64,000 nt of DNA from Candidatus Peribacteraceae bacterium (GTDB taxonomy: Bacteria > Patescibacteriota > Gracilibacteria > Peribacterales > Peribacteraceae), in NCBI GenBank assembly GCA_028703445.1, contig JAQVMW010000004.1, forward strand, positions 52,127 to 116,126, in the 5' to 3' direction. The notes beneath the pieces are model-generated. The model was not told where the DNA came from. It did not search any database and saw nothing but the letters and a program-made list of their open reading frames with translations. Each line of letters starts with the position of its first letter. The first letter of the stretch is position 1. Positions 1 through 64,000 of this stretch are shown piece by piece. Made by a program: the position numbers and the translations under genes.

Positions 1-305
1 AGCACATCTTCATCGAGATGCTTGCGCGCACAATAGAGGGAATAGGCATTGTTCGTCGTCTGGAACTTCTCGTTCTTCTCAAAAGAGAATGCTACGTCGG
101 GGTACCGCCTCGTGCAGTATTCAACAATGCACTCGCTTCTGTACCCTGTGCACAAGACGATAGACGTTACATGGTGCTGGAGAAGCGCGTCGATCTGCCA
201 TCCAAGAATGGGTTTTCCATGCACCTCAACGAGCGCCTTCGGGATGTCGTCAGTCAACGGACGTAAGCGGGTCCCCTGGCCGGCTGCGAGAATGATCGCT
301 TTCAT
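1..305 (-). CDS. Sugar/choline-phosphate nucleotidyltransferase, N-terminal part (cut by window edge)
   Basis: Absent from the ORF track because it runs off the left edge. Reading the minus strand from the ATG at 305 gives MKAIILAAGQGTRLRPLT, the signature of NTP_transferase enzymes, in which the GxGTRLxPLT loop binds the nucleotide phosphates. A second stretch, LVEVHGKPILGWQIDAL, matches the family's PKALxxxxGKPxL segment. The later TNNAYSL motif resembles LicC-type choline-phosphate or sugar-phosphate nucleotidyltransferases. The expected reaction is NTP + phosphorylated substrate to NDP-activated product, in the cytoplasm, for surface polymer synthesis. About 101 residues are visible of a usual 230-350. 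It is the last visible gene of a minus-strand run with the proline-rich gene and recG. The substrate cannot be assigned. Confidence 0.85.
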   Translation of the reverse strand, partial: MKAIILAAGQGTRLRPLTDDIPKALVEVHGKPILGWQIDALLQHHVTSIVLCTGYRSECIVEYCTRRYPDVAFSFEKNEKFQTTNNAYSLYCARKHLDEDV

Positions 306-372
306 AGGTCACATCCGTTCCGGTAAACAACAAGGCAAGAGAAATTACCCGACGAAGAAAGGGAGGGAGGCA

Positions 373-1005
373 TCACAGTCCCAACTGCTTGCGGATCTCC
401 GCCGCCTGGTCCTGTTCCTGACCGCGTGCGGCCTGCTGCACCGAGATCGCCTGCAGATCGCGCCAGTCCTCGGCATGCTTCTGCTCCAGCTTCTGGAGCT
501 GCAGAAGATGTTTGGGCGAAAGCTCCGAGAACTTATGCTTCTCCTCCTCCAGAATCTTCTGGAGCTCATCGATCTGGAACTGCGAGAGCTTGGGAATCGC
601 CATGATGATGCGCCACTTCTCGTCGCGCGTGAGCGAGATCGATCCGCGCAGGAATGTCAGAAACTTCTGGTCGTCGAACTTGGTCTCGGGATGCGCGGGG
701 ACGGGAATCTTGTCGTTCGTGAGAGCCGACGTGATGCTGCCGAACCGGTAGTTGCCCACCTCTGCGAGAATCTTGAGATCCTCGTCATCGAATCCCATCT
801 CCTTCGTCGCTTTGGTGCCCGGAGGCGGAGGCGGCGGACCCTGGTCCGCCTGAGGCGCTGCGCCGTCCTGCGCACCACCGGCCTGCTGCCCCTGCTGAGG
901 AGGCGGGGGCGGGGGCGAACCGAACACCTGCGTGGGATCAAGTCCGCCGGCGGGAACCGGATCGCCCGGTCGGGGGGGCTGTGGAGGAATGGGGGTTTGA
1001 GCCAT
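373..1005 (-). CDS. Proline-rich, C-terminally helical protein of unknown function
   Basis: 210 residues starting MAQTPIPPQPP. Residues 1-65 are proline/glycine/glutamine-rich with PPPPPP runs and look disordered. The remainder is charged and helical, ending in a likely coiled coil (about 130-205). There is no signal peptide or membrane segment. The helical part around WRIIMAIPKLSQFQIDELQ resembles the product of the gene at 42.9 kb (YWVNILPVMTPEQIQNLK), so the two may share a small helical domain. It starts 23 nt after the recG stop on the same strand and is followed after 67 nt by the nucleotidyltransferase, so an operon is likely. I do not recognise a function. Confidence 0.8.
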   Translation of the reverse strand: MAQTPIPPQPPRPGDPVPAGGLDPTQVFGSPPPPPPQQGQQAGGAQDGAAPQADQGPPPPPPGTKATKEMGFDDEDLKILAEVGNYRFGSITSALTNDKIPVPAHPETKFDDQKFLTFLRGSISLTRDEKWRIIMAIPKLSQFQIDELQKILEEEKHKFSELSPKHLLQLQKLEQKHAEDWRDLQAISVQQAARGQEQDQAAEIRKQLGL

Positions 1006-1028
1006 AGAAACAAGAGAAAGAGACTGTT

Positions 1029-3098
1029 CTAGAGTCTAGCAGCCAATCCGCTCCCGGCAAATGGCTTTTCGCCCAAAGTGCGCTCCGCCGCCCGCCTCGC
1101 CCGCACGATGAATTCCGGCTGCACGAACTCCTGGAAGGCGCCGAAGGAAAACCCACTCTGGCGCGTGCCAAACAGCTCTCCGAAGCCACGGAGCTTCAGG
1201 TCGATCTCGGCAAGGATGAACCCGCTGTCGTGCTCCTCCATGGCCTTGAGACGGGGTGAGCGTGCCTGTTCGACCGTGGTGGTGGCGAGAAAACAATTGC
1301 TCTGATGTTCCCCGCGTCCCACACGCCCGCGAAACTGATGCAGCTGCGCGAGTCCGAATCGCTCCGCCCCTTCGATGAGCATGATCGAGGCATTCGGCAC
1401 GTCGATGCCCACTTCGATGACCGCCGTCGAAACGAGCAGGTCTACCTGCCGCTCCTTGAACAATCGCATAATCCGCTGCTTCTCCCTGGGCTGCATCCGG
1501 CCGTGCAGAACCGCAATGCGTCGTCGCGGAAAGCTTTCTTTAAGCCTTCGTTCCTCGTTCTCCACACTCTTTACCTCGGCCATTTCCTCATGATCTGAAG
1601 CAGTGATCAGCGGACAGATCACAAATACCTGCCTTCCCTCTCCAATCTGCTGGTCGATGAACCGTTCCACGGTGACGCGGTCGCGGGGCGAGACCACCTT
1701 CGTGTGGATTTTCTTGCGGTTGCCGGGCTTCTCGAGCAGAACCGAGAGATCATGGTGCCCGTACGCGGTGAGCGCGAGCGTGCGGGGAATCGGCGTTGCC
1801 GTCATCGTGAGCACATGCGGACTCCCCTTCTCCTGCAAACGGACGCGCTGATCCACGCCGAAGCGGTGCTGCTCATCGACGATGACAAACTTGAGATCGG
1901 CGAATGTCACCGCCTCCTGAATGAGCGCATGCGTCCCGATGACGATATCCGTCTTGCCCTCTGCCACGGACCGGCGCATTGCTGCGGCATCCGCCGCGCG
2001 GAGCGATCCGACGAGCAGTGACACTGTCGGCATGCGGAACACAGGCACCCGCTCCCCTTTCGCGCGTCGCGCCGCCAGATCGTTGTGAAGCGCAACGAGC
2101 ATGCGCGCGATCGTTTCGGCATGCTGACGCGCGAGCACCTCCGTGGGCACCATGAGGGCACACTGGCCTCCGTGCGCGAGCACGTTTGCCATCACGGCCG
2201 CGGCCACCAGCGTCTTGCCCGAACCCACATCCCCTTCGAGCAGCCGCGACATGGCCGTGTCTTTCTCCATGTCCCGCAGGATCTCGTAGATCGCGATCTT
2301 CTGACTCTTCGTCGGCGTGAACTTGAGCGTCTGGAAGAACGCCTTGATGATTTCCGGATCCATGGGGATCTTCAGCCGCTCCTGCCGGAACCGCTGCCAT
2401 TCCTGCCGCTGTGTCAGCGCCTCAAGCTGGATGCGATACATCTCTTCAAACGCCAGCCGTTCGCGGGCGCGGGCAACGTCCTCCGGCTTCCCGGGGAAGT
2501 GGAGCGCCTCGATGGCCATCGCACGGGAGAGCAGATGCTCCTCCTCCAGAACTTCTTTCGGAAGCGTTTCAGGGAGATTCCGCATGACGCTCCGAAGGAA
2601 GACCATCTTCTCCCGTAGCCATTTCGTTGAAATGATGTCGTGCTGCGGATAGATCGGCACCAGGCGTCCGGCATGCACGAGCGGACGCGTTCCGGCACGC
2701 TCGAACTGCGGACTCATCATCTTGAGCTTGTATCCTTCCTCCTCAATCTTTCCGGTCAAAACGACCTCGTCGCCATCGGTCAGCATGCGCTTGACGTGCG
2801 GCTGGTTGAACCAAACCACCTCCGCACTGTCACCGTTCAGATCCATGAAGAGCGCCTTCACGAGCATTTTCCGTTTGCGCGTGCGCACAAGTTCGATGCG
2901 GCTCACCGTCCCGCGCACCGTCACCTTCTCGCCCAGGGGCGCATCGCCGATCGTCTGGATCTGGCTCAGGTCTTCGTGCGCCCGGGGCAAGTACCCCGCA
3001 AGTTGTTCCACGGTCTCGATGCTCATGGCCTTCAGCGCATCGATGAACGCCGGCGTGGTCCGGAGGAGTGCCACGGTGAGGGAATCGCTGAGTTTCAC
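1029..3098 (-). CDS. recG: ATP-dependent DNA helicase RecG
   Basis: RecG remodels stalled replication forks and Holliday junctions. Visible elements in order are an OB-fold wedge domain (about residues 40-140), superfamily-2 motif I GDVGSGKT, the RecG-type DEQHRFG box, motif III TATPIPRT, and the C-terminal helicase half with GRVGRGEHQS and the DLKLRGFGELFGTRQSG segment. Length (689 aa) is normal. The ORF track extends to 3158, but the family begins near the GTG at 3098 (VKLSDSLTVALL); the extra 20 residues look non-conserved, so I choose 3098. Downstream on the same strand come the proline-rich gene and the nucleotidyltransferase. A strong terminator upstream (3183-3214) isolates it from the gene at 3240-3521. 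Confidence 0.95.
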   Translation of the reverse strand: MKLSDSLTVALLRTTPAFIDALKAMSIETVEQLAGYLPRAHEDLSQIQTIGDAPLGEKVTVRGTVSRIELVRTRKRKMLVKALFMDLNGDSAEVVWFNQPHVKRMLTDGDEVVLTGKIEEEGYKLKMMSPQFERAGTRPLVHAGRLVPIYPQHDIISTKWLREKMVFLRSVMRNLPETLPKEVLEEEHLLSRAMAIEALHFPGKPEDVARARERLAFEEMYRIQLEALTQRQEWQRFRQERLKIPMDPEIIKAFFQTLKFTPTKSQKIAIYEILRDMEKDTAMSRLLEGDVGSGKTLVAAAVMANVLAHGGQCALMVPTEVLARQHAETIARMLVALHNDLAARRAKGERVPVFRMPTVSLLVGSLRAADAAAMRRSVAEGKTDIVIGTHALIQEAVTFADLKFVIVDEQHRFGVDQRVRLQEKGSPHVLTMTATPIPRTLALTAYGHHDLSVLLEKPGNRKKIHTKVVSPRDRVTVERFIDQQIGEGRQVFVICPLITASDHEEMAEVKSVENEERRLKESFPRRRIAVLHGRMQPREKQRIMRLFKERQVDLLVSTAVIEVGIDVPNASIMLIEGAERFGLAQLHQFRGRVGRGEHQSNCFLATTTVEQARSPRLKAMEEHDSGFILAEIDLKLRGFGELFGTRQSGFSFGAFQEFVQPEFIVRARRAAERTLGEKPFAGSGLAARL

Positions 3099-3182
3099 GG
3101 AGAAATCATACGCGAGAAGCGGCCAGCGAACAGCTGTCAGTATTCGGCATGTTCGCACGCCGATCGCCGATCACTGCACGCT

Positions 3183-3214
3183 CAAAAAGGCCTTCCACGC
3201 GCGTGGAAGGCCTT
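3183..3214 (-). terminator. Intrinsic terminator downstream of the 3240-3521 gene
   Basis: A perfect 28-nt palindrome (AAGGCCTTCCACGC and its complement, 3187-3214) is followed on the minus strand by a run of T. It lies just after the stop of the small membrane protein gene and upstream of recG. Confidence 0.85.
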
Positions 3215-3239
3215 CGTTCACTCTCTCTTCGAGGACCGT

Positions 3240-3521
3240 TTACCCTTCGAGAACTTTTCGGACATCGACCAGCTCGCCTGTGCTCCTGGGAACCTTCCTC
3301 CTCCTACTCCTCCTACTCCTCCTCCAACTGAGAAAGCATTCCACCAGGCAACCGAGCCCCACGAGCGTGAAAACAAGCGGCCATGCGACCATTGTCAATC
3401 CCATGAAAAAGAGTTCCTCCGGGGCGCGGTAATACCACCCATCGTCCTGGAGCCATACGAGCCCTATCCCTACTGCGAGGTACACGCACAAACCACCTAT
3501 CATCAACACGATTATTCCCAC
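3240..3521 (-). CDS. Small two-helix membrane protein
   Basis: 93 residues if started at the GTG at 3521; an ATG 18 nt further in gives a protein starting MIGGLCVYL. Two hydrophobic segments are visible (about residues 2-24 and 38-62), followed by a basic tail with RRSRRSRRRK, which suggests the C-terminus is cytoplasmic. A strong terminator follows directly. There is no recognisable domain. The start is uncertain because no Shine-Dalgarno sequence is evident. Confidence 0.6.
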   Translation of the reverse strand: MGIIVLMIGGLCVYLAVGIGLVWLQDDGWYYRAPEELFFMGLTMVAWPLVFTLVGLGCLVECFLSWRRSRRSRRRKVPRSTGELVDVRKVLEG

Positions 3522-3617
3522 GGAACATCTCCATTTCTCCTCGATGTTGTGAGAGAGCGAACATATGGCACAGTATCACTTTTGGTCGGTGCAACAACGC
3601 GGTATCCTTCCTTTCAT

Positions 3618-4082
3618 ATGAAATACCTCGCCGCCCTCGGCCTCTCTCTCCTTCAGCTCACATTCCCTTTCGGCACCCTCGCTACGAACATAGAGGAGGA
3701 GCTCACATCCGAGCAGGTGCAGGAACAGCAGTGGGATACCGAGTGTCGTGCCACCCTCCCGTACGGCCAGGGCGATTTGGAAGCCGCGCTGCTCTTCAGG
3801 CTTCGCCAGTGCGTCAACCGCAAGCAGAATGCGTGGACGATCGAGCAGAAGCTCGCGCAGGAACGTGAGCGTTTGAGCCAGCGCTCTGAGCGCGAAAGGG
3901 CGCGCCGCGAAAACGTGCTCTCCCGCCTGCGCTCCGGCGTGCAGCAGCGCATCGAAAATGCCCTTCCGCGTCGTGCCGAGCAGGGCACGCTCCTCCTGCG
4001 CTATCGCACCCGCCGTCGGTATCAGGAGGTGCACCAGAATATCCGGCAACCGGGGAGCACGAATGCCACGACGGAGGATTAG
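3618..4082 (+). CDS. Secreted helical protein of unknown function
   Basis: 154 residues. The ATG at 3618 gives a clean signal peptide (MKYLAALGLSLLQLTFPFGTLA). The rest is highly charged with long Arg/Glu/Gln-rich helices (about 55-130), probably coiled coil, and two cysteines. The longer ORF in the track (2640-4082) is an antisense shadow of recG joined to this gene and is not credible upstream of 3618. It is transcribed away from the 3240-3521 gene, and its 3' end abuts repeat element R1. The function is unknown; export to or across the membrane is the only safe statement. Confidence 0.65.
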   Translation: MKYLAALGLSLLQLTFPFGTLATNIEEELTSEQVQEQQWDTECRATLPYGQGDLEAALLFRLRQCVNRKQNAWTIEQKLAQERERLSQRSERERARRENVLSRLRSGVQQRIENALPRRAEQGTLLLRYRTRRRYQEVHQNIRQPGSTNATTED

Positions 4083-4245
4083 GGAGTACAAACCTCCATC
4101 CCCCCGCCCGTACCGATCCTCGGTACGGATCGGGCGGGCCAACCCCTTCCTCCACAAAAGGAAGGGGAGCACATCAAACGGTGAAACAACTACAAACACA
4201 AACATTCCCCCTCTTTGTGGAGAGGGGGCGAGGGGGAGAGGAAAA
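4081..4245 (-). repeat. Interspersed repeat R1, copy A, carrying a nested hairpin
   Basis: Read on the minus strand this matches 23093-23225 on the plus strand. Shared blocks are CTCTCCCCCT, GGGGGAATGTTT, TGTTTGTAGTTGTT, CTCCCCTTCCTT and GGGGGATGGAGGTT. Copy A has two extra segments relative to copy B: about 15 nt (around 4169-4183) and the CCCGCCCG hairpin at 4103-4138. It fills the intergenic space between the secreted protein and the GerMN gene. Confidence 0.8.
4103..4138. repeat. CCCGCCCG-TACCGA hairpin element, copy 1
   Basis: Stem CCCGCCCG/CGGGCGGG encloses an inner stem TACCGA/TCGGTA. The same architecture with different loop bases is found at 5298-5332. Here it sits inside repeat R1, where the other R1 copy has no such insert. 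Confidence 0.75.
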
Positions 4246-5190
4246 TTACGGCTGCAATATCTCTGCATCAGACATTCCTTCCACTGCGATCGTCACTTCC
4301 TTCACGAACGGGAACTGCCTGAGCGTGCGCTCGATCTGAGAGCGGATGGCCGCAACACGGCAGGATCCGGCAACCCCTTCCACAAGTGCTTTGTTGAACG
4401 TTACGGTCACGTTCCCGTCGTCATCCTTCAGCGAGCGAACGATGAGTCCATCAGGGAGAACCGAGAAAAATCCTTGCCGCTGTTCCAAAATGCCGGGACC
4501 GCTGATGAGCTCCCGAAGAGATGCGGCAAGCAAATCCTCGGAGACCGAAACGCGGCGGGCAACGGGGTAGGAAACGTCGCAGTACATCGTTTTGGGATCG
4601 CGCTCAGTGTTCCCGAAAAAGGCTTTGATTTCCACGGAGGCAATGGGAGGGAACCGAACGGGAATGACTACTGCCTGCTCCAGGAGCTTCCCCTTCTGCG
4701 TAAAGAGCGAAACCGTCAGCGTCCCTCCGGTGCCGAGCGGTCGCGGAAAAGAAACCGACGCGCTGAAAGGGACGATCTGGCCGGAAAGTGCTTTGGGCAA
4801 GGGAATGCGATCCTCCGCCAGTGCAAACTCATCTCTATCCGTAAGGAGCAGACGCGCAGTCGTTCCACTCCCAATGCGCACATCACCCTCTACGACCAAA
4901 GGCAATGCAATAGCCTGATCCGAACGGGGTTCCACGATACGCAGTCTGCTGTCAGCGGACGCATAGTAGATTGCGTTGCCGGCGATGCAGCGCGGCGGAG
5001 AGGTCTGTTCCACCGGGAACTTCAGTTGCTGGCAGGAGGCGAAGTCCACGGCAGCCGCTCTCTTCGAGGGCGCGACATCCGGGCACCATGCGGCGGAACA
5101 GAAGAAGAATAACCCGGCACCCGCAGCAAGCAGGAGGAGAAGGAGTGAAGCCAGCAAAATGCCGATGATCGTGCGATGGAAGGCGGTCAC
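4246..5190 (-). CDS. Membrane-anchored Gmad2/GerMN-domain protein
   Basis: 314 residues from a GTG start. One N-terminal transmembrane or uncleaved signal segment (about residues 8-30) is followed by an extracytoplasmic region with several Cys. Residues about 85-185 (RIVEPRSDQAI...LPLVVEGDV) look like the Gmad2 immunoglobulin-like domain of spore-germination proteins. Residues about 190-310 (VEIKAFFGN...LLAASLRELISGP) match the GerMN fold. In non-sporulating bacteria such proteins are envelope-associated with no settled role. It faces tRNA-Pro across the 5.2-5.5 kb intergenic region, and its 3' end lies next to repeat R1. Domain calls rest on pattern only. Confidence 0.75.
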   Translation of the reverse strand: MTAFHRTIIGILLASLLLLLLAAGAGLFFFCSAAWCPDVAPSKRAAAVDFASCQQLKFPVEQTSPPRCIAGNAIYYASADSRLRIVEPRSDQAIALPLVVEGDVRIGSGTTARLLLTDRDEFALAEDRIPLPKALSGQIVPFSASVSFPRPLGTGGTLTVSLFTQKGKLLEQAVVIPVRFPPIASVEIKAFFGNTERDPKTMYCDVSYPVARRVSVSEDLLAASLRELISGPGILEQRQGFFSVLPDGLIVRSLKDDDGNVTVTFNKALVEGVAGSCRVAAIRSQIERTLRQFPFVKEVTIAVEGMSDAEILQP

Positions 5191-5297
5191 GAGCAGCTAT
5201 CCTACCAGAAAGTTCCTTACGATCCTGTCTTTCAGGAAGAGGAACAAATCCCCTGTCCCACCTGCGTCCCTCTGCTAGGATGACACGCATCGTGGTG

Positions 5298-5332
5298 CCC
5301 GCCCGTACCGAACGTCGGTACGTTCGGGCGGG
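5298..5332. repeat. CCCGCCCG-TACCGA hairpin element, copy 2
   Basis: Outer stem CCCGCCCG/CGGGCGGG and inner stem TACCGA/TCGGTA with an ACG loop, the same layout as 4103-4138. It lies in the 330-nt gap between the GerMN gene and tRNA-Pro. The rest of the gap holds only the tRNA-like fragment listed next. Confidence 0.75.
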
Positions 5333-5393
5333 TAGATCATTTGCCCAGTCCAGTGCTTGCGGGATGTCATGAAAGAACGCACGCTCTCCCCCA

Positions 5394-5492
5394 CGACATG
5401 ATCTATTATTCCACCAGTATCAATCGGGGTGTAGCTCAGTTGCCCAGCACCGCTCTGCGGTGCGTCATAAATAAGACGCGCTCTACCCCGAC
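5394..5492 (+). repeat. Degenerate duplicate of the tRNA-Pro promoter region and 5' end
   Basis: About 47 nt here (ACATGATCTAT...CAATCGGGGTGTAGCTCAGTTG) repeat nearly exactly at 5491-5539, immediately upstream of and into the real tRNA-Pro. After the shared AGCTCAGTTG this copy diverges into a GCACCGC/GCGGTGC hairpin and then GCTCTACCCCGA, which could re-form an acceptor-like stem with CGGGGTGTAG. It has no T-arm or anticodon arm, so it is a tRNA-like pseudogene. Confidence 0.7.
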
Positions 5493-5520
5493 ATGATCTA
5501 TCATTCCATCAGTATCAATT

Positions 5521-5596
5521 CGGGGTGTAGCTCAGTTGGTAGAGCGCACGGTTCGGGACCGTGAGGTCGAAGGTTCGAGTCCTTTCACCCCGACCA
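5521..5596 (+). tRNA. tRNA-Pro (anticodon CGG), CCA encoded
   Basis: The acceptor stem CGGGGTG/CACCCCG, D-arm GCTC/GAGC, anticodon stem CACGG/CCGTG with loop TTCGGGA, and T-loop TTCGAGT all fold. The 3' end carries discriminator A and an encoded CCA. The anticodon CGG reads the proline codon CCG. The 5' 47 nt including the upstream flank are duplicated at 5394. Confidence 0.95.
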
Positions 5597-5727
5597 AATA
5601 ATCCTCGCAAATAGTTGACGAGAACTTAAATCGGTTTATTTTGACCTAAGCTCTTTCGGACATCGGTTTCTGTGTGCGCACACAGGATTGTCTCTAGAGC
5701 CACGACACTCATTTCGAGGAGATAGCC

Positions 5728-6306
5728 ATGAAGGTCTTCACAACCGGTCGGGTTGCACAACTGTGCAAGGTCACCGCCCGTACGGTGGCAAAGGCGTGGT
5801 TCGACACCGGCAAGCTCAAGGGATACCGGATCCCCGGCTCTCAGGACCGACGGATCCCGCGCGAGTATCTGCTTAGGTTTCTCAGGGATGGCGAGGGTCG
5901 GATCAAGCCCGCTGTTCGCAAGAATGCTATTGCCACCCTTGAGGACATGGCGCTCGCAAAGGTCCTCGTCTTCACCGACGACCAGGCATTGCGTGACATC
6001 GTCCGCAACGCGCTTCCGACGGATCAGGGTTTCAAGGTTGAGTTCTGTGGGAATTGTGCAATCGACTGCATCGGCGCGATTGCATTTGGTCCCGATGTCA
6101 TTCTCTTCGACTCTATCTTCAATGGAGGATACATCGAGGAAATCGCACGCGAGGTCAACCTTGACCCGCAACCGACGTTTGCAGCCATCGTCAGTGCCGG
6201 CTGCCATGTCGGCGAGACTTTCCGCGAGCAATTCGAAATGCCGATCAATGCGGATGTGCTTGCCCGACGGCTACGCGAGTTGGTCCGCTTCCACAAGGAC
6301 ATCTGA
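5728..6306 (+). CDS. HTH regulator with a degenerate receiver-like C-terminal domain
   Basis: 192 residues. Residues about 4-50 (TTGRVAQLCKVTARTVAKAWF, then GYRIPGSQDRRIPREYL) form a MerR/excisionase-type winged helix-turn-helix that binds DNA. Residues about 75-185 have an alternating beta-alpha pattern resembling a CheY receiver (KVLVFTDD..., DVILFDSIF), but the acidic pocket and conserved lysine are not clearly retained, so phosphorylation is doubtful. A good Shine-Dalgarno (AGGAGAT) precedes the ATG, unlike many neighbours. It lies 131 nt after tRNA-Pro and ends before a strong hairpin. I recall this HTH type as common in Planctomycetes, which would fit transfer next to a tRNA; that is an inference. 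Confidence 0.8.
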   Translation: MKVFTTGRVAQLCKVTARTVAKAWFDTGKLKGYRIPGSQDRRIPREYLLRFLRDGEGRIKPAVRKNAIATLEDMALAKVLVFTDDQALRDIVRNALPTDQGFKVEFCGNCAIDCIGAIAFGPDVILFDSIFNGGYIEEIAREVNLDPQPTFAAIVSAGCHVGETFREQFEMPINADVLARRLRELVRFHKDI

Positions 6307-6344
6307 AACCGAAAGAGCTGTGGGAATCCTGCATTCCCGACATG

Positions 6345-6375
6345 ATATGCCCCGTCGCTACGCGACGGGGCATAT
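6345..6375 (+). terminator. Strong hairpin, probable terminator of the HTH regulator gene
   Basis: A 14-bp perfect stem (ATATGCCCCGTCGC and its complement) with a TAC loop, 38 nt after the regulator stop. Only a weak T-rich stretch follows (GGTTTG), so termination efficiency is uncertain. It separates the regulator from the ilvA promoter. Confidence 0.6.
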
Positions 6376-6378
6376 GGT

Positions 6379-6406
6379 TTGACATCGGAATCAAAACTCC
6401 TAGAAT
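6379..6406 (+). promoter_or_regulatory. Sigma-70 type promoter of the ilvA leader/operon
   Basis: TTGACA (6379-6384), 16-nt spacer, TAGAAT (6401-6406). The leader peptide ATG is only 8 nt further on, so transcription should begin at or next to the start codon. Confidence 0.75.
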
Positions 6407-6414
6407 CCCGTCAC

Positions 6415-6471
6415 ATGGCACTCCGCGCCATTATCAGCAGCATGATTATTACCCCCGCCACCCAGGCGTGA
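6415..6471 (+). CDS. Putative Ile/Thr-containing leader peptide upstream of ilvA
   Basis: An 18-codon ORF, too short for the track, encodes MALRAIISSMIITPATQA with two Ile-Ile pairs and two Thr. It begins 8 nt after a consensus -10 box, so the message would be leaderless. It is followed by GGAAGTAG directly after the stop and by a short GC hairpin plus six T before the first structural gene. This is the layout of amino-acid attenuation leaders of the ilv and thr kind, and the regulated enzyme, threonine dehydratase, is the isoleucine-pathway entry enzyme. Function as a regulatory leader is inferred. The codon content could be chance in such a short ORF. Confidence 0.5.
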   Translation: MALRAIISSMIITPATQA

Positions 6472-6524
6472 GGAAGTAGCTGCTGACTTGTATTCCCCTA
6501 CTCCCCGCGCCCAGCGGGTTTTTT
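6472..6524 (+). promoter_or_regulatory. Possible attenuator: antiterminator pairing and intrinsic terminator
   Basis: Terminator stem CCCGC/GCGGG (6504-6508 and 6514-6518) is followed by TTTTTT, ending 2 nt before the first structural gene. A competing pairing, GGAAGTAG (6472-6479) with CTACTCC (6498-6504), has seven pairs and one bulged A. It uses sequence abutting the leader stop codon and overlaps the terminator arm by one base. A ribosome at the leader stop would hide 6472-6479 and favour termination; a ribosome stalled on Ile codons would leave it free. The stem is short and the overlap small. Confidence 0.45.
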
Positions 6525-6526
6525 GT

Positions 6527-6850
6527 ATGTCCACAATTGATGCACAATCATCGGCTCTGGAATCCCTCGTCCTGCTCGTCTATCCACCCATTGGAGCAGA
6601 TGGAACACACATGCCTGACACGCTGCATATGGAGCTGACACATGCCAAGCGCTTCTGCCGGGCGCGACTGGCCCATGCGCTTGCCGATCTCCCCCCTGAT
6701 CATTGCATACAACTATTGACTGAGCGGCGCACTGCGCTCGAAGCATTCGTTCAGGAATGTGCGGAAAACGAATCGGCCGGTTTGCCTCCGACTATCGAAC
6801 ATATCGCTTTGCGCCTGCGTCGTCTCGTTCTTTCCCCTTCCGTCGCATGA
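6527..6850 (+). CDS. Small conserved-context protein translationally coupled to ilvA
   Basis: 107 residues from the ATG at 6527 (MSTIDAQSSALESLVLLV). The track start at 6488 lies inside the putative attenuator and is rejected. It is mainly helical, with several Cys and His, and has no signal peptide. Its TGA overlaps the ilvA ATG in an ATGA arrangement, which strongly suggests coupled expression and makes it a real gene. I do not recognise a family. Confidence 0.65.
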   Translation: MSTIDAQSSALESLVLLVYPPIGADGTHMPDTLHMELTHAKRFCRARLAHALADLPPDHCIQLLTERRTALEAFVQECAENESAGLPPTIEHIALRLRRLVLSPSVA

Positions 6851-8163
6851 ACACCCTCCCATCCCTGCCTGCCGGCATGCAGGCCCCCACCCCCGAAGAG
6901 ATACGCTCGACGCGCAGAGAGCTTCCCCCCGAGCTCATCAGCGAAACCCCCCTGGTGCTCTCTGCCCGTCTTTCCGGCTCTGCAGGCAGCCCCGTCTACA
7001 TCAAAGATGAAGGTCAGCAAAAGGTGCGTTCCTACAAAGGACGCGGCAGTGCGGCCAAAATGCTCGCACTCTCCCAGGAGGAACGTGCGCGCGGAGTCGT
7101 CTGTGCCAGCGCGGGAAATCATGCGCAAGGCGTGGCCTCCGCATGCAATTACTTTCACGCCCGTGGCACGATCTTCATGCCCACCATCACACCGCCGCAG
7201 AAAATCGATGCCACGCAGCGCCACGGCAACGGTTTCGTCGATATCGTGCTCCATGGCGACAAGTATGATGAGGCCGCACAGCAGGCACACACATTCGCCG
7301 AGGAAAGAGATGCAGCCTTTCTCCACCCCTTTGACGACTGGGATGTCATCCGGGGACAGGGAACCGTGGGTGCGGAGATCGCCGAGCAGGTGAACGCTCT
7401 TCGCGAGGACTTGAGGGCGGTACTCGTCCCCGTCGGAGGCGGGGGTTTGATGGCCGGAACGATCCTCGCACTGGAACACTCCCACCCGAGGACACAGGTC
7501 ATCGGCGTCGAACCGGCCGGAGCTGCCTGCATGACAGAATCACTGAAGGCCGGTCATCCCATCACTCTCGGAAATGTCGATACCTTCGTCGATGGAGCGG
7601 CCGTTGCCCGCCCCGGAGAAAAGCCCTTCTCTGTCGTTTCCCGGGCTGTGAGAGACGGACGGGCTCGTCTCATGACCGTTTCGAACGGCCTTTTGGCCGT
7701 AACCATGGTTGATCTCTACCAAATTGATGGAAAAATCACAGAGCCGGCTGGCGCCCTATCCATCGCCGCCCTCGAACAAGTGAAAGGGGAAATCGAAGGA
7801 ACAAAGGTTTGCATCCTCTCGGGCACGAACTTTGACATGAATAGAAACCAGAGCGTCCTTGAACATGCGAAGCTGCACCGCAGGACCAAGGCCTACCTGG
7901 GAATCCATCTGCCAAACCGGCCACAGGCGCTCAGGCAAATGCTCAATGATCTGGGAGGGGTGCTGGAGGCGGTCAATATCACCTACACGCACTTCGATGC
8001 CGCACAATCCAACGGGGATCCCTCCCTCATTCTCGGCCTGGAATCGAAGAAGGGAAACTCCAAGGATATCGATATTTTGCTTCAAACGCTCACTTCGCTG
8101 TGTCATGAGGGTCAGAATCCGCGCTATTCGTTCCACGTCCTTTCAGGCAAGCCGGACCTGTGA
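6847..8163 (+). CDS. ilvA: Threonine dehydratase (threonine ammonia-lyase), short form with regulatory domain
   Basis: 438 residues. It converts L-threonine to 2-oxobutyrate and ammonia using PLP in the cytoplasm. The PLP lysine is K64 in VRSYKGRGS, and the phosphate-binding glycine loop is VPVGGGGLMAG. The substrate and tail regions EPAGALSIAALE and ILSGTNFDMNR follow. Residues about 345-438 form one ACT-like regulatory domain (YLGIHLPNRPQALRQ), as in the Bacillus-type enzyme rather than the two-domain E. coli form. The start is the ATG overlapping the preceding stop. No other branched-chain amino acid genes are in the window, so whether it serves isoleucine synthesis or threonine breakdown is open. 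The upstream leader hints at amino-acid control. Confidence 0.93.
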   Translation: MNTLPSLPAGMQAPTPEEIRSTRRELPPELISETPLVLSARLSGSAGSPVYIKDEGQQKVRSYKGRGSAAKMLALSQEERARGVVCASAGNHAQGVASACNYFHARGTIFMPTITPPQKIDATQRHGNGFVDIVLHGDKYDEAAQQAHTFAEERDAAFLHPFDDWDVIRGQGTVGAEIAEQVNALREDLRAVLVPVGGGGLMAGTILALEHSHPRTQVIGVEPAGAACMTESLKAGHPITLGNVDTFVDGAAVARPGEKPFSVVSRAVRDGRARLMTVSNGLLAVTMVDLYQIDGKITEPAGALSIAALEQVKGEIEGTKVCILSGTNFDMNRNQSVLEHAKLHRRTKAYLGIHLPNRPQALRQMLNDLGGVLEAVNITYTHFDAAQSNGDPSLILGLESKKGNSKDIDILLQTLTSLCHEGQNPRYSFHVLSGKPDL

Positions 8164-8400
8164 ATCTGAAGCCAATTTCATGCGAATTAAGCACTCAATG
8201 TTTATGTGATATTGATTTATCGTCAAATATGTTCTTTGAATATGAAGAAATTCGACCCTGTATGAACACAAAATTTGTACAAACTCCGATCCCCCATCCT
8301 CCCCCTCAAAATTAGTGGGTTCAGCCTTTCATGAAGCCAAGAAATGCCGATTTTTTGACAAGTACCAGAATACTGAGCACAAATATGCGTCAAAGGTATC

Positions 8401-8428
8401 TAGACAACAAGTCAGCGTTGAGTACACT
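8401..8428 (+). promoter_or_regulatory. Promoter of the 43-residue ORF
   Basis: TAGACA (8401-8406), 16-nt spacer, TACACT (8423-8428), then 11 nt to the ATG at 8440. The preceding 8164-8400 stretch is AT-rich and shows no credible gene. Confidence 0.6.
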
Positions 8429-8439
8429 GCCGCGCCTTT

Positions 8440-8571
8440 ATGGCAACCACTACGATTAAACCCGTGAAGCAACATCTTCACTGTGCTTCCGCCCCGCTCG
8501 TGCTCATGCACGCGCTGCTCATCACCTTCCTGTCCCTCGCAATGGTGATGAGTCTCCCGGTCCTCGGCTAA
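8440..8571 (+). CDS. Orphan 43-residue hydrophobic peptide
   Basis: This ORF is below the track cutoff. It encodes 43 residues starting MATTTIKPVKQH, with a single hydrophobic helix (about residues 19-42, LVLMHALLITFLSLAMVM). It has its own promoter with the -10 box 11 nt upstream of the ATG and no Shine-Dalgarno. A GC-rich imperfect inverted repeat followed by a T-rich stretch lies near 8655-8692. It stands alone between ilvA and a convergent lipoprotein gene. It may be a small membrane protein, a type I toxin-like peptide, or a chance ORF. No function is assigned. Confidence 0.45.
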   Translation: MATTTIKPVKQHLHCASAPLVLMHALLITFLSLAMVMSLPVLG

Positions 8572-8716
8572 CGGCCACACCGGGAACGGACGGAACTTCG
8601 CAACCCTGCAGGCATAAACATTCAATAATTGCTCTGCAGTTCCCAACCACCGCCTCCCCGCGCTTCAAGCGCTAGGTCGGGCGGGTTCTTTAACCCTCAA
8701 TCAGGCCAATCCTTCC

Positions 8717-9223
8717 TCAGTCACGCTTCAATTCCTTGAGCATACCGGTCGCCACCTCCTTTCCGGGGGCAGGGTTGCCATCATCTTTTTCCAGTGTGAT
8801 GATCATATTGGTAAACCCACTCAGATCCCGGTCCGCCTGATAGTCCAGGTTATGCCGGACATCGCCAAACAGACTCTTTAAGTGGCCTGTAGACAGGCGC
8901 TCGTTCGTTTTGGGATTCACCAGCCAGCCCTCGTAGAAGGTGTCGTCCTTGGGAAGAGCAATATTCACCTGCAGGGTATGGAGCGACGCTCCTTTCTCAA
9001 AAACATGCACTTTGCCGAGGCCGTTGGCCGGCGTTTCGGTATTTCCTGCAATCGGCCCGTAGGCAAAGAATACTTCTTTGCCGAAACGTAAATCCTGCAC
9101 GCCTCCCGAAGGGATGTTGTAACGGAAGCTTTCAGAACCGAGCGGTTCCGTGACATCGACGGACGATCCACATCCTGCGAGAAGCAGGGGCAAAACACCA
9201 AGGAGGAGGAATGATTGCTTCAT
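8717..9223 (-). CDS. Lipoprotein with weak anti-sigma-K (RskA-like) similarity
   Basis: 168 residues. The signal peptide ends in lipobox LLAGC, giving a lipid-anchored extracytoplasmic protein. The C-terminal part (FYEGWLVNP...LSTGHL...ITLEKDDGNPAPGKEV) follows the pattern of the RskA C-terminal domain, where a WLI/WLV strand and an ExxxG-P-S/G loop are typical. It has no N-terminal cytoplasmic zinc domain, so it is not an anti-sigma factor by itself. It lies downstream of the O-antigen-ligase-like gene on the same strand with a 53-nt gap. The family call is tentative. Confidence 0.7.
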   Translation of the reverse strand: MKQSFLLLGVLPLLLAGCGSSVDVTEPLGSESFRYNIPSGGVQDLRFGKEVFFAYGPIAGNTETPANGLGKVHVFEKGASLHTLQVNIALPKDDTFYEGWLVNPKTNERLSTGHLKSLFGDVRHNLDYQADRDLSGFTNMIITLEKDDGNPAPGKEVATGMLKELKRD

Positions 9224-9276
9224 AGAGAGAAATGGGAAAGCATTCTAGCAGGCTGACGCAGTACTCACCAGAGCAC

Positions 9277-11286
9277 TTATTGTAGAAGTTGAGCGTGTCT
9301 TAATCTCTCTGTCTTCGCCTGACGATCCACACTGGCAGCCATGACTTGATAGCGCGGTGCTTCGAGTGGATAGATGGTAGCCATAATCTCGGCAACGGAC
9401 ATGAATTCCTCCACATTGGCCGTGATTGCAACGTAGTGGCTGTTTCGCAGAATCGCGTTGTAAAAGTGCTGCATGACCTCCGTGAACTCCCCCTTCCGAT
9501 CTTCAAGCACCGTCGTGCTCTCAAGGGACAGGAGCGGTAAAAGCCCGTGGAGGATGCGAAGGTCTGTGTAGCGACCCAGTGCATACGCCTGCTCGTAGGA
9601 ACGTTTGGCCAGTGCGGTATCTTTCAGTGTCCCGGCGATCTCCGCTTGCAGTATCCATCCGCGCGCATCAATTGGATTGATTCCTTCCGTATATCGGCGA
9701 ATGGTATCCAAAGCGACTTCCGGCGACCCGGAACGCAGTTGAAGACGTGTAAGATTGAGAGGTAAATCACGGCTGTACCACTCCCCTTCTGACCACTGGT
9801 ACCAGGTGAGAGCCCGTGCAACCTTGCCCTGTGCGTCCACACGCCGGGCCAGCGTCGAGGTCACGGCAAATGCCCCTTCATGCAGAACTGCGGCAAGCAG
9901 GATGATCGCGAAGACAAACTCTGAAGTATGAACAAATTTTTTGTTCTCTTTTCCGGACCTCGCATCCATGAGCATCCCTGCGATCAACACCGTGGGCAGG
10001 CTGACGGCGATGAAATGCAGATTGAAATCCACCAGATTATGCACCAATACCCCAAGCAGAGATGTAAGCAGCAGAAACTGTCCGGTGGTGAGCTCACGTC
10101 GGGGAATATGTGAGAAGACGCACCGGAGCGGGCAGCCTTTGAGCGGGCAACGGCAAGCAGGAAGAAGCCCCTTCAGGAACGGGAGGAGCACGGCGAAAGT
10201 CAGGGAAAGCAGAAGGAGAGCCGCCGGCCACCCGCGCTCCGCCGCCGCTTTCAGATACACGTTGTGCGGATGATCGGAAGTCGCAAAAACATCATCCATG
10301 AGGGACGTCTGCGCGAAGCGGAAGCTCCCGGGTCCCCAACCGAAGAAGGGTCGCTCGAGCGAAAGGATCACAGCCTGTTTCCAGAACGCGCGACGCTCGG
10401 TGATGGAATCAACACCTTCGGGAGTGAGGAAGAGCGTGCGCTCCGAGAGCGACTGCACCGCATGCGTACGGGAACGCAGGTGATTGCTGAGCCCGAAGAT
10501 CATGAGCCCGATGATGAGCGTGCCCACGGCAACCGCCAGAGCGCGCTTCCACGACACATGCCGCTTCGCTGCCCAGAGAATGAGGATGAGCCCCTGTCCG
10601 AGGAACACGAGAAATGCCGCACGCGAGAAAGTCAGGAGTAGGCACCCCACCATCACGCCCGCAGGAGTGGTGCGTTTGAGAATCTTCCAGAACGTTTCGA
10701 GCGCCCTCCCCCCCTGCTCATGCTCCGGACGGGAAAGCAACAGCGCTACAGGCCACGCAAGCAGCAGGAGTTCTGCCCACGCATTGGGCCACGCGTTCTT
10801 CCACGGCGCACGCATATCGAGGAACGTCCCGACAAAACGATTGAGCGGCCCGGACGCATAGATGAGTACGCCGATGAGGCACGCCAGGAGCACCGTGACC
10901 ACGAGCACCCGCAGGATAGACATGCGCACCTTCGCATTCTGCGGACGACGGATCATCCAGAAAAAGAGGAGTGCCAAGGAGACCGTCTGCGCCACCTCGT
11001 CAAACCCGTAGTTCATCGTGCTCGTGAGCACGTAGCTCACGGCCGTCCACAAAACGAACACCATCGTCAGCCACCAGACCACCGGAGCAATCGGACGATC
11101 CGCATCACCGCTGCGCCGTCCACGAAACAGTACGACCGCACAGGCGACAAGACCGAGAAGCAGTGTCGTCTCGAGTGTCCGCCCGCCCCGCCAGAGGATG
11201 ACGAACGCGAGCAGCATGAGGAGCGAAACCTGGCTGCATCGCTCCCACGGGACGCGCCTGAGGCGCGCAAAGGTTTGCGAAAACAT
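9277..11286 (-). CDS. O-antigen ligase/polymerase-like membrane protein with C-terminal repeat domain
   Basis: 669 residues. About ten to twelve transmembrane helices occupy residues 15-440, and a large soluble C-terminal part (about 470-669) with helical repeats resembles TPRs. The Wzy_C-type region is visible as RRAFWKQAVILSLERPFFGWGPG followed by DHPHNVYLKAAAERGWPA; the conserved H-x-x-N-x-Y/F is typical of O-antigen ligases. The expected role is joining or polymerising lipid-linked glycans at the outer face of the cytoplasmic membrane. CPR cells lack classical LPS, so the acceptor is probably another surface glycan or protein. It is followed by the lipoprotein gene and preceded by tRNA-Leu. 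Confidence 0.85.
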   Translation of the reverse strand: MFSQTFARLRRVPWERCSQVSLLMLLAFVILWRGGRTLETTLLLGLVACAVVLFRGRRSGDADRPIAPVVWWLTMVFVLWTAVSYVLTSTMNYGFDEVAQTVSLALLFFWMIRRPQNAKVRMSILRVLVVTVLLACLIGVLIYASGPLNRFVGTFLDMRAPWKNAWPNAWAELLLLAWPVALLLSRPEHEQGGRALETFWKILKRTTPAGVMVGCLLLTFSRAAFLVFLGQGLILILWAAKRHVSWKRALAVAVGTLIIGLMIFGLSNHLRSRTHAVQSLSERTLFLTPEGVDSITERRAFWKQAVILSLERPFFGWGPGSFRFAQTSLMDDVFATSDHPHNVYLKAAAERGWPAALLLLSLTFAVLLPFLKGLLPACRCPLKGCPLRCVFSHIPRRELTTGQFLLLTSLLGVLVHNLVDFNLHFIAVSLPTVLIAGMLMDARSGKENKKFVHTSEFVFAIILLAAVLHEGAFAVTSTLARRVDAQGKVARALTWYQWSEGEWYSRDLPLNLTRLQLRSGSPEVALDTIRRYTEGINPIDARGWILQAEIAGTLKDTALAKRSYEQAYALGRYTDLRILHGLLPLLSLESTTVLEDRKGEFTEVMQHFYNAILRNSHYVAITANVEEFMSVAEIMATIYPLEAPRYQVMAASVDRQAKTERLRHAQLLQ

Positions 11287-11356
11287 CCGGACCAGTATGC
11301 CGAAAAATCACCTTGGGCGGAAGGGTGGAAAGCACGGAAACAGCAGCACATCACAA

Positions 11357-11443
11357 TGGTGCCGACGGGGAGAATCGAACTCCCATGACCTTGCGATCAC
11401 ACGCTCCTGAAGCGTGCGCGTCTACCAATTCCGCCACGTCGGC
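11357..11443 (-). tRNA. tRNA-Leu (anticodon CAG), CCA encoded
   Basis: The minus strand reads GCCGACGTGGCGGAATTGG with acceptor stem GCCGACG/CGTCGGC. The anticodon stem CACGC/GCGTG has loop TTCAGGA (anticodon CAG). It has a long variable arm typical of a class II tRNA and T-loop TTCGATT. A discriminator A and CCA are encoded. Confidence 0.95.
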
Positions 11444-11516
11444 ACAGGGCTGCGAGAGTGTACCACACCCCCTGCGTCGCAAATATTCTTCCCGAGGAGA
11501 AAACGGGAGAGGAATC

Positions 11517-11542
11517 GAAAAAGGGCGGCCCGAAGGCCGCCC
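11517..11542 (-). terminator. Intrinsic terminator of the SLH/Calx-beta gene
   Basis: Stem GGGCGGCC/GGCCGCCC with a four-base loop, followed on the minus strand by TTTTT, 24 nt after the stop of the 11566-13047 gene. Confidence 0.9.
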
Positions 11543-11565
11543 CTGTCTTTCTGAACAAAAGGTCA

Positions 11566-13047
11566 TTAGTCGTAGATGTACACCGGAACGGAGCTGGGAC
11601 TTTCGAGCGTGGAACCCAGAGTGGGGCTCGAGAGTATGACCGTGAAGTACTCGTTACTGTCATTGACCGTGTCACTGACCACCGGAACCGTGAACGTCTT
11701 GCTCTGCTCGCCCGGCTCGAACGTGAGCGTGCCCGTCGTATGGGTGTAATCCAGACCCGGCGATGCGCTGCCGTTGGAGGTCGTATACGTCACACTCACC
11801 GTGTGCTGCGTCCCGCCGATGCGATTCACCGTGAGCACGGCAAGGCCGTCATCCTCCACGACGGAGAAGCTCGATTTGGAGAACATGAAAGACCCGCTCC
11901 CGTACGTACCGATTTCATCATCGGCAATGCCGACAAGCACCGTAGGGGTGCCCAACACCGCCCCGCCCGTCGGAGCACTGAGCGTCAGAGAAAGGGTTTT
12001 CTTTCCGTCTACGGCAGTATCATCGATGAGAGGAACCGAGAACGTCTTGCTGGTCTCGCCGCTCGCGAAGGTCAGCGTTCCGTTCGTCGTGGTGTACTCG
12101 CTGCCCGCCCGCGCCGTCTTATCACTCGTGGCATACGTCACGCCCACCTGCCCGGTCGATCCGCCCGTACGCGACACCGTGATGGTTATTGCCGCGGAAT
12201 TTTCACGCGCTTCGTACCCCGCTGCGCTGAACCCAAGCGTGCCGGCACCCGACGACTGCGATGATGTGGAAGAAGCGGTGGAAGAACTCGACGAGGAAGT
12301 GCTGTTGGAAGCTTCGTTATCGAGAATCGTGAGCGTCGATTTCACCGGAGAACCGAGCTGGGCGCCCCCTGTGGGCTCGAAAAGCTCTAAGAGAATTGTT
12401 TCCGCCCCCTCTGCGAGAGCATCGTCCTTGAGAGAAACCGTAATCGTCTTGCTGTCGACTCCATCGGCAAAAGAGAGCGTGGATGACGCCACCTCGACGA
12501 AATCACTGGTTGCGGTAGCCGTGCCCGCCTTGATGGAATACTTCACCGTTGCAGTCCCGTCTGTTCCATCCGCGCGATCCACCAAGATCGACATGGACGC
12601 AATCGTCTCTGGAATGCTGAATGTCGTACTGGTGAATTGGAATGTGCCGAAGCCATTGTACGTGTGGCTATAACTGGAGCTGGAGCTCGAACTGGAGCTG
12701 GAAGTACTGCTCGAGCTGGAAGTACTGCTCGAGGAAGAGCTCGAAGAGTGCGTGGAGCTCGACTGTGCCCCGCCCGATTCCAAAATGTCATCGCGCAGCC
12801 GCTGCATCATCACGGCGACCTGGCCGCGGGTGACGAAATCATTCGGACCGAACAGCCCGTTTGAGTACCCTTTGATGATACCAACGGAATACATCTCGCC
12901 CACCGCCTCGTCGAAGAAGGCTCCTTCGGGAACATCGCGGAACACGGCCGAACCGCGGATGGTGGTCGCAAAACCCATGCCGACTCCGCCAAGCACGAGA
13001 CCGGCGCAGAACAGGGAGAGCAGAGAAAACAAACGTGGCATGCGCAT
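11566..13047 (-). CDS. SLH-domain surface protein with poly-serine linker and three Calx-beta repeats
   Basis: 493 residues from the ATG at 13047 (MRMPRLFSLLSLFCAGLVL). The track's longer start adds 63 residues without a signal. After the signal peptide come one SLH-type repeat (FRDVPEGAFFDEAVGEMYSV to FVTRGQVAVMMQRL, about 32-85), a linker of nearly pure serine (about 90-130), and three Calx-beta-like modules (about 135-260, 275-385, 390-493). Each module carries the GxAxxxxDYxxxxGTLTFxxGExxKTFxV pattern, and a second Ser-rich linker separates modules 1 and 2. SLH repeats bind cell-wall polymers or S-layer; Calx-beta modules bind Ca2+ in other proteins. It is likely an exported, surface-anchored adhesin-like protein. 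It is transcribed alone and ends at a strong terminator. Confidence 0.88.
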   Translation of the reverse strand: MRMPRLFSLLSLFCAGLVLGGVGMGFATTIRGSAVFRDVPEGAFFDEAVGEMYSVGIIKGYSNGLFGPNDFVTRGQVAVMMQRLRDDILESGGAQSSSTHSSSSSSSSTSSSSSTSSSSSSSSSSYSHTYNGFGTFQFTSTTFSIPETIASMSILVDRADGTDGTATVKYSIKAGTATATSDFVEVASSTLSFADGVDSKTITVSLKDDALAEGAETILLELFEPTGGAQLGSPVKSTLTILDNEASNSTSSSSSSTASSTSSQSSGAGTLGFSAAGYEARENSAAITITVSRTGGSTGQVGVTYATSDKTARAGSEYTTTNGTLTFASGETSKTFSVPLIDDTAVDGKKTLSLTLSAPTGGAVLGTPTVLVGIADDEIGTYGSGSFMFSKSSFSVVEDDGLAVLTVNRIGGTQHTVSVTYTTSNGSASPGLDYTHTTGTLTFEPGEQSKTFTVPVVSDTVNDSNEYFTVILSSPTLGSTLESPSSVPVYIYD

Positions 13048-13144
13048 AAGAGAAGATGGGAAGGAATTCGATGAATTATGCAAAAGATCCGCCCATGAAA
13101 ACAATAGACAGCGACGGCGATTGTGTATTTTAGGATTCCCGTGC

Positions 13145-13657
13145 TCAGTGCGGCCGCTTCTCCTTACGCCCTTGATCCCTCTCCAAACACTCCTGTATCT
13201 GCTCCAGTTCATCGTGACTGATGCCCTGCACGACACTCACTGTATCTTCTTGAGGTTGAAGTTTTGCTGTCGGAAGCCCAAGGGTCACGCTTCGATCCCT
13301 CGGCACGGTGAACCGGCAGCAGGAAGCGGTTCCCTGCCACTCACCCCTCACTTCACTGCTGCCGGCATCCCGCAGCGCAAGAGGCACGGTCGAAACGCAA
13401 GCCGTATACAACGAGACCCCGTGGATGAAGACAGCCACCCGGGAGGTATGTCCATTGGGAATCGTATGCACACTCACGCGTCCCATCCTGTTTCCGTACG
13501 GATCGTGCAGATCCACCCACCGGCATTGTTCCCTCCACGGCTCGATCCGCCCGATGGCAGCACCCAGCTGCCCAACCACCCGTTCCGCTATGTGTGCAAG
13601 AACGCCTCGGGTACGCTCAGGGGCCGGGCCGGTAGTGAACATTTCTCGAGTTTCCAC
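13145..13657 (-). CDS. Hypothetical protein
   Basis: 170 residues starting METREMFTTGPAPERTRGVL. The composition is mixed alpha/beta with a central beta-rich region (RWVDLHDPYGNRMGRVSVHTI). There is no signal peptide, no membrane segment and no motif I can name. It lies upstream of the SLH gene on the same strand with a 97-nt gap and is divergent from groES. Codon usage and the absence of a better overlapping frame favour it being real. Confidence 0.55.
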   Translation of the reverse strand: METREMFTTGPAPERTRGVLAHIAERVVGQLGAAIGRIEPWREQCRWVDLHDPYGNRMGRVSVHTIPNGHTSRVAVFIHGVSLYTACVSTVPLALRDAGSSEVRGEWQGTASCCRFTVPRDRSVTLGLPTAKLQPQEDTVSVVQGISHDELEQIQECLERDQGRKEKRPH

Positions 13658-13735
13658 TGATAAATTTGCGGCGGAACTCTAGGGATACACCTGCACCACT
13701 TCAAAAAATTCTTCTCCTCATTTTGTGAGCGCCCC

Positions 13736-13775
13736 TTGACTGATCCGATTAGCACTCTAAAATGCCGACTGCTAA
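13736..13775 (+). promoter_or_regulatory. groESL promoter with overlapping CIRCE operator
   Basis: -35 TTGACT (13736-13741), 16-nt spacer, -10 TAAAAT (13758-13763). The inverted repeat TTAGCACTC-N9-GACTGCTAA (13749-13775) is a CIRCE element with one mismatch to TTAGCACTC-N9-GAGTGCTAA and covers the -10 box. CIRCE is the known binding site of the heat-shock repressor HrcA. This excludes the track's groES start at 13762, which would lie inside the operator. Confidence 0.9.
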
Positions 13776-13839
13776 CGGCGTCACTGCGTCGACGCCACAT
13801 TCTTCTTCACGCTCCCCTTCCCCTTCCTCTTCCTCTTCT

Positions 13840-14178
13840 ATGGCAACCATCCCGCAACTGAAAGTAAATATCGAACCCCTCGGTGACCGTGTGGTCGTGC
13901 ATCCTCTTGCCGCCGAACAGGTCACGGCCTCCGGCATCGTGATTCCCGATACGGCCTCCGGCGAAAAGCCGCAGGAAGGCGTGGTGATTGCGCTCGGCAA
14001 AGGCGGCATCATGAACGAGGGCAAGCCCGTCGCGAATCCCGCGGAATTTCTCAAAGTGGGCGACCGCGTGCTCTTCGGCAAGTACGCCGGCGATGACGTG
14101 AAGCTCAAGGATACGGCCGGCAAAGACGTCGAAGTGAAAGTGCTCCACCTCGATGCCATCCTCGGCAAAGTGAAATAG
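13840..14178 (+). CDS. groES: Co-chaperonin GroES
   Basis: 112 residues from the ATG at 13840 (MATIPQLKVNIEPLGDRVVV). The longer track ORF begins inside the CIRCE operator and adds a Ser-rich stretch that is untranslated leader. The mobile loop (EKPQEGVVIALGKG) and the roof region (VLFGKYAGDDVKL) are present. GroES caps the GroEL ring during protein folding in the cytoplasm. groEL follows after 63 nt. It is slightly longer than the usual 95-100 residues because of N-terminal and loop extensions. Confidence 0.95.
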   Translation: MATIPQLKVNIEPLGDRVVVHPLAAEQVTASGIVIPDTASGEKPQEGVVIALGKGGIMNEGKPVANPAEFLKVGDRVLFGKYAGDDVKLKDTAGKDVEVKVLHLDAILGKVK

Positions 14179-14241
14179 TCTTCGACTACGCTCAGCCTGA
14201 CACTTCCCTAATCCTAACCCTATCCCTCCCCCCTAAACATC

Positions 14242-15876
14242 ATGGCTCAAGCGAAACAACTCCTGTTCGGCAATGAAGCGCGCAAGAAGATCTTCAAGGG
14301 CGTCGAAAAGCTCACCATGGCCGTTCGCGCCACCATGGGCCCCAAGGGCCGCAACGCCGTGATCGAGAAGAAGTACGGCGGACCGACCGTCACCAAGGAC
14401 GGCGTTTCGGTGGCCAAGGAAATCGACCTCGAAGATCCGTTCGAGAATCTGGGCGCGCAGCTGGTGCGCGAGGCCGCGACCAAGACCAATGACGCCGCCG
14501 GAGACGGCACCACCACCGCGACCGTGCTCGCCTTCGCCATGATGGAGGAAGGCCTCAAGCACTTAAACGCAGGCTCAAATCCCATTGCGATCAAGAAAGG
14601 CATCGAGAAGGGAGTGGCAGCCGTCAATACCGAGCTCGAGGCGATGAAGAAAGTCGTCTCGAAGAAAGAGGAGTACGCGGCCGTCGCCAACATCTCGGCA
14701 CAAGACAGCGAGATCGGTGACGTGATCGCCGAAATCATCGACGAAGTCGGCAAAGACGGCGTCGTAACCGTGGAGGCCGGGCAGACGCTCGGCATCGAGA
14801 AGGAGCTGGTCGAAGGCATGCAGTTCGAGAACGGGTACATCTCGCCGTACTTCATCACGGATCCCGCCCGCATGGAGGCCGCGTACGAGAACCCGTACAT
14901 CCTCATCACGGACAAGAAAATCGGTTCGATCCAGGAGATCCTGCCGCTCCTCGAGGCATTGGCCCAGCGCGGCAAGAAGGAGCTCGTCATCATCGCCGAG
15001 ACCGTGGAAGGCGAGGCGCTCGCCACGCTCGTGGTGAATAAACTCCGCGGCACTTTCTCGGCCCTCGCCGTCAAGGCGCCCGCCTTCGGTGACCGCCGCA
15101 AAGAGATTCTGAAAGATATCGCCGCCCTGACGGGAGGCCGCGTCATCAGCGAGGAAGTGGGTCTGAAACTGGAGAATGCAACGATCGAGGATCTGGGCCG
15201 CGCGCGCCGTGTGGTCGCCGACAAGGATAAGACCCTCGTCATCGACGGACACGGCAAGAAGGGTGACATCGAGCAGCGCATGAAAGAGATCAAGATCTCG
15301 CTCGAGAAGACCACGTCCGACTTTGACAAAGAGAAGTTGCAGGAGCGCCTCGCCAAGCTCTCGGGCGGAGTCGCCGTCATCAAGGTGGGAGCAGCGACGG
15401 AAGTCGAACAGAAGGAGAAGCAGCACCGCGTCGAAGACGCCCTCTCGGCCACACGCGCCGCCGCGGAGGAAGGCATCGTCCCGGGCGGAGGCACGGCGTA
15501 CATCCGCGCCATCCCAGCACTCTCGAAGCTTAAATCTGAAAACGAAGACGAACAGATAGGGATCGACATCGTGCGTGACGCGCTCTCGGCCCCCTGCCGC
15601 CAGATCGCCGATAACGCCGGCATCACGGGCGAAGTCGTCTTCGAGAAGGTGAAGGGCCTCAAAGGAGCAGACGGCTACAACGTGCTCACGGGCAAGTATG
15701 AGGACCTGGTGAAGGCCCGCGTCATCGACCCGAAGAAGGTCACGCGCTCGGCGCTCGAGAACGCCGCCTCGGTTGCTTCGATGTTCCTCACGCTCGAGGT
15801 CGCCGTGACGGAGATTCCCAAGAAGGAGGAGCCGATGCCGCAGATGCCGGGGGGCGGTGGAGGAATGGATTTTTGA
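14242..15876 (+). CDS. groEL: Chaperonin GroEL
   Basis: 544 residues, normal family length. Visible landmarks are the N-terminal [20 protein letters not shown], the ATP-site segment [11 protein letters not shown] with catalytic Asp in the [10 protein letters not shown] loop, the apical-domain segment, and the C-terminal GGM-type tail ([10 protein letters not shown]). It forms the double ring that folds proteins with ATP. It is co-transcribed with groES under CIRCE/HrcA control and ends at a clear intrinsic terminator. Confidence 0.98.
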
Positions 15877-15883
15877 TCAAAAC

Positions 15884-15908
15884 GGGGGACCTTCGGGGTC
15901 CCTTTTTT
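15884..15908 (+). terminator. Intrinsic terminator of groESL
   Basis: Stem GGGGACC/GGGTCCC with a short loop followed by TTTTTT, 8 nt after the groEL stop. Confidence 0.92.
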
Positions 15909-15978
15909 GAGTTCAATTTTCACACTGGCTACGTGGAACAAATTATTGTAATGTAATAAACCAATTTCACAGCGCTCC

Positions 15979-17478
15979 ATGAAGGTCGCACTCGCTTTTC
16001 CGGCCCCCACCCCGCCCTTCCGGAATCTGGAAGGAGGCTACGGCGACTCGGAGAAGACCCTCCTGCCGCCGCCGACGGGACTCTCCGTGATCGCCTGCGC
16101 GCTGCAAGAAACCAGAGACGACATCGAGACGACCGTCATCCCTCCCCAGATCATTGAACCGTCGGGAGCGGTGCGGTATCGGAAGATCGAGGAGGTGACG
16201 CAGGACTGCAAGGACGCCGATTGCGTGGGCATCTCGTGCCGGTGGGACAATCAGGAGGCGGCCCTCCTGCTGGCCGACGCCGTGCGGCAGACCAACGAAA
16301 AATCCCGCATCGTCTTCGGCGGGCCCAACATGTGGAGCAGCACTATGGCAGAAATGGTGCTCCGAAATGTTCCATCCGTCGACATCGTCGTGCGTCAGGC
16401 AGGAGAGAGGGCACTGGGCGAATACCTCGAAGGAACTTCCTTATTCGCTATCCCCAACCTGACGTACCGACAGCAAGGAATCCCGCACAGCAATTATGCT
16501 GGTGCTCCCGACATGAACAAGCTGCCGCTGTGGGATTTTCGACACGTGCGAGATCCACGACACCTCGCCCCCTTCGATGCGCGCAATCCCGCGTTCCATG
16601 CGCCCCGCGATCTCGACCTCACGCCCAGTGTGGAATCGAATCGCGGATGCATCAAGGCCAGTCACGAAGGCGCCTGTCCATACTGCAGCTCGGGCAGGGA
16701 TTCGTTCAAAACACTCGACGCTCCGCGCTTCTTCGAAGAACTTGCGCATCTGTACGCGCAGCATGGCATGAAAGACTTCTTCGTCGCGGACAATATCTTC
16801 TCGGTATCTCCTCGACGGGTGGAGGAACTGAGAAAGATGAGAGTGGAACGCAGGAGGGATCTTCCCGAGGACCTCAGGATGCGCGCGTACGCCTACCCGA
16901 CGGACTTCCGCGGCGAGAACGGGTGGCGCACGGCGGAGCACCTCCAAGTAATGGGAGTGCGGGAACTCTTCATCGGGCAAGAGACATTCGACGCGGAAAT
17001 CGCACGGAGTTTGAAGAAGGAAATCCCGAAGGTTGAGGAGATGGTTCAGACACTGGTCATGCTCAAGCGTTTTGGATTCGCCGTGAAGATCGCGCTCCTT
17101 CTGGGACTCCCCGGAGAGACGAAAGAGAGTCTGCAGAAAAACGTCGACGGCCTCCAAAGACTCCTCGATGCCTGCAGCACTCCGGATCCCGCGGAAGGAG
17201 GACTGAAGAGCGTTGATATCTCGCGCGTCATGCCGCTCGTCGGAACGGAACTCTATGACTTGCTCCTCAAAAATCCACAGGCGTGCAAAACATACCTCGA
17301 CATCGTGCTGAAGCCGCTCCATGAAGACGTCTGTCCGAGATATCCCCTCCTCTTCCGGCTCCTCCTGGAGCATCACACATCCGTGACAGTCGACGACGTG
17401 ACAGCTGCAGAAAAGAAGATGATCAGTGCGGCGCGCAAGGCATTGGATCCGACAAAGGTTGGAGGATTCGGGGTATGA
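15979..17478 (+). CDS. B12-binding-domain radical SAM protein with atypical Cys spacing
   Basis: 499 residues. Residues 1-165 resemble a cobalamin-binding Rossmann-type domain (LPPPTGLSVIACAL, DCVGISCRWDNQEAALLLADAV, RIVFGGPN). The radical SAM core starts near residue 220: NRGCIKASHEGACPYCSSG, in which the three cluster cysteines are spaced CX8CX2C rather than CX3CX2C. Later core elements are DFFVADNIFSVSP, MGVRELFIGQETFD and VKIALLLGLPGETKES. Such enzymes cleave SAM to drive methylation or rearrangement; the substrate here is unknown. It stands alone between the groESL terminator and a convergent receiver gene. The spacing resembles Elp3-like variants, but the domain order does not. Confidence 0.85.
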   Translation: MKVALAFPAPTPPFRNLEGGYGDSEKTLLPPPTGLSVIACALQETRDDIETTVIPPQIIEPSGAVRYRKIEEVTQDCKDADCVGISCRWDNQEAALLLADAVRQTNEKSRIVFGGPNMWSSTMAEMVLRNVPSVDIVVRQAGERALGEYLEGTSLFAIPNLTYRQQGIPHSNYAGAPDMNKLPLWDFRHVRDPRHLAPFDARNPAFHAPRDLDLTPSVESNRGCIKASHEGACPYCSSGRDSFKTLDAPRFFEELAHLYAQHGMKDFFVADNIFSVSPRRVEELRKMRVERRRDLPEDLRMRAYAYPTDFRGENGWRTAEHLQVMGVRELFIGQETFDAEIARSLKKEIPKVEEMVQTLVMLKRFGFAVKIALLLGLPGETKESLQKNVDGLQRLLDACSTPDPAEGGLKSVDISRVMPLVGTELYDLLLKNPQACKTYLDIVLKPLHEDVCPRYPLLFRLLLEHHTSVTVDDVTAAEKKMISAARKALDPTKVGGFGV

Positions 17479-17507
17479 AGGAGGGATAATACGAATGACA
17501 TTATCGC

Positions 17508-17553
17508 CACCCGCCTTCGCTAAAGCTTCGGCGGGCAGGCAGGGTGACACTTC
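17508..17553. repeat. Palindromic GC-rich intergenic repeat (CCCGCC...GGCGGGCAGGCAGGG)
   Basis: CCCGCCTTCGCTAAAGCTTC followed by GGCGGGCAGGCAGGG lies between the convergent radical SAM and receiver genes. The reverse complement (CCCTGCCTGCCCG...GCGAAGGCGGG) recurs at 29871-29908 and, more diverged, inside pbpC near 60175. Besides being a repeat it could act as a bidirectional terminator. Confidence 0.65.
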
Positions 17554-17556
17554 AAG

Positions 17557-17979
17557 TCACTCAACTGGCGGCAGGGACTTGAGCCATTCAAGCATGCCCC
17601 TAAGGTGCCCCTTCGAGAGATACTTGGACGGAAACTCGAGTTGATCTTCCGCGAAGCGCGCCCGCACTTCTTCCTCACCCAAGCTCGTCCTTAGCGCCAC
17701 GCGCGTGCGGGCGAACTCGGGCGCGAGCGCAAGCATCTGGCGGAAGAGCGGCTTGGACGTCAGTCTCTCCAACTGATAGTCAAGAATGGCTGCATGCAAT
17801 CCCGTGCCGCCTTCGGCACCTGCATCGATCCCCATCAACTGACGAAAGCGGATAATTGCCATGCCCACCTCTGCTTCGGTCACCACCTCCACATCCGGAA
17901 GAAAATCCGCAAGGCTCCGCGAGACGTCTTCACGCTCACGGGTGCTGTCATCGACCAGGAACACACGACGATTCGGCAT
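17557..17979 (-). CDS. Stand-alone CheY-like receiver domain protein
   Basis: 140 residues. It begins MPNRRVFLVDDSTRERED, giving the acidic pair DD of receiver domains. The likely phospho-acceptor Asp is in AILDYQLE (about residue 69), and the conserved Lys in PSKYLSKGHL near the C-terminus. It has no output domain, so it would act by protein-protein contact or as part of a phosphorelay. No histidine kinase is in the window. Its 5' end faces the 18064 gene across 84 nt. Confidence 0.8.
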   Translation of the reverse strand: MPNRRVFLVDDSTREREDVSRSLADFLPDVEVVTEAEVGMAIIRFRQLMGIDAGAEGGTGLHAAILDYQLERLTSKPLFRQMLALAPEFARTRVALRTSLGEEEVRARFAEDQLEFPSKYLSKGHLRGMLEWLKSLPPVE

Positions 17980-18051
17980 AGAAGAAATGGGAAGAGCGAA
18001 TCATTCTAGCGCCGGGAGGCGAAAAGAAAAGACAACAAAGCCAAAATCCTA

Positions 18052-18057
18052 TATACT
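18052..18057 (+). promoter_or_regulatory. -10 box directly upstream of the 18064 gene
   Basis: TATACT (18052-18057) lies 6 nt before the ATG, implying a leaderless message. No convincing -35 is visible. The same TATACT-to-ATG layout occurs at 22463, 30042 and 44468. Confidence 0.55.
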
Positions 18058-18063
18058 GTTCTG

Positions 18064-18297
18064 ATGGTTTCCCCTGCCTCCCCCACCCCCGAAAACATCC
18101 CCGAGCTCCACCCCGACGACGTGGCGACGTACCTGCACGTGATGGAGTCGAAAACAGCTGCCTCGGAAAAGGAGTTGGCCACGGCAAAGCGCGTGGATGA
18201 TGCGCTGAAGATCCCCGAAGTGCGCGCGCAGTGGGCCGCCGTTCTGCAGCTGGAAGACCCCGTGCTGCACCCGGAGAAGTATCCGAGCGCGAACTAA
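18064..18297 (+). CDS. Small hypothetical protein
   Basis: 77 residues, acidic and helical, starting MVSPASPTPENIPELHPDDV and ending HPEKYPSAN, with no membrane segment. It is preceded by a -10 box 6 nt upstream and lies 163 nt before the aldolase start. The function is unknown. Its own promoter and plausible amino acid composition support it being expressed. Confidence 0.6.
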   Translation: MVSPASPTPENIPELHPDDVATYLHVMESKTAASEKELATAKRVDDALKIPEVRAQWAAVLQLEDPVLHPEKYPSAN

Positions 18298-18459
18298 AGT
18301 GCAGTAAACCAGACATCCCCTCCCCCTGTCGCAGGGCTTGCTTGACTCCGGAATATGACCACGGGACACTTCGCATGCCACAGCCGTTCGTTTGTGAGAG
18401 AGATCTGCCATACCATGGGCAACCTGTCCTCGGTTTCCTTTCTTCCCCTCCCTCATCCC

Positions 18460-19530
18460 ATGGCCACACTCTCACACGCAAAAACCCTCGAACGCCTCGG
18501 GCAAGACAAAGACCTCATCGCCATGGACCAGAGTAAGGGCACGCACGTCAAACACATGCAGGATCAGTTCGGCATCAATGTGGATCCTGCGGCGTTCGAC
18601 TCCGTCGCAAGCCGCGTCCGCCAAATGATCCGCACCACACCGAACCACGGACACTCCTTCGCCGGACGCATCGAGTACATTGACGAAATCATGACGCCGG
18701 ACCGCAGACCCATCGAATCCGGACTGGACAACAGCGAGAGCGTCGTCATCTGCAAGTTACTCGGACTCGACAAGGAAACGGGGCTCATCCCCCAGAAGGA
18801 CATGGACGCATTCCCCGATCAGATTCGTGCCCTTTCGAACATTGGAGTGCATGTGGTGAAGCTACGCAGCACCTTCTACCCCGGCATGCCGCAGGCGGAC
18901 ATCGCACGGGGCATCGAGCAGTTCGTGGAATTGCAGAAGGCACTGACGAAGCAGGGGGATGTCTCGGCCGTGCACGAGCCGGAGTTCCTGCACACGGCCA
19001 AGGGAAACACCCACTCATTGGAAACGAACCGCACCCTGATGACGATGGTGCTCGGCGTCATCGCACTCCGCTTCCGTCAGCAAGACATCTCTCACCATCC
19101 CTGGCTGCTCAAGACGAGCGTGGCTGCTCCCGGCAAGGCTTCCGGACAACCGATTGATCCGGAGGCATGCGGCTACGCGACCATGCGCGCATTCGATGAA
19201 GCCGGCCTTCCGGACGACCTCAACATCTACCTCCTCTCGGGCGGACACGAAGACTCCAGCATCCGCCGCATCTTTCAGGTCATCCGCGGACAGCGCTCGG
19301 ACGTGAAAACCTCCTTCTCGCGCACACTCTTGAAGCAGGTCTACCAGGAGGCACTGAATCCGAACGGCACGGGAAGAGAGGTCGTCACCGTCGATTCGCC
19401 GGTGCACGTGGGCCGCGGCCAGACAGAGCTCCATCGACAGGGCAAGCTCAACCGCCTCGCCCGGGCAGGCAAGTACGAACCGAAGTATGAGGACAGACAG
19501 AGGTACCCGTCGTCAGATCTGCCCCAATGA
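18460..19530 (+). CDS. Class I fructose-bisphosphate aldolase
   Basis: 356 residues from the ATG at 18460 (MATLSHAKTLERLGQDK). The track's extra 35 N-terminal residues do not match the family. It cleaves fructose-1,6-bisphosphate to dihydroxyacetone phosphate and glyceraldehyde-3-phosphate through a lysine Schiff base. The Schiff-base lysine is in HPWLLKTSVAAPGK, equivalent to the LLKPNMVTPG motif of animal-type enzymes. The preceding acidic strand is AVHEPEFLHTAKGN and the late loop LPDDLNIYLLSGGHED. Conserved early residues MDQSKGT correspond to ADESTGT. It is convergent with clp (5-nt gap). Confidence 0.9.
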   Translation: MATLSHAKTLERLGQDKDLIAMDQSKGTHVKHMQDQFGINVDPAAFDSVASRVRQMIRTTPNHGHSFAGRIEYIDEIMTPDRRPIESGLDNSESVVICKLLGLDKETGLIPQKDMDAFPDQIRALSNIGVHVVKLRSTFYPGMPQADIARGIEQFVELQKALTKQGDVSAVHEPEFLHTAKGNTHSLETNRTLMTMVLGVIALRFRQQDISHHPWLLKTSVAAPGKASGQPIDPEACGYATMRAFDEAGLPDDLNIYLLSGGHEDSSIRRIFQVIRGQRSDVKTSFSRTLLKQVYQEALNPNGTGREVVTVDSPVHVGRGQTELHRQGKLNRLARAGKYEPKYEDRQRYPSSDLPQ

Positions 19531-19535
19531 TCACC

Positions 19536-21965
19536 TCAGGCGGATGGCGCCTGTCCTTTTCCAAGTCCGATCACGATTGTCTCGCCTCTCTTGATGTCTT
19601 GCTTCAGAAGCTGATCGGCAATGCGGTCTTCCACTTCCTGCGTGATCACGCGTCGCATGGCCCGTGCGCCGAATTCCGCGCTGTAGCCGCGCTGGACGAT
19701 CTCGCGGATGAGCGGCTCCTCGACCTTCACGATGATGCCGCGCTTCTGCTGGATGTCGGCGATAATCTCCCGGATTTGCAGCAGCGCCACTTTCTCGGCA
19801 TCGGCAAGCGAGAGCGGCTGGAACAGCACCACTTCATCGAAGCGATTGATGAACTCTGGCGAGAAGATCTTCTGAGCAAGGACAGTATCGGTCACCGCCT
19901 TCTTGAAGGTCTCGGGGTCCACCGCGGGATTCTTTGATACATAATCTCGGATGAAGAGCGCTCCGGCGTTACTGGTCGCGATGATGATCGTATTGCGGAA
20001 GTCCGTCTTCACTCCGTGGTGGTCGATGAGCACGCCTTCATCCAACACCTGCAGGAACAGGTTCACGATGGAGGGATGCGCCTTCTCGATCTCATCCAAC
20101 AGCACAAGCGAGAACGGCTGATCCTGAATGCGCTTCGTGAGAAAACCTTCGGCGTGGTCCCGGCCGGCCTGCGGCGAACCGAGGATGCCTTCGATGCTCG
20201 CTTCAGTCGAATATTCGTTCATGTCGAGCCGGATCATCCGGTCCGCAGCGCCGAAATATACCTGTGCGAGCGTCTTGGCCGTCTGCGTCTTGCCGACACC
20301 CGTAGGACCCAAAAAGAGGAATGTGCCCAGCGGCCGCTTGCCGGCACCCACGTCCAGGCGTGCGCGCTTGAGGGCACTGGCCACCGCGTGCACCGCAGCC
20401 TCCTGTCCGATCACCGTAGCGCGCATCGTCTCTTCGAGCTTCATGAGCCGGTCACGTTCGCCTTCCTTGACGCCCGTCACGTCGACGTGCGACGTCCGCG
20501 AGACAATCTCGCGGATGTGCGGCTCGATGACGGCGCTTACCCGCGCCTTGCGCGCGGCCGCCATGGCATCCGTCATGACAGAAACGGCCTTGCCGGGAAA
20601 GGCGCCCTTGCCGAGATAGCGGCGCGTGAGTGTGAGGATGGCCTGCAACGCCTTGTAGGTGACCGTGACGTGGAGGTGATGTTCCAGACGGAAGTGCTGC
20701 TCCATCAGGACCGCCAGAATTTCCTCGTCCTTCGGCTCCTCCAATGGCAGCACCGAGAACAGGCTCTCGACCGCCGCCGATCGTTTGATCACGTCATGGT
20801 AATCCTCCGTGCGCGCCGTTCCGATCACGGAGATGTTTTTGGTCTCGAGCAGTTTCTGCAGCACCGTCAGCACTTTTGAATCGGCGGATGCGAGGAGCAG
20901 CGCGATATTCTCGATGACCAGGACGTAGTGTCCCGTCTTCTCCGCCTGCTTGAGCGCCTGCAGAAGGAATGTGTCAGAAGGCGCGCCGCCCGACAGCAAC
21001 TCTGCGGTTCTGAGCGTGAGGATTCTGGTTGTGGATTTTGATTCTTTCACCTCGCTGCGACGAAGTTGATACAAGGCATGTTCCACAAATGTCGTCTTGC
21101 CCACGCCCTGCGGTCCGACCACAAGAATGTTGTGGTTGGCCTGCCGCGCGAGGATGCGGTGCGCCTCTTCGATCAGCGACGTGTGCAGAACCACCGCACG
21201 GTTATCCTTCCACAGAATCGAGTTCGTAATTTCATTGGCAAGCCGATCCAGCGCACTCGTGTAGCCCAGCATCCAGGATTTCTCGAGCCCGCCGAACGTT
21301 CGGATGAGCACATGCGGACTGAAGAACGAATGCCTGACGGGGAGGAGCGTGTGGAACTTCTCCCACCGGAGCATCGTCTTGAGGTCATCGAGCGAGAGAT
21401 CAAGCCCATTGAGAAGCTCCGCTGACTGCGGGCTCTTCTCGAAGAGCAGGTACAGGATGTACGGCGCAGAAATCATTTTTTTGTTGAATTCCGGCAGACG
21501 CCGCATTGCCTCGTCGAGGAATGCGGATGCTGCCAGACTTGCAGCGGTCTCGCGCAGACACTCCCATACCACCTCGGACCGCGCAGCCATCTGCGCCAGC
21601 AGGAATCTGCCGCGAGAGGATGCGAGCGAAGCCTGCAGAAGTTCAGCGGTGGATACCGACGTGAAATCGTGCAGGTGCAGGACAACGTCGAGCGGCAGAC
21701 GATCAGCCGCCGTCTTCGCCGTCGCGTCTAAGTGCGCATCGGCCCCCAATCGGTCCGCGATGAATCGGCGGATGATGAAGAGCGCGGCAAGAACCAGCGC
21801 AGCCAGCAATCCCGCCACCGTCCACTGACTGCTCTCTTCCGCGAACAGGAAGATGGCGCCGAACAGCACTGCGGTGCTGATCCACGTTGCCAGGCTGAAA
21901 AAGAGTCCGGTCAGGATGGCTGCGAGGCAGGTGCGTGTGCCGGTGATATCGATCGTAGAGGCCAT
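19536..21965 (-). CDS. Membrane-anchored Clp-family AAA+ ATPase (ClpA/ClpC-like)
   Basis: 809 residues from the ATG at 21965; the track start (22094) lies inside the upstream gene. Two N-terminal transmembrane helices (about residues 12-62) are followed by a Clp_N-like helical region and two AAA+ modules. D1 has Walker A GPQGVGKTT but a degenerate Walker B (VLVIENIALLL, Asn in place of the usual acidic follow-on). D2 has Walker A GPTGVGKTQ and Walker B LVLLDEIEKAH, plus sensor and arginine-finger region FSPEFINRFDEVVLF. It would unfold proteins at the membrane, for degradation or remodelling. No clpP is in the window and I could not identify a ClpP-docking loop. It is coupled to the 21967 gene (1-nt gap). 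Confidence 0.88.
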   Translation of the reverse strand: MASTIDITGTRTCLAAILTGLFFSLATWISTAVLFGAIFLFAEESSQWTVAGLLAALVLAALFIIRRFIADRLGADAHLDATAKTAADRLPLDVVLHLHDFTSVSTAELLQASLASSRGRFLLAQMAARSEVVWECLRETAASLAASAFLDEAMRRLPEFNKKMISAPYILYLLFEKSPQSAELLNGLDLSLDDLKTMLRWEKFHTLLPVRHSFFSPHVLIRTFGGLEKSWMLGYTSALDRLANEITNSILWKDNRAVVLHTSLIEEAHRILARQANHNILVVGPQGVGKTTFVEHALYQLRRSEVKESKSTTRILTLRTAELLSGGAPSDTFLLQALKQAEKTGHYVLVIENIALLLASADSKVLTVLQKLLETKNISVIGTARTEDYHDVIKRSAAVESLFSVLPLEEPKDEEILAVLMEQHFRLEHHLHVTVTYKALQAILTLTRRYLGKGAFPGKAVSVMTDAMAAARKARVSAVIEPHIREIVSRTSHVDVTGVKEGERDRLMKLEETMRATVIGQEAAVHAVASALKRARLDVGAGKRPLGTFLFLGPTGVGKTQTAKTLAQVYFGAADRMIRLDMNEYSTEASIEGILGSPQAGRDHAEGFLTKRIQDQPFSLVLLDEIEKAHPSIVNLFLQVLDEGVLIDHHGVKTDFRNTIIIATSNAGALFIRDYVSKNPAVDPETFKKAVTDTVLAQKIFSPEFINRFDEVVLFQPLSLADAEKVALLQIREIIADIQQKRGIIVKVEEPLIREIVQRGYSAEFGARAMRRVITQEVEDRIADQLLKQDIKRGETIVIGLGKGQAPSA

Positions 21966-21966
21966 A

Positions 21967-22404
21967 TCAGACAATGATGAACACAACGGCGAGAATACCG
22001 ATCGCGACAAGCGGGAAGACGAACCACCCCACGAAGAGCACAATGAAGAGTGCGAACAGCAGGATTTGCAGAGCAATGGAGAGGATGATCGCAAGCAACC
22101 GGATCACCATGCCGATCATGCGCGTCACCAGATTCACGAAGAACGCCTGCAGGAACTGGTCCCACCGCACGATGCTCGGCATTTTTTCGGCAATCCCCTT
22201 CCAGGGACTCAAGAGTGTCTTCAGCAGGAATGGCACGGACAGAATTTCCGAGAACGCTCTGGCGTAAGCGAAGTACCCGCGCAGGATATTTCGCGGCTCC
22301 TCCCAGAGGACCCACGGGATGAAATCCGTTGCGATAATCTGCGCCAGAAATTGAGGTCGCTTGAGGAGCCTTGGCAGGCCGGCAATCGCACGGAGGAAGT
22401 TCAT
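21967..22404 (-). CDS. Membrane protein coupled to the Clp ATPase
   Basis: 145 residues. The N-terminal half is amphipathic (FIPWVLWEEPRNILRGYFAYARAFSEIL), and the C-terminal half holds two closely spaced transmembrane helices (about 98-145). The stop is one base from the clp ATG, so the two proteins are made together and may form one membrane complex. A strong promoter lies 14 nt upstream of its ATG. The family is unrecognised; I recall similar genes next to clp in other CPR genomes, but cannot verify this here. Confidence 0.75.
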   Translation of the reverse strand: MNFLRAIAGLPRLLKRPQFLAQIIATDFIPWVLWEEPRNILRGYFAYARAFSEILSVPFLLKTLLSPWKGIAEKMPSIVRWDQFLQAFFVNLVTRMIGMVIRLLAIILSIALQILLFALFIVLFVGWFVFPLVAIGILAVVFIIV

Positions 22405-22418
22405 GTGTCTTTCGTATA

Positions 22419-22447
22419 ATTATACAACATTTTTAGATTTTATTCAA
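22419..22447 (-). promoter_or_regulatory. Promoter of the membrane protein-clp operon
   Basis: On the minus strand: TTGAAT (22447-22442), 17-nt spacer, TATAAT (22424-22419), then 14 nt to the ATG. It overlaps the region that drives tmk in the opposite direction. Confidence 0.8.
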
Positions 22448-22462
22448 CATACAGAATCGGCG

Positions 22463-22468
22463 TATACT
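22463..22468 (+). promoter_or_regulatory. -10 box of tmk
   Basis: TATACT lies 8 nt before the tmk ATG, consistent with a leaderless message. It is divergent from the clp operon promoter within 72 nt. Confidence 0.6.
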
Positions 22469-22476
22469 GACGCCCA

Positions 22477-23064
22477 ATGCGCGGAATTTTCATTGTCCTT
22501 GAAGGCCCCGATGGAGCGGGAACGACCAAGCATTGTACGCTGTTGAGTGACCGCCTGGCCCACGAGAAACATCCCGTCCTCTGCACGTTCGAGCCAACCG
22601 ACGGACCCATCGGATCGGCGATCCGCAGCGATCTGCATGCGGGAAAATCCTTCTCTCCCCTGGATCTGCAGCAGCGCTTTTGCGCTGATCGCGCATGGCA
22701 CCTTGAGCAGGTGATCGAACCCGCACTCACCCGGGGAACGATGGTGATCTCGGACCGCTACTTTCACTCGACGATCGCCTACGGCCTTGCCCTCGGAGTT
22801 CAGCGCGCGCAACTGGATGAGATGAACAAAAAATTTATTCGACCTGACTACACACTTTTCCTTCTCCCACCCTTCGAAGTCCTGCAGGAGCGCATGAGCC
22901 GCCGCGATCAGACGGACGCACTGGAACGCGCGGAGCTCCAGCGAAAAGTATCTGACACCTACCGCCTTCTGGCGGAGGAAGATCCCTCGATCCGCGTCAT
23001 CGATACATCCGGATCGCTGGAGGACGTGGCAGAGAAGATTTTCCATGCCGTACAAGATACGTAG
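22477..23064 (+). CDS. tmk: Thymidylate kinase with a non-canonical P-loop
   Basis: 195 residues. It phosphorylates dTMP to dTDP. The family framework is clear: N-terminal IFIVLEGPDGAGTTK, the DRYFHSTIAYG motif (DRx with Ser/Ala-Tyr), and the arginine-rich lid RMSRRDQTD. The P-loop reads GPDGAGTTK, so the usual GKT/GKS lysine is Thr and the next lysine is two positions later. Either a shifted lysine serves, or this is a divergent subfamily. Length is slightly short. It has its own leaderless-type promoter, divergent from clp. It supports DNA precursor synthesis together with the dCMP deaminase at 60.7 kb. Confidence 0.9.
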   Translation: MRGIFIVLEGPDGAGTTKHCTLLSDRLAHEKHPVLCTFEPTDGPIGSAIRSDLHAGKSFSPLDLQQRFCADRAWHLEQVIEPALTRGTMVISDRYFHSTIAYGLALGVQRAQLDEMNKKFIRPDYTLFLLPPFEVLQERMSRRDQTDALERAELQRKVSDTYRLLAEEDPSIRVIDTSGSLEDVAEKIFHAVQDT

Positions 23065-23092
23065 TATCTGACCTAACTTCTCCCGCTCCCAC

Positions 23093-23225
23093 CCCCTCTC
23101 CTTTTCGTGCACTTCACCTCTCCCCCTGACCCCCTCTCCATAGAGAGGGGGAATGTTTATGTTTGTAGTTGTTCTCCCCTTCCTTCTCGGGAGGAAGTGG
23201 CCGGGGGATGGAGGTTAAAATCAAA
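23093..23225 (+). repeat. Interspersed repeat R1, copy B
   Basis: Contains CTCTCCCCCT, a CCCCCTCTCC/AGAGGGGG hairpin, AATGTTTATGTTTGTAGTTG, CTCCCCTTCCTT and GGGGGATGGAGGTT in the same order as the minus strand of 4081-4245. It fills the gap between convergent tmk and rlmN; nothing else is visible in that 206-nt gap. Confidence 0.8.
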
Positions 23226-23270
23226 AAGGGATCGGGAAATGGAGGTTTGTTTTCAAAATAAATTTCGTTC

Positions 23271-24383
23271 CTAAATCACGTGCGGCTGCTCGGCGGTCGC
23301 CAATTGTCCGCACGCCGCCGCAATATCGTCCCCCATGGTCCGGCGCTGTGACACGTCGATGCCATGTTGCAGAATCACCTGCTTGAACCGCTCGACTCGT
23401 TTCTGTTCACTCGCGGTGAAGGCCTTGCCTGCAACGGGATTCAGCGGAATCACATTCAGCTTGGGTGATCCGCAGCGCTCAATGAACCGTGCCAAAACTT
23501 CCGCCTGATCTGCACTGTCATTCACTCCGCTGATCAGCGCGTATTCAAAGGTGAGATGGTGGCGGCGGTTGCCGAGGATCTGGCGGTAGCGGCGGCACCA
23601 GTCCGCAAGTTTGTCCAAAAAGTGCGGCACGGTGCTCGGTACGATCTTTTCGCGCTCAGCTTGAACGGCACTGTGAAGCGAAATCGCAATCCGCACCGAT
23701 GGCCAGTCTTTGTCCTCCAGCAACTGATCCATCGAAGGCAAAACCCCGACGGTGGAAACCGTGATACGCGTCGGACCGATGTCGGTCTGATCCACCCACG
23801 TGCGGATGGCCTGTTTCACACTGTCCACATTCGTAAGCGGCTCACCCATGCCCATGAAGACGATATTACTTATGCGCGAAGCGCCACCGTTACTTCTCTC
23901 CCCTCTGAGGAGAGACCGACTTGTTCCGAGCGAAGCCGAGGGAGTGAGGGGGCCACGAAGAAAGGATTGCCAGAATCGGAGTTGATCCGTGATCTCGTCC
24001 GCCGTAAGACTGCGTTTCAGTCCCATCGCGCCCGTGGCGCAGAACGCGCACCGCATGGCGCATCCAATTTGAGATGACACGCACACCGTCCACTGCTCGC
24101 GTGCATTGCCCATCAGCACGGTCTCGAAGAGTAGATCGTCTTCAGTAGAGAGCACCGCCTTGAACGTCTCCTTGTCCCTGCTCTCGAACATGCGGTGGAG
24201 CGTGACGGACATCCACGGAATCTTCGCTTCCACCGCCTCGCGCATCGCCTTCGGAAAGACCGAGACACTCCCCCACCCCGTCGCGCCCGGCTGAAAGAGT
24301 GCCGCCTCCGCCTGCCGCCAGCGGAACGCAGGCGCCGACGGGAAGAGCTCCTGAAACCGTTGCTGACGCGTCTCTCGTGCCAT
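23271..24383 (-). CDS. rlmN: Dual-specificity 23S rRNA/tRNA adenine-C2 methyltransferase RlmN, with an in-frame repeat insertion
   Basis: 370 residues from the ATG at 24383 (MARETRQQRFQELFP); upstream track sequence is antisense to folD. The radical SAM motif is CAMRCAFC, followed by the family's VFMGMGEPLTN, SVGVLPSM-like TVSTVGVLPSM, and the C-terminal catalytic Cys in DIAAACGQL. It methylates C2 of A2503 in 23S rRNA and A37 of some tRNAs. Between FWQSFL and ISNIVFMGMGEP there are about 25 extra residues (RGPLTPSASLGTSRSLLRG...) encoded by a palindromic GC-rich segment (23886-23960) that looks like the intergenic repeats. It is divergent from folD. Confidence 0.93.
   Translation of the reverse strand: MARETRQQRFQELFPSAPAFRWRQAEAALFQPGATGWGSVSVFPKAMREAVEAKIPWMSVTLHRMFESRDKETFKAVLSTEDDLLFETVLMGNAREQWTVCVSSQIGCAMRCAFCATGAMGLKRSLTADEITDQLRFWQSFLRGPLTPSASLGTSRSLLRGERSNGGASRISNIVFMGMGEPLTNVDSVKQAIRTWVDQTDIGPTRITVSTVGVLPSMDQLLEDKDWPSVRIAISLHSAVQAEREKIVPSTVPHFLDKLADWCRRYRQILGNRRHHLTFEYALISGVNDSADQAEVLARFIERCGSPKLNVIPLNPVAGKAFTASEQKRVERFKQVILQHGIDVSQRRTMGDDIAAACGQLATAEQPHVI
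23886..23960. repeat. Repeat-like palindromic segment inserted in frame in rlmN
   Basis: TCTCCCCTCTGAGGAGAGA forms a hairpin and is followed by CCGAGCGAAGCCGAGGGAGT and GAGGGGGCC. The composition and blocks resemble intergenic repeats here (R1 CCCCCTCTCC...GAGGGGG; AACGAGCGAGCCGAGGGG near 35277). It encodes about 25 residues absent from the usual RlmN alignment. Confidence 0.6.
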
Positions 24384-24458
24384 CGCGGACAGCGTAGCAG
24401 ACAAAAAGCGGAAATGACCGTTCACAGCAGCATTTCCTCCCTCTATCATGGCAATGCA

Positions 24459-25313
24459 ATGCCAGCACAAATCCTCTCCGGACGGGAAGCAGCGGATGCG
24501 CTCCTCGCGACCCTCAAGCCCAAGGTGAAGAAGCTCGATCCCAAGCTGGTCGTCGTGCAGGTGGGCAATGATCCTGCCAGCGCCAGCTACATCAAGCAGA
24601 AATTCAAGAGTTGCGAGGCTGTGAGCATGCGAAGCTCTCACATCCATCTGCCCGAGGAGACGAAGCTGGAAACACTGATGGACATCGTGATGAAACTCAA
24701 CGGCGATCCCGACGTGACGGGCTTCATCGTGCAGGTTCCCCTGCCGCCCTCTCTGCAATCACATATTCCCGAGATCGTCCGTGCGATTGATCCGAAGAAA
24801 GACATCGACGGCTTCGGTGCGTACAACCTGGGCAAGATGTTCCTCTCGGTGGAATTTGAACACCTGCCGCCCGCGACCCCCGGCGGCATCGTCGTCCTCC
24901 TCGAGCACTACAAAATTCCCGTGAAGGGCAGGCACGTCGTGGTCGTGGGACGCAGCAACACCGTTGGCAAGCCCATTGCCGTGATGCTCCTCAACCGTGA
25001 TGCCACCGTGACGGTCTGCCACCATCACACGAAGAATCTTGCCGCACTGACCCGGCAAGCCGACATCCTCATTGTCGCCGTGGGCAAGGCGGGGCTCATC
25101 ACCGGCGACATGGTCAAAGAGGGCGTCGTCGTCATCGACGTCGGCATGAACAAGACGGAGAAAGGACTCGTGGGAGACTGCGACTTCGATTCGGTTGCGG
25201 CAAAAGCATCGGCCATTACGCCTGTTCCGGGCGGAGTCGGCCCGATGACCGTTGCCTCCTTGATTCGAAACTGCGTTCGAGCGAAAGAGCGACAAATTGC
25301 AGGAGGAAAATAA
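24459..25313 (+). CDS. folD: Bifunctional methylenetetrahydrofolate dehydrogenase/cyclohydrolase
   Basis: 284 residues from the ATG at 24459 (MPAQILSGREAADALL), the usual FolD length; upstream track sequence overlaps rlmN in antisense. It interconverts 5,10-methylene-, methenyl- and 10-formyl-THF using NADP, feeding purine and thymidylate synthesis. The active-site Tyr and Lys lie in ASYIKQKFKSC. Other signatures are TGFIVQVPLPPSL, PKKDIDGFG, VVVVGRSNTVGKPIAVMLL and TPVPGGVGPMTVASL. Gene order places it near tmk, purF and purD, consistent with a nucleotide theme, although each seems to have its own promoter. Confidence 0.96.
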   Translation: MPAQILSGREAADALLATLKPKVKKLDPKLVVVQVGNDPASASYIKQKFKSCEAVSMRSSHIHLPEETKLETLMDIVMKLNGDPDVTGFIVQVPLPPSLQSHIPEIVRAIDPKKDIDGFGAYNLGKMFLSVEFEHLPPATPGGIVVLLEHYKIPVKGRHVVVVGRSNTVGKPIAVMLLNRDATVTVCHHHTKNLAALTRQADILIVAVGKAGLITGDMVKEGVVVIDVGMNKTEKGLVGDCDFDSVAAKASAITPVPGGVGPMTVASLIRNCVRAKERQIAGGK

Positions 25314-25346
25314 TGACATCCCTGGATGAGCTGATAGTATGTGGCT

Positions 25347-25799
25347 ATGGAGAGCGATGATCCCGCTTGCGCACTCACGATCGAAACGGTTGATGGTTAC
25401 AATGTTTTCACGGAATACCATCGGCTCGTGTGCGAACAGCTCCTTGTGGCACGGCAGCTCACTCAACATTTCAAAGAGATACATACGCAGATCGGACAAT
25501 CCGAACCTCACGTGGAGGAACGCCACATCGATGCAATCGCTCGGGCACTGCCGGTAGAACGCATCAACCCTCATGCGGTTCATCCACTTATCGCTTTGTC
25601 GCTTACGCAGCACGACACCATCTCCGCCTTCCATGCAATCGCAAGTATATGCGAGCGCGATAATAAACTGCTCACGAAGCAAGGACAGCCACAAGATCCA
25701 ATCTTCACACGGCTCACAACACTCTATTATCGCATTTGCCAGATCCCCATTCCATCAACATCACCCGAGAGGCCAATTGACCTGCTCAATCATGAGTGA
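25347..25799 (+). CDS. Hypothetical helical protein
   Basis: 150 residues from the ATG at 25347. Promoter elements ATGACA (25313-25318), 16-nt spacer and TAGTAT (25335-25340) put the -10 box 6 nt before this ATG, so I prefer it over the GTG at 25341. The sequence is helical with many His and Gln (EYHRLVCEQLLVARQLTQHFKEIHTQIG) and has no membrane segment or known motif. It lies between folD and the toxin-antitoxin pair. Confidence 0.65.
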   Translation: MESDDPACALTIETVDGYNVFTEYHRLVCEQLLVARQLTQHFKEIHTQIGQSEPHVEERHIDAIARALPVERINPHAVHPLIALSLTQHDTISAFHAIASICERDNKLLTKQGQPQDPIFTRLTTLYYRICQIPIPSTSPERPIDLLNHE

Positions 25800-25805
25800 T
25801 ACACT
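25777..25805 (+). promoter_or_regulatory. Promoter of the toxin-antitoxin pair
   Basis: TTGACC (25777-25782), 17-nt spacer, TACACT (25800-25805). It overlaps the end of the preceding gene. Transcription would start near 25812, after the alternative in-frame ATG at 25792, which favours 25831 as the antitoxin start. Confidence 0.7.
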
Positions 25806-25830
25806 AGTGGCACACTTCCTCTTCTGCATT

Positions 25831-26061
25831 ATGCCCACCAAGAAGCGCCGCCTCAACGTCACACTCAAGAAAGATGTGGCCCTATACCTCAAGAAGCTCG
25901 CTCTTCGCGATGACATGCCTGAGGCAACCAAGGCAGCACAGATGATCGAAACCGCCATGGAAATTGAAGAGGATCTCTACTTGAGCCGCATTGCCGATGA
26001 TCGGTTCGCGCGGACAAAGAAGTGGATCTCTCATGAGGAATTCTGGTCGAAGCTCTTATGA
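25831..26061 (+). CDS. Ribbon-helix-helix-type antitoxin
   Basis: 76 residues: KKRRLNVTLKKDVALYLKKLA is a typical RHH beta-strand plus helix DNA-binding and dimerisation region, followed by an acidic helical tail (MIETAMEIEEDLYLSRIADDRF) suited to binding a RelE/ParE toxin. It overlaps the downstream toxin gene by four bases (ATGA), the classic type II arrangement in which the antitoxin is made first and represses the operon. The start choice is explained by the promoter position. Confidence 0.85.
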   Translation: MPTKKRRLNVTLKKDVALYLKKLALRDDMPEATKAAQMIETAMEIEEDLYLSRIADDRFARTKKWISHEEFWSKLL

Positions 26062-26324
26062 AATATAAGATCTCGTACAGTGCACTCCACGATCCGAAAA
26101 GTCTCAAGAAGATTGATAGATCGGATTTATCTGCAATCAAGCAAGCGATCGAGGAAAAACTGACGATTGCACCTGAGGCATTCGGAAAACCTCTGAAATT
26201 CTCGCTGAAAGGTCTGCGTAGCCTTCGTGTCGGGGACTTCAGGGTTCTCTACTGTATAGATGGACTCATTGTCCGCATCACTCATGTCGCCCACCGCTCG
26301 ACGATCTACCGCGACGCAAAATAG
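26058..26324 (+). CDS. RelE/ParE-family toxin
   Basis: 88 residues: YKISYSALHDPKSLKKID at the N-terminus and GLRSLRVGDFRVLYCIDGLIVRITHVAHRSTIY at the C-terminus match the RelE fold, including the basic core and the R-V-G-D-x-R-V-x-Y strand. RelE proteins cleave mRNA in the ribosomal A-site, while ParE members target gyrase; the HRSTIY ending favours RelE-like. The ATG overlaps the antitoxin stop. No mobile element borders it. Confidence 0.88.
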   Translation: MKYKISYSALHDPKSLKKIDRSDLSAIKQAIEEKLTIAPEAFGKPLKFSLKGLRSLRVGDFRVLYCIDGLIVRITHVAHRSTIYRDAK

Positions 26325-26454
26325 TCGCCGCGGATCTTGCGGTTCACCGGATTCCGAGTAAACTATCTCCGTGGAAACACCGTTTCCCTGCTTTTCGGCC
26401 TTCCGGACTTCCGTCCGCAAGGTCTGCTTGAGCGTGTCCCCCGTTTTACTCCCC

Positions 26455-26476
26455 TGCCCTGAGCCTCGTCGAAGGG
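26455..26476. repeat. Short CCTGAGC-CT-GTCGAAGG repeat unit
   Basis: CCCTGAGCCTCGTCGAAGGG lies 19 nt before purF. Related units are ATCCTGAGCTCTGTCGAAGGAT at 29970-29991, CTTCGACTACGCTCAGCCTG at 14182-14201, and CCCGAGCCCTGTCGAGGGG inside holA near 44057. Each is a small imperfect palindrome. The rest of the 26325-26495 gap shows nothing I can name. Confidence 0.6.
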
Positions 26477-26495
26477 CTACCCCCTAATCCTTCTC

Positions 26496-28001
26496 GTGTG
26501 CGGAATAATCGCAGTCGCCGGCTTCAGAGATGTGATTCAGGATCTCTATGACGGCCTCATCCTCCTCCAGCATCGCGGTCAGGACGCAGCAGGCATCATC
26601 ACCTATAACAGCCAATTCCATCTGAAGAAAGCAAACGGTCTCGTACAGGACGTCTTTCATGATAAATCCCTCCTGCGTCTGCGCGGCACCATGGGCGTGG
26701 GACATGTGCGGTACCCCACGGCCGGTTGCTCGAGTGAATTCGAGGCGCAGCCCTTCTTCGTGTCGACACCGTTCGGCATCGCCTTGGCGCACAACGGCAA
26801 CCTCACGAATGCCGCGGAACTGCGCAAGTTCCTGCTCGAGAAGGAGTACCGCCACCTCAACACGAATTCCGACTCCGAAGTGCTGCTCAATGTCCTCTCC
26901 GTCGCGATCCGCAATCAGCGGCCGAAGGGGCGCCTCACGCCTGACCAAGTCTTCAGCGCCATGAAGAGCGTCTACAAGCGGTGTAAGGGCGCCTATTCTG
27001 CCGTGGCGCTGATCGGCGGCCAGGGGATCCTCGGCTTCCGCGATCCACACGGCATTCGCCCGCTCCAGATCGGCAAGCGCAAGTTTGGCATGAAGGAGGA
27101 ATACATCCTCGCCTCCGAAAACTCCGCCTTTCCCGCACTCGAATTCGAATTCGTGCGGGACGTGCGTCCCGGCGAAGCGGTTTTCATCGACCACAAGAAC
27201 CGCCTGCACTCCCGGCAGGTCCGGCACGGCGAACTCAATCCCTGCATCTTCGAATGGGTGTACCTCGCGGCACCCGACTCTACCCTCGACGGCGTGAACG
27301 TGTACAAGGCCCGCGTTCGCATGGGCGAAGCACTCGCGCGCCAAATCAAGAAGGCCGGCATTCATATTGATTCCGTGGTCCCCGTACCCGATACGGGCCG
27401 GCCCGTTGCGGCCGGGCTCGCAAGCAAGCTCAACGTGCGCTACCGCGAGGGACTCATCAAAAACCGCTATATCCACCGCACATTCATCATGCCGGGCCAG
27501 TCCATGCGTAAGCGCAGTCTGCACTTCAAGCTCCATCCAATCGAGCTCGAGTTCAAAGGCAAGTCCGTGCTGCTCGTGGATGACTCCATCGTACGCGGAA
27601 ACACCAGTAAGAAAATTGTGGAGCTTGTGCGCGAGGCAGGGGCCAAAAAAGTCTATTTCGCTTCGGCCGCTCCCCCCATCATCAGCCCGGATCCCTACGG
27701 CATTGACCTGCCCACCACCGAGGAGCTCATCGGCGCCAACATGTCGGTGGAAGAGATCCGCAAGTACATCAAGGCCGACGGTCTCTTCTACGGCTCGATC
27801 GATGACCTGCACAAATCCATTCAGTACGGTAACCCCCGCATCAAGTGCTTCAGCGAAGGTTGCTTCACCAAGAAGTACCCCACCCCCGAAGTGACTCCAA
27901 AATTGCTCAAGGAACTCGGCAGCTGCCGCAACCAAACGCGCGAGTCCTTTCAGCAAGACGAAGAGGAAGGTGATAGTCAGAAAATGCTCGCACTGGTGTA
28001 A
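26496..28001 (+). CDS. purF: Amidophosphoribosyltransferase
   Basis: 501 residues from a GTG start. It catalyses the first committed step of purine synthesis: PRPP + glutamine to phosphoribosylamine. Cys2 directly after the initiator is the N-terminal nucleophile of the glutaminase domain (MCGIIAVAGF), with LLQHRGQDAAGI and AHNGNLTN. The phosphoribosyltransferase half has the PRPP loop LLVDDSIVRGNTS. The C-terminus is Cys-containing (CFSEGCF). Only the Cys-rich cassette separates it from purD, so the two purine genes are likely partners interrupted by an insertion. Confidence 0.97.
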   Translation: MCGIIAVAGFRDVIQDLYDGLILLQHRGQDAAGIITYNSQFHLKKANGLVQDVFHDKSLLRLRGTMGVGHVRYPTAGCSSEFEAQPFFVSTPFGIALAHNGNLTNAAELRKFLLEKEYRHLNTNSDSEVLLNVLSVAIRNQRPKGRLTPDQVFSAMKSVYKRCKGAYSAVALIGGQGILGFRDPHGIRPLQIGKRKFGMKEEYILASENSAFPALEFEFVRDVRPGEAVFIDHKNRLHSRQVRHGELNPCIFEWVYLAAPDSTLDGVNVYKARVRMGEALARQIKKAGIHIDSVVPVPDTGRPVAAGLASKLNVRYREGLIKNRYIHRTFIMPGQSMRKRSLHFKLHPIELEFKGKSVLLVDDSIVRGNTSKKIVELVREAGAKKVYFASAAPPIISPDPYGIDLPTTEELIGANMSVEEIRKYIKADGLFYGSIDDLHKSIQYGNPRIKCFSEGCFTKKYPTPEVTPKLLKELGSCRNQTRESFQQDEEEGDSQKMLALV

Positions 28002-28056
28002 TGTGGATAGGCTTTGTGAAATCTGTTACATGAAAGAGACATATCAAACCATGTCC

Positions 28057-28086
28057 CGTAGCGGAAGATCGCGATCTTCCGCTACG
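28057..28086. repeat. 30-bp perfect palindrome upstream of Cys-rich gene 1
   Basis: CGTAGCGGAAGATCG followed by its exact reverse complement, ending 2 nt before the ATG at 28089. The identical 30 bp occurs at 56349-56378 before the paralogous gene. In RNA it would fold into a very stable hairpin covering the place where a ribosome-binding site should be. Confidence 0.95.
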
Positions 28087-28088
28087 AT

Positions 28089-29756
28089 ATGCCGGTGCAG
28101 CAGACCTGCCGCCACTGCCAATCGCTCTTCGAGGTCACGAATGACGATCTCGTGTTTTACGACCGCGTTTCACCGGTGTTTGCCGGGAAGAAAGAGCTGA
28201 TCCCGCCGCCGACCCTCTGCCCGGATTGCCGTCAGCAGCGCAGACTGACTTACCGCAATGAACTTCGCTTGTACCGTCGCAAATGTAGTAAGTGCAATGA
28301 GGAGATCGTGGCGATGTTTTCCGATACTGCGCCATACAAAGTGTATTGCCATCATTGCTGGTGGGATACATCGTTCGATGCGCGGAATTTCGGGAAGGAG
28401 TGGGATAAAAAGCGCAGCTTTTCCGAACAGTTTGCTGCGCTCATTAAACACACACCTCTCCCGCACCTGGTGATTGGTGATGCAGAGAACAGCGACTTCA
28501 CAAACTATTCATGGCAGAACAGGAACTGTTACATCCTCTCGAGTTCTGACTATAACGAGGACTGTTATTATTCCACGTACCTCTTCCGTTCACGTAGTTG
28601 TGTTGATTGCACATTCGTTGATGACTCAGAATTGCTCTATCAATGCGTTGATTCAAAAAAGTGCTATGATTCTCAGTTTCTGCAGCAGTGCCAGAACTGT
28701 TCGGATTGCATGTATTGCTATGACTGTCACTCCTGTCAAAATTGTTCCGGGTGTGTCGGGCAGCGGAATAAGAAGTATTGCCTTTTCAATGAACAACTCA
28801 CAGAAGAAGAATATGAAGAAAGAAAAAATGCACTCTCTCCTGCCATACTCGAAAGAAACTTTGAGAAGTTGAAACTCCAATTTCCCCATCGTTTTGCGGA
28901 ACTTGAACAGTGTGAACACTCGACAGGCAATCATCTGCAATCATGCAAAAATGCAGAACGTTGTTTCGATCTCGTGGAGGCCATAGATTGTCGATATTGT
29001 GCCCTCGGATTCAAGCTGAAGGATTGCATGGACTGCACAGGCACCACTGGGTGTGAATTGCTTTACCAGTCCGTTGCCAGTCCCGAGAATTACTCCATGC
29101 AATTCTCCTCGGTCATTTGGCCGAAATCCTCTTTTTTACAGTACTGCCTCTTCTCCCGCGCCTCACAACGTTGCTTTGGTTGTGTTTCACTCCACAAAAA
29201 CGAGTACTGCATTCTCAACAAGCAGTACACCAAAGAAGAATATGAGAAGCTTGTTCCCGAGATTATCGCCAAGATGCGTGCAGAAGGGGAGTGGGGCGAG
29301 TTCTTCCCCGTCTCCATGAGTCCCTTTGTCTACAACGAAACCGTGGCACAGGAGTACTTCCCGATGACAAAAGAGGAAGTTCTCAGGCGAGGATGGCAGT
29401 GGCGCGATCAGAAAGACGAAATGCCAAAGGTTTCGAAGATAATCGCGGCAGAGAAACTTCCGGACGATATCGCAAATGTTCCGGATAACATTTTGATCTG
29501 GGCGATTGAGTGCGAAGCGACGAAGCGACCCTTCAAGATCGTCAAACAGGAATTGGACTTCTACCGGAAAATGAAGCTCCCGATCCCCCACTTCCACCCC
29601 GATGAGCGGCACAAAAGGAGGATGATGCTTAGAAATCCGCGCAAGCTCTGGAGCCGCAATTGTGCCAAGTGCCAAAAGCCGATAGCCACAAGCTACCCGC
29701 CCGAACGACCAGAAATCGTCTTTTGCGAAGCTTGCTACCTCGCCACAGTCTATTGA
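28089..29756 (+). CDS. Cys-rich multi-zinc-ribbon protein, paralog 1
   Basis: 555 residues with about 40 cysteines. The N-terminal zinc ribbon CRHC...CPDC contains the IPPPTLCPDCRQQRRLTYRN signature. A second cluster follows (CSKC...CHHCWWD), then a long central stretch of CxxC/CxxxxxC repeats (about residues 155-245) and a conserved region ending in a C-terminal ribbon CAKC...FCEACYL. The last 170 residues are close to identical with the paralog at 56390 (about 45-50% by eye elsewhere in the N-terminal and C-terminal parts). No catalytic motif is evident; zinc binding and nucleic-acid or protein contact are inferences. The ATG lies 2 nt after a 30-bp palindrome. I recall such proteins in CPR genomes under uninformative names. 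Confidence 0.85.
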   Translation: MPVQQTCRHCQSLFEVTNDDLVFYDRVSPVFAGKKELIPPPTLCPDCRQQRRLTYRNELRLYRRKCSKCNEEIVAMFSDTAPYKVYCHHCWWDTSFDARNFGKEWDKKRSFSEQFAALIKHTPLPHLVIGDAENSDFTNYSWQNRNCYILSSSDYNEDCYYSTYLFRSRSCVDCTFVDDSELLYQCVDSKKCYDSQFLQQCQNCSDCMYCYDCHSCQNCSGCVGQRNKKYCLFNEQLTEEEYEERKNALSPAILERNFEKLKLQFPHRFAELEQCEHSTGNHLQSCKNAERCFDLVEAIDCRYCALGFKLKDCMDCTGTTGCELLYQSVASPENYSMQFSSVIWPKSSFLQYCLFSRASQRCFGCVSLHKNEYCILNKQYTKEEYEKLVPEIIAKMRAEGEWGEFFPVSMSPFVYNETVAQEYFPMTKEEVLRRGWQWRDQKDEMPKVSKIIAAEKLPDDIANVPDNILIWAIECEATKRPFKIVKQELDFYRKMKLPIPHFHPDERHKRRMMLRNPRKLWSRNCAKCQKPIATSYPPERPEIVFCEACYLATVY

Positions 29757-29804
29757 TCTTGCATGCCGGTGTACTCAAGGTCGTTCTGGTCGGGCGGGTG
29801 CGCC

Positions 29805-29869
29805 CAAGCGGCCGGAGATCGTGTACGGTGAAAATTGCTATCTTAAAGAAGTGTACTGAGCAATTTTCA
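29805..29869 (+). repeat. Orphan copy 1 of the Cys-rich gene's 3' end, with a 12-bp inverted repeat
   Basis: Reads RPEIVYGENCYLKEVY then stop, compared with RPEIVFCEACYLATVY-stop at the true gene end 93 nt earlier; the first Cys of the CxxC is Gly. GGTGAAAATTGC (29827-29838) and GCAATTTTCACC (29859-29870) form a perfect 12-bp inverted repeat bracketing the tail. Confidence 0.75.
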
Positions 29870-29870
29870 C

Positions 29871-29963
29871 CCTGCCTGCCCGTCCGTAGCCCGAAGGGCG
29901 AAGGCGGGAGCGAGCAGAGCGAGTCGAATGGGCGAGGAATGTTATCTGCAAGAGGTGTATTAG
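29871..29963 (+). repeat. GC-rich palindromic repeat plus orphan copy 2 of the Cys-rich gene's 3' end
   Basis: CCTGCCTGCCCG...GAAGGCGGG (related to 17508-17553) leads into GCGAGCAGAGCGAGTCGAAT and then GGGCGAGGAATGTTATCTGC, which reads MGEECYLQEVY-stop. The same GAATGGG-YGAGGA-TGTTAT block follows the second Cys-rich gene at 58113-58164. The remaining gap to purD holds a CCTGAGC...GTCGAAGG unit (29970-29991). Confidence 0.7.
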
Positions 29964-30041
29964 CACTGTCATCCTGAGCTCTGTCGAAGGATGACGCCGC
30001 ATTGCCATGGTTTGACAGGGCTCACCATGACAATGCTTTGC

Positions 30042-30047
30042 TATACT
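30042..30047 (+). promoter_or_regulatory. -10 box of purD
   Basis: TATACT lies 6 nt before the purD ATG. A TTGACA at 30012 is too far away (24-nt spacer) to be a normal partner, so only the -10 is called. Confidence 0.5.
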
Positions 30048-30053
30048 GCTGAT

Positions 30054-31382
30054 ATGAAGATCCTCCTCGTCGCCTCCGGCGCCCGCGAACACGCCATCGC
30101 CGATGCGCTCTCAAGGAGTCCGCAGAAACCCGAGATCATTTCGATCTGCACCACTCGAAATCCCGGACTGAAGAATCTTTCCCGTGAACTCCATGTGGGC
30201 AACATCCTCGATTTTCCGTGGGTGATGGAAATCGCGAAGCAGACCAAGCCCGATCTCGCCATCGTCGGCCCGGATGACCCCATCGGAGGAGGGCTCGCCG
30301 ATCTGCTGGAAGCCGCAGGCATTCCGACCGTCGCACCGAAGAAGTCACTCGCGCGCATCGAGTCGAGCAAAAGTTTCGCCCGCGACCTGCTCCAGAAAGC
30401 CATTCCTGATTCCGTGCCGAAATATCGTGTTTTCACCTCGTACGAGCCAAAAGAACTGAATAAATTTATTGCGCAAGATTTGAAGGGCGACTACGTGGTG
30501 AAGTACGACGCCCTCAAGGGCGGCAAGGGGGTGAAAGTGAGCGGCGAACATCTGGCCACCATCGAGGAGGGCATGCAGTACGCCAAAGAGTGTATCGAAG
30601 AAGGAGGGCGCGTGGTCATTGAAGAGAAACTCGTCGGGGTGGAGTTCAGTCTGCTCTCGTTCGTCTCCGGCACGCAGGTCATCGACATGCCGGCAATCCA
30701 GGATCACAAGCGCGCGTACGCAGGGGACACCGGCCCGAACACGGGCGGCATGGGAACCTACACGGACAGCGATCACTCACTGCCTTTCCTCGAAGAAAGA
30801 GACCTTCAGCGCGCGAGTGAGATCAATCGGCTCACCGCTCAAGCACTGCTTCGAGAATGTAGAGAACCATTCCGTGGCATCCTGTACGGAGGCTTCATCG
30901 CCGTCAAAGACGGTATCCGCGTGATCGAATTTAACGCACGCTTCGGCGATCCCGAGGCGCTCAACGTGCTCCCACTCCTCTCTTCTGATTTCGCTGAGAT
31001 CTGTCGAGCCATCACGCAGGGAACGCTCACAGAGGACTTGGTCCGCTTCGATCACAAAGCCACTGTCTGCAAGTACCTCGCGCCCGAGAGCTACCCCGTG
31101 AGTAAAGACCAGAAAGGCACCGTGGTCACCTTCCCGCCGGTACCCAAGAATGCACGCCTCTTCTTCGGAGACATCGCGGAGGATGAACAAGGTCTCCTGC
31201 ATGTGGGAGGATCGCGCACGGCAGGAATCGTCGGCATCGGAAATAGTATCGCGGAGGCAGAACAGGTCGCCGAAGAATTTTGCAGAAAGGTGCAGGGGCA
31301 GGTGCGTCATCGTGAGGACATCGGCACGGCTGCGCTCATTGGGCAGAGAATGAAAACGATGCGCTCTCTGCGTGTTCGGTAG
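30054..31382 (+). CDS. purD: Phosphoribosylamine-glycine ligase (GAR synthetase)
   Basis: 442 residues from the ATG at 30054 (MKILLVASGAREHAIADAL); upstream track residues are untranslated leader. It joins glycine to phosphoribosylamine, the step after PurF, in an ATP-grasp enzyme. Signatures are the N-terminal GAREHAI loop, VVKYDALKGGKGVKV, the family's DHKRAYAGDTGPNTGGMGTY (close to DHKRvgdgDtGPNTGGMG), and NARFGDPEALNVLPLL. It is convergent with prfA and separated from purF by the Cys-rich cassette. Confidence 0.96.
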   Translation: MKILLVASGAREHAIADALSRSPQKPEIISICTTRNPGLKNLSRELHVGNILDFPWVMEIAKQTKPDLAIVGPDDPIGGGLADLLEAAGIPTVAPKKSLARIESSKSFARDLLQKAIPDSVPKYRVFTSYEPKELNKFIAQDLKGDYVVKYDALKGGKGVKVSGEHLATIEEGMQYAKECIEEGGRVVIEEKLVGVEFSLLSFVSGTQVIDMPAIQDHKRAYAGDTGPNTGGMGTYTDSDHSLPFLEERDLQRASEINRLTAQALLRECREPFRGILYGGFIAVKDGIRVIEFNARFGDPEALNVLPLLSSDFAEICRAITQGTLTEDLVRFDHKATVCKYLAPESYPVSKDQKGTVVTFPPVPKNARLFFGDIAEDEQGLLHVGGSRTAGIVGIGNSIAEAEQVAEEFCRKVQGQVRHREDIGTAALIGQRMKTMRSLRVR

Positions 31383-31432
31383 ATCTCATCGCAGTCACTC
31401 TCCTTGCATTTGAAACATTGCTCCCCTCTGCG

Positions 31433-32491
31433 TCAGGAGACACCCAGGCGTAACATCTGCTGCTCCACATGCCACGTCTTGAGCGCATCGAGAATGTCGC
31501 CGATCTGTCCTTCCATGATGGAGGGAAGATTACTGAAGTTGCGATTCACGCGGTGATCCGTCACACGGTCCTGAGGGAAATTGTAGGTCCGGATCTTCTC
31601 GCTCCGATCCCCCGAGCCGATCTGCCCCGCACGCATCTCCCCGCGCTCTTTCGCCCTCTTCTCCCGCTGTGCTTCGTAAATGCGGCTGCGAAGAAGACTC
31701 ATCGCAATCTCGCGGTTGCGCTGTTGGCTTCGCTCGGTCTGGCACGCCACCACTGTGTTCGTAGGAATGTGCGTGATGCGAATAGCGCTCTCCACTTTGT
31801 TCACGTTCTGCCCGCCGGCACCACCGCTCCTGAATGTATCGATCTTTAGATCCTGCGGACGAATTTCAATATCCACCTCCTGCGCCTCGGGCAGCACTGC
31901 GACAGTCGCCGCGGAGGTATGTACGCGACCCTTCTTCTCCGTCTCGGGAATCCGCTGCACGCGATGCACGCCGGACTCGAACTTGAAATCCCCGAAGGCC
32001 GGGCCATCAATACGGACGACGGCCTCTTTGATCCCACCCCCTTCCGCATCCGTTTTGCTCACGAGTTCCGTCTTCCATTTTTTCTGCTCGGCATAACGCA
32101 GATACATCCGCAGGAGCTCCGCGGCAAAAAGCGCCGCCTCCTCCCCTCCTGTTCCCGCACGGACTTCCAGAATCACATTGCGCTCATCCTGGGGGTCTTT
32201 CGGCACGAGGAACGCTCTCATCTCACCGAGAAGCTCCTCTCTGCGCGTCACTGCCTGAGCCGCTTCCTCGTTCGCCAATTGCTTGAGATCCGCCTCCGTT
32301 ACCTCCGCAGCGAAGGCAATAGCCGCCTCGCAGCGGTCATACTCCCTGAGAAACAAAACAAGCTTCTCAAGCTCCTTGTATCGTTTCGCGAGTTGAGACA
32401 TGCGCTTGGAATCTGTGAGGACATCCGGATCCTGCATCTCACGCCCTATGCGCGCATACTCACCTGCCAGAGCACGAAGTTTCTCAATCAC
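31433..32491 (-). CDS. prfA: Peptide chain release factor 1
   Basis: 352 residues from a GTG start. RF1 reads UAA and UAG stop codons and triggers peptide release. The catalytic GGQ is in GGAGGQNVNKVESAIRI. The codon-recognition PxT loop reads PET in HRVQRIPETEKKGRVHTSA, and the RF1-type ending SGDRSEKIRTYNFPQDRVTDHR separates it from RF2. Upstream on the minus strand CATACT lies 6 nt before the GTG, suggesting a leaderless message. It is divergent from mnmA with only 64 nt between start codons. Confidence 0.96.
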   Translation of the reverse strand: MIEKLRALAGEYARIGREMQDPDVLTDSKRMSQLAKRYKELEKLVLFLREYDRCEAAIAFAAEVTEADLKQLANEEAAQAVTRREELLGEMRAFLVPKDPQDERNVILEVRAGTGGEEAALFAAELLRMYLRYAEQKKWKTELVSKTDAEGGGIKEAVVRIDGPAFGDFKFESGVHRVQRIPETEKKGRVHTSAATVAVLPEAQEVDIEIRPQDLKIDTFRSGGAGGQNVNKVESAIRITHIPTNTVVACQTERSQQRNREIAMSLLRSRIYEAQREKRAKERGEMRAGQIGSGDRSEKIRTYNFPQDRVTDHRVNRNFSNLPSIMEGQIGDILDALKTWHVEQQMLRLGVS

Positions 32492-32521
32492 CCCGTCAGT
32501 ATGGCAAACTCTGACGAATTA

Positions 32522-32549
32522 TTGAAGCGAAGAACGATCAATGTAGGAT
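32522..32549 (+). promoter_or_regulatory. Promoter of mnmA
   Basis: TTGAAG (32522-32527), 16-nt spacer, TAGGAT (32544-32549), then 6 nt to the GTG start. It is divergent from prfA. Confidence 0.65.
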
Positions 32550-32555
32550 GAGTCC

Positions 32556-33677
32556 GTGCGCATCCTTGTCGCCATGTCGGGTGGAGTGGATTCCAGTGTC
32601 GTCGCCTGTCTGTTGAAAGAGCAGGGACACGACGTCGTGGGCGTCCGTTTTCAGCTGTGGCAGGATCCTCTCGCCCCGGCAATCGCAAAAGTTCTGCCCA
32701 CCAAATGTTGTGACGCTCAAACGCTCGCTCGAGCACGCAACGTCTGCAAACTGCTCTCTATTCCCCTCCACACACTCGATCTGCAGAATGAATTCAAGTG
32801 CGCCGTGGTCGATCCCTTCATTGCAGCCTGCCGCAGCGGATGCACCCCGAACCCCTGCGTACTCTGCAATCGATCGTTCAAATTCGCACACCTCCTCACC
32901 CTTGCAAAAAAACTTAAGTGCGACAGGATGGCAACGGGCCACTACGCCCGGATCGTCAGAAGAAAAAACGGCTTTGCACTTCTGGAGGCAACGGACAGAG
33001 CGAAAGACCAGAGCTACTTCCTCTCCCGATTAACACAGAAGGAACTTTCGCGAACAGTGTTGCCGCTTGGCACAAAGACAAAGAAGGAAACCTATAGGCT
33101 TGCACAGAGGTTTCGAATTCCCATTGATCCCTTCAGCTACAGAGAAAGTCAGGATCTCTGTTTCATTCAGGAGCAATCGCCGGCGGCCTTCCTCCGTCGG
33201 TACATTACGGATGTCAAACATGGGCCCATCAAGACACTCGACGGCACAACAGTCGGAACACATGAGGGTTTTCCTTTCTACACAATCGGACAGCGCAGAG
33301 GGCTACACGTCGGTGGTCAGAAAGAGCCTGTTCATGTCATCTCTATTGATCAAAAAAGTAATACAATTTTCGTGGCTCCATATAGGGCTCTACTCAATAA
33401 AGATATCCGAGTATGTTCACTTTCATTCACCCGAGAACCACTTAAAAAGAACATGGCGTACTCTCTCTCGGCCCGCATCCGAGCTCAGGCGAAAAAAGAA
33501 CGCGGAACATTCACTTTTCGTCGATCTACAGGGCTCTTCACGTTTAATCACCCAGTGCGTGCAGCTACTCCGGGACAGGCTCTCGTGCTCTACCGCGGGC
33601 AGGAAATTATTGGATGCGGCCTTATTGCCACAGAAGTGCATCGCAAACATGGAGCTTGCAGTGACGAAACCTGCTAG
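32556..33677 (+). CDS. mnmA: tRNA-specific 2-thiouridylase MnmA
   Basis: 373 residues from a GTG start placed 6 nt after a -10 box. It thiolates U34 of Lys, Glu and Gln tRNAs. Signatures are the PP-loop SGGVDSSV, the catalytic Cys in TPNPCVLCN, a second catalytic Cys in SQDLCFI, and the family's GHYARI, KDQSYFL and YTIGQRRGL blocks. Length is normal. GC content appears to fall a little in the 3' third (33.3-33.5 kb). It is followed by the sortase gene. Confidence 0.96.
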   Translation: MRILVAMSGGVDSSVVACLLKEQGHDVVGVRFQLWQDPLAPAIAKVLPTKCCDAQTLARARNVCKLLSIPLHTLDLQNEFKCAVVDPFIAACRSGCTPNPCVLCNRSFKFAHLLTLAKKLKCDRMATGHYARIVRRKNGFALLEATDRAKDQSYFLSRLTQKELSRTVLPLGTKTKKETYRLAQRFRIPIDPFSYRESQDLCFIQEQSPAAFLRRYITDVKHGPIKTLDGTTVGTHEGFPFYTIGQRRGLHVGGQKEPVHVISIDQKSNTIFVAPYRALLNKDIRVCSLSFTREPLKKNMAYSLSARIRAQAKKERGTFTFRRSTGLFTFNHPVRAATPGQALVLYRGQEIIGCGLIATEVHRKHGACSDETC

Positions 33678-33728
33678 GATTACTCACCGCTCGCTGTAGC
33701 GCAAAACACCATTTTCAGGTATACTGTC

Positions 33729-34949
33729 ATGATTCCTCTCGATCGACGCCAACCTCGGCCCCACGCCGCATGCTATGACACAGAAGGGAACATCATCCTC
33801 CCGCTGGAGGCATCGGTTCCTCCCGTGCAGGAAGCTTCTGCGCATGCCATGGAAAATCCAGTGGAACAAAAAATCGAAAGAGCCCTTCCCAAAAAGAAGA
33901 AGCTGTTCCCATCCTGGATCCTGTGGCTTCGATCCACATTTGTTTCGCTGCCGTCACACGCCTCGACAAATGCAAACGCACTGCTTAAAGAAAGTGCGGA
34001 ACAGTACCGTCAGAGCGCAGAAGGATGTAAAACGCTGTCCCAGCGAATGACGCATGGGCTGCAAGGAGCCGCCGGGCATTTCTGGACTTTTCTCGCACAA
34101 CCGGTGTGGGTGGTGAGACCGAAGCGTGAGCCCAAGCGCTATAGCAGAATCACACTCTTCCTGATCGATACCGTTCGCTTCGGCGGTACGTTCGCCGCCC
34201 TCTTCGTGGCACTCTTCGTCTCGCTCAATTACCAGAGCTTCTGGCAGATTATCCAGACCCGCTTAGATCCCCTGCAGGAAATCCGCACGGAAACAAACTT
34301 GGGCGCAGGGACGGCGGCGGAACTCCGTGAGAAGCTGCTCAAATCCCCCATGCTTACGACAGCGGGCAGTCAGGATGAGGGAAGCCTCTTGAGTTTCCTC
34401 CCCCCCGTCGGTCCGCCGGAGAACCGGCTCATCATTCCAAAATTGAACCTGAATGTTCCAATTGTCATCCCGCCCTACGAGGCATTGCTCCGCGAAGATT
34501 GGACACAGGTGGAATCCGACATTCAGCAGGCACTCGAGAAAGGGATCGTACACTATCCGGGGACGGCAAAACCCGGTCAGGCGGGAAACTTCTTTATGAC
34601 CGGACACAGCTCCTACTACCCATGGGCACCGGGGAACTACAAGACGGTCTTCGCACGGCTGCACATGCTCTCGGAAGGAGATGACTACTGGGTGTACTAC
34701 GGTGGCGACAAACACCGCTACGTCGTTCGCTCGGTCGTCGAAGTGAAACCTTCCAACGTGGACGTGCTCGACCAACCCGCCGACCGCCGCCTCTCAACCC
34801 TCATGACCTGCACTCCCGTGGGAACGACCTTACGACGCCTGATCGTCTCGGCCGAGGAAGTGGATCCCGAAACCGCAGAGCCGCTCGCCGTCGGGGAGCA
34901 GCCCGTACGTGAACAGCCGAAGTACAAGATGGAGATGCTGCCCATCTGA
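33729..34949 (+). CDS. Sortase with a long N-terminal cytoplasmic/linker region
   Basis: 406 residues. The N-terminal 140 residues are hydrophilic, one transmembrane helix lies at about 145-170 (LFLIDTVRFGGTFAALFVALFV), and the sortase beta-barrel at about 225-385. The catalytic Cys is C361 in TLMTCTPVG, His is H293 in TGHSSYYPW, and Arg is in TLRRLIV. It cleaves LPXTG-like signals and joins surface proteins to the wall or to other proteins. Two candidate substrates with PxTG-like tails are encoded at 44.8-47.6 kb. A TATACT box is only 3 nt before the ATG, so true initiation could be slightly downstream. It is followed by an intrinsic terminator. Confidence 0.9.
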   Translation: MIPLDRRQPRPHAACYDTEGNIILPLEASVPPVQEASAHAMENPVEQKIERALPKKKKLFPSWILWLRSTFVSLPSHASTNANALLKESAEQYRQSAEGCKTLSQRMTHGLQGAAGHFWTFLAQPVWVVRPKREPKRYSRITLFLIDTVRFGGTFAALFVALFVSLNYQSFWQIIQTRLDPLQEIRTETNLGAGTAAELREKLLKSPMLTTAGSQDEGSLLSFLPPVGPPENRLIIPKLNLNVPIVIPPYEALLREDWTQVESDIQQALEKGIVHYPGTAKPGQAGNFFMTGHSSYYPWAPGNYKTVFARLHMLSEGDDYWVYYGGDKHRYVVRSVVEVKPSNVDVLDQPADRRLSTLMTCTPVGTTLRRLIVSAEEVDPETAEPLAVGEQPVREQPKYKMEMLPI

Positions 34950-34950
34950 G

Positions 34951-34984
34951 CATGAGAGACAAACCTGCGGTTTTTTCTCTCATG
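34951..34984 (+). terminator. Intrinsic terminator of the sortase gene
   Basis: Nested hairpin: CATGAGAG/CTCTCATG outside and AACC-TGC-GGTT inside, with TTTTTT following the inner stem. Confidence 0.8.
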
Positions 34985-35103
34985 AACTCTCTTTTCCCTT
35001 AAGAGGTGCCGCTTCAGCGCTGGGTCTAAGACGAAGCCACCCACCGCTTCGCGACAGATTATTCGATTACAGATATACTGCTGTTCGAGACGTTCCTTTT
35101 TAT

Positions 35104-35191
35104 GCCGCTGTGGTGAAATGGTAGACACGGGGGACTTAAAATCCCCTGCCCCTTACCGGGCATGCTGGTTCGATTCCAGCCGGCGGCACCA
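35104..35191 (+). tRNA. tRNA-Leu (anticodon TAA), CCA encoded
   Basis: Acceptor GCCGCTG/CGGCGGC, anticodon stem GGGGA/TCCCC with loop CTTAAAA, a long variable arm, T-loop TTCGATT, and encoded ACCA. The 35192-35403 stretch after it shows no credible gene, only GC-rich short repeats such as AACGAGCGAGCCGAGGGG. Confidence 0.95.
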
Positions 35192-35403
35192 TTCGACTCG
35201 TGTCTTCGGCGCTCGCTTATGGTCTGCGCACCTTCGGTGCTCCGACCACTCTTTCAGCACTCAGGCAGAGTGTCCCGAACGAGCGAGCCGAGGGGCATCC
35301 GGCTTCGTTCTGTGGGTTACGCCGTGATGACCGAAGAAAATGTTCCATCCGAAGATGCACGGCAAAGTCTTGGCGTAATACAGTGGAGACTGGTCACGGT
35401 CAC

Positions 35404-35431
35404 TTGACAGAAGATAGATAGTAATTAGAAT
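35404..35431 (+). promoter_or_regulatory. Consensus promoter of the 35440 gene
   Basis: TTGACA (35404-35409), 16-nt spacer, TAGAAT (35426-35431), then 8 nt to the ATG. This is the same spacing and -10 as the ilvA leader promoter. Confidence 0.8.
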
Positions 35432-35439
35432 CATGCGCT

Positions 35440-35844
35440 ATGCCACATGTTCTTACTCTGGGTGATCCAGACCATCCAGAACATCACCGAATATGTGGGA
35501 TGTGCTCTTCGCTCTCACCGGAGACTGAAATAAGCATTGTCCCTCTCTCACGCGGCGAATCTTGTTTGCGCGATAACCACTTGAGTCGTGATTCTCGACC
35601 TCCTCACATACTTGAAAGGTGTCCGTCAGTCGAAACGATCCGCGAAAGGATCGACAGCGTTCTCGGGGAACTCTTCCAGCTGGATGCAACGGTGAAGTCT
35701 CCTCTTGCAGATGGTTGGGAATGGAAGGTAGGTGAAAAGCTCGGTCTCCCCGCCCTCCGTTTGACTGTGAGTAGAGTGAAGGAGCCGATCATTCGTTTCC
35801 AGATTGAGAAAATTCTTCAGAGAATGAATTTGCGTAATTTCTAA
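35440..35844 (+). CDS. Orphan hypothetical protein
   Basis: 134 residues, starting MPHVLTLGDPDHPEHHRICG with a CGMC pair and several His near the N-terminus, then a mixed alpha/beta region (TIRERIDSVLGELFQLDATV). The composition is less GC-biased than neighbouring genes. A consensus promoter with the -10 box 8 nt upstream makes expression likely. No family is recognised. The next 180 nt to the EamA gene hold no ORF I trust. Confidence 0.6.
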   Translation: MPHVLTLGDPDHPEHHRICGMCSSLSPETEISIVPLSRGESCLRDNHLSRDSRPPHILERCPSVETIRERIDSVLGELFQLDATVKSPLADGWEWKVGEKLGLPALRLTVSRVKEPIIRFQIEKILQRMNLRNF

Positions 35845-36009
35845 TGTGTCGGAACTGGAAATGGGACTGACCATAGTTGGGACGGATGCAATACTTCTCC
35901 ATGCCAAAATCATTGGCCAAAATGAAGAATCCAGTAACGCTGGGACCACCATAAAGGTTCGCCGCTACCACTCTTCTTCCGTGATGTGGCGTGTTTATTA
36001 GATATGTTG

Positions 36010-36015
36010 TATAAT
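36010..36015 (+). promoter_or_regulatory. -10 box of the EamA transporter gene
   Basis: TATAAT lies 11 nt before the ATG at 36027; no convincing -35 is visible. Confidence 0.5.
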
Positions 36016-36026
36016 ACTAGTTACAC

Positions 36027-37019
36027 ATGCAAACCCTCACCGGAGTCCTTCGGCAGCCCGCCCTCCATGTTCGCAGACACCTCTGCTCTTCCACGATCGG
36101 CTGGATCGCGCTCACCGTGATGATCCTTTCGGGATCCACGACAGCCGCATTCGGAAAGAAACTCACGGAGTTCTTCTCTCCACTCTCGATGCTCTTCTTG
36201 AGCGAGATCATGCTGCTCCTCTTCGCGATCCTGACCTTTGGATTTTTTCCGATCGTCAAGAAAATTCGCCACGTTCATCCATCTTTCATTCTTCCGCTCC
36301 TCACCGCCGGCGTGCTCAACGGAGTCGTGGCACCCATCTTCTGGTTCACGGGTCTCGAACGGACGTTCGCCGTCAATTCCCAGCTCTTCGGTAACTCCGA
36401 AACGCTCTTCCTCATTCTCTTCGGCATCCTGCTAATACACGCTTATCCCAGACGTACACAGTGGATAGGCGGCACTATCATTCTGACGGGGCTGCTCACG
36501 GTTGCCCTCAAAGGATTCACTACGGGAATCAGTATCGCGAGCGGCGATGCACTCATCATCCTTGCCGGCGGTATCTACGGCCTCGGAGGAGCGCTCATCA
36601 GCAAGTACCTGCGCCATGTGGAACCGCAGATCATCATCGTCGCGCGGTCCTGCTGCGCCATTGCTTTCTTCTTTCTGCTCTCTCCGTTCATCACGCACCC
36701 GTTCGCATCTGAGCTCAAAACGTTTCCCTTGGAATTTCTGGGCGTCCTGGTCGGTTACGGACTCATTTCACGTTTCCTGCTTCTCTTCAGTTACTACGAA
36801 TCCATCGAACGCCTGCCGCTTGCCACCGTCTCTTTGCTCGGAACGCTCGCTGTGGGAACGGGACTTCTCTTCTCGCACTGGTACCTCGACGAAAGCATTT
36901 TCTGGTACCACGGAGTCGGAGCGGCTCTCATCATCCTGGGCGCAGTGGTCGTGCAGTGGGGAAGCCTGAAGAAACTGGAAAAATACGTGGTACACGCTCT
37001 GAAGGCACACCACCATTAG
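36027..37019 (+). CDS. EamA/DMT-superfamily transporter
   Basis: 330 residues with about ten hydrophobic helices arranged as two five-helix repeats (EamA domains, about 25-165 and 175-310). Conserved-type segments are GVVAPIFWFTGLERTFAVNSQLFGN and the second-half SYYESIERLPLATVSLLGTLAVGTGLLF. DMT transporters export or import small metabolites such as amino acids or nucleotide-related compounds; the substrate is not predictable. The stop codon is contained in the left end of a repeat element (37017-37139). Confidence 0.88.
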   Translation: MQTLTGVLRQPALHVRRHLCSSTIGWIALTVMILSGSTTAAFGKKLTEFFSPLSMLFLSEIMLLLFAILTFGFFPIVKKIRHVHPSFILPLLTAGVLNGVVAPIFWFTGLERTFAVNSQLFGNSETLFLILFGILLIHAYPRRTQWIGGTIILTGLLTVALKGFTTGISIASGDALIILAGGIYGLGGALISKYLRHVEPQIIIVARSCCAIAFFFLLSPFITHPFASELKTFPLEFLGVLVGYGLISRFLLLFSYYESIERLPLATVSLLGTLAVGTGLLFSHWYLDESIFWYHGVGAALIILGAVVVQWGSLKKLEKYVVHALKAHHH

Positions 37020-37139
37020 GGATTGGGGATTGCCCGCCCGGATGACCATCCGGTCGGACGGGGAATATTGGGGGTGAGGGTTCAAGGAATAATCCATTCA
37101 AGGCTCCCTAATACACTAATCCCTAATCCCCAATCCCTA
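37017..37139. repeat. Small element bounded by inverted repeats, between convergent genes
   Basis: The left end TAGGGATTGGGGATTG (37017-37032) matches the complement of the right end (CCCCAATCCCTA at 37128-37139). The interior contains CCCGCCCGGATG...GGACGGGGAATATT. The left half in reverse complement matches 60340-60398 inside pbpC. It has no coding capacity. It includes the stop codons of both flanking convergent genes. Confidence 0.7.
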
Positions 37140-37979
37140 TTCTCCGTACACCTGAAGCGCCATCGTGATGATTTTCGCAACTTCCGCACGGTTCACAGGA
37201 TCTAAGGGACGGAAGGTGCCCGTGGCATTCCCCTGAGCATCACTGTCACCCGCAACCACTCCCGCTTTCGCGGCCATCTCGATGGCGGCTGCGAACTCCA
37301 CCGAACCATCTATGTCCGTGAAGATTCCGCCCGTTCTCGGCTCGATTTTCACCCCGAGCGCCTGCAGGAGCGTTGCCACCACTTCCGAACGGCGAGCCAG
37401 CCTGCGAACATCCACCGATCCGTCCGCAAAGACCGCCCACCCCCGCTGCTCAGCACAACGAACGAAACTTTCGGACCAAGTTCCTTTCGCCATCGCATTC
37501 TTGAGGGTTGATCCACATGCCAAAAGATCCACCTGCGAAACGTGTACGGCAATCTTGGCCAGTTGCTCAATGGTGAGTGAATCGGCAGGACCGAAGAGCC
37601 CTTTCAGCGTTCCATCCGCTTCTCGATACCCCGAGACAATCCCCTGCTCCGTCACCTCACGCACGTACGGAGCGAACCACTCCACTTTCGGCACATCACG
37701 GAACACTACCGGCACGCCGTCCACGCGCGCGGTGAGATACGTTGGATCCTCCTCGCTCTCGGATTGACGACTGGTGGAACTCCCCTGACCGGTTGATGGA
37801 AAGACTTCGGATCCCGATTCGCGCACGGCATCACTCGACTGCCCGTACTGTTCATCCTGCATTTGCTTCACTACCCCATCGAACAACGCGGCGTCATTCA
37901 CGACATCATCCAAGGAGCTCGCAAGGACGAGCGACGGCAGAAGCACGCAGAGAAAGATCGGAACTGTTGAAGAACGCAT
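37137..37979 (-). CDS. SLH-domain surface protein
   Basis: 280 residues from the ATG at 37979 (MRSSTVPIFLCVLLPSLVLASS, signal peptide); the track's TTG start adds 13 unlikely residues. After a Ser/Glu-rich linker (about 35-80) come SLH-like repeats: FRDVPKVEWFAPYVREVTEQGIVSGY to LTIEQLAKIAVHV, a more degenerate central one, and FTDIDGSVEFAAAIEMAAKAGVV to VNRAEVAKIITMAL. SLH modules attach proteins to secondary cell-wall polymers. A possible promoter (TTGTCA, 17-nt spacer, TTCACT) lies upstream. It is similar in design to the SLH protein at 11.5 kb but without Calx-beta modules. Confidence 0.85.
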   Translation of the reverse strand: MRSSTVPIFLCVLLPSLVLASSLDDVVNDAALFDGVVKQMQDEQYGQSSDAVRESGSEVFPSTGQGSSTSRQSESEEDPTYLTARVDGVPVVFRDVPKVEWFAPYVREVTEQGIVSGYREADGTLKGLFGPADSLTIEQLAKIAVHVSQVDLLACGSTLKNAMAKGTWSESFVRCAEQRGWAVFADGSVDVRRLARRSEVVATLLQALGVKIEPRTGGIFTDIDGSVEFAAAIEMAAKAGVVAGDSDAQGNATGTFRPLDPVNRAEVAKIITMALQVYGE

Positions 37980-38229
37980 ACAGTCGTCCAGTGAACCGTT
38001 TTGCAGACCATCTGACAATTGACAGCAAGCGGGAGCGATGCACTGCGCACGGAGAACGGTGAAGCTTTACAAAACTCGTGACTGGGATATTTCCTTCAGA
38101 TATGTCTGCGAAGATTCCTTGCGGAACCCCGCACCGAAGGCTCCATAGTACACACTCATCCCGACTTCTCATCCACAAGTTCGCGTCCATGTCCTTCTGG
38201 TGCGGGACAAAAATACTTGCCACGGCTTG

Positions 38230-41200
38230 ATGCAGACGGTAGGCTCCCGCGCGATCATGACCGGACATGCAGCAGCCGGCCCCCGTGGCCCAGAGAAGGG
38301 CAGGGGGACGCCGTTTCCCGATACGCCGACATCGGATACGCAGCACCTGAAGGGAAAAACAATCCTCCTGCTCGGTTCCGGCGCGCTCAAGATCGGCGAG
38401 GCGGGGGAATTCGACTACTCCGGCAGCCAAGCTATTAAGGCCTTTAAGGAAGAGGGCGCACGCATCGTCCTCGTGAATCCGAACATCGCCACGAACCAGA
38501 CGAGCTGGAATCTCGCCGACCGCGTGTATTTCGTTCCGGTCACGCTCCCGTTCGTGGAACGCATCATCGCACAGGAGCGTCCACAGGCAATCGCCCTCGG
38601 CTTCGGCGGACAGACAGCACTCAATTGCGGACTGGCGCTCTCGGATACAGGCGTATTGAAGAAGTACGACGTGGAAGTGCTGGGGACATCGGTCGAGAGT
38701 ATCCGCAAGACTGAAGATCGCGCGCTCTTCAACGCCGAACTCAAATCCATCGCCGTGGACGTTCCCAGGTCTCATGCCTGCGAATCACTCGATACAGCAC
38801 TGAGCGCAGCGAAGGAGATCGGATTTCCCGTAATCATCCGAGGTGCCTTCGCTCTCGGGGGCAAAGGGAGCGGCAGAGCCATGAATGAGAAGGAGCTCAC
38901 GGAAATCTGCAAGGTTGCGTTCGTGGAATCGCCACAGATCCTGGTGGAAGAGGATCTCACCGGCTGGAAGGAAATCGAGTACGAAGTGGTGCGCGACGCC
39001 GCCGACAACTGCATCACGGTCTGCAATATGGAAAACGTGGATCCCCTCGGCATCCACACGGGCGAATCCATCGTCATCGCCCCGAGTCAGACCCTCGACA
39101 ACGAGGATTACCAGATGCTGCGGTCGAGCGCGCTCAAAGTCATTCGGCACTTAAAAATCGTCGGCGAGTGCAACATCCAGTACGCACTGGATCCGCGGTC
39201 CCGCCGGTACCGCGTGATCGAGGTGAACGCGCGCTTGAGCCGCAGCTCCGCGCTCGCCTCGAAGGCGACAGGGTACCCATTGGCTTTCATCGCCGCCAAG
39301 CTCGCCCTCGGTGCTCTGCTACCTGATCTCAAGAACGCCATCACGCAGGTGACCTGCGCGGATTTCGAGCCGTCTTTGGACTACGTGGCTGTGAAGATGC
39401 CACGATGGGATCTGCAGAAGTTCCGCCACGTGAGCGATGCCGTCACGAGCGAAATGAAATCCGTGGGCGAAGTGATGGCACTGGGCAGGACATTCGAGGA
39501 GGCGCTCCAGAAGGCAATCCGCATGCTGAACATCGGCGAGGAAGGACTCGCGCCCTGCACGATGAAATTCACGGAGATCGGCAAAGAGCTCAAGCGCCCC
39601 ACTCCGCGACGCCCGTTCGCCATCGCCGCGGCACTCGCTGGTGAGTGGTCCGTGGATGAAATCTCCATTGCCACCGGGATCGACCGCTGGTTCCTGGAGC
39701 GCATCCGCACATGCATCACGCTTGCCGCCACCCTACAACAGACCCGGGCAAAGACCCCCCTCACCCCGGAGCTTCTGAAGACAGCCAAACGCGCCGGCTT
39801 CTCCGACAAAGCCATCGGGCTCCTGACAGATCGCACGACGCAGGACATCCGCGCTTTACGTATCGAGCAGGGCATCACCCCCGTCATCAAACAGATCGAT
39901 ACGCTCGCCGGCGAATTCCCCGCACAGACCAATTACCTCTACCTCACCTACCACGGGAGCGAACACGACATGACCTTCTCGGATCAGAAGCCTCGGGTCA
40001 TCGTGCTGGGAAGCGGTCCGTACTCCATCGGCTCCTCCGTGGAATTCGACTGGTGCTGCGTGCAGGCCGCCCACGAACTCCAACGCCAGAACTTCGAGGT
40101 GCTGATGATCAACTCGAACCCCGAAACGGTGAGCACCGATTTTGACGAGTGCGACGCGCTCTTCTTCGACGAACTCACCGAGGAACGCGTGCGCGACATC
40201 GCCGATCTCACGCAGCCGACGGGTATCGTCGTCTCGATGGGCGGGCAGATCCCGAACTCCCTCTCCCCCAAGCTCGCAACCGCGGGATTGCCCATCCTCG
40301 GCACGTCTCCCAAAGACATCGACCGAGCCGAGGACCGGCACAAGTTCAGTCTGCTCCTGGATGAACTCAAGATTGATCAACCGGAGTGGAAGGAATTCTC
40401 GGAAGTCTCGGGTGCGTCATCGTTCGCCGACAGCGTGGGCTACCCCGTGATCGTCCGCCCGAGCTACGTGCTCTCGGGCGCCTCCATGGCCGTGGTGCAC
40501 TCCCGAGACGACCTCACGGACTACGTGCAACGCTCCGCCTTCGTGAACAAAGAGGCCCCCATCGTCATCTCCAAATTCGAAGTGGGCGCCAAAGAAATCG
40601 ATTTCGACGGCGTGGCGCAGGACGGCCACCTGCTCCTCTACGCGATCTCGGAGCACGTGGAGAATGCCGGCGTGCACTCGGGCGATGCCACCTTGGTCCT
40701 CCCGCCGCAGCGCGTGAATCTGGAGACACTGCGCAGGGTGAAGCAGATCGCCAAGGGCATCGCACGGGGTCTGCACATCTCCGGCCCCTTCAACCTGCAA
40801 CTCCTCGCCAAGGAGAATCGGCTCAAGGTGATCGAGTGCAACCTGCGCGCCAGCCGGAGTTTCCCCTTCGCGAGCAAAGTCACTGGGGTGAATTTCATCA
40901 CCATCGCCACCCAGGCCCTGCTCAAGAAAGCTCCCCCGGACGTGCGCTACCAGACGATTGACCTGGATCACGTCGGCGTCAAAGCCGCGCAGTTCAGCTT
41001 CGCGCGCCTGCACGGCGCGGACCCGCGGCTGGGGGTGGAGATGGCCAGCACCGGCGAGGTGGCCTGTTTCGGGGACAATGCCGAGCAGGCGCTCCTGCTC
41101 GCGCTCATGGCCGTCGGCTTCAAACTCCCGAAGAAAAACATCCTCCTCACCATCGGACACATCGAGGACAAGTTAGACCTGTTCCCCTCCATCAAGCGTC

Positions 41201-41550
41201 TCGCGGAACGGGGCTTCGCCTTCTTCGCCACACAGCGAACGCACGAGTTCCTGGAATCTCGCTCTATCCCTTCTGCCCTTCTGCACAAGATCTCGGAACC
41301 GCGCAGCCCCAACATCCGCGAGTACCTGGAACAGAAGCGGGTGGACCTGGTCATCAACGTCCCGACGCACAGTAGCTCCATCGAGCAGACTGACGGCTAC
41401 TTCATCCGGCGGCTCTCTACCGATCACGGCATCCCGCTCATCACGAACGTGCAACTGGCCAAACGCATCGAAGAGGCTCTTCTGCGCGAATCTCCCGAAA
41501 AACTTCCGCTTCTTTCCTGGCCGGAACTGCTGAAGGATGACCGTGGATGA
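38230..41550 (+). CDS. carB: Carbamoyl-phosphate synthase large subunit
   Basis: About 1106 residues from the ATG at 38230; an ATG at 38257 and the track's GTG at 38200 are alternatives. It makes carbamoyl phosphate from bicarbonate, ammonia and 2 ATP for pyrimidines and arginine. Two ATP-grasp halves begin at LLGSGALKIGEAGEFDYSGS and VLGSGPYSIGSSVEFDWCCV, each with its FGGQTALN or SMGGQIPN loop, and a C-terminal MGS-like domain follows (about 960-1100). The N-terminal segment resembles the KIGxAGEFDYSGSQA type of Bacteroidetes and eukaryotic CPS II more than E. coli CarB. No carA is in the window; the ammonia source is unknown here. Confidence 0.95.
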   Translation: MQTVGSRAIMTGHAAAGPRGPEKGRGTPFPDTPTSDTQHLKGKTILLLGSGALKIGEAGEFDYSGSQAIKAFKEEGARIVLVNPNIATNQTSWNLADRVYFVPVTLPFVERIIAQERPQAIALGFGGQTALNCGLALSDTGVLKKYDVEVLGTSVESIRKTEDRALFNAELKSIAVDVPRSHACESLDTALSAAKEIGFPVIIRGAFALGGKGSGRAMNEKELTEICKVAFVESPQILVEEDLTGWKEIEYEVVRDAADNCITVCNMENVDPLGIHTGESIVIAPSQTLDNEDYQMLRSSALKVIRHLKIVGECNIQYALDPRSRRYRVIEVNARLSRSSALASKATGYPLAFIAAKLALGALLPDLKNAITQVTCADFEPSLDYVAVKMPRWDLQKFRHVSDAVTSEMKSVGEVMALGRTFEEALQKAIRMLNIGEEGLAPCTMKFTEIGKELKRPTPRRPFAIAAALAGEWSVDEISIATGIDRWFLERIRTCITLAATLQQTRAKTPLTPELLKTAKRAGFSDKAIGLLTDRTTQDIRALRIEQGITPVIKQIDTLAGEFPAQTNYLYLTYHGSEHDMTFSDQKPRVIVLGSGPYSIGSSVEFDWCCVQAAHELQRQNFEVLMINSNPETVSTDFDECDALFFDELTEERVRDIADLTQPTGIVVSMGGQIPNSLSPKLATAGLPILGTSPKDIDRAEDRHKFSLLLDELKIDQPEWKEFSEVSGASSFADSVGYPVIVRPSYVLSGASMAVVHSRDDLTDYVQRSAFVNKEAPIVISKFEVGAKEIDFDGVAQDGHLLLYAISEHVENAGVHSGDATLVLPPQRVNLETLRRVKQIAKGIARGLHISGPFNLQLLAKENRLKVIECNLRASRSFPFASKVTGVNFITIATQALLKKAPPDVRYQTIDLDHVGVKAAQFSFARLHGADPRLGVEMASTGEVACFGDNAEQALLLALMAVGFKLPKKNILLTIGHIEDKLDLFPSIKRLAERGFAFFATQRTHEFLESRSIPSALLHKISEPRSPNIREYLEQKRVDLVINVPTHSSSIEQTDGYFIRRLSTDHGIPLITNVQLAKRIEEALLRESPEKLPLLSWPELLKDDRG

Positions 41551-41620
41551 AATCCGGGAATTCCTTGCAAGGAAAGAACGCAGCGCCTAGCATTGGCTTC
41601 ACTTCCTCCCCTGCTTTGCT

Positions 41621-42166
41621 ATGCCAGATATGGATGATTTCACCCTTCCGGAAGATTCGCTCCCCTCAGGGGGTACCGGTGCAACACCCATCGGTGATGA
41701 CGAGCAGACGCTCGTCACCCGTGAAGGACTCAAGAAGCTGCAGGATGAACTGGATTACCTCAAGAAAACACGGCGCCAAGAAGTCGCACAGCGTCTGAAG
41801 GAAGCCATTTCCTACGGTGATCTCTCCGAGAATTCCGAGTACGAGGAGGCCAAGAACGAGCAGGCCTTCGTGGAGGGCAGGATTCTGGAACTGGAACGCA
41901 AGATCAAGAACGCCAAGATCATCTCTGAAAAGACGGCTCACAAGGCAGTCGAGATCGGTTCCACCGTGACCGTGCGCAACAAGACGAGCCGCGACGAGCC
42001 TGAGAGTTACACCATCGTCGGTGCCACCGAAGCCGACCCCATCGAGAACAAAATTTCAAACGAGTCCCCTCTCGGTAAGGCCTTCCTCTCCCGAAAGACC
42101 GGCGACAGCGTGGAGGTTGTCGCACCCGGAGGGACGTTCAAGTACGAAATTCTGAAGGTAGCGTAG
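41621..42166 (+). CDS. greA: Transcription elongation factor GreA with N-terminal extension
   Basis: 181 residues. GreA rescues backtracked RNA polymerase. From residue about 30 it follows the family: LVTREGLKKLQDELDYLKKT, the coiled-coil tip SYGDLSENSEYEEAKNEQAFVEGRI with the acidic D/E pair needed for cleavage, and the C-terminal FKBP-like domain with NESPLGKAFLSRKTGDSVEV. The first 30 residues (MPDMDDFTLPEDSLPSGG) are an acidic extension absent from typical GreA. It starts 70 nt after carB. Confidence 0.94.
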   Translation: MPDMDDFTLPEDSLPSGGTGATPIGDDEQTLVTREGLKKLQDELDYLKKTRRQEVAQRLKEAISYGDLSENSEYEEAKNEQAFVEGRILELERKIKNAKIISEKTAHKAVEIGSTVTVRNKTSRDEPESYTIVGATEADPIENKISNESPLGKAFLSRKTGDSVEVVAPGGTFKYEILKVA

Positions 42167-42254
42167 GACGGATTGTCGATGTGTGCGGAAGATTCAATTT
42201 TCCATTGACCGCATGTTCTGTTCCTCAGAATCATGATTTGCTAAACTCAACGCG

Positions 42255-42806
42255 ATGGTACAGAACACATTCATCATCGGTATCCTGGGATCGCTTCTCC
42301 TCGTCATTGGAGCGGCATGGCCGGACAAGCCCGTGCCCCATCCGGCGCGCTCGACGAAGAACTGGCTCTTCGCCATCGGCGGGCTCGGCATGTTTTTCTA
42401 TGCGTTTTTGGGCTATCTGTCCGGCGGTTCCATCTTCTACGTTTTCCTGCAGGTATTCGTGATGATCGCGAGCCTGTTCATGATGCTCAATGTGCCGGAT
42501 GCGATTGATACGCCATTGATCGCCATTGCCGGCATCGGCTTCGTGATCTGGTCACTGATGCTCTTTGAGGGTTTCGGCACGATTTTCTTCATTCTCGGAC
42601 TCTGCGGCATCGGCATCGGATACGCGCTTGATACCGGAACGCTCAAGCGGGAGGCGTGCCTGACCGCGGGGAGCATCCTCATCGCGCTCTTCAGTTACCT
42701 GGAAGGCAATTGGATCTTCTTCTGGCTCAATCTCTTCTTTGCGCTGTTCTCGGGATGGTACGTGTGGAAATTCCTGCAGAGGAGCCCTCAGAGCAAACCA
42801 CTCTGA
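42255..42806 (+). CDS. Polytopic membrane protein of unknown function
   Basis: 183 residues with about six hydrophobic helices (for example IIGILGSLLLVIGAAW, WLFAIGGLGMFFYAFLGYL, FFILGLCGIGIGYAL, WIFFWLNLFFALFSGWYVW). A TAAACT box lies 7 nt before the ATG. The arrangement vaguely recalls small vitamin or nucleoside transporters such as PnuC, but I see no diagnostic motif. Confidence 0.75.
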   Translation: MVQNTFIIGILGSLLLVIGAAWPDKPVPHPARSTKNWLFAIGGLGMFFYAFLGYLSGGSIFYVFLQVFVMIASLFMMLNVPDAIDTPLIAIAGIGFVIWSLMLFEGFGTIFFILGLCGIGIGYALDTGTLKREACLTAGSILIALFSYLEGNWIFFWLNLFFALFSGWYVWKFLQRSPQSKPL

Positions 42807-42944
42807 ACACGTGGGGTTCCGACGAGTCGGGGCAAGACACACCTTGAGCAACGGGCACCCTCCGCGTACGCTTCTTCCATAACCGATGCGTCACCCCCCT
42901 CCGGCGTTCAGATCTCCGAAGACCTGAAGAAGAAGTTCCCCGAG

Positions 42945-43259
42945 TTGATCGAGCTGATTCTTGCGTCCGAGAGCATGAACGACGAGGAGCGTCAGTACTG
43001 GGTGAACATCCTGCCGGTCATGACACCCGAACAAATCCAAAACCTCAAGGACATCCTCTTAAACGAGAAGCAGCAGCTCGCCGCCATCGACCGCAAGTAT
43101 GCCAAGGAAATCGAGCGCATCGGGGAATCACAGCTCCTGCAGAAAGTGGATGAGGAACGGCGCACCCGCCGCGAGCAGCGATCGAAGACCGAACAGAGCG
43201 CACGTGCGGAAGAAGATGCTCACACCGCAGAAATCCTCGGCAAGATACAACGGGAGTGA
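42945..43259 (+). CDS. Small helical protein with unresolved start codon
   Basis: At least 104 residues from the TTG at 42945. The reading frame stays open upstream to 42807 and reads sensibly (SPPSGVQISEDLKKKFPELIEL), yet holds no ATG, GTG or in-frame TTG before 42945; the nearest unusual candidate is ATA at 42879. The C-terminal two-thirds are charged coiled coil. The segment YWVNILPVMTPEQIQNLKDIL resembles the proline-rich gene product at 373-1005. It is convergent with holA with 14 nt between. The function is unknown. Confidence 0.6.
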   Translation: MIELILASESMNDEERQYWVNILPVMTPEQIQNLKDILLNEKQQLAAIDRKYAKEIERIGESQLLQKVDEERRTRREQRSKTEQSARAEEDAHTAEILGKIQRE

Positions 43260-43273
43260 AGCGGACAGAATCC

Positions 43274-44314
43274 TCAGGAACGCTTCGTGCCGGAGAAACT
43301 GAGCAGACACCGGTCGAGGAGCGCAAAGAGCTCTTCTTCGGAGTCGGCTCCCGCCTTCCAGGCACCGGTTTTCAAACTGATGTCCGCGTCCGTCACGCGC
43401 AGGAGCAGTTCCCTCAGCTGTTCCTTCCGGCAGGAACGTGCCAAAGGGAGAAGGGCGCGAGCAGCGCCGAACTTCACACCCGTCGCCTGCATGATGCCCT
43501 GAATGCTGGTTGTCCCTTCACTCACCGCAGACGCGACGGATACAAGACTTGTCACGATCCAGAGGAAGATCGTCCAGATGCCCTGAGCACTCTCCCCTGC
43601 CTTCAGGAGCCGGTGACAATACAGGACCGCCTCTTCAGCGCGGCCGTCCCCGAGCAGATCCAGAAGATTCCACACCGTCTGCTCCGCGGAAGGGAACACG
43701 AGTGCGTCGATATCGCTGCCCGTGATCGGGCGGCCTGTAGCAAACAGTGAGAGCTTTTTTATTTCCTGTGAGAGTTTGCGCTGATCCTCCCCCACCTGTT
43801 CGATGAGCAGAGCAGGGACTGCGGATTCCGTCTGGGCACCCGCGGCGCGGAAAGCCTCCTGAATCCAGCGAAGCAGCGCCTCGCCGCTCAAGGGCGGGAA
43901 TGTCTTTACGGTCGCGAGCTCCAAAAGTTCCTTGGTGGACGACAATCTGCGATCCGGCTTGGGGGCGACGAAGAGGACGACGACCTGCGGATGAACATGC
44001 GAAAGTACCGCACACATACCCGGAACGCCCTTGGATGCCTTGTGCCTGCTCGGAGACCCCGAGCCCTGTCGAGGGGCAGCAGGAGATTCCTCGGTAGAGA
44101 ACGAAGGAATGTCGTCGACAACGACCAGACGACGCTCGGCAATGAACGGAGCTGAGGCGACCTCATTCAGAAACGCCGAAGGAGTCAATGCGGCTCCCGA
44201 GAGACGCGTGAGGTTTTCTTCACCGTGCCGCTCCTTAAATTCATGCATCCAGCGCGAAAGCTCCTCAAGGAGTGTGAAGTTATTTTCGCCCGTAAAGAGA
44301 ACGATATTTTCCAT
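43274..44314 (-). CDS. holA: DNA polymerase III delta subunit
   Basis: 346 residues. The delta subunit opens the sliding clamp as part of the clamp loader. Matching segments are MENIVLFTGENNFTLLEEL, FIAERRLVVVDDIPSF, VVVLFVAPKPDRR, LLIEQVGEDQRKLSQEIKKL and the C-terminal helical collar (VWNLLDLLGDGRAEEAVLYCHRLL). Between VVVDDIPSF and CAVLSHVHP about 25 extra residues (ESPAAPRQGSGSPSRHKASK) are encoded by a segment containing CCCGAGCCCTGTCGAGGGG, similar to an intergenic repeat unit. The clamp-loader call is good although sequence identity in this family is always low. Confidence 0.85.
   Translation of the reverse strand: MENIVLFTGENNFTLLEELSRWMHEFKERHGEENLTRLSGAALTPSAFLNEVASAPFIAERRLVVVDDIPSFSTEESPAAPRQGSGSPSRHKASKGVPGMCAVLSHVHPQVVVLFVAPKPDRRLSSTKELLELATVKTFPPLSGEALLRWIQEAFRAAGAQTESAVPALLIEQVGEDQRKLSQEIKKLSLFATGRPITGSDIDALVFPSAEQTVWNLLDLLGDGRAEEAVLYCHRLLKAGESAQGIWTIFLWIVTSLVSVASAVSEGTTSIQGIMQATGVKFGAARALLPLARSCRKEQLRELLLRVTDADISLKTGAWKAGADSEEELFALLDRCLLSFSGTKRS
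44043..44089. repeat. Repeat-like segment in frame inside holA
   Basis: CCCGAGCCCTGTCGAGGGGC within this stretch matches the CCTGAGC-CT-GTCGAAGG units at 26455 and 29970 with few differences. It encodes a Ser/Pro/Arg-rich insert not expected in the delta subunit. Confidence 0.45.
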
Positions 44315-44467
44315 GAATAGGAGCTTTGAGTGTACGCACGAAGCCGATATTCTGATACTTTACAAAGTTTGAACCGATAGTGTAACAGCAATGAACGCTC
44401 AGTTGAAATATACTGATCATGATATCAAGTCAACTTCCCCTCACTGGAGGGAAAACCCGAAATGTCC

Positions 44468-44473
44468 TATACT
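44468..44473 (+). promoter_or_regulatory. -10 box of the dockerin-cohesin-cupredoxin cluster
   Basis: TATACT lies 8 nt before the ATG at 44482; no clear -35. Confidence 0.5.
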
Positions 44474-44481
44474 AGTACGAA

Positions 44482-44796
44482 ATGCACATTACATACCATT
44501 CACGGCAGTTCCTGCGGGTTCTCCTCTTCAGTGGGATCTGCGTTGCGGCCTCCTTCCTCATCGGCATTCAGAGCGCCGGGGAAGTGCAGCCCATCGCGCT
44601 CATCGAAGCGGGATCCGTAAGCCAAAGTGGCGACCTGACCGGAGACGGCAGCGTTGATGTGCAGGACGTCATTGCCATCCTCGAGGTGGTGCAGGGGTAC
44701 GTGCAAGCGACCCCCGATCAACTGCGTGCCGACCCCAATGGGGATGGTTCGCTCACCGTCGACGACGCCCTGCGGATCCTGCGCGCCCTGCCGTAA
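44482..44796 (+). CDS. Secreted single dockerin-domain protein
   Basis: 104 residues: an N-terminal signal or anchor (FLRVLLFSGICVAASFLIGI) and a complete type I dockerin at about 50-104. Its two Ca2+-binding loops are DLTGDGSVDVQDVIAIL and DPNGDGSLTVDDALRIL, each with the D-x-N/T-x-D-G-x-(V/L)-x-x-x-D pattern. Dockerins bind cohesin domains to assemble extracellular complexes. The next gene, 21 nt later, encodes a cohesin-like domain protein, so the two products may interact. Confidence 0.88.
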   Translation: MHITYHSRQFLRVLLFSGICVAASFLIGIQSAGEVQPIALIEAGSVSQSGDLTGDGSVDVQDVIAILEVVQGYVQATPDQLRADPNGDGSLTVDDALRILRALP

Positions 44797-44817
44797 CTTC
44801 GTTGGCTCTCCCACTGT

Positions 44818-46500
44818 ATGACTCTCTCCACCACTCTCCGTCGGCTGGCCCTCAGCAAAATCCTCCTGCTCCCCATGCTGGCATTGGTTATCCTGATTCC
44901 TGCAAACTTTATGGCAGAGGAAACGGCTGAGCCGACACTCTTCTTGCGTCCTCATTGCGCGGAAGGAACGGCCACATGCCCGACATACACCGTGAAAGAT
45001 CCTGAAACCCTCCAGACATCTCCACAGAAGAAAGGCGATGAACTCCACATGGACCTGGTCCTCACCAATCCCGGAAAAAGGAAAATCTCCCGCGTGCGCG
45101 CATGGCTCCAGTACAATTCCGCCGTTTTAGAAGGAAAGGGAATCACGGCCGGAACAGCGCTGCCAACCCCAACTCCGGGAGAGATGATATTCTCCGCAAC
45201 AGACGGACTCATTAAGATCGATCTCTCGGCAACAGCGAATGCGGAACCCACCACCGAGGAGATCCTCATAGCCCGCCTCCTCCTGCAGGTGAAATCGGTG
45301 CCTCAAACCAAAACGGATGTGATGAGCTTCTACGACGTGCAACCGACGGGACATACCCGCGTCGTCGCGGTGAAAACGGCAGGAGGCACCGAGGATATCC
45401 TCACCCAGAATCCCGGTTCACTGCTCGTCGCCTTCGAGGCTGCGCCAGCCTCTTCCGCCTCCTCTGTGGCAAGCTCCACCGCTTCCACTGGATCCGGAGC
45501 AAGTTCCGCATCCAAAAAATCCGGCAGCGGCACGTCGTTCGCGAGCGACAGTGGCAGCGGCTCCAGCTTAAGCAGTGTCGCCGGCCATGCCGCCGGGAGC
45601 GGCAGCTCCGCTGTCTCTTCTGTTCAGAGCAGTGCCTCCTCCGCTGCGGCCCCGATTTGCGGCAACGGCATCGTGGAAGCCGGCGAACAGTGTGACGACG
45701 GCAACTTTCTCGCAGGTGACGGATGTTCCATCGTCTGCACGACCGAAGCGCAGTCAAGTTCCAGTACCATGATCGGCTCCGGCGCTTCATCTGCCAGTTC
45801 CGTTGCATCCCGAATCCTCCTTCCGGACGGCATGACCTGCAGTGAGCATGGCGACTGCAAGGGCGGACTCTGCAGCGGAGGTATCTGCCGCGGCGATATC
45901 CTGAAGGTGGAAGATGGCGGTGCGTGTACCGCTCCCGGTCACTGTATGAGCGGGATTTGTGAGAGCAATCGCTGCGCGAAGGTGACATCTTCTTCCTCTG
46001 CTTCTGTCACCCCACCCGTGAGCGGGACGGCCTTCGCCCTGCTACAGGTACGCAATGTGCGGATCACGACGGAAGGAACCAGCCTCTATGTCGCCTGGGA
46101 TCCGCTCGCCTCGTCTCAATTGAAGGCCTACAACCTCTACTACGGAACCACCACGGGACGTTACATCCAAAGAAAGACGATCTCGGAGGACTCGACGAGC
46201 ATGGCCATTCGGGGACTCCCCGAGAAGACCACGTACTTCGTCGCCATCCGCGCTCTCAGCACACAAGATGAGGAGTCGGCCTTCAGCCAGGAGGTCGCCG
46301 TCGAAGTGGGAAATGCCAAGACATCGACCGCTCCCCTCACGGGAGACCTGCTGTCCACAAGAAAACCAGTCACGGTTCCAGGAGAGACAGGCATGTCGTC
46401 GGTGATCACCCTCATCCTCACCATCTCCGCCATTACCGGAACCGCCCTCGCCTCCCGCAGGCAAATCGTGGCACTGACTACTACGCCCCGCGCACGATGA
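44818..46500 (+). CDS. Modular surface protein: cohesin-like, Cys-rich repeats, FN3, LPXTG-like anchor
   Basis: 560 residues. After a signal peptide (about 1-32) comes a cohesin-like domain (about 65-200: DELHMDLVLTNPGKRKISRVRAWLQYNSAVL, then ATDGLIKIDLSAT). A Ser/Ala/Gly linker (about 210-280) is followed by a DUF4215-type module (CGNGIVEAGEQCDDGNFLAG), two short Cys-rich modules (CSEHGDCKGGLC, CTAPGHCMSGIC) and a fibronectin type III domain (about 405-495). The C-terminus TVPGETG plus hydrophobic helix plus RR resembles a sortase signal. It probably presents dockerin partners on the cell surface. The ATG of the next gene overlaps its stop by four bases. Confidence 0.85.
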   Translation: MTLSTTLRRLALSKILLLPMLALVILIPANFMAEETAEPTLFLRPHCAEGTATCPTYTVKDPETLQTSPQKKGDELHMDLVLTNPGKRKISRVRAWLQYNSAVLEGKGITAGTALPTPTPGEMIFSATDGLIKIDLSATANAEPTTEEILIARLLLQVKSVPQTKTDVMSFYDVQPTGHTRVVAVKTAGGTEDILTQNPGSLLVAFEAAPASSASSVASSTASTGSGASSASKKSGSGTSFASDSGSGSSLSSVAGHAAGSGSSAVSSVQSSASSAAAPICGNGIVEAGEQCDDGNFLAGDGCSIVCTTEAQSSSSTMIGSGASSASSVASRILLPDGMTCSEHGDCKGGLCSGGICRGDILKVEDGGACTAPGHCMSGICESNRCAKVTSSSSASVTPPVSGTAFALLQVRNVRITTEGTSLYVAWDPLASSQLKAYNLYYGTTTGRYIQRKTISEDSTSMAIRGLPEKTTYFVAIRALSTQDEESAFSQEVAVEVGNAKTSTAPLTGDLLSTRKPVTVPGETGMSSVITLILTISAITGTALASRRQIVALTTTPRAR

Positions 46501-47555
46501 CCGATCTGCATCCCAACTGGCAGGCCACCGATGCCTCCACGGAGGAACAATCCCTCCCCGTGCGCGTTGTGGAAAAGCCGAAGCAGAATCAGGAGACTCC
46601 TCCACGGCAAACACACCCACCGCGCATGCGCCGCCTTTCGCGGCAGCCGGCTGCCATTGCAGGAATGCTCCTTGCCATCTCGATCGGCCTCTCGCTCTTC
46701 TTCGGATTTGACGGTGGAACAGAGGTTACCGTCCGGATCACCGAGCAAGGCTTCTCCCCCAAAGCCATCACCGTCACCACCGGCAGAGACATCCGCTGGA
46801 TCAATGAAACCGATCGTCCGCATGTATTGCAATCCGACGCACTCTGCACACGCAATCAGGAATGCTTCTCCACACGTTCCATCGCCCCAAAGGAGAGCGC
46901 GATACTGACGATCACTCCTGAGTTCGATTCCGGCACGTATTCCTACTACAGCATCAACGCGCAGGGTATGGAGGCCAGCATCACGATTCTGGCGGATACC
47001 GCAGGAACGAAGACTGCTGCCACCAAGACGGAAACGCAACAGAATCTCGCGCAGACCGTTCCCTTCGGAGGCGCGTCACAAAGCTCCACTCCCTCCTCCG
47101 GAATGGGGTCATCTTCATCTGCATCGTCCCGGACAGGCGCCATGGTATTCGCCCTCTCTCCTGCCAACGAAGACGGATTCGTGGATATCACTTCCGTGCT
47201 CACGGGAAACGCAGTCTCTCCCACAGATGATCTGGATCCGAATTCCCAAACACAGAGTTCCCTGTCCTCCGACGCCCCCTCCTTCGACAGTCGTTATGAG
47301 TCGGGCAACCGCATCACGCAGCTCCCCATCAATCCCTATACCGTCAACAGCACGAGCACGCATCCCTTCGATGCACAGGGCAAACCCATCACTGCTGGAG
47401 GCAGCTCTTCCACGGCAAAGGGCACACTGCACGGCGGAGCCCAACGGCCCATCTCGCAACCCGAAACGGGACCCGCACTCTGGATCACAATCCTAGGCTC
47501 CCTCGCGCTCCTCTTCTTCGTGACACGCAACCTGCTGAAAAAAGTGAATGTTTGA
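46497..47555 (+). CDS. Membrane protein with cupredoxin-like domain and QPETG sortase-type tail
   Basis: 352 residues. There is a cytoplasmic N-terminus (about 1-50), one transmembrane helix (about 52-70) and a cupredoxin-like domain (about 75-165: VTVRITEQGFSPKAITVTTGRDIRWINETDRPHVLQS). The expected second copper cluster (Cys, His, Met) is not intact: the strand reads GTYSYYSINAQGMEAS, so only one His and a Met remain and copper binding is doubtful. A long Ser/Thr-rich region leads to ISQPETGP, a hydrophobic helix and a KK tail, a good sortase-like signal. It overlaps the cohesin gene by four bases. Confidence 0.8.
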   Translation: MTDLHPNWQATDASTEEQSLPVRVVEKPKQNQETPPRQTHPPRMRRLSRQPAAIAGMLLAISIGLSLFFGFDGGTEVTVRITEQGFSPKAITVTTGRDIRWINETDRPHVLQSDALCTRNQECFSTRSIAPKESAILTITPEFDSGTYSYYSINAQGMEASITILADTAGTKTAATKTETQQNLAQTVPFGGASQSSTPSSGMGSSSSASSRTGAMVFALSPANEDGFVDITSVLTGNAVSPTDDLDPNSQTQSSLSSDAPSFDSRYESGNRITQLPINPYTVNSTSTHPFDAQGKPITAGGSSSTAKGTLHGGAQRPISQPETGPALWITILGSLALLFFVTRNLLKKVNV

Positions 47556-47571
47556 ATAAATTATTTATTCA
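47553..47571. terminator. AT-only palindrome after the cupredoxin gene
   Basis: TGAATAAAT-T-ATTTATTCA, a perfect 9-bp inverted repeat around one base that includes the stop codon, followed by GTTTTCC. It may be a weak terminator or an operator for the next gene. Confidence 0.4.
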
Positions 47572-47620
47572 GTTTTCCCTGTGCCTATCATCCTGTGCAC
47601 GAGAGTTTTAGAGTGGAAGG

Positions 47621-49537
47621 GTGACCGTCGCCCCGCATCCGTCCACTCCCCTGCCCTCCCGCTCCACCCGCTGGTGGATCATCGGCGCTTTTTTCTTCCT
47701 CACGTTCCTCGTCTACGGCAGTTCGCTGACCAATGCCTTCGTGCGGTGGGATGACGGCCTGCTCATCTACGAAAATCCCGCCATCCGTTCCATCACCCCG
47801 CAGAGCCTCAAAACGATCTTCACGACGTACGATCCCGAACTCTACATTCCGCTCACTTTCTTGAGCTACCAGTTGGATTACCTGGTGGGAGAAAGCAACG
47901 CTACGATCTACCACATCCAGAACCTCCTCTGGCATACCCTGAATGCCCTGCTCGTCGCCTGGCTCCTCCAGAAGCTCACAAAACGGGGATGGCTCGCCCT
48001 CTTCGGCGGGCTTCTCTTCGCTCTGCACCCGCTCCACACCGAAGCCGTCGCATGGGCCAGCGCACGCAAGGATGTGCTCTCGACGTTCTTCTTTCTCGGA
48101 AGTCTCATCACCTACCTCTCGTACCGCCGCGATCAGAAACACTCGGCCTACGTTCTCAGTCTTGCCGCATTCCTCTTCGGGCTCCTGGCCAAAGTCACGG
48201 TGATCACCTTGCCGGTCATCCTGCTCCTCTTTGATGTACGTGAGCGACGAACATGGGATCGCAAAATGCTCTTCGAGAAGCTCCCGTACTTCGCATTGTC
48301 CGTGCTCTTCGGCGTCATTGCTTTCTTCGGCAAGACCGGTGTGCTTGCTTCGTCCAGTTTGAGCGAAAAAATCCTGATGGCTCCCAAGAGCGCCATTTTC
48401 TACCTCGAGAAACTCTTTATTCCGATCCATCTTTCGGTGCTCTACCCGTTCGTCGACGAAGTCACGCTCGCTCACCCCGGAATCCTCGTCCCGTTCCTGC
48501 TCTTTTTCGCTCTCATCCTGATCGCCCTGATTTCACTCAAATGGACCAGAGATGTTTTCTTTGGCATCGCATTCTTCCTGATCACGGTTTCTCCCACTCT
48601 GCTCAATTTCGCCAAGGGTGACTTCTTCTACTTCGCTTCCGATCGCTACGCCTACGTGCCGAGCATTGGCATCTTCTTCCTTGTGATCCTGGCTCTCGGA
48701 CGTTTCTGTCACGAGCGGCTGAAGCCCATCTGCATCGTTGTCGCATGCGTTCTCCTTGCTGCCCTTGGCGTGCTCGCTACATTCCAATCGCACACATGGA
48801 AAAACAGCGAAGCCCTCTTCACACAGGCGCTTGCGATTTCGCCGGATGCTTACGTGGCCCGCGTGAACTTGGGAAACGTACAGCGCTATCGCGGAGACGA
48901 GGAACAGGCCATCGCTTCGTACCGCACTGCCCTTATCGTCATTCGCGAGAAGGGACGCACCGGACCGGGACTGAACCGCGCAGAATCGAAGACCCTGAGT
49001 AACCTCGCCTCCGCACAGAGGGAACAGGGCAACTTCGCAGAGGCCAGGTCATCCTATGAAGAAGCCCTGCGCCTGAATCCCCAAAATGTTTACGCGCTCC
49101 TGGGGCTGGGCGTGGTCGCCGGCCAGCAGGGGAACACTGTTCTGTCCGAACAGTACTACCGGCAGGCGATTCTGGCCGCTCCGGACTTCGCCCCCGCGCA
49201 GCTGAACCTGGGAGCGCTGCTGGTCGGACTCAACCGACTGGAGGAAGGAGTGGCCGCGTACCGCACTGCCCTCAATCTGAATCCCTTCTTCCCGCAGGCA
49301 CACTACAACCTGGGCGTCGCGCTCACGAAACTTGATCGCGTCGATGAAGCGGAGCCAGTCTATCGCGAAGCGATCCGCCTGCAGCCGAAATACACCGCAG
49401 CGCGCATCAACCTCGGAATCCTGCTCTACAACAGCCATGCAATCGACGATGCGACCGCGCAGTTCGAGGCGATTCTTGCCTACGATCCGGGCAATGCGCA
49501 GGCACGCTCGGCACTGCAGCAAATTCGCGGGCAATAG
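47621..49537 (+). CDS. TMTC-like GT-C membrane glycosyltransferase with TPR tail
   Basis: 638 residues from a GTG 6 nt after TAGAGT. About ten or eleven transmembrane helices lie in residues 20-395, with the GT-C style acidic motif just after the first helix (NAFVRWDDGLLIYENPAI) and ALHPLHTEAVAWASARKDVLS, hallmark features of the TMTC/O-mannosyltransferase-like family. Residues about 400-635 hold six or seven TPR repeats (for example ALLGLGVVAGQQGNTVLSEQYYRQAI). It probably transfers a lipid-linked sugar to exported proteins. It lies directly after the surface-protein cluster, whose Ser/Thr-rich linkers would be plausible targets. Confidence 0.85.
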   Translation: MTVAPHPSTPLPSRSTRWWIIGAFFFLTFLVYGSSLTNAFVRWDDGLLIYENPAIRSITPQSLKTIFTTYDPELYIPLTFLSYQLDYLVGESNATIYHIQNLLWHTLNALLVAWLLQKLTKRGWLALFGGLLFALHPLHTEAVAWASARKDVLSTFFFLGSLITYLSYRRDQKHSAYVLSLAAFLFGLLAKVTVITLPVILLLFDVRERRTWDRKMLFEKLPYFALSVLFGVIAFFGKTGVLASSSLSEKILMAPKSAIFYLEKLFIPIHLSVLYPFVDEVTLAHPGILVPFLLFFALILIALISLKWTRDVFFGIAFFLITVSPTLLNFAKGDFFYFASDRYAYVPSIGIFFLVILALGRFCHERLKPICIVVACVLLAALGVLATFQSHTWKNSEALFTQALAISPDAYVARVNLGNVQRYRGDEEQAIASYRTALIVIREKGRTGPGLNRAESKTLSNLASAQREQGNFAEARSSYEEALRLNPQNVYALLGLGVVAGQQGNTVLSEQYYRQAILAAPDFAPAQLNLGALLVGLNRLEEGVAAYRTALNLNPFFPQAHYNLGVALTKLDRVDEAEPVYREAIRLQPKYTAARINLGILLYNSHAIDDATAQFEAILAYDPGNAQARSALQQIRGQ

Positions 49538-49542
49538 AAAGA

Positions 49543-49577
49543 GTCCCGAGCCGCCGCACAATACGACGACCCGGGAC
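49543..49577 (-). terminator. Possible terminator between convergent genes
   Basis: GTCCCG/CGGGAC stem with a long loop; on the minus strand it is followed by TCTTTCT. It would serve the 49595-50068 gene. The long loop makes this weak. Confidence 0.35.
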
Positions 49578-49594
49578 AAAAATTGATCGGCAGG

Positions 49595-50068
49595 CTACCG
49601 GCCACGGATCAGGATGATTGACGTGCAGACCGATCCCTGCTCGCCCTGTGGATGACATTCATGCCAGAGAAGACAGGGAGGTTCGACGATGAGAACATTC
49701 CCTGGCTGCTTCTCGATCTCGGCCTGTTCCGGGACGACGACGAAGCGGTCGTGCGTCACGAGGGGGATGGCTACCCCTCCGTACGCATGTGCACGCGTGT
49801 CCCATTTTGAATCCATCCATTCCTCGATCCGCTCGGCCACCTGTTCATGGGTTGGAAAATCCCGAACCAGGTGAACGGCGTACAACATCTCCTTGCCCGC
49901 AGCATCCCATACCCGGACGACCGGCGAACGAAGGCCAGGGAAATGGAAAACCGACCAGTCTCGAAGATTCGCAATTTTGATGAATTGTTCGGAAACAATT
50001 CCCAAGACATGGAAGTCCACACGGGAAGGCATTCCCTTCCCCAGATGCACGTTCGTACGCTTCTTCAT
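49595..50068 (-). CDS. Hypothetical protein with possible cupin-like C-terminal half
   Basis: 157 residues. A good Shine-Dalgarno (AGGAGA, 9 nt upstream) supports the ATG at 50068. The N-terminal half (KIANLRDWSVFHFPGLRSPVVRVWD) is mixed alpha/beta. The C-terminal half has a beta-rich stretch with LVTHDRFVVVPEQAEIEKQPGNVLIVEPPCLLWHECHPQGEQG, which by pattern could be a small beta-barrel, but I cannot confirm a family. It is convergent with the TMTC-like gene. The gap to the A2M gene (50069-50296) shows no other ORF I trust. Confidence 0.6.
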   Translation of the reverse strand: MKKRTNVHLGKGMPSRVDFHVLGIVSEQFIKIANLRDWSVFHFPGLRSPVVRVWDAAGKEMLYAVHLVRDFPTHEQVAERIEEWMDSKWDTRAHAYGGVAIPLVTHDRFVVVPEQAEIEKQPGNVLIVEPPCLLWHECHPQGEQGSVCTSIILIRGR

Positions 50069-50296
50069 TCGAATATTCTCCTGCGACTATGCTTCGTCCA
50101 CCGACCACAATCGTGATCCTTCCTTTGAACGAGAGCAGCTCCCAATCCCCAAAAGACACTGAGAGCCGCTCTCCGATTCAAAAAGTATCCGTGCCTGCCA
50201 AAGATCACTACCCAGAAGACAAAGCCCTCTAAGCCAGTAGATTGTACAGAAATTGATCAAATAGTCAATTAGTCAACGCCAGACTTGCACCGGAAA

Positions 50297-50326
50297 TTGA
50301 GGACGGAGCACACACACCGCTAGCAT
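50297..50326 (+). promoter_or_regulatory. Possible promoter of the A2M gene
   Basis: TTGAGG (50297-50302), 18-nt spacer, TAGCAT (50321-50326), 26 nt before the ATG at 50353. Confidence 0.45.
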
Positions 50327-50352
50327 GAACTTTCACCTCTCCCTCATCTCTT

Positions 50353-53300
50353 ATGTCTCTCTCCGACTCCCCTTCGCGCTCCGCACTTCGCGGGGCAGGT
50401 CGATTCTCCTCCGTGACCCAAACCATCGGCCGGCGCCCGCTGGCCCTGGCGACCGTACTGGTCGTCTTCATCACGCTCATCGCGCTCTTCGCCACGGGAA
50501 CCGTGCGATTTCCAAGCCGCCAGACCACGATGGATTTCTCGCTGCGCCAGAAGATTTCGGCCGCTTCGACCCTGCAGTTCAGCTTTCCCGCACTCATGGA
50601 CCACAAGAGCGTAGAAGAGAGTATGACGCTTCCGGAGAGCATTACGGGAACGTTTGGCTGGACGGATGAGACGCTCACATTCAGTCCGGCTTCTCCCCTG
50701 CCCGCAGGAAAGACTCTCGTTTTTCACCTGAGCCGCGACGCCAAGAAATCCGACGGAGTGAGTCTCAATCAGGATCTCGTCTTCACCTTCATCGTCGCCG
50801 GTCCGCCTCTGATCGCAGGCCGCATTCCCGAGGTGGGCGCGCAGCATGTCGCAGAAACCTCCAAGATCACCATCATCTTCGACCGCCCCATGATCCCCCT
50901 CACGCAGGTGCAGGGCGATGCGGCACAGGCGCGACTGGCAAACTGGCCCGTGACGATCTCGCCCGACACGGCGGGACGCTGGCGGTGGCTCTCGACGGTG
51001 GCCGTGGAATACATACCGGAAAAGGGGCTGCTCCCAAGCACGCGCTACACCGTTTCGATCCCCAAAGGGATCAAGACCATTTCGGGTGACAAAACGGAGG
51101 AGGATTTTTCGTGGACATTCGAAACCGCACGCCCGCAGGTGGTGGCCACAAATCCTGAGAAATTCTTCATGCTCGCCGGACCCACGACCGTGCTCACGCT
51201 TACCTTTAATCAGGAAATGAAGATAGACAGCGCCAAGGAACTCATCTCTCTTTCACGAATGGAAGTAATCGGTGCAAAAAAGGAAGAAATTGCCATCCGC
51301 TCTGTATCCTTTGGAACGGTCGAAGTGGATAAGCGCGACGTCACGGACCGGAAAACTCTCATCATCACCCCTGCGAAACCTCTTGCGTTCTCCTCGCTAT
51401 ACACACTCACCGTCGCACCGGGACTGACGGGGGCAAAAGGCACACTCGGAAGCGGCACAGGATTTAGCTTGCCCTTCGCGACCGTGGGGACGCTGAAGGT
51501 TGAGCAATCCAACTTCGAGTACGGCCGTGTCTTCTTCAAATTCTCTAATCCTCTCTCAGAAGATTCCCTGAAGAATCAGATCATGATCGCGCCTGCCATC
51601 GAGAAATGGGAGGAAACGGAATGGCAGCTCTCATCGTGGGTGGACAATCGCGAACTCGCGGCTTATCCGCCCCTTGCTCCCTCCACGCAGTACACCATCA
51701 CGCTGGGCACCGGGCTCAAAGACACCTTCGGGCAGTCACTCAAAGAACCTGCCACGTTCTCGTTCAAGACGCCGCCGTTAGACCCACAGCTCCAACTCGA
51801 ATCCAAAGGTGAATTCGGCATCTTCGAACGGGAGAAGCCCCCCGTGTACCGACTGAAATCCGTGAATATCACAAAGGTGGAAGCCGAGCTCTCTTCGGTG
51901 AGCATCTTGGACTTCCTTACGTTCCGCGACACGCATGAGACATGGAACGCACTGCCGACGAATCTCACCCCCCTGCAGACATGGACCTACGTTCCGGAAG
52001 TGAAAAGGGATACGTGGGATATCCATGCGTTCGATTTGATTGAGGAAGCGAAACAGTCCCTCCCATCCGGCCTGTACGCGCTGCGGGTTCGCGCTCCCAA
52101 CGAAAAAGGCTATGACGGCAAAGAATTGCAGTACACCCAAATTTTCGCCCTCACTTCAACCACCCTCACGCTCAAATACTCGGGGAACCGCGCGCTCGTG
52201 TGGGCAACGGATCTGAAGACGGGAGAGTCTGTCGCCGGTGCCAACGTTGCATTCCACTCACTCGATGGGGAAATAGTCGTGACAGGCAAGACGGATAAGC
52301 AGGGCTTCTTCGAAACACCAATCGACATGAAGCGTTTCGCCACGGCCATGAACGAATGGGAGCCGGAATTCTGGGTGACTGCGGAAAAAGGAGGCGATCT
52401 CTCCTTCGTTTCCAGCAAATGGAATGATGGCATCCGGCCGGACATGTTCGGTCTCTACACCGACTTCTGGAATCCCTCGGACCGCGCCGAGCGCATTCAC
52501 TCGACCCTCTACACGGATCGTCCGCTCTACCGCGCGGGGGATACCGTGCACTTCAAAGGAATCCTGCGAACGCGCAACGTTGACGGCGTGCTCGCGATCC
52601 CCGAGAAGAGCCGCGCCGTGTCCGTCACGGTCAGAGACAGCAATGGGAACGAAATCTTCAGCAAGTCACTGACGCTCTCTTCCTACGGCAGTTTCGCCGG
52701 CGATCTCCCCATTGACGCCGAAGCTCCCCTCGGCACCTATCAGATCACCGCAGGATTCCAGGAGGGTACCTACGGAGGCGATGCGTACGGTTCCTTCGAA
52801 GTCCTCGCCTATCGCAAACCGGAGTACCGCGTGGACCTGACCACGGAACGGGAAGACTATTTCCAGGATGACACGGTGCAGGCGACCATCGCCGGTGCCT
52901 ACTACTTCGGCGCACCCATGGGCGGGGCATCTGTCGCGTGGAGAGCCCAAACCACGGATTACTTCTTCAACAAGGTGCAGGATGACTGGTACTCCTTCGG
53001 TCTCGAAGACGCGTTTTGCTGGCAAAACTGCGAACGCGAAACAAAGCTTCTCGCGGAGGGCGAGGGAACGCTGGATGCCTCCGGCAGACTGGCCATCTCC
53101 GTTCCCGCAACAATCGCGGACAAGCCCGTGAGCCAGATCCTCACCGTCGAGGCCGACGTGACGGATCCAAACAATCAGGTCGTCAGTAACCGCGTTTCCG
53201 TTCCCGTGCACAAGGCCGATGCCTACGTGGGAGTCAAGACGGAGGACTATGTTGTGACGCCCGGAACCGATGCCGCGATCGGCGTGATCACGGTCAAACC

Positions 53301-56300
53301 GGATGGCTCCGCGTTGCCGAACACGAACGTTACCGTGAACCTCTATAGCCGCAAGTGGAACACCATCAAGAAGAAGGGTGTCGATGGCCAGTACTACTAC
53401 GACAACACGCCGGAGGATACCTTCGTGCGCGCCACGAAAGTCACCACCGACGAAAAAGGGAAGGCGCGCACAACGGTGCGTCCCGATCAGGGCGGCGAAT
53501 TCCGCGTGGTTGCCGTGGTCGAGGACGAGCAGGGACGGCAGGCGAAGGCCGCCACCAGCCTCTACGCGTGGTCCAGTACCTACGTGAACTGGCCGCACGA
53601 GAATAATAACCGCATCGATGTGGTACCCGACAAAGCGGAATACCGCATCGGCGACACGGCGACGCTGCTCATCAAATCCCCCTTCCAAGGCGCGAACGTG
53701 AAGGCTCTCGTCACCGTGGAACGCGAGCAGGTGATCCACCGGGAAGTCATCACGATCGAATCTACAGCACAGAAGATCTCCGTTCCCATCACCGAGGACC
53801 TGCTGCCCACCGCCTATGTCTCCGTGATCGTGCTCAAACCCCGCATCGGCGAGACCTTCAACGAAAACGGCCTCGACACGGGTGCTCCCGCGTTCCGCAT
53901 CGGCTACGCCAAGCTCCCCATCGAGACGAGTTCCAAGCGCCTCACGGTGAACGTCATGCCGGACAAGGAGAAGTATCTCCCCGGCGAAAAGGTCACGGTG
54001 AAGCTCAAGGCATCCGATTGGCAGGGCAAGCCCGTGCGTGCCGAACTCTCGCTCGGGGTCGTTGATATGAGCGTTCTCGCACTGACCGGCTTCGAGCTGC
54101 CCGACCTCGTGCAGCGCTTCTACGGCGAACGGCCCGTGGGCGTATTGACCGCAGAGATGCTCACCTTCCTCATCGACCGCTACAAGCCCGGATCCAAGGG
54201 CGGAGGCGGAGCGGATCTGGAAGCGAAGAAACGCGGCAACTTCAAAGACACGGCCTACTGGAACCCCACCATCCTCACGAATGAGAAGGGTGAAGCGGAA
54301 GCAGAATTCACGCTGCCGGATAACCTCACAACCTGGCACCTGCTCGCGGTCGGGCAGACGATCGCTTCCACTTTCGGCGCAGCGGAGGATACCGTGATCG
54401 AGACGAAGCACGTGATCGTGCGTCCCGTGCGGCCGCGCTTTGCGGTGGTCGGAGACCGCGTGACGCTGGGCGCGATCGTCCATAACTTCCTCGACAGCTC
54501 CGCCACGTTTGATGTTTCACTCACCGGAAGCGGCTTCACTCTAAGCGGGCAACGAAGTAAACAGGTGACGATCGGTGCCGGTGAACAGACGAAGGTGGAA
54601 TTCCCCGTGACGATTGCCCGGACAGATAAGGCAACCTTCACGTTCCTCGCGAGGAATGAATCAGCACGCGACGAAGTGGAGGAATCGATTCCCATCCTGA
54701 CCTATGGGACGCCGCAGAGCGCGGCGACCACAGGCATTACGGAAGATGTAATCACGGAGAAGGTGCTTGTGCCCTCCGAGAAGGATGCGCGCGACGGATC
54801 GCTGTCGGTGACCGTCTCTCCGACCCTCGCCACCTACCTGCCCGGCGGACTCCAGTACCTCGCGAGTTACCCCTACGGCTGCGCGGAGCAGACCCTCTCG
54901 AGCGTTCTCCCGAATGTCGTCCTCCTGCGCCTGCAGGGCTTCGATGCCTTTCACATCGTCGACAAAAAGAAGCTCGATGACATGGTCACGAAAGGCCTCA
55001 CCCGCCTCTACACCTTCCAGCGCGGCGACGGAGGATTCGGCTACTGGCAGGAGAGTAATCGCAGTTACCCCGCCCTGAGCGCCTATGCCCTCCAGGCACT
55101 CTCGCTCATCCGCGACAGCGGATTCGCCGTGGATGACGGCGTCCTCGCCCGTACGCGCCAGTACCTCGATGCCGCTCTGCGCAGATCGGATCCGAATGCC
55201 GAGCTGGATGTCGCCACCCGCGCGCAGATCCTGTTTATCCTCGCGGAAACGGGAGACGTGGACGTAAGCCTTCTCAACAACCTCGATGAGCAGCGCGCCA
55301 AGCTTCCGCTCTTCGCCAAAGCACAATTGGCCATGGCCTTCGATCACACCAAGTCCAAAGGCAAAGCGCGCGACATCGTGACGGAAATCCTTCGGTCCGC
55401 GAAAGTGGACGGCCGCGGCACGCACTTCGAAGAAGAGGACATCGGCACGTTCGGCTCCCTCATGCACACCAACGACCGCACGTCCGCGCTCGTACTGCAG
55501 GCTTTGCTTCGCATCGATCCCAAGAATCCCCTGATCCCCAATGCCGTGCGCTACCTGCTGACCATCCGCAAGGACGGCCACTGGGATACGACGCAGTCCA
55601 CCGTCTCGGTGCTCCTCACCTTCATTGAGTATCTAGAACAGACAAAAGAGCTCGATGCCGCCTTTACGGCGGGCGTGGATGTGAACGGGACGCAGATCCT
55701 CGACTGGAAGGTCACGAAGGCAAACGTGCTCTCGCGCAAGGAGGTGAAGCTGGCATTGGACGAACTCGTCAGAGGCGAAACGACAACGCTCAAGATCGGT
55801 AAGGAAGGGACGGGCCGTCTGTACTACGACGCCGTGCTCTCGTACTTCTACACCGCAGATACCCTGCCGCCCGCCGAAGAGGGCATCAGTGTGCTCCGGT
55901 CGACCGAGCCGCTCCCCGATCAGAAAAAAACGCTGACCGTCGGCAATACCTACCGCGTGACCCTCACGATCACCGTACCCGAGGACCGTCACTTCGTGGC
56001 CGTCGAGAGCCCCTTCCCCGCGGGTTTCGAACCGATCGACGTCAACCTGCAAACCGCGCAGAAGACGCTGCTGTCGGACGACACGACGCGCCTGTGGGAT
56101 GAGAACTACTGGCAGAGCGGACTGTGGCGGTTCAATCACCGCGAACTCCGCGATGACATGTTCTTCGCCTTCGCCGATGAGCTGCCGGCCGGCGTCTACC
56201 AGTTGACCTATCTCGTCCGCGCGACGACCCCGGGTACCTTCCACGAACGCCCGGCCCATGTGTTCGAAATGTACTTCCCCGAGGTGTTCGGCCAGACGAT

Positions 56301-56328
56301 GGGTAAGGTGGTGACGATTCAGGAATAG
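50353..56328 (+). CDS. Alpha-2-macroglobulin family protein with intact thioester motif
   Basis: 1991 residues. One N-terminal transmembrane anchor (about 28-47) is followed by two Ig-like Big_5 type domains (about 60-260), macroglobulin domains including YTDRPLYRAGDTVHFKGILR (about 715), the A2M core YWNPTILTNEKGEAEAEFTLPDNLTTWHLLAVG (about 1303), the thioester PYGCAEQ with C1510 and Q1513, an alpha-alpha toroid thioester domain, and a C-terminal receptor-like domain. Bacterial A2Ms trap attacking proteases in the cell envelope and are commonly paired with PBP1C. Here pbpC is the next gene but one, with the Cys-rich cassette between. The thioester is complete, unlike in the MagD-type homologs. 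Confidence 0.95.
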   Translation: MSLSDSPSRSALRGAGRFSSVTQTIGRRPLALATVLVVFITLIALFATGTVRFPSRQTTMDFSLRQKISAASTLQFSFPALMDHKSVEESMTLPESITGTFGWTDETLTFSPASPLPAGKTLVFHLSRDAKKSDGVSLNQDLVFTFIVAGPPLIAGRIPEVGAQHVAETSKITIIFDRPMIPLTQVQGDAAQARLANWPVTISPDTAGRWRWLSTVAVEYIPEKGLLPSTRYTVSIPKGIKTISGDKTEEDFSWTFETARPQVVATNPEKFFMLAGPTTVLTLTFNQEMKIDSAKELISLSRMEVIGAKKEEIAIRSVSFGTVEVDKRDVTDRKTLIITPAKPLAFSSLYTLTVAPGLTGAKGTLGSGTGFSLPFATVGTLKVEQSNFEYGRVFFKFSNPLSEDSLKNQIMIAPAIEKWEETEWQLSSWVDNRELAAYPPLAPSTQYTITLGTGLKDTFGQSLKEPATFSFKTPPLDPQLQLESKGEFGIFEREKPPVYRLKSVNITKVEAELSSVSILDFLTFRDTHETWNALPTNLTPLQTWTYVPEVKRDTWDIHAFDLIEEAKQSLPSGLYALRVRAPNEKGYDGKELQYTQIFALTSTTLTLKYSGNRALVWATDLKTGESVAGANVAFHSLDGEIVVTGKTDKQGFFETPIDMKRFATAMNEWEPEFWVTAEKGGDLSFVSSKWNDGIRPDMFGLYTDFWNPSDRAERIHSTLYTDRPLYRAGDTVHFKGILRTRNVDGVLAIPEKSRAVSVTVRDSNGNEIFSKSLTLSSYGSFAGDLPIDAEAPLGTYQITAGFQEGTYGGDAYGSFEVLAYRKPEYRVDLTTEREDYFQDDTVQATIAGAYYFGAPMGGASVAWRAQTTDYFFNKVQDDWYSFGLEDAFCWQNCERETKLLAEGEGTLDASGRLAISVPATIADKPVSQILTVEADVTDPNNQVVSNRVSVPVHKADAYVGVKTEDYVVTPGTDAAIGVITVKPDGSALPNTNVTVNLYSRKWNTIKKKGVDGQYYYDNTPEDTFVRATKVTTDEKGKARTTVRPDQGGEFRVVAVVEDEQGRQAKAATSLYAWSSTYVNWPHENNNRIDVVPDKAEYRIGDTATLLIKSPFQGANVKALVTVEREQVIHREVITIESTAQKISVPITEDLLPTAYVSVIVLKPRIGETFNENGLDTGAPAFRIGYAKLPIETSSKRLTVNVMPDKEKYLPGEKVTVKLKASDWQGKPVRAELSLGVVDMSVLALTGFELPDLVQRFYGERPVGVLTAEMLTFLIDRYKPGSKGGGGADLEAKKRGNFKDTAYWNPTILTNEKGEAEAEFTLPDNLTTWHLLAVGQTIASTFGAAEDTVIETKHVIVRPVRPRFAVVGDRVTLGAIVHNFLDSSATFDVSLTGSGFTLSGQRSKQVTIGAGEQTKVEFPVTIARTDKATFTFLARNESARDEVEESIPILTYGTPQSAATTGITEDVITEKVLVPSEKDARDGSLSVTVSPTLATYLPGGLQYLASYPYGCAEQTLSSVLPNVVLLRLQGFDAFHIVDKKKLDDMVTKGLTRLYTFQRGDGGFGYWQESNRSYPALSAYALQALSLIRDSGFAVDDGVLARTRQYLDAALRRSDPNAELDVATRAQILFILAETGDVDVSLLNNLDEQRAKLPLFAKAQLAMAFDHTKSKGKARDIVTEILRSAKVDGRGTHFEEEDIGTFGSLMHTNDRTSALVLQALLRIDPKNPLIPNAVRYLLTIRKDGHWDTTQSTVSVLLTFIEYLEQTKELDAAFTAGVDVNGTQILDWKVTKANVLSRKEVKLALDELVRGETTTLKIGKEGTGRLYYDAVLSYFYTADTLPPAEEGISVLRSTEPLPDQKKTLTVGNTYRVTLTITVPEDRHFVAVESPFPAGFEPIDVNLQTAQKTLLSDDTTRLWDENYWQSGLWRFNHRELRDDMFFAFADELPAGVYQLTYLVRATTPGTFHERPAHVFEMYFPEVFGQTMGKVVTIQE

Positions 56329-56348
56329 CGGAAAATGAGAGCAACATC

Positions 56349-56378
56349 CGTAGCGGAAGATCGCGATCTTCCGCTACG
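56349..56378. repeat. 30-bp perfect palindrome upstream of Cys-rich gene 2
   Basis: Identical over all 30 bp to 28057-28086 (CGTAGCGGAAGATCG plus its complement). It ends 11 nt before the ATG at 56390. Confidence 0.95.
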
Positions 56379-56389
56379 GTATTCCTGTG

Positions 56390-58069
56390 ATGCACACCTG
56401 CCGCAACCTGTGGTGCAAGCAACCCTTCGAGATCACCGACGATGACCTTTCCTTCTACGAAAAAATCTCACCGGTTTTCAATGGCAAGAGAGAATTGATC
56501 CCGCCGCCTCTGCTCTGCCCGGAGTGCCGGTTGCAGCGGAGACAGGCGTTCCGTAATGAGCATTGTCTCTCCAAGCGCACCTGCGACCTCTGCGGGAAAC
56601 TGACCATTTCCTCTTTTGCCTCCGAGAGTCCTTTCCCGGTGTACTGCAGTGATTGCTGGTGGTCGGACCGCTGGGATCCCGCGGATTACGGAAGGGAGTT
56701 CGACTTCACCCGTCCTTTCTTTCCCCAATTCGAAGAGCTCCAGCACAGTGTGCCACAGGCCGCCGCTCTCCAACTCAACAACGAGAACTGTGAATTTAAT
56801 CACCTCCTCGCTTTCAGCAAGAACGCCTACCTGTGCCCGGGGAGCTACTGCGTCGAAGATTGCTACTACCTGCGCAAGAGCCAGTACTGCCGTAACTGCG
56901 CGAACGGAAACATTCTCAATCGATGCGAGCTGGTCGCAGAGAGCCAAAATTGCGACGGCTGCGTCTCTTCGCACCACCTCATCAATTGCCGTAACTGCTC
57001 TTTCAGTAGTTACCTAAATGACTCTTCTGGCCTCAGGGATTGCTTCATGTGCAGCGGGCTCATGAACAAACAGTACTGCTTCAAGAATGAGAAGTTCACG
57101 CGCGCCAAGTACGAGGAGACACTCCGGCAGTACGCCGGAAAATCCCCGGAAACACTGTTCTCGGAATTTCAGGAATTCAATCGCACTACACCTAAGCGAG
57201 CCCAAATTCAGCTCCACTGCGAGAATTCCACGGGCGACTACCTCACGAATTGCCACGCCGCCCGTCACTGCTCCGACTGCATCAACATCGAGGATTCCTC
57301 GTACATTGTCGAGTGCGAAGGAGTCAGGGATTCCATGGATTTGACCTCGCACGACAAGGATATCGAGCTCTGCTACGAGATGTCCTCCGGCGGCGAGAAG
57401 AGCTATCTGACGCGTTTCTGTTACTGCACCATCGCCTCCCCCCGCTCCGCGTACATGAGTTCGTGTTTCTACCAATCCGACAGCTTCGGGTGCGACGGAC
57501 TGCACACACGGGGTCAGTACTGCATCCTCAACAAGCAATACTCCAAAGAAGCATACGAAAAACTCGTACCCAAGATCATCGCACACATGAGAGGGACGAA
57601 AGAATGGGGTGAATTCTTCCCGATTGAGAGAAGCCCTTACGCCTACAATGAATCCGTCGCCCAAGACTACTTCCCGCTCACGAAAGAGGGGACGGGGAAA
57701 CGGGAATGGCAATGGAAAGATCGAACGGACGAGATGCCGAAACTCTCGAAAGTGATTTCCGCTGTGAATCTGCCAGATTCGATTGAGGAGGTTCCCGACG
57801 ATATTGTGAACTGGGCAATTGAGTGCGAAGCGACCAAGAGACCCTTCAAAATCATCAAACAGGAACTGGATTTCTACCGGAAGATGAAGTTACCGATCCC
57901 GCACTTTCACCCCGATGAGCGGCACAGGAGGAGGATGGCGCTCCGGAATCCCCGTAAACTCTGGAAGAGGCCGTGCATGAAATGCAGTAAAGAAATGCAA
58001 ACAACGTACTCTCCCGATAGACCAGAGGTTGTGTATTGCGAATCTTGTTATTTGGCTTCAGTATATTGA
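56390..58069 (+). CDS. Cys-rich multi-zinc-ribbon protein, paralog 2
   Basis: 559 residues from the ATG at 56390; the track's GTG is one codon earlier. It has the same architecture as paralog 1: N-terminal ribbon CRNLWC...CPEC with IPPPLLCPECRLQRRQAFRN, a second cluster CDLC...YCSDCWWSD, a central Cys-repeat region (CRNCANGNILNRC..., CSDC), the shared block GQYCILNKQYSKEAYEKLVP, and the C-terminal ribbon CMKC...YCESCYLASVY. Central repeats differ most from paralog 1, whereas the last 170 residues are strongly conserved. It lies between A2M and pbpC, a pair that is usually adjacent. It has no membrane segment. The function is unknown; zinc binding is inferred. Confidence 0.85.
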   Translation: MHTCRNLWCKQPFEITDDDLSFYEKISPVFNGKRELIPPPLLCPECRLQRRQAFRNEHCLSKRTCDLCGKLTISSFASESPFPVYCSDCWWSDRWDPADYGREFDFTRPFFPQFEELQHSVPQAAALQLNNENCEFNHLLAFSKNAYLCPGSYCVEDCYYLRKSQYCRNCANGNILNRCELVAESQNCDGCVSSHHLINCRNCSFSSYLNDSSGLRDCFMCSGLMNKQYCFKNEKFTRAKYEETLRQYAGKSPETLFSEFQEFNRTTPKRAQIQLHCENSTGDYLTNCHAARHCSDCINIEDSSYIVECEGVRDSMDLTSHDKDIELCYEMSSGGEKSYLTRFCYCTIASPRSAYMSSCFYQSDSFGCDGLHTRGQYCILNKQYSKEAYEKLVPKIIAHMRGTKEWGEFFPIERSPYAYNESVAQDYFPLTKEGTGKREWQWKDRTDEMPKLSKVISAVNLPDSIEEVPDDIVNWAIECEATKRPFKIIKQELDFYRKMKLPIPHFHPDERHRRRMALRNPRKLWKRPCMKCSKEMQTTYSPDRPEVVYCESCYLASVY

Positions 58070-58104
58070 GATGCAAAATCCCTTCTTCTGGTGCAACAAG
58101 ATTC

Positions 58105-58164
58105 GCCCTGAGCGGAGCGAAGCGGAGAATGGGTGAGGAGTGTTATTTGAAGGGGGTGTATTAA
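58105..58164 (+). repeat. Orphan copy 3 of the Cys-rich gene's 3' end
   Basis: CCTGAGCGGAGCGAAGCGGAG leads into GAATGGGTGAGGAGTGTTAT, reading RMGEECYLKGVY-stop. It starts about 35 nt after the real stop of paralog 2. The first Cys of the CxxC is again Gly, as in both tails after paralog 1. Confidence 0.7.
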
Positions 58165-58175
58165 GCCAGCTGCTG

Positions 58176-58226
58176 CCCTTCGCGGCTGCGGCTGGCGATG
58201 TCATACTAAGTCGCACCCGCGAAGGG
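58176..58226. repeat. 10-bp inverted repeat upstream of pbpC
   Basis: CCCTTCGCGG (58176-58185) and CCGCGAAGGG (58217-58226) bracket a CATACT that could be a -10 box (TTCGCG, 17-nt spacer, CATACT). A smaller GCACCC/GGGTGC stem overlaps the right arm. It may be the junction of the cassette with the old A2M-pbpC operon, or a regulatory hairpin. Confidence 0.5.
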
Positions 58227-58249
58227 GTGCTGCTTTCACCGCCTTACAC

Positions 58250-60667
58250 ATGATCCGTCCCCGTTCCCTCTTCTGGCTCCTCCCGCTGCTCGTGCTCGCA
58301 GTGGCAATCCTCCTGCCCCTTCCGCAACGTTTCCTCGACCGGCAACAATCCTCCATCCGCATTCTGGATCGCAACGGCGAAGAGTTGTACGAGCTCAATC
58401 GGGTCACGCGCGGCTCGCAGCAGTGGGTTCCCCTCCGTGAAATTCCGCAATCCTGCACTGCTGCGCTACTCGCCATCGAGGATCGAAGTTTCTATGCACA
58501 TCCGGGAGTGAGTCTGAAAGGAACAATCCGTGCCCTCTGGCAGAACCTTTCGACCGGACGCGTCGTGTCGGGAGGCTCCACCATCACCCAGCAGCTCGCC
58601 CGGCTTACGCTGGGCACTCAGGAACGCACCATCGTCTCGAAAGTGCTCGAAGCTCTATTGGCACTCAAGCTGGAACAATCGCTCAGCAAAGATGAGATTC
58701 TGGAGCGCTACCTCAATGCCGCCTACTTCGGGCACCGGTCCTACGGGCTTTCGGCAGCGGCCAGGACGTACTTCGGCACCTCGGTGAGCGAGCTCTCCAC
58801 CGCGCAGTGCGCCCTGCTCGCGGGCCTGCCGCAATCCCCTTCCGCGCTCGATCCATTCGTGAACAGGGATGCGGCGAAAGCGAGACAGGAACGCGTTCTC
58901 GGTGCCATGCGCGAAACCGACACCCTCTCCGATGCCGAGCTGAAACAGGCAGAACAGGAACCCCTGACGCTCACGGAAGACAGAACGTCAATTCGTGCCC
59001 CGCACTTCGTTCTGTGGCTCCTTACAGAACGGCCGGATGATTTCAGCGCTCCGACTGTCCGCACAACACTGGACCTGAATCTACAGATGGAAGTGGAGCG
59101 CATCGTTGAACGCAAACTGAAAGAGCTGGCAGACAAGAACGTCACGTCCGCCGCCGTGGTCGTGCTCGATGCTCATACCGGTGATGTACTGAGCATGGTC
59201 GGTTCGGCGGATTACTTCGACGAGGAGCACGATGGCGCGGTCAACGTCGCTTTCGCATCGAGACAGCCGGGATCAGCCCTCAAGCCCTTCACCTACGCAC
59301 TGGCACTCGCGAAGGGTGATACCGCTGCGACGACCGTGGCCGATACTTCCGTTCAATTCCTGACGCAGGAAGGCACGCCGTACGTCCCGCGCAACTACGA
59401 CTACCTCGAGCACGGCCTCGTGCGGTACCGCGAGGCACTGGCTAACTCCTACAACATCGCTGCCGTGCGCGTGTCAGAACGCGTGGGTATTCCGACGCTT
59501 CTCTCGTTCCTCCGCTCCGCGGGACTCTCGACGCTGACAAAGACCCCCGAACACTACGGCCTCGCCCTGACCCTCGGCGATGCGGAAGTGAAGTTGCTTG
59601 AGCTTTCTCAGGCCTACGGCATCTTCCCGCGCGGCGGTGAAACACTCCACGTGCGCACCATCCTTTCAGACCCGACTCAAAATGGAACGGGCATCCTCGA
59701 TCCGCGCGTCGCGTGGCTCATCACCGATATGCTCAGCGATCCGACGGCGCGGCTGGCGGAATTCGGAGAGAGCGGTCCCTTAAATTTCGGTTTCCCCGTG
59801 GCGGCCAAAACGGGCACGACGCGTAACTCCCGCGACAACTGGACTGTCGGCTTCACCCCTGACCGCATCGTGGGAGTCTGGGTGGGCAACGCCGATAACT
59901 CACCCATGAAGGATACTTCCGGAGTAACGGGGGCAGGGCCGATCTTTCATGATGTCATGTTGGCAGCGGTCAGGAATCTGCCACCCGGCGATTTCGTGCA
60001 GCCGCAGGGACTCACGAAAATAACGGTCTGCCGACTATCGGGCAAACTTCCGACGGATCTGTGTCCGCATACGATTGACGAGTGGTTCATCGCAGGAACA
60101 GAACCGACAGAACCCGACGACATCTATCAGCCTTTTCTGATTGATACTCGAAACGGCCTCTTAGCTGGAAGCGGCTGCCTGCCCCTCCGAAGCTCCGAAG
60201 GAGCGAAGGAGAGTGATCAGAAATTTGTTGAACGGAAAGGGCTCGCCGTGTTTCCAAAAGAAGTGGAACAGTGGGCGCGCGAGCAGGGGTGGCCGGTTCC
60301 TCCCTCCCAAATCTCCCCTCTCTGCAAAAAAATATCTCCAATCCCTAATATTCCCCGCCCGACCGTCCGGCCGTACGGGCGGGCAATCCCCAATCCCTCG
60401 TCATGGATAGAGATCACCCAGCCACAACCGAGCGAGAGCTACCTCTTAGATCCCCTCGTCCCGGATACACAGGAGCTCATCATCTTTACCGCCCACGCCT
60501 CAGCCGACATCCAAACTGTGGACTGGTACGTAGATGATAAGAAAGTCGGGACAGCGAAGGCGCCGGATTTCCGGTTCAAATGGCAGCCTCAATCCGGAAC
60601 ACATGTCCTGAGCGCACGCACCGACGGGAAGGAGACTCATTCTTCATTCGAAGTACTGGAACGATGA
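58250..60667 (+). CDS. pbpC: Penicillin-binding protein 1C with in-frame repeat insertion(s)
   Basis: 805 residues. There is an N-terminal anchor (about 5-25) and a GT51 glycosyltransferase (about 50-220) with EDRSFYAHPG and GGSTITQQLAR. The transpeptidase (about 290-590) has nucleophile S342 in SALK, S400-Y-N and K520-T-G. The C-terminal BiPBP_C domain lies at about 715-805. It polymerises and cross-links peptidoglycan; PBP1C is typically encoded next to A2M. Residues about 697-716 (PIPNIPRPTVRPYGRAIPNP) are encoded by a repeat also present at 37.0 kb. A further stretch near 60175-60210 (CLPLRSSEGAKES) resembles the 17.5 kb repeat. Both lie in the linker before BiPBP_C, where insertions are tolerable. 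Confidence 0.95.
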   Translation: MIRPRSLFWLLPLLVLAVAILLPLPQRFLDRQQSSIRILDRNGEELYELNRVTRGSQQWVPLREIPQSCTAALLAIEDRSFYAHPGVSLKGTIRALWQNLSTGRVVSGGSTITQQLARLTLGTQERTIVSKVLEALLALKLEQSLSKDEILERYLNAAYFGHRSYGLSAAARTYFGTSVSELSTAQCALLAGLPQSPSALDPFVNRDAAKARQERVLGAMRETDTLSDAELKQAEQEPLTLTEDRTSIRAPHFVLWLLTERPDDFSAPTVRTTLDLNLQMEVERIVERKLKELADKNVTSAAVVVLDAHTGDVLSMVGSADYFDEEHDGAVNVAFASRQPGSALKPFTYALALAKGDTAATTVADTSVQFLTQEGTPYVPRNYDYLEHGLVRYREALANSYNIAAVRVSERVGIPTLLSFLRSAGLSTLTKTPEHYGLALTLGDAEVKLLELSQAYGIFPRGGETLHVRTILSDPTQNGTGILDPRVAWLITDMLSDPTARLAEFGESGPLNFGFPVAAKTGTTRNSRDNWTVGFTPDRIVGVWVGNADNSPMKDTSGVTGAGPIFHDVMLAAVRNLPPGDFVQPQGLTKITVCRLSGKLPTDLCPHTIDEWFIAGTEPTEPDDIYQPFLIDTRNGLLAGSGCLPLRSSEGAKESDQKFVERKGLAVFPKEVEQWAREQGWPVPPSQISPLCKKISPIPNIPRPTVRPYGRAIPNPSSWIEITQPQPSESYLLDPLVPDTQELIIFTAHASADIQTVDWYVDDKKVGTAKAPDFRFKWQPQSGTHVLSARTDGKETHSSFEVLER
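60340..60398. repeat. Intergenic palindromic repeat embedded in frame in pbpC
   Basis: AATATTCCCCGCCCGACCG ... GGGCGGGCAATCCCCAATCC matches the reverse complement of 37019-37072 with differences confined mainly to the hairpin centre. It encodes about 20 residues of the linker preceding the BiPBP_C domain without breaking the frame. Confidence 0.8.
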
Positions 60668-60710
60668 TGAGCTCCATCCGCTCTTGCCAATGAAGCGGAA
60701 GAGGCATTAG

Positions 60711-61748
60711 ATGATCCCCATGTCACAGATCATCGGTCTCACCGGCTACATGGGCAGCGGCAAGGGCGAACTCGTAAAACTCCTGCTCAAGCGCGGCTAC
60801 GCGTATACCTCCCTCTCGGATGCCGTGCGTGCGGAGGCGACCAAACGAGGACTTGAGCACACGCGAGAGCACCTGCAGCAAGTCGGAAACCAGCTTCGCG
60901 AGGAGCATGGCGCGGGCATCCTCGGGAAAAAAATCCGCGAGACCGTGGAGCGCGAACTTGAGCGCCGATGGATCATTGACGGCATCCGCAATCCCGGCGA
61001 ATGGGAGGAGCTGAAGCACCTCCCGGATTTTCAGATGGTCGGGGTCACTGCATCGCCCGAGACGATCGTGGATCGGATAGTGAAGCGCAATCGCGAGGGC
61101 ACTCCCCTCTCCCGCGAGGAAATACTGGAGAAGCTCAATCGGGAGCGCGGCATCGGCGAACCGTCCGAAGGCCAGCAGGTGCAGCGCTGCCTGGACCACG
61201 CCGACTTCCTCATCGTGAACGAAGGGACGCTTCAGGATCTCAACGTAAAACTCACGCACTTCGAGCGGCTCGAGAGCGGTGAGGACCGCCCCACGTTCCA
61301 CGAGGTCTTCATGGAGATCGCCTACACGTGGGCCAAGCGTGCCACGTGCCTGCGCCGCAGAGTGGGCGCCGTGATCGCCAAAGACAAGCAACAGCTGACG
61401 GCGGGGTACAACGGCGCCCCACGAGGCGTTCCCCACTGCGCCGAAATGGGCGGGTGCCTGCGGGCAAAACTCAAGATTCCTTCAGGCCAGCGCGCCGAGA
61501 TCTGTCGCGGCACGCACGCCGAGCAGAACGCCATCACGCAGGCCGCCAAGTTCGGCATCTCGATTGAAGGCTCCACGCTCTACTGCAACACCTTCCCCTG
61601 CGTCATCTGCGCCAAGATGATCCTGAATGCCGGCATCGAGACGGTGGTCTACGACAGCGACTATGACGATCCCTTGAGCAAAGAAATCCTCGGTCAGCAG
61701 AGTCTTCTTAATCTGATTCGCTACGAGGGAAGGAAGTTTCGAGCATAA
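60711..61748 (+). CDS. P-loop kinase-like/dCMP deaminase fusion protein
   Basis: 345 residues. Residues 1-180 form a nucleotide-kinase-like P-loop domain (IIGLTGYMGSGKGELVKLL; DGIRNPGEWEEL). Residues about 195-345 are a cytidine/deoxycytidylate deaminase with zinc ligands in GTHAEQNAI (His, catalytic Glu) and PCVICAKM (two Cys), preceded by RRRVGAVIAKD and TAGYNGAPRG. dCMP deaminase makes dUMP for thymidylate synthesis. The same P-loop-plus-deaminase architecture is known from yeast Dcd1 and from the anti-phage protein AvcD. It lies 44 nt after pbpC. Its final residues EGRKFRA recur at 62485 (see findings). Confidence 0.92.
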   Translation: MIPMSQIIGLTGYMGSGKGELVKLLLKRGYAYTSLSDAVRAEATKRGLEHTREHLQQVGNQLREEHGAGILGKKIRETVERELERRWIIDGIRNPGEWEELKHLPDFQMVGVTASPETIVDRIVKRNREGTPLSREEILEKLNRERGIGEPSEGQQVQRCLDHADFLIVNEGTLQDLNVKLTHFERLESGEDRPTFHEVFMEIAYTWAKRATCLRRRVGAVIAKDKQQLTAGYNGAPRGVPHCAEMGGCLRAKLKIPSGQRAEICRGTHAEQNAITQAAKFGISIEGSTLYCNTFPCVICAKMILNAGIETVVYDSDYDDPLSKEILGQQSLLNLIRYEGRKFRA

Positions 61749-61760
61749 AGGTGGACCACT

Positions 61761-62486
61761 GTGCAGCCAGATCCGTGTCGAAAGCTGGAGGTGTATGAGT
61801 CGGAATATAAGTTTTTCTCAAGCAGACAGGTAGAGACAGCGCAAGTGTTCAGGATAATTGCTAATTTAGAGAATCAATGTACATTAAGTAATAGATATTT
61901 TTCCCTGTTTCCATCTTTACCCATGTTCATGCTCGACGATCTTCCTACCTATGAAGTACTTGTGGAATCCATTGACCTGAAAGAAAAACTGAGAACTGCC
62001 GACAATCCTCAGACAGTCATCGATGCAATCTCTGCAGCCTTCGAGCGTATTCAAATGTGTTGCCTTGTAAGAAGAGAAGAGACTCCGCTCAATTCCATTC
62101 GTCTCCATGACCGCCTTCAGGAGATTCAAGTAAAAGTAGCTGATTGCTATCAGCGCATTGTCCTTCCTGACAATTACCGAAAGTTTTGGACGGCCGCACA
62201 AGAGGAGCTGGATGGAGAAATGCAGAGTCTGATCACGACTCTAGACCATCTGCGTTCGCAATCAGGTGCAACGAAAGCAGCACGTGCAAACGCTTGGTTT
62301 GAACAATACCAAGTCACGGCGTCGGAAATGAAGTCTGAGGACATAGTCACAGACATCAATGCTTTCTTGGCGTGGAGGAAAAAGGAGGAATCAAAATTGG
62401 AAGAGCAAATCAGAACACTGCAAGAAATCAAGCAGAAGTTGATCGAGAATGCACCGCCATCCGACACGGATCGTTGTTCGCCCTGA
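61761..62486 (+). CDS. Low-GC orphan coiled-coil protein
   Basis: 241 residues from a GTG 12 nt after the deaminase stop. The DNA is visibly AT-richer than its neighbours (for example 61855-61910), suggesting separate origin. The product is helical, with an N-terminal stretch CRKLEVYESEYKFFSSRQVETAQVF and a C-terminal coiled coil (WRKKEESKLEEQIRTLQEIKQKL). It has no membrane segment or known motif. It is bracketed by two copies of the deaminase C-terminal coding sequence (61725-61744 and 62485-62504). Confidence 0.65.
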   Translation: MQPDPCRKLEVYESEYKFFSSRQVETAQVFRIIANLENQCTLSNRYFSLFPSLPMFMLDDLPTYEVLVESIDLKEKLRTADNPQTVIDAISAAFERIQMCCLVRREETPLNSIRLHDRLQEIQVKVADCYQRIVLPDNYRKFWTAAQEELDGEMQSLITTLDHLRSQSGATKAARANAWFEQYQVTASEMKSEDIVTDINAFLAWRKKEESKLEEQIRTLQEIKQKLIENAPPSDTDRCSP

Positions 62487-62504
62487 AGGGAGGAAGTTTC
62501 GGGC
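62485..62504 (+). repeat. Second copy of the deaminase 3'-end coding sequence
   Basis: GAAGGGAGGAAGTTTCGGGC here against GAGGGAAGGAAGTTTCGAGC at 61725-61744. Both translate as EGRKFRA, and all nucleotide differences seen are at third codon positions. Here no stop follows directly. The 62505-62664 stretch before tRNA-Tyr has no ORF I trust. Confidence 0.65.
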
Positions 62505-62664
62505 GGAGAAGAGGGATCGGCCACAATGTACAGAAAATGAACGTGCGGAGCGGCACGGCTTTGCTACACTGGGATCAGTGGGTCGGCCCGGCTTCGTCTG
62601 CGGACTACGCCGAGGCGAGTCACTCTGCTGCATTACTGCTCTTTGGATCTCTGTCGCTATTCGT

Positions 62665-62750
62665 GGGTCGGTACCGAAGTGGTCAAACGGGCCAGACTGT
62701 AAATCTGGTGCCTCATGGCTTCGGGGGTTCGAATCCCTCCCGGCCCACCA
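62665..62750 (+). tRNA. tRNA-Tyr (anticodon GTA), CCA encoded
   Basis: Acceptor GGGTCGG/CCGGCCC, anticodon stem CCAGA/TCTGG with loop CTGTAAA, long variable arm, T-loop TTCGAAT, and encoded ACCA. Confidence 0.95.
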
Positions 62751-62777
62751 TCCTCCGCGCAAGAGCACCTTGCGCTC

Positions 62778-64000
62778 CTACGCGCATTTCTTGAGCAACT
62801 CCTCGATCTGCGCGTTCTTTTCGTTACAGAGCACCTGCAAGGCATCCAAATCACGTTCCGCCTGCTGCCGCCTGGTCTTTTCCTGCGATAACTGCGCCTG
62901 CATATCACGCAGACGCAAATCCAGCTCCCGGCCTTCCATGGTCCGCATGATGAACCGGCCGAATTCCGGATCGGAGAACTGCAAACCTTTCTTCACACGG
63001 TCTTTGTCATCGGCCTCCCTGGCATCTGCCAGTTCCTTCATGTGACGGATAATCGTAAACCGTGCAGAGTCAAACGTTTCCTTGCCGGGCCTGAGGGAGA
63101 GGGACCCACGCGCAACGGCACGCTGCAATCCTTCGTACAACGTCGCGACGCCGAATCCGCAGGTCGCGTAATATTTGCCGGGTAATCGGACACCGCTCAA
63201 GTACGTATCCTTTTCGGCGTTCGTCATCTTGTGAAATGCCATACGCTGCTCCTCCGTCGGCAGACTGTATTCAAACCGCACGTCTCTGCTCTGAAAATCG
63301 AGAAAATCCGAGAGGTGCTGACTGTTCGCCATCTCCTGCTGATAGCGAAGCCCGATCTCTTCCATCAGCGCCGGTGATAGGGGGCCTTCGGCATCGAGCA
63401 CCAGGGCAAATTCATCGCCACCTGCGGCAAGAGGTGTCACCTTGATCTTCTGCTCCCCTTCCAGCCAGCGGCACGTCTCGCCGTTGCGATCGAGAAGGAA
63501 CTGAGACATGGCTTGCAGGTAATGGGTCACGTTCTCGTACGTGGTGCAATCCACCATTCCCTTCACACCGTTCATATCGACGGATGCAAGAGCGTAGGTT
63601 TTGAGAACATCCGGCGACACGTGGTCGATCGCCGCGGTGGCGAGGTGGCGGGTCAGCAGGGAAATGCCATACGCCTTGGAATGGATGGGAAATTCCGGCG
63701 TGGAGAGAATGGAATCGTAGAGGTTTTCGGCATGGACATCGCGCGTCGTCTTGCTGCGAATCGCCTTGTACATGCGTTGCGCTTTATCTCCGAACTGATC
63801 TTCGGAATATCTCTTTCTGAGCCTGCGATCCGTCACGCGCAGATGCATATCGAGCAGACGACGCATCTTGTCAGGAAGCTGAGCACGCAACCGCTCAATC
63901 ATCCGTTCCTGATACGACGCATCCGCCGTCAGACGGGCATTCTTCTCCAGATCATGTAGAAGATGCATCACCTGTACGGCGATTTCTGCTTCGTGTCGTT
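62778..64000 (-). CDS. Degenerate GGDEF-domain protein with C-terminal coiled coil (5' end beyond window)
   Basis: 397 residues from a GTG at 63971 (ATG at 63968), but the frame stays open to the window edge (HEAEIAVQV before the Met), so the true start may lie outside. A helical N-terminal region (about 1-120) precedes a GGDEF-like domain (about 125-300): ALASVDMNGVKGMVD corresponds to the metal-binding D-x-N/D-x-F/VK strand and LAAGGDEFALVLD to the GGDEF loop. The domain then contains long insertions. A C-terminal coiled coil (about 345-397) follows. GGDEF enzymes make cyclic di-GMP; whether this one is active is uncertain. It is convergent with tRNA-Tyr. Confidence 0.8.
   Translation of the reverse strand, partial: RHEAEIAVQVMHLLHDLEKNARLTADASYQERMIERLRAQLPDKMRRLLDMHLRVTDRRLRKRYSEDQFGDKAQRMYKAIRSKTTRDVHAENLYDSILSTPEFPIHSKAYGISLLTRHLATAAIDHVSPDVLKTYALASVDMNGVKGMVDCTTYENVTHYLQAMSQFLLDRNGETCRWLEGEQKIKVTPLAAGGDEFALVLDAEGPLSPALMEEIGLRYQQEMANSQHLSDFLDFQSRDVRFEYSLPTEEQRMAFHKMTNAEKDTYLSGVRLPGKYYATCGFGVATLYEGLQRAVARGSLSLRPGKETFDSARFTIIRHMKELADAREADDKDRVKKGLQFSDPEFGRFIMRTMEGRELDLRLRDMQAQLSQEKTRRQQAERDLDALQVLCNEKNAQIEELLKKCA

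Follow-up and report, generated by a model that had tools for sequence, protein, structure and literature searches.

We analyzed a window of 64,000 nt from a 1.37-Mb Candidatus Peribacteraceae genome, in which two genes of one cysteine-rich protein family lie on the forward strand: window gene 1 (28089..29756; 555 aa, ending in ..YPPERPEIVFCEACYLATVY and a stop) and window gene 2 (56387..58069; 560 aa, ending in ..RPEVVYCESCYLASVY and a stop). The window sits in contig C7 of this home genome, which has 16 family matches, mostly in tandem on contigs C16 and C17. The cysteine-rich protein has no Pfam or NCBIfam match above cut-off. A structure model of a family protein has a mean pLDDT of 85, and PDB sequence and fold searches gave no convincing relative, with no match below E 1 for the model. 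The last CxxC motif completes a C-terminal CxxC pair, all four cysteines of which are invariant in 61 family proteins; we infer that this pair binds zinc.

Gene ends, inserts, and copies in the window

Three copies of the last 10 codons of the family, each closed by a stop, lie 3′ of the two window genes; all of them are present as a preliminary description of this DNA had stated. At window gene 1, the last ~19 codons come from insert 1 (29696..29799, + strand, ~104 bp). This insert is of an upstream-site type and includes a left inverted repeat within coding sequence (CCCGCCCGA, 29696-29704), a new gene end with its stop, and a right inverted repeat (TCGGGCGGG, 29790-29798). The element type recurs in a related genome (G002:C8:18524; here and below, G denotes genomes and C contigs). 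Downstream lies copy 1 (29809..29859, + strand), a displaced gene end reading RPEIVYGENCYLKEVY and a stop. Within it, GENCYLKEVY and the stop span 29827-29859 and are preceded in frame by RPEIVY, from 29809.

From CxxC to stop, copy 1 doubles as the coding part of insert 2 (29828..29931, + strand, ~104 bp), which is of a CENC type. Its first arm (GTGAAAATTGCT, 29828-29839) leads into YLKEVY and a stop, followed by a second arm (AGCAATTTTCACC, 29859-29871) and a palindromic tail ending in ..GTCGAATGG. Inserts of this type also occur at C17:25564 in the home genome and in G003, G020, G052, and G069. Copy 2 (29931..29963, + strand), GEECYLQEVY and a stop, follows as the oldest displaced end.

Window gene 2 ends in insert 3 (58038..58132, + strand, ~95 bp), of a CESC type, with a coding first arm (GCGAATCTTGTT, 58038-58049), YLASVY and a stop, a second arm (AACAAGATTCGC, 58095-58106) that is complementary to GCGAATCTTGTT at 12/12 positions, and the tail CCTGAGCGGAGCGAAGCGGAGAATGG. 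Copy 3 (58132..58164, + strand), GEECYLKGVY and a stop, is the displaced old end. In all, window gene 1 has two inserts, an upstream-site one and then a CxxC-type one, and window gene 2 has one, of the CxxC type. The copies had been described as replicas of the adjacent gene's end; instead, they resemble the family consensus end, EECYLKEVY.

Occurrence across the family and age of the copies

The copies far exceed chance: a 33-nt end pattern gave 16 matches in the 1.37-Mb home genome at ≤2 mismatches and none with a reversed control. These matches comprise 12 family gene ends, one of them from a truncated gene, and four downstream copies, the fourth of which (C17:25492-25524) has Asp (GAC) instead of Gly. 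The truncated gene (C17:23875-23997) has only about its last 40 codons left, in a 167-aa open frame. The copies given by this genome-wide search always lie downstream of this gene family, in keeping with the insertion scars proposed in the preliminary description. Solo copies as marks of lost genes are not supported: in the home genome, the search gave none that stands apart from a family gene.

Tandem ends recur across the genus at spacings of 58-135 nt. A pattern for two closely tandem ends had 27 matching sites, spread over 11 of the 74 genomes of the family (the same set as in the order-level search), and the reversed control had none. Among the tails of 184 family genes, taken from 13 related Ca. 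Peribacteria genomes, 40 gene ends have at least one downstream copy, for a total of 43 copies. Decayed copies are missed in this count because the search allows only three substitutions; four additional ones were spotted by eye. A blind test of the last ten codons, which required at least 7 to match within 300 nt downstream, was positive for 39 of 175 family genes vs. 0 of 167 other genes. The group is uncultured, and most of the genomes are fragmented assemblies.

The gene end and the copy differ in how typical they are of the family. At the variable position of CE-x-C, genes with a copy have a residue other than E in 37 of 40 cases, vs. 63 of 144 genes without a copy (p = 8e-9), and E is found at that position in 23 of the 43 copies. 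Since gene ends with a copy are atypical and many copies are ordinary, the gene end is the newcomer and the copy is the old end, and we therefore reject a long target-site duplication, in which the downstream copy would be the newcomer. C546, the residue lost in the copies, does not vary among 61 family proteins, which means that the copies cannot serve as working ends. Diversity-generating retroelements combine a reverse transcriptase with adenine-specific differences between gene end and downstream copy; by inspection, the differences between gene ends and copies here fall on all bases. Altogether, it is very probable that the downstream copies are displaced old gene ends and that short inserts supply the replacement end. 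The suggestion that repeated insertions at a single site left the copies as scars is thus supported by the family-wide copies and displaced ends. The alternative suggestion of a functional RNA may apply to the inverted-repeat part, but the displaced copies themselves behave like decaying leftovers. Chance and one shared Cys-to-Gly mutation were also considered as explanations and were rejected or limited.

Comparisons of loci with and without inserts support displacement. The neighbors of window gene 1 are purF and purD, one on each side, and the same order is found at G002:C17 (protein identity 93% for purF and 80% for purD). The family gene there ends in CEECYLKEVY, with no copy downstream and with insert 1 absent; window positions 29799-29857 align with this gene end at 79.7%. 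Three other pairs of filled and empty syntenic loci have similar sequence after the copy or stop (G002:C8:20405 and G001:C1:726212, 79% over 649 nt) or downstream (G002:C8:11889 and G000:C16:57531, 81% over 599 nt; G003:C30:29962 and G069:C1:67833, 83% over 237 nt). Several sister pairs have no conserved downstream sequence and do not test the model, because downstream sequence or synteny is not kept.

Inserts are also shared between different paralogs of one genome. A 116-bp block in G048 is identical among three paralogs, each on a contig of its own. Upstream of the block, these paralogs diverge strongly; their displaced ends are not the same, and their flanks are unrelated. Contigs C4, C12, C42, and C43 of this genome end in or beside further cassettes. 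All matches to the coding half in G048 are at family gene ends or at contig edges with family sequence; the tail half occurs elsewhere too. The family genes on C4, C12, and C19 have common, near-identical 3′ coding blocks of differing lengths, a sign of gene conversion between paralogs.

On a FastTree phylogeny of 169 proteins, built with the last 40 residues left out, the distribution of the 35 genes with copies requires 32 changes, 29 of which are forced by strong branches; 32 is no fewer than under shuffled labels. In this tree, window gene 1 and its syntenic counterpart at G002:C17 are not grouped together, which suggests that gene bodies may be converted as well.

Anatomy of the inserts and the Gly codon

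The inserts are ~55-135 bp long and start at the last CxxC or ~30 nt before it. Each has a replacement gene end with its stop, an inverted repeat with a coding 5′ arm, and usually a dispersed palindrome. They code for a gene end only, with no transposase or integrase gene. In the main (CxxC) type, the 5′ arm consists of the CxxC codons: it spans 12 nt, starting at the second base of the codon for the first Cys, and complements a stretch 3′ of the stop. Complementarity is at least 9/12 in 29 of 33 CxxC-site inserts, and in these the gene end always beats the displaced end (29 to 0). On this count, we reject the arm complementarity as a by-product of pairing with the displaced end. No clear arm pairing was found in the other four CxxC-site inserts, three of VEGC/AEGC type plus that of G004, so the full anatomy is not common to all inserts. 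The x codon of the arm varies (AAT, TCC, TCG, TCT, TCA, ACC), as do other positions, and the counter-arm varies along with the arm across 12 arm variants.

After the counter-arm comes the palindrome CCTGAGC..GTCGAAKGG, found in 35 of 40 tails with copies vs. 7 of 81 plain CEEC tails. Its core, CCTGAGC..TCGAANGR, has about 30 sites in the home genome (control 0), and the stem of the genomic palindrome extends about 4 bp past the core, not 12. We infer that the palindrome of the inserts derives from this dispersed genomic repeat. The tail of insert 2 (29872-29920) has a nested palindrome, CTGCCTGCCCGTCCGTAGCCCGAAGGGCGAAGGCGGG, which is a palindrome inserted into a palindrome and is also found within tails at G002:C28 and G003:C30.

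The second (upstream-site) type starts ~30 nt further 5′ and is bounded by terminal inverted repeats, as in CCCGCCCGA/TCGGGCGGG of insert 1, whereas the second arm of the CxxC type lies inside the insert, ahead of the tail. The displaced end that follows an upstream-site insert usually retains its Cys.

Across the 43 copies, the first residue is Gly in 31, Cys in six, Val in three, and Ala, Asp, and Tyr in one each. In most copies, the insert ends in ..GAATGG or ..GAAGGG and abuts the old GYGAR, so that the codon reads GGY. Gly in most copies is therefore a junction, made by the terminal GG of the insert next to the old GYGAR, and not a point mutation. This is the case for copies 2 and 3, in which the Gly codon joins the GG of a ...GAATGG tail to the old GYGAGG. 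The Met that appears to start the copies, read before GEEC in the preliminary description, is incidental because GAATGG contains ATG. Around the proposed GYGAR crossover, the third base does not always match on the two sides, and we did not see a constant target-site duplication: only GYGAR is common, with the third base often different.

Copy 1 is another case. The insert before it is of the type that normally leaves Cys, and since RPEIVY is still present ahead of copy 1, TGT-to-GGT must have arisen separately here. The shared Cys-to-Gly replacement noted earlier for this window is thus real in that GGT or GGC stands for the family's TGY in all three copies, but it does not have one common origin or mutation. 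Likewise, the idea that the copies form their own family rather than random decay stands to the extent that a Gly-first class recurs; what this class has in common is mostly a junction codon and not a single mutation. The T-to-G change in copy 1 completes a perfect 13-bp inverted repeat, GGTGAAAATTGCT/AGCAATTTTCACC (29827-29871). From this one case, it is possible that the change was a template-guided correction of an imperfect palindrome.

Spread of the inserts and known systems

These comparisons document displacement, replacement, many scattered occurrences, and the sharing of cassettes by different paralogs within a genome. In the mechanism that we propose, a short cassette (~55-135 bp) inserts into the last CxxC, at the codon for its first Cys, or ~30 nt upstream. 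The cassette brings, in order, a 10-12 nt arm made of the (C)ExC codons, the rest of the C-terminus with its stop, a complementary arm, and usually a dispersed palindrome that ends in GTCGAAKGG. The C-terminal CxxC knuckle of the gene stays intact, with its codons now supplied by the cassette, and the old end is pushed downstream and unlinked from the gene, with TGY read as GGY via the last GG of the cassette plus GYGAR. Repeated rounds leave serial copies.

How cassettes reach new genes is less certain. The coding half was found nowhere but at the ends of family genes, which argues for recombination of paralogs at a short common sequence or for a strictly site-specific process. We lean slightly toward recombination between paralogs in some form, be it gene conversion, template switching, or a small circle that integrates at the common GYGAR. 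More tentatively, the inserts could be homing-like minimal elements: hairpin cassettes with a target-matching coding arm that insert only in the family's last CxxC knuckle, rebuild the end, stack serially, and are moved by a dedicated process. We identified no mobilizing enzyme or circular intermediate for the inserts.

A transposase acting in trans is somewhat less plausible again. The cassettes would then be non-autonomous REP or MITE elements that depend on a transposase with a strong site preference, either Y1 (RAYT-like) or another. The terminal inverted repeats that bound the upstream-site type, the tail as a dispersed palindrome with about 30 home-genome copies, and the Y1 transposases that are present in most family genomes (5 matches in the home genome) are all consistent with this. 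However, two cassette-bearing genomes, G069 and G023 (97-99% completeness), have no Y1_Tnp match, the coding half was never seen away from family gene ends in the searched genomes, and the target-site duplication is not constant. We consider it unlikely, and a little more so, that the arms and tail are a selected RNA 3′ hairpin, either an mRNA stabilizer or a terminator, with the displaced copies as by-products. The arms do pair over 13 bp in an RNA fold of the insert 2 region (z about -2.3), but for the gene 2 region the fold is no better than that of shuffled sequences (z 0.06), and 144 of the 184 family genes have no copy and only chance-length repeats (mean 5.6 nt). Co-change of arm and counter-arm would fit a hairpin; it is equally expected if the arms travel together.

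The copies could also be the last codons of tandem paralogs that were deleted by recombination, as the tandem arrays of the family and the truncated gene at C17:23875, with only its last ~40 codons, might suggest. This is largely refuted and, in our assessment, very improbable: the same junction is found at unrelated loci in many genomes, different paralogs carry identical inserts, the inverted-repeat arms track the gene end, and syntenic empty loci have no extra gene at the site. Displacement by short inserts remains our preferred reading of the copies.

In Rhs and CdiA systems, a new 3′ gene end is installed, and an orphan fragment downstream of it is what remains of the old one. The window loci resemble such orphan C-terminal modules in having the new end in place and the old one displaced downstream, but here only 10-20 codons move, and the inserts carry inverted repeats and a palindrome. 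The swapped Rhs/CdiA ends are variable toxin domains with immunity genes, whereas here they are equivalent, conserved codons of a CxxC knuckle. Some integrative elements restore the 3′ end of their target gene with their own sequence, and the old end shifts to the far side. The inserts are alike in rebuilding the gene end and displacing the old one, but have no integrase or cargo and are ~55-135 bp in all. They are MITE-like in being short and non-autonomous, with no transposase gene, but unlike MITEs they are not dispersed at many unrelated sites, the coding half being found only at family gene ends. The tail alone, a short palindrome in many copies, is REP/REPIN-like; in contrast to REP/REPIN with RAYT, the inserts have a coding inverted-repeat arm, and we saw no dependence on a Y1 transposase.

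Among described elements, QMITE1 and QMITE2 of Coxiella are short inverted-repeat MITEs that give genes C-terminal codons or a stop (PMC5896051); they hit many unrelated genes and extend or overlap their ends, while the inserts hit one family at one codon and rebuild a conserved end. Rickettsia palindromic elements are palindromes inserted in frame in genes (PMC10969869), but they add an internal peptide to unrelated genes, with no end replacement or displaced copy. Passages of the paper on complete Peribacteria genomes describe large extracellular cysteine-rich proteins, and the passages retrieved from it by keyword describe no such inserts (PMC4736985). Our text searches of the open literature found no description of such gene-end swapping, and the inserts fully share the defining features of none of the systems compared here.

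The inserts are too small for any enzyme, and these insertions persist inside a coding sequence because they bring along a spare copy of the part that they disrupt. The scraps of former ends make the history of gene-end turnover readable in a large, uncharacterized, tandem gene family, and provide a testable case of short DNA pieces moving between paralogs in uncultured Ca. Peribacteria.

The window has other features outside the gene ends. A perfect palindrome, CGTAGCGGAAGATCGCGATCTTCCGCTACG, lies closely 5′ of both window family genes (28056-28087 and 56348-56379) and 5′ of three further family genes (C16, C17); its copy at C17:16479 has no family gene beside it. Immediately 5′ of window gene 2 is a 1991-aa open frame (50353-56328). 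Two long-distance inverted repeat pairs (4185-4241 with 23117-23173, and 37018-37073 with 60343-60398) are 56-57 nt long and 86-91% complementary, and are probably dispersed repeats.
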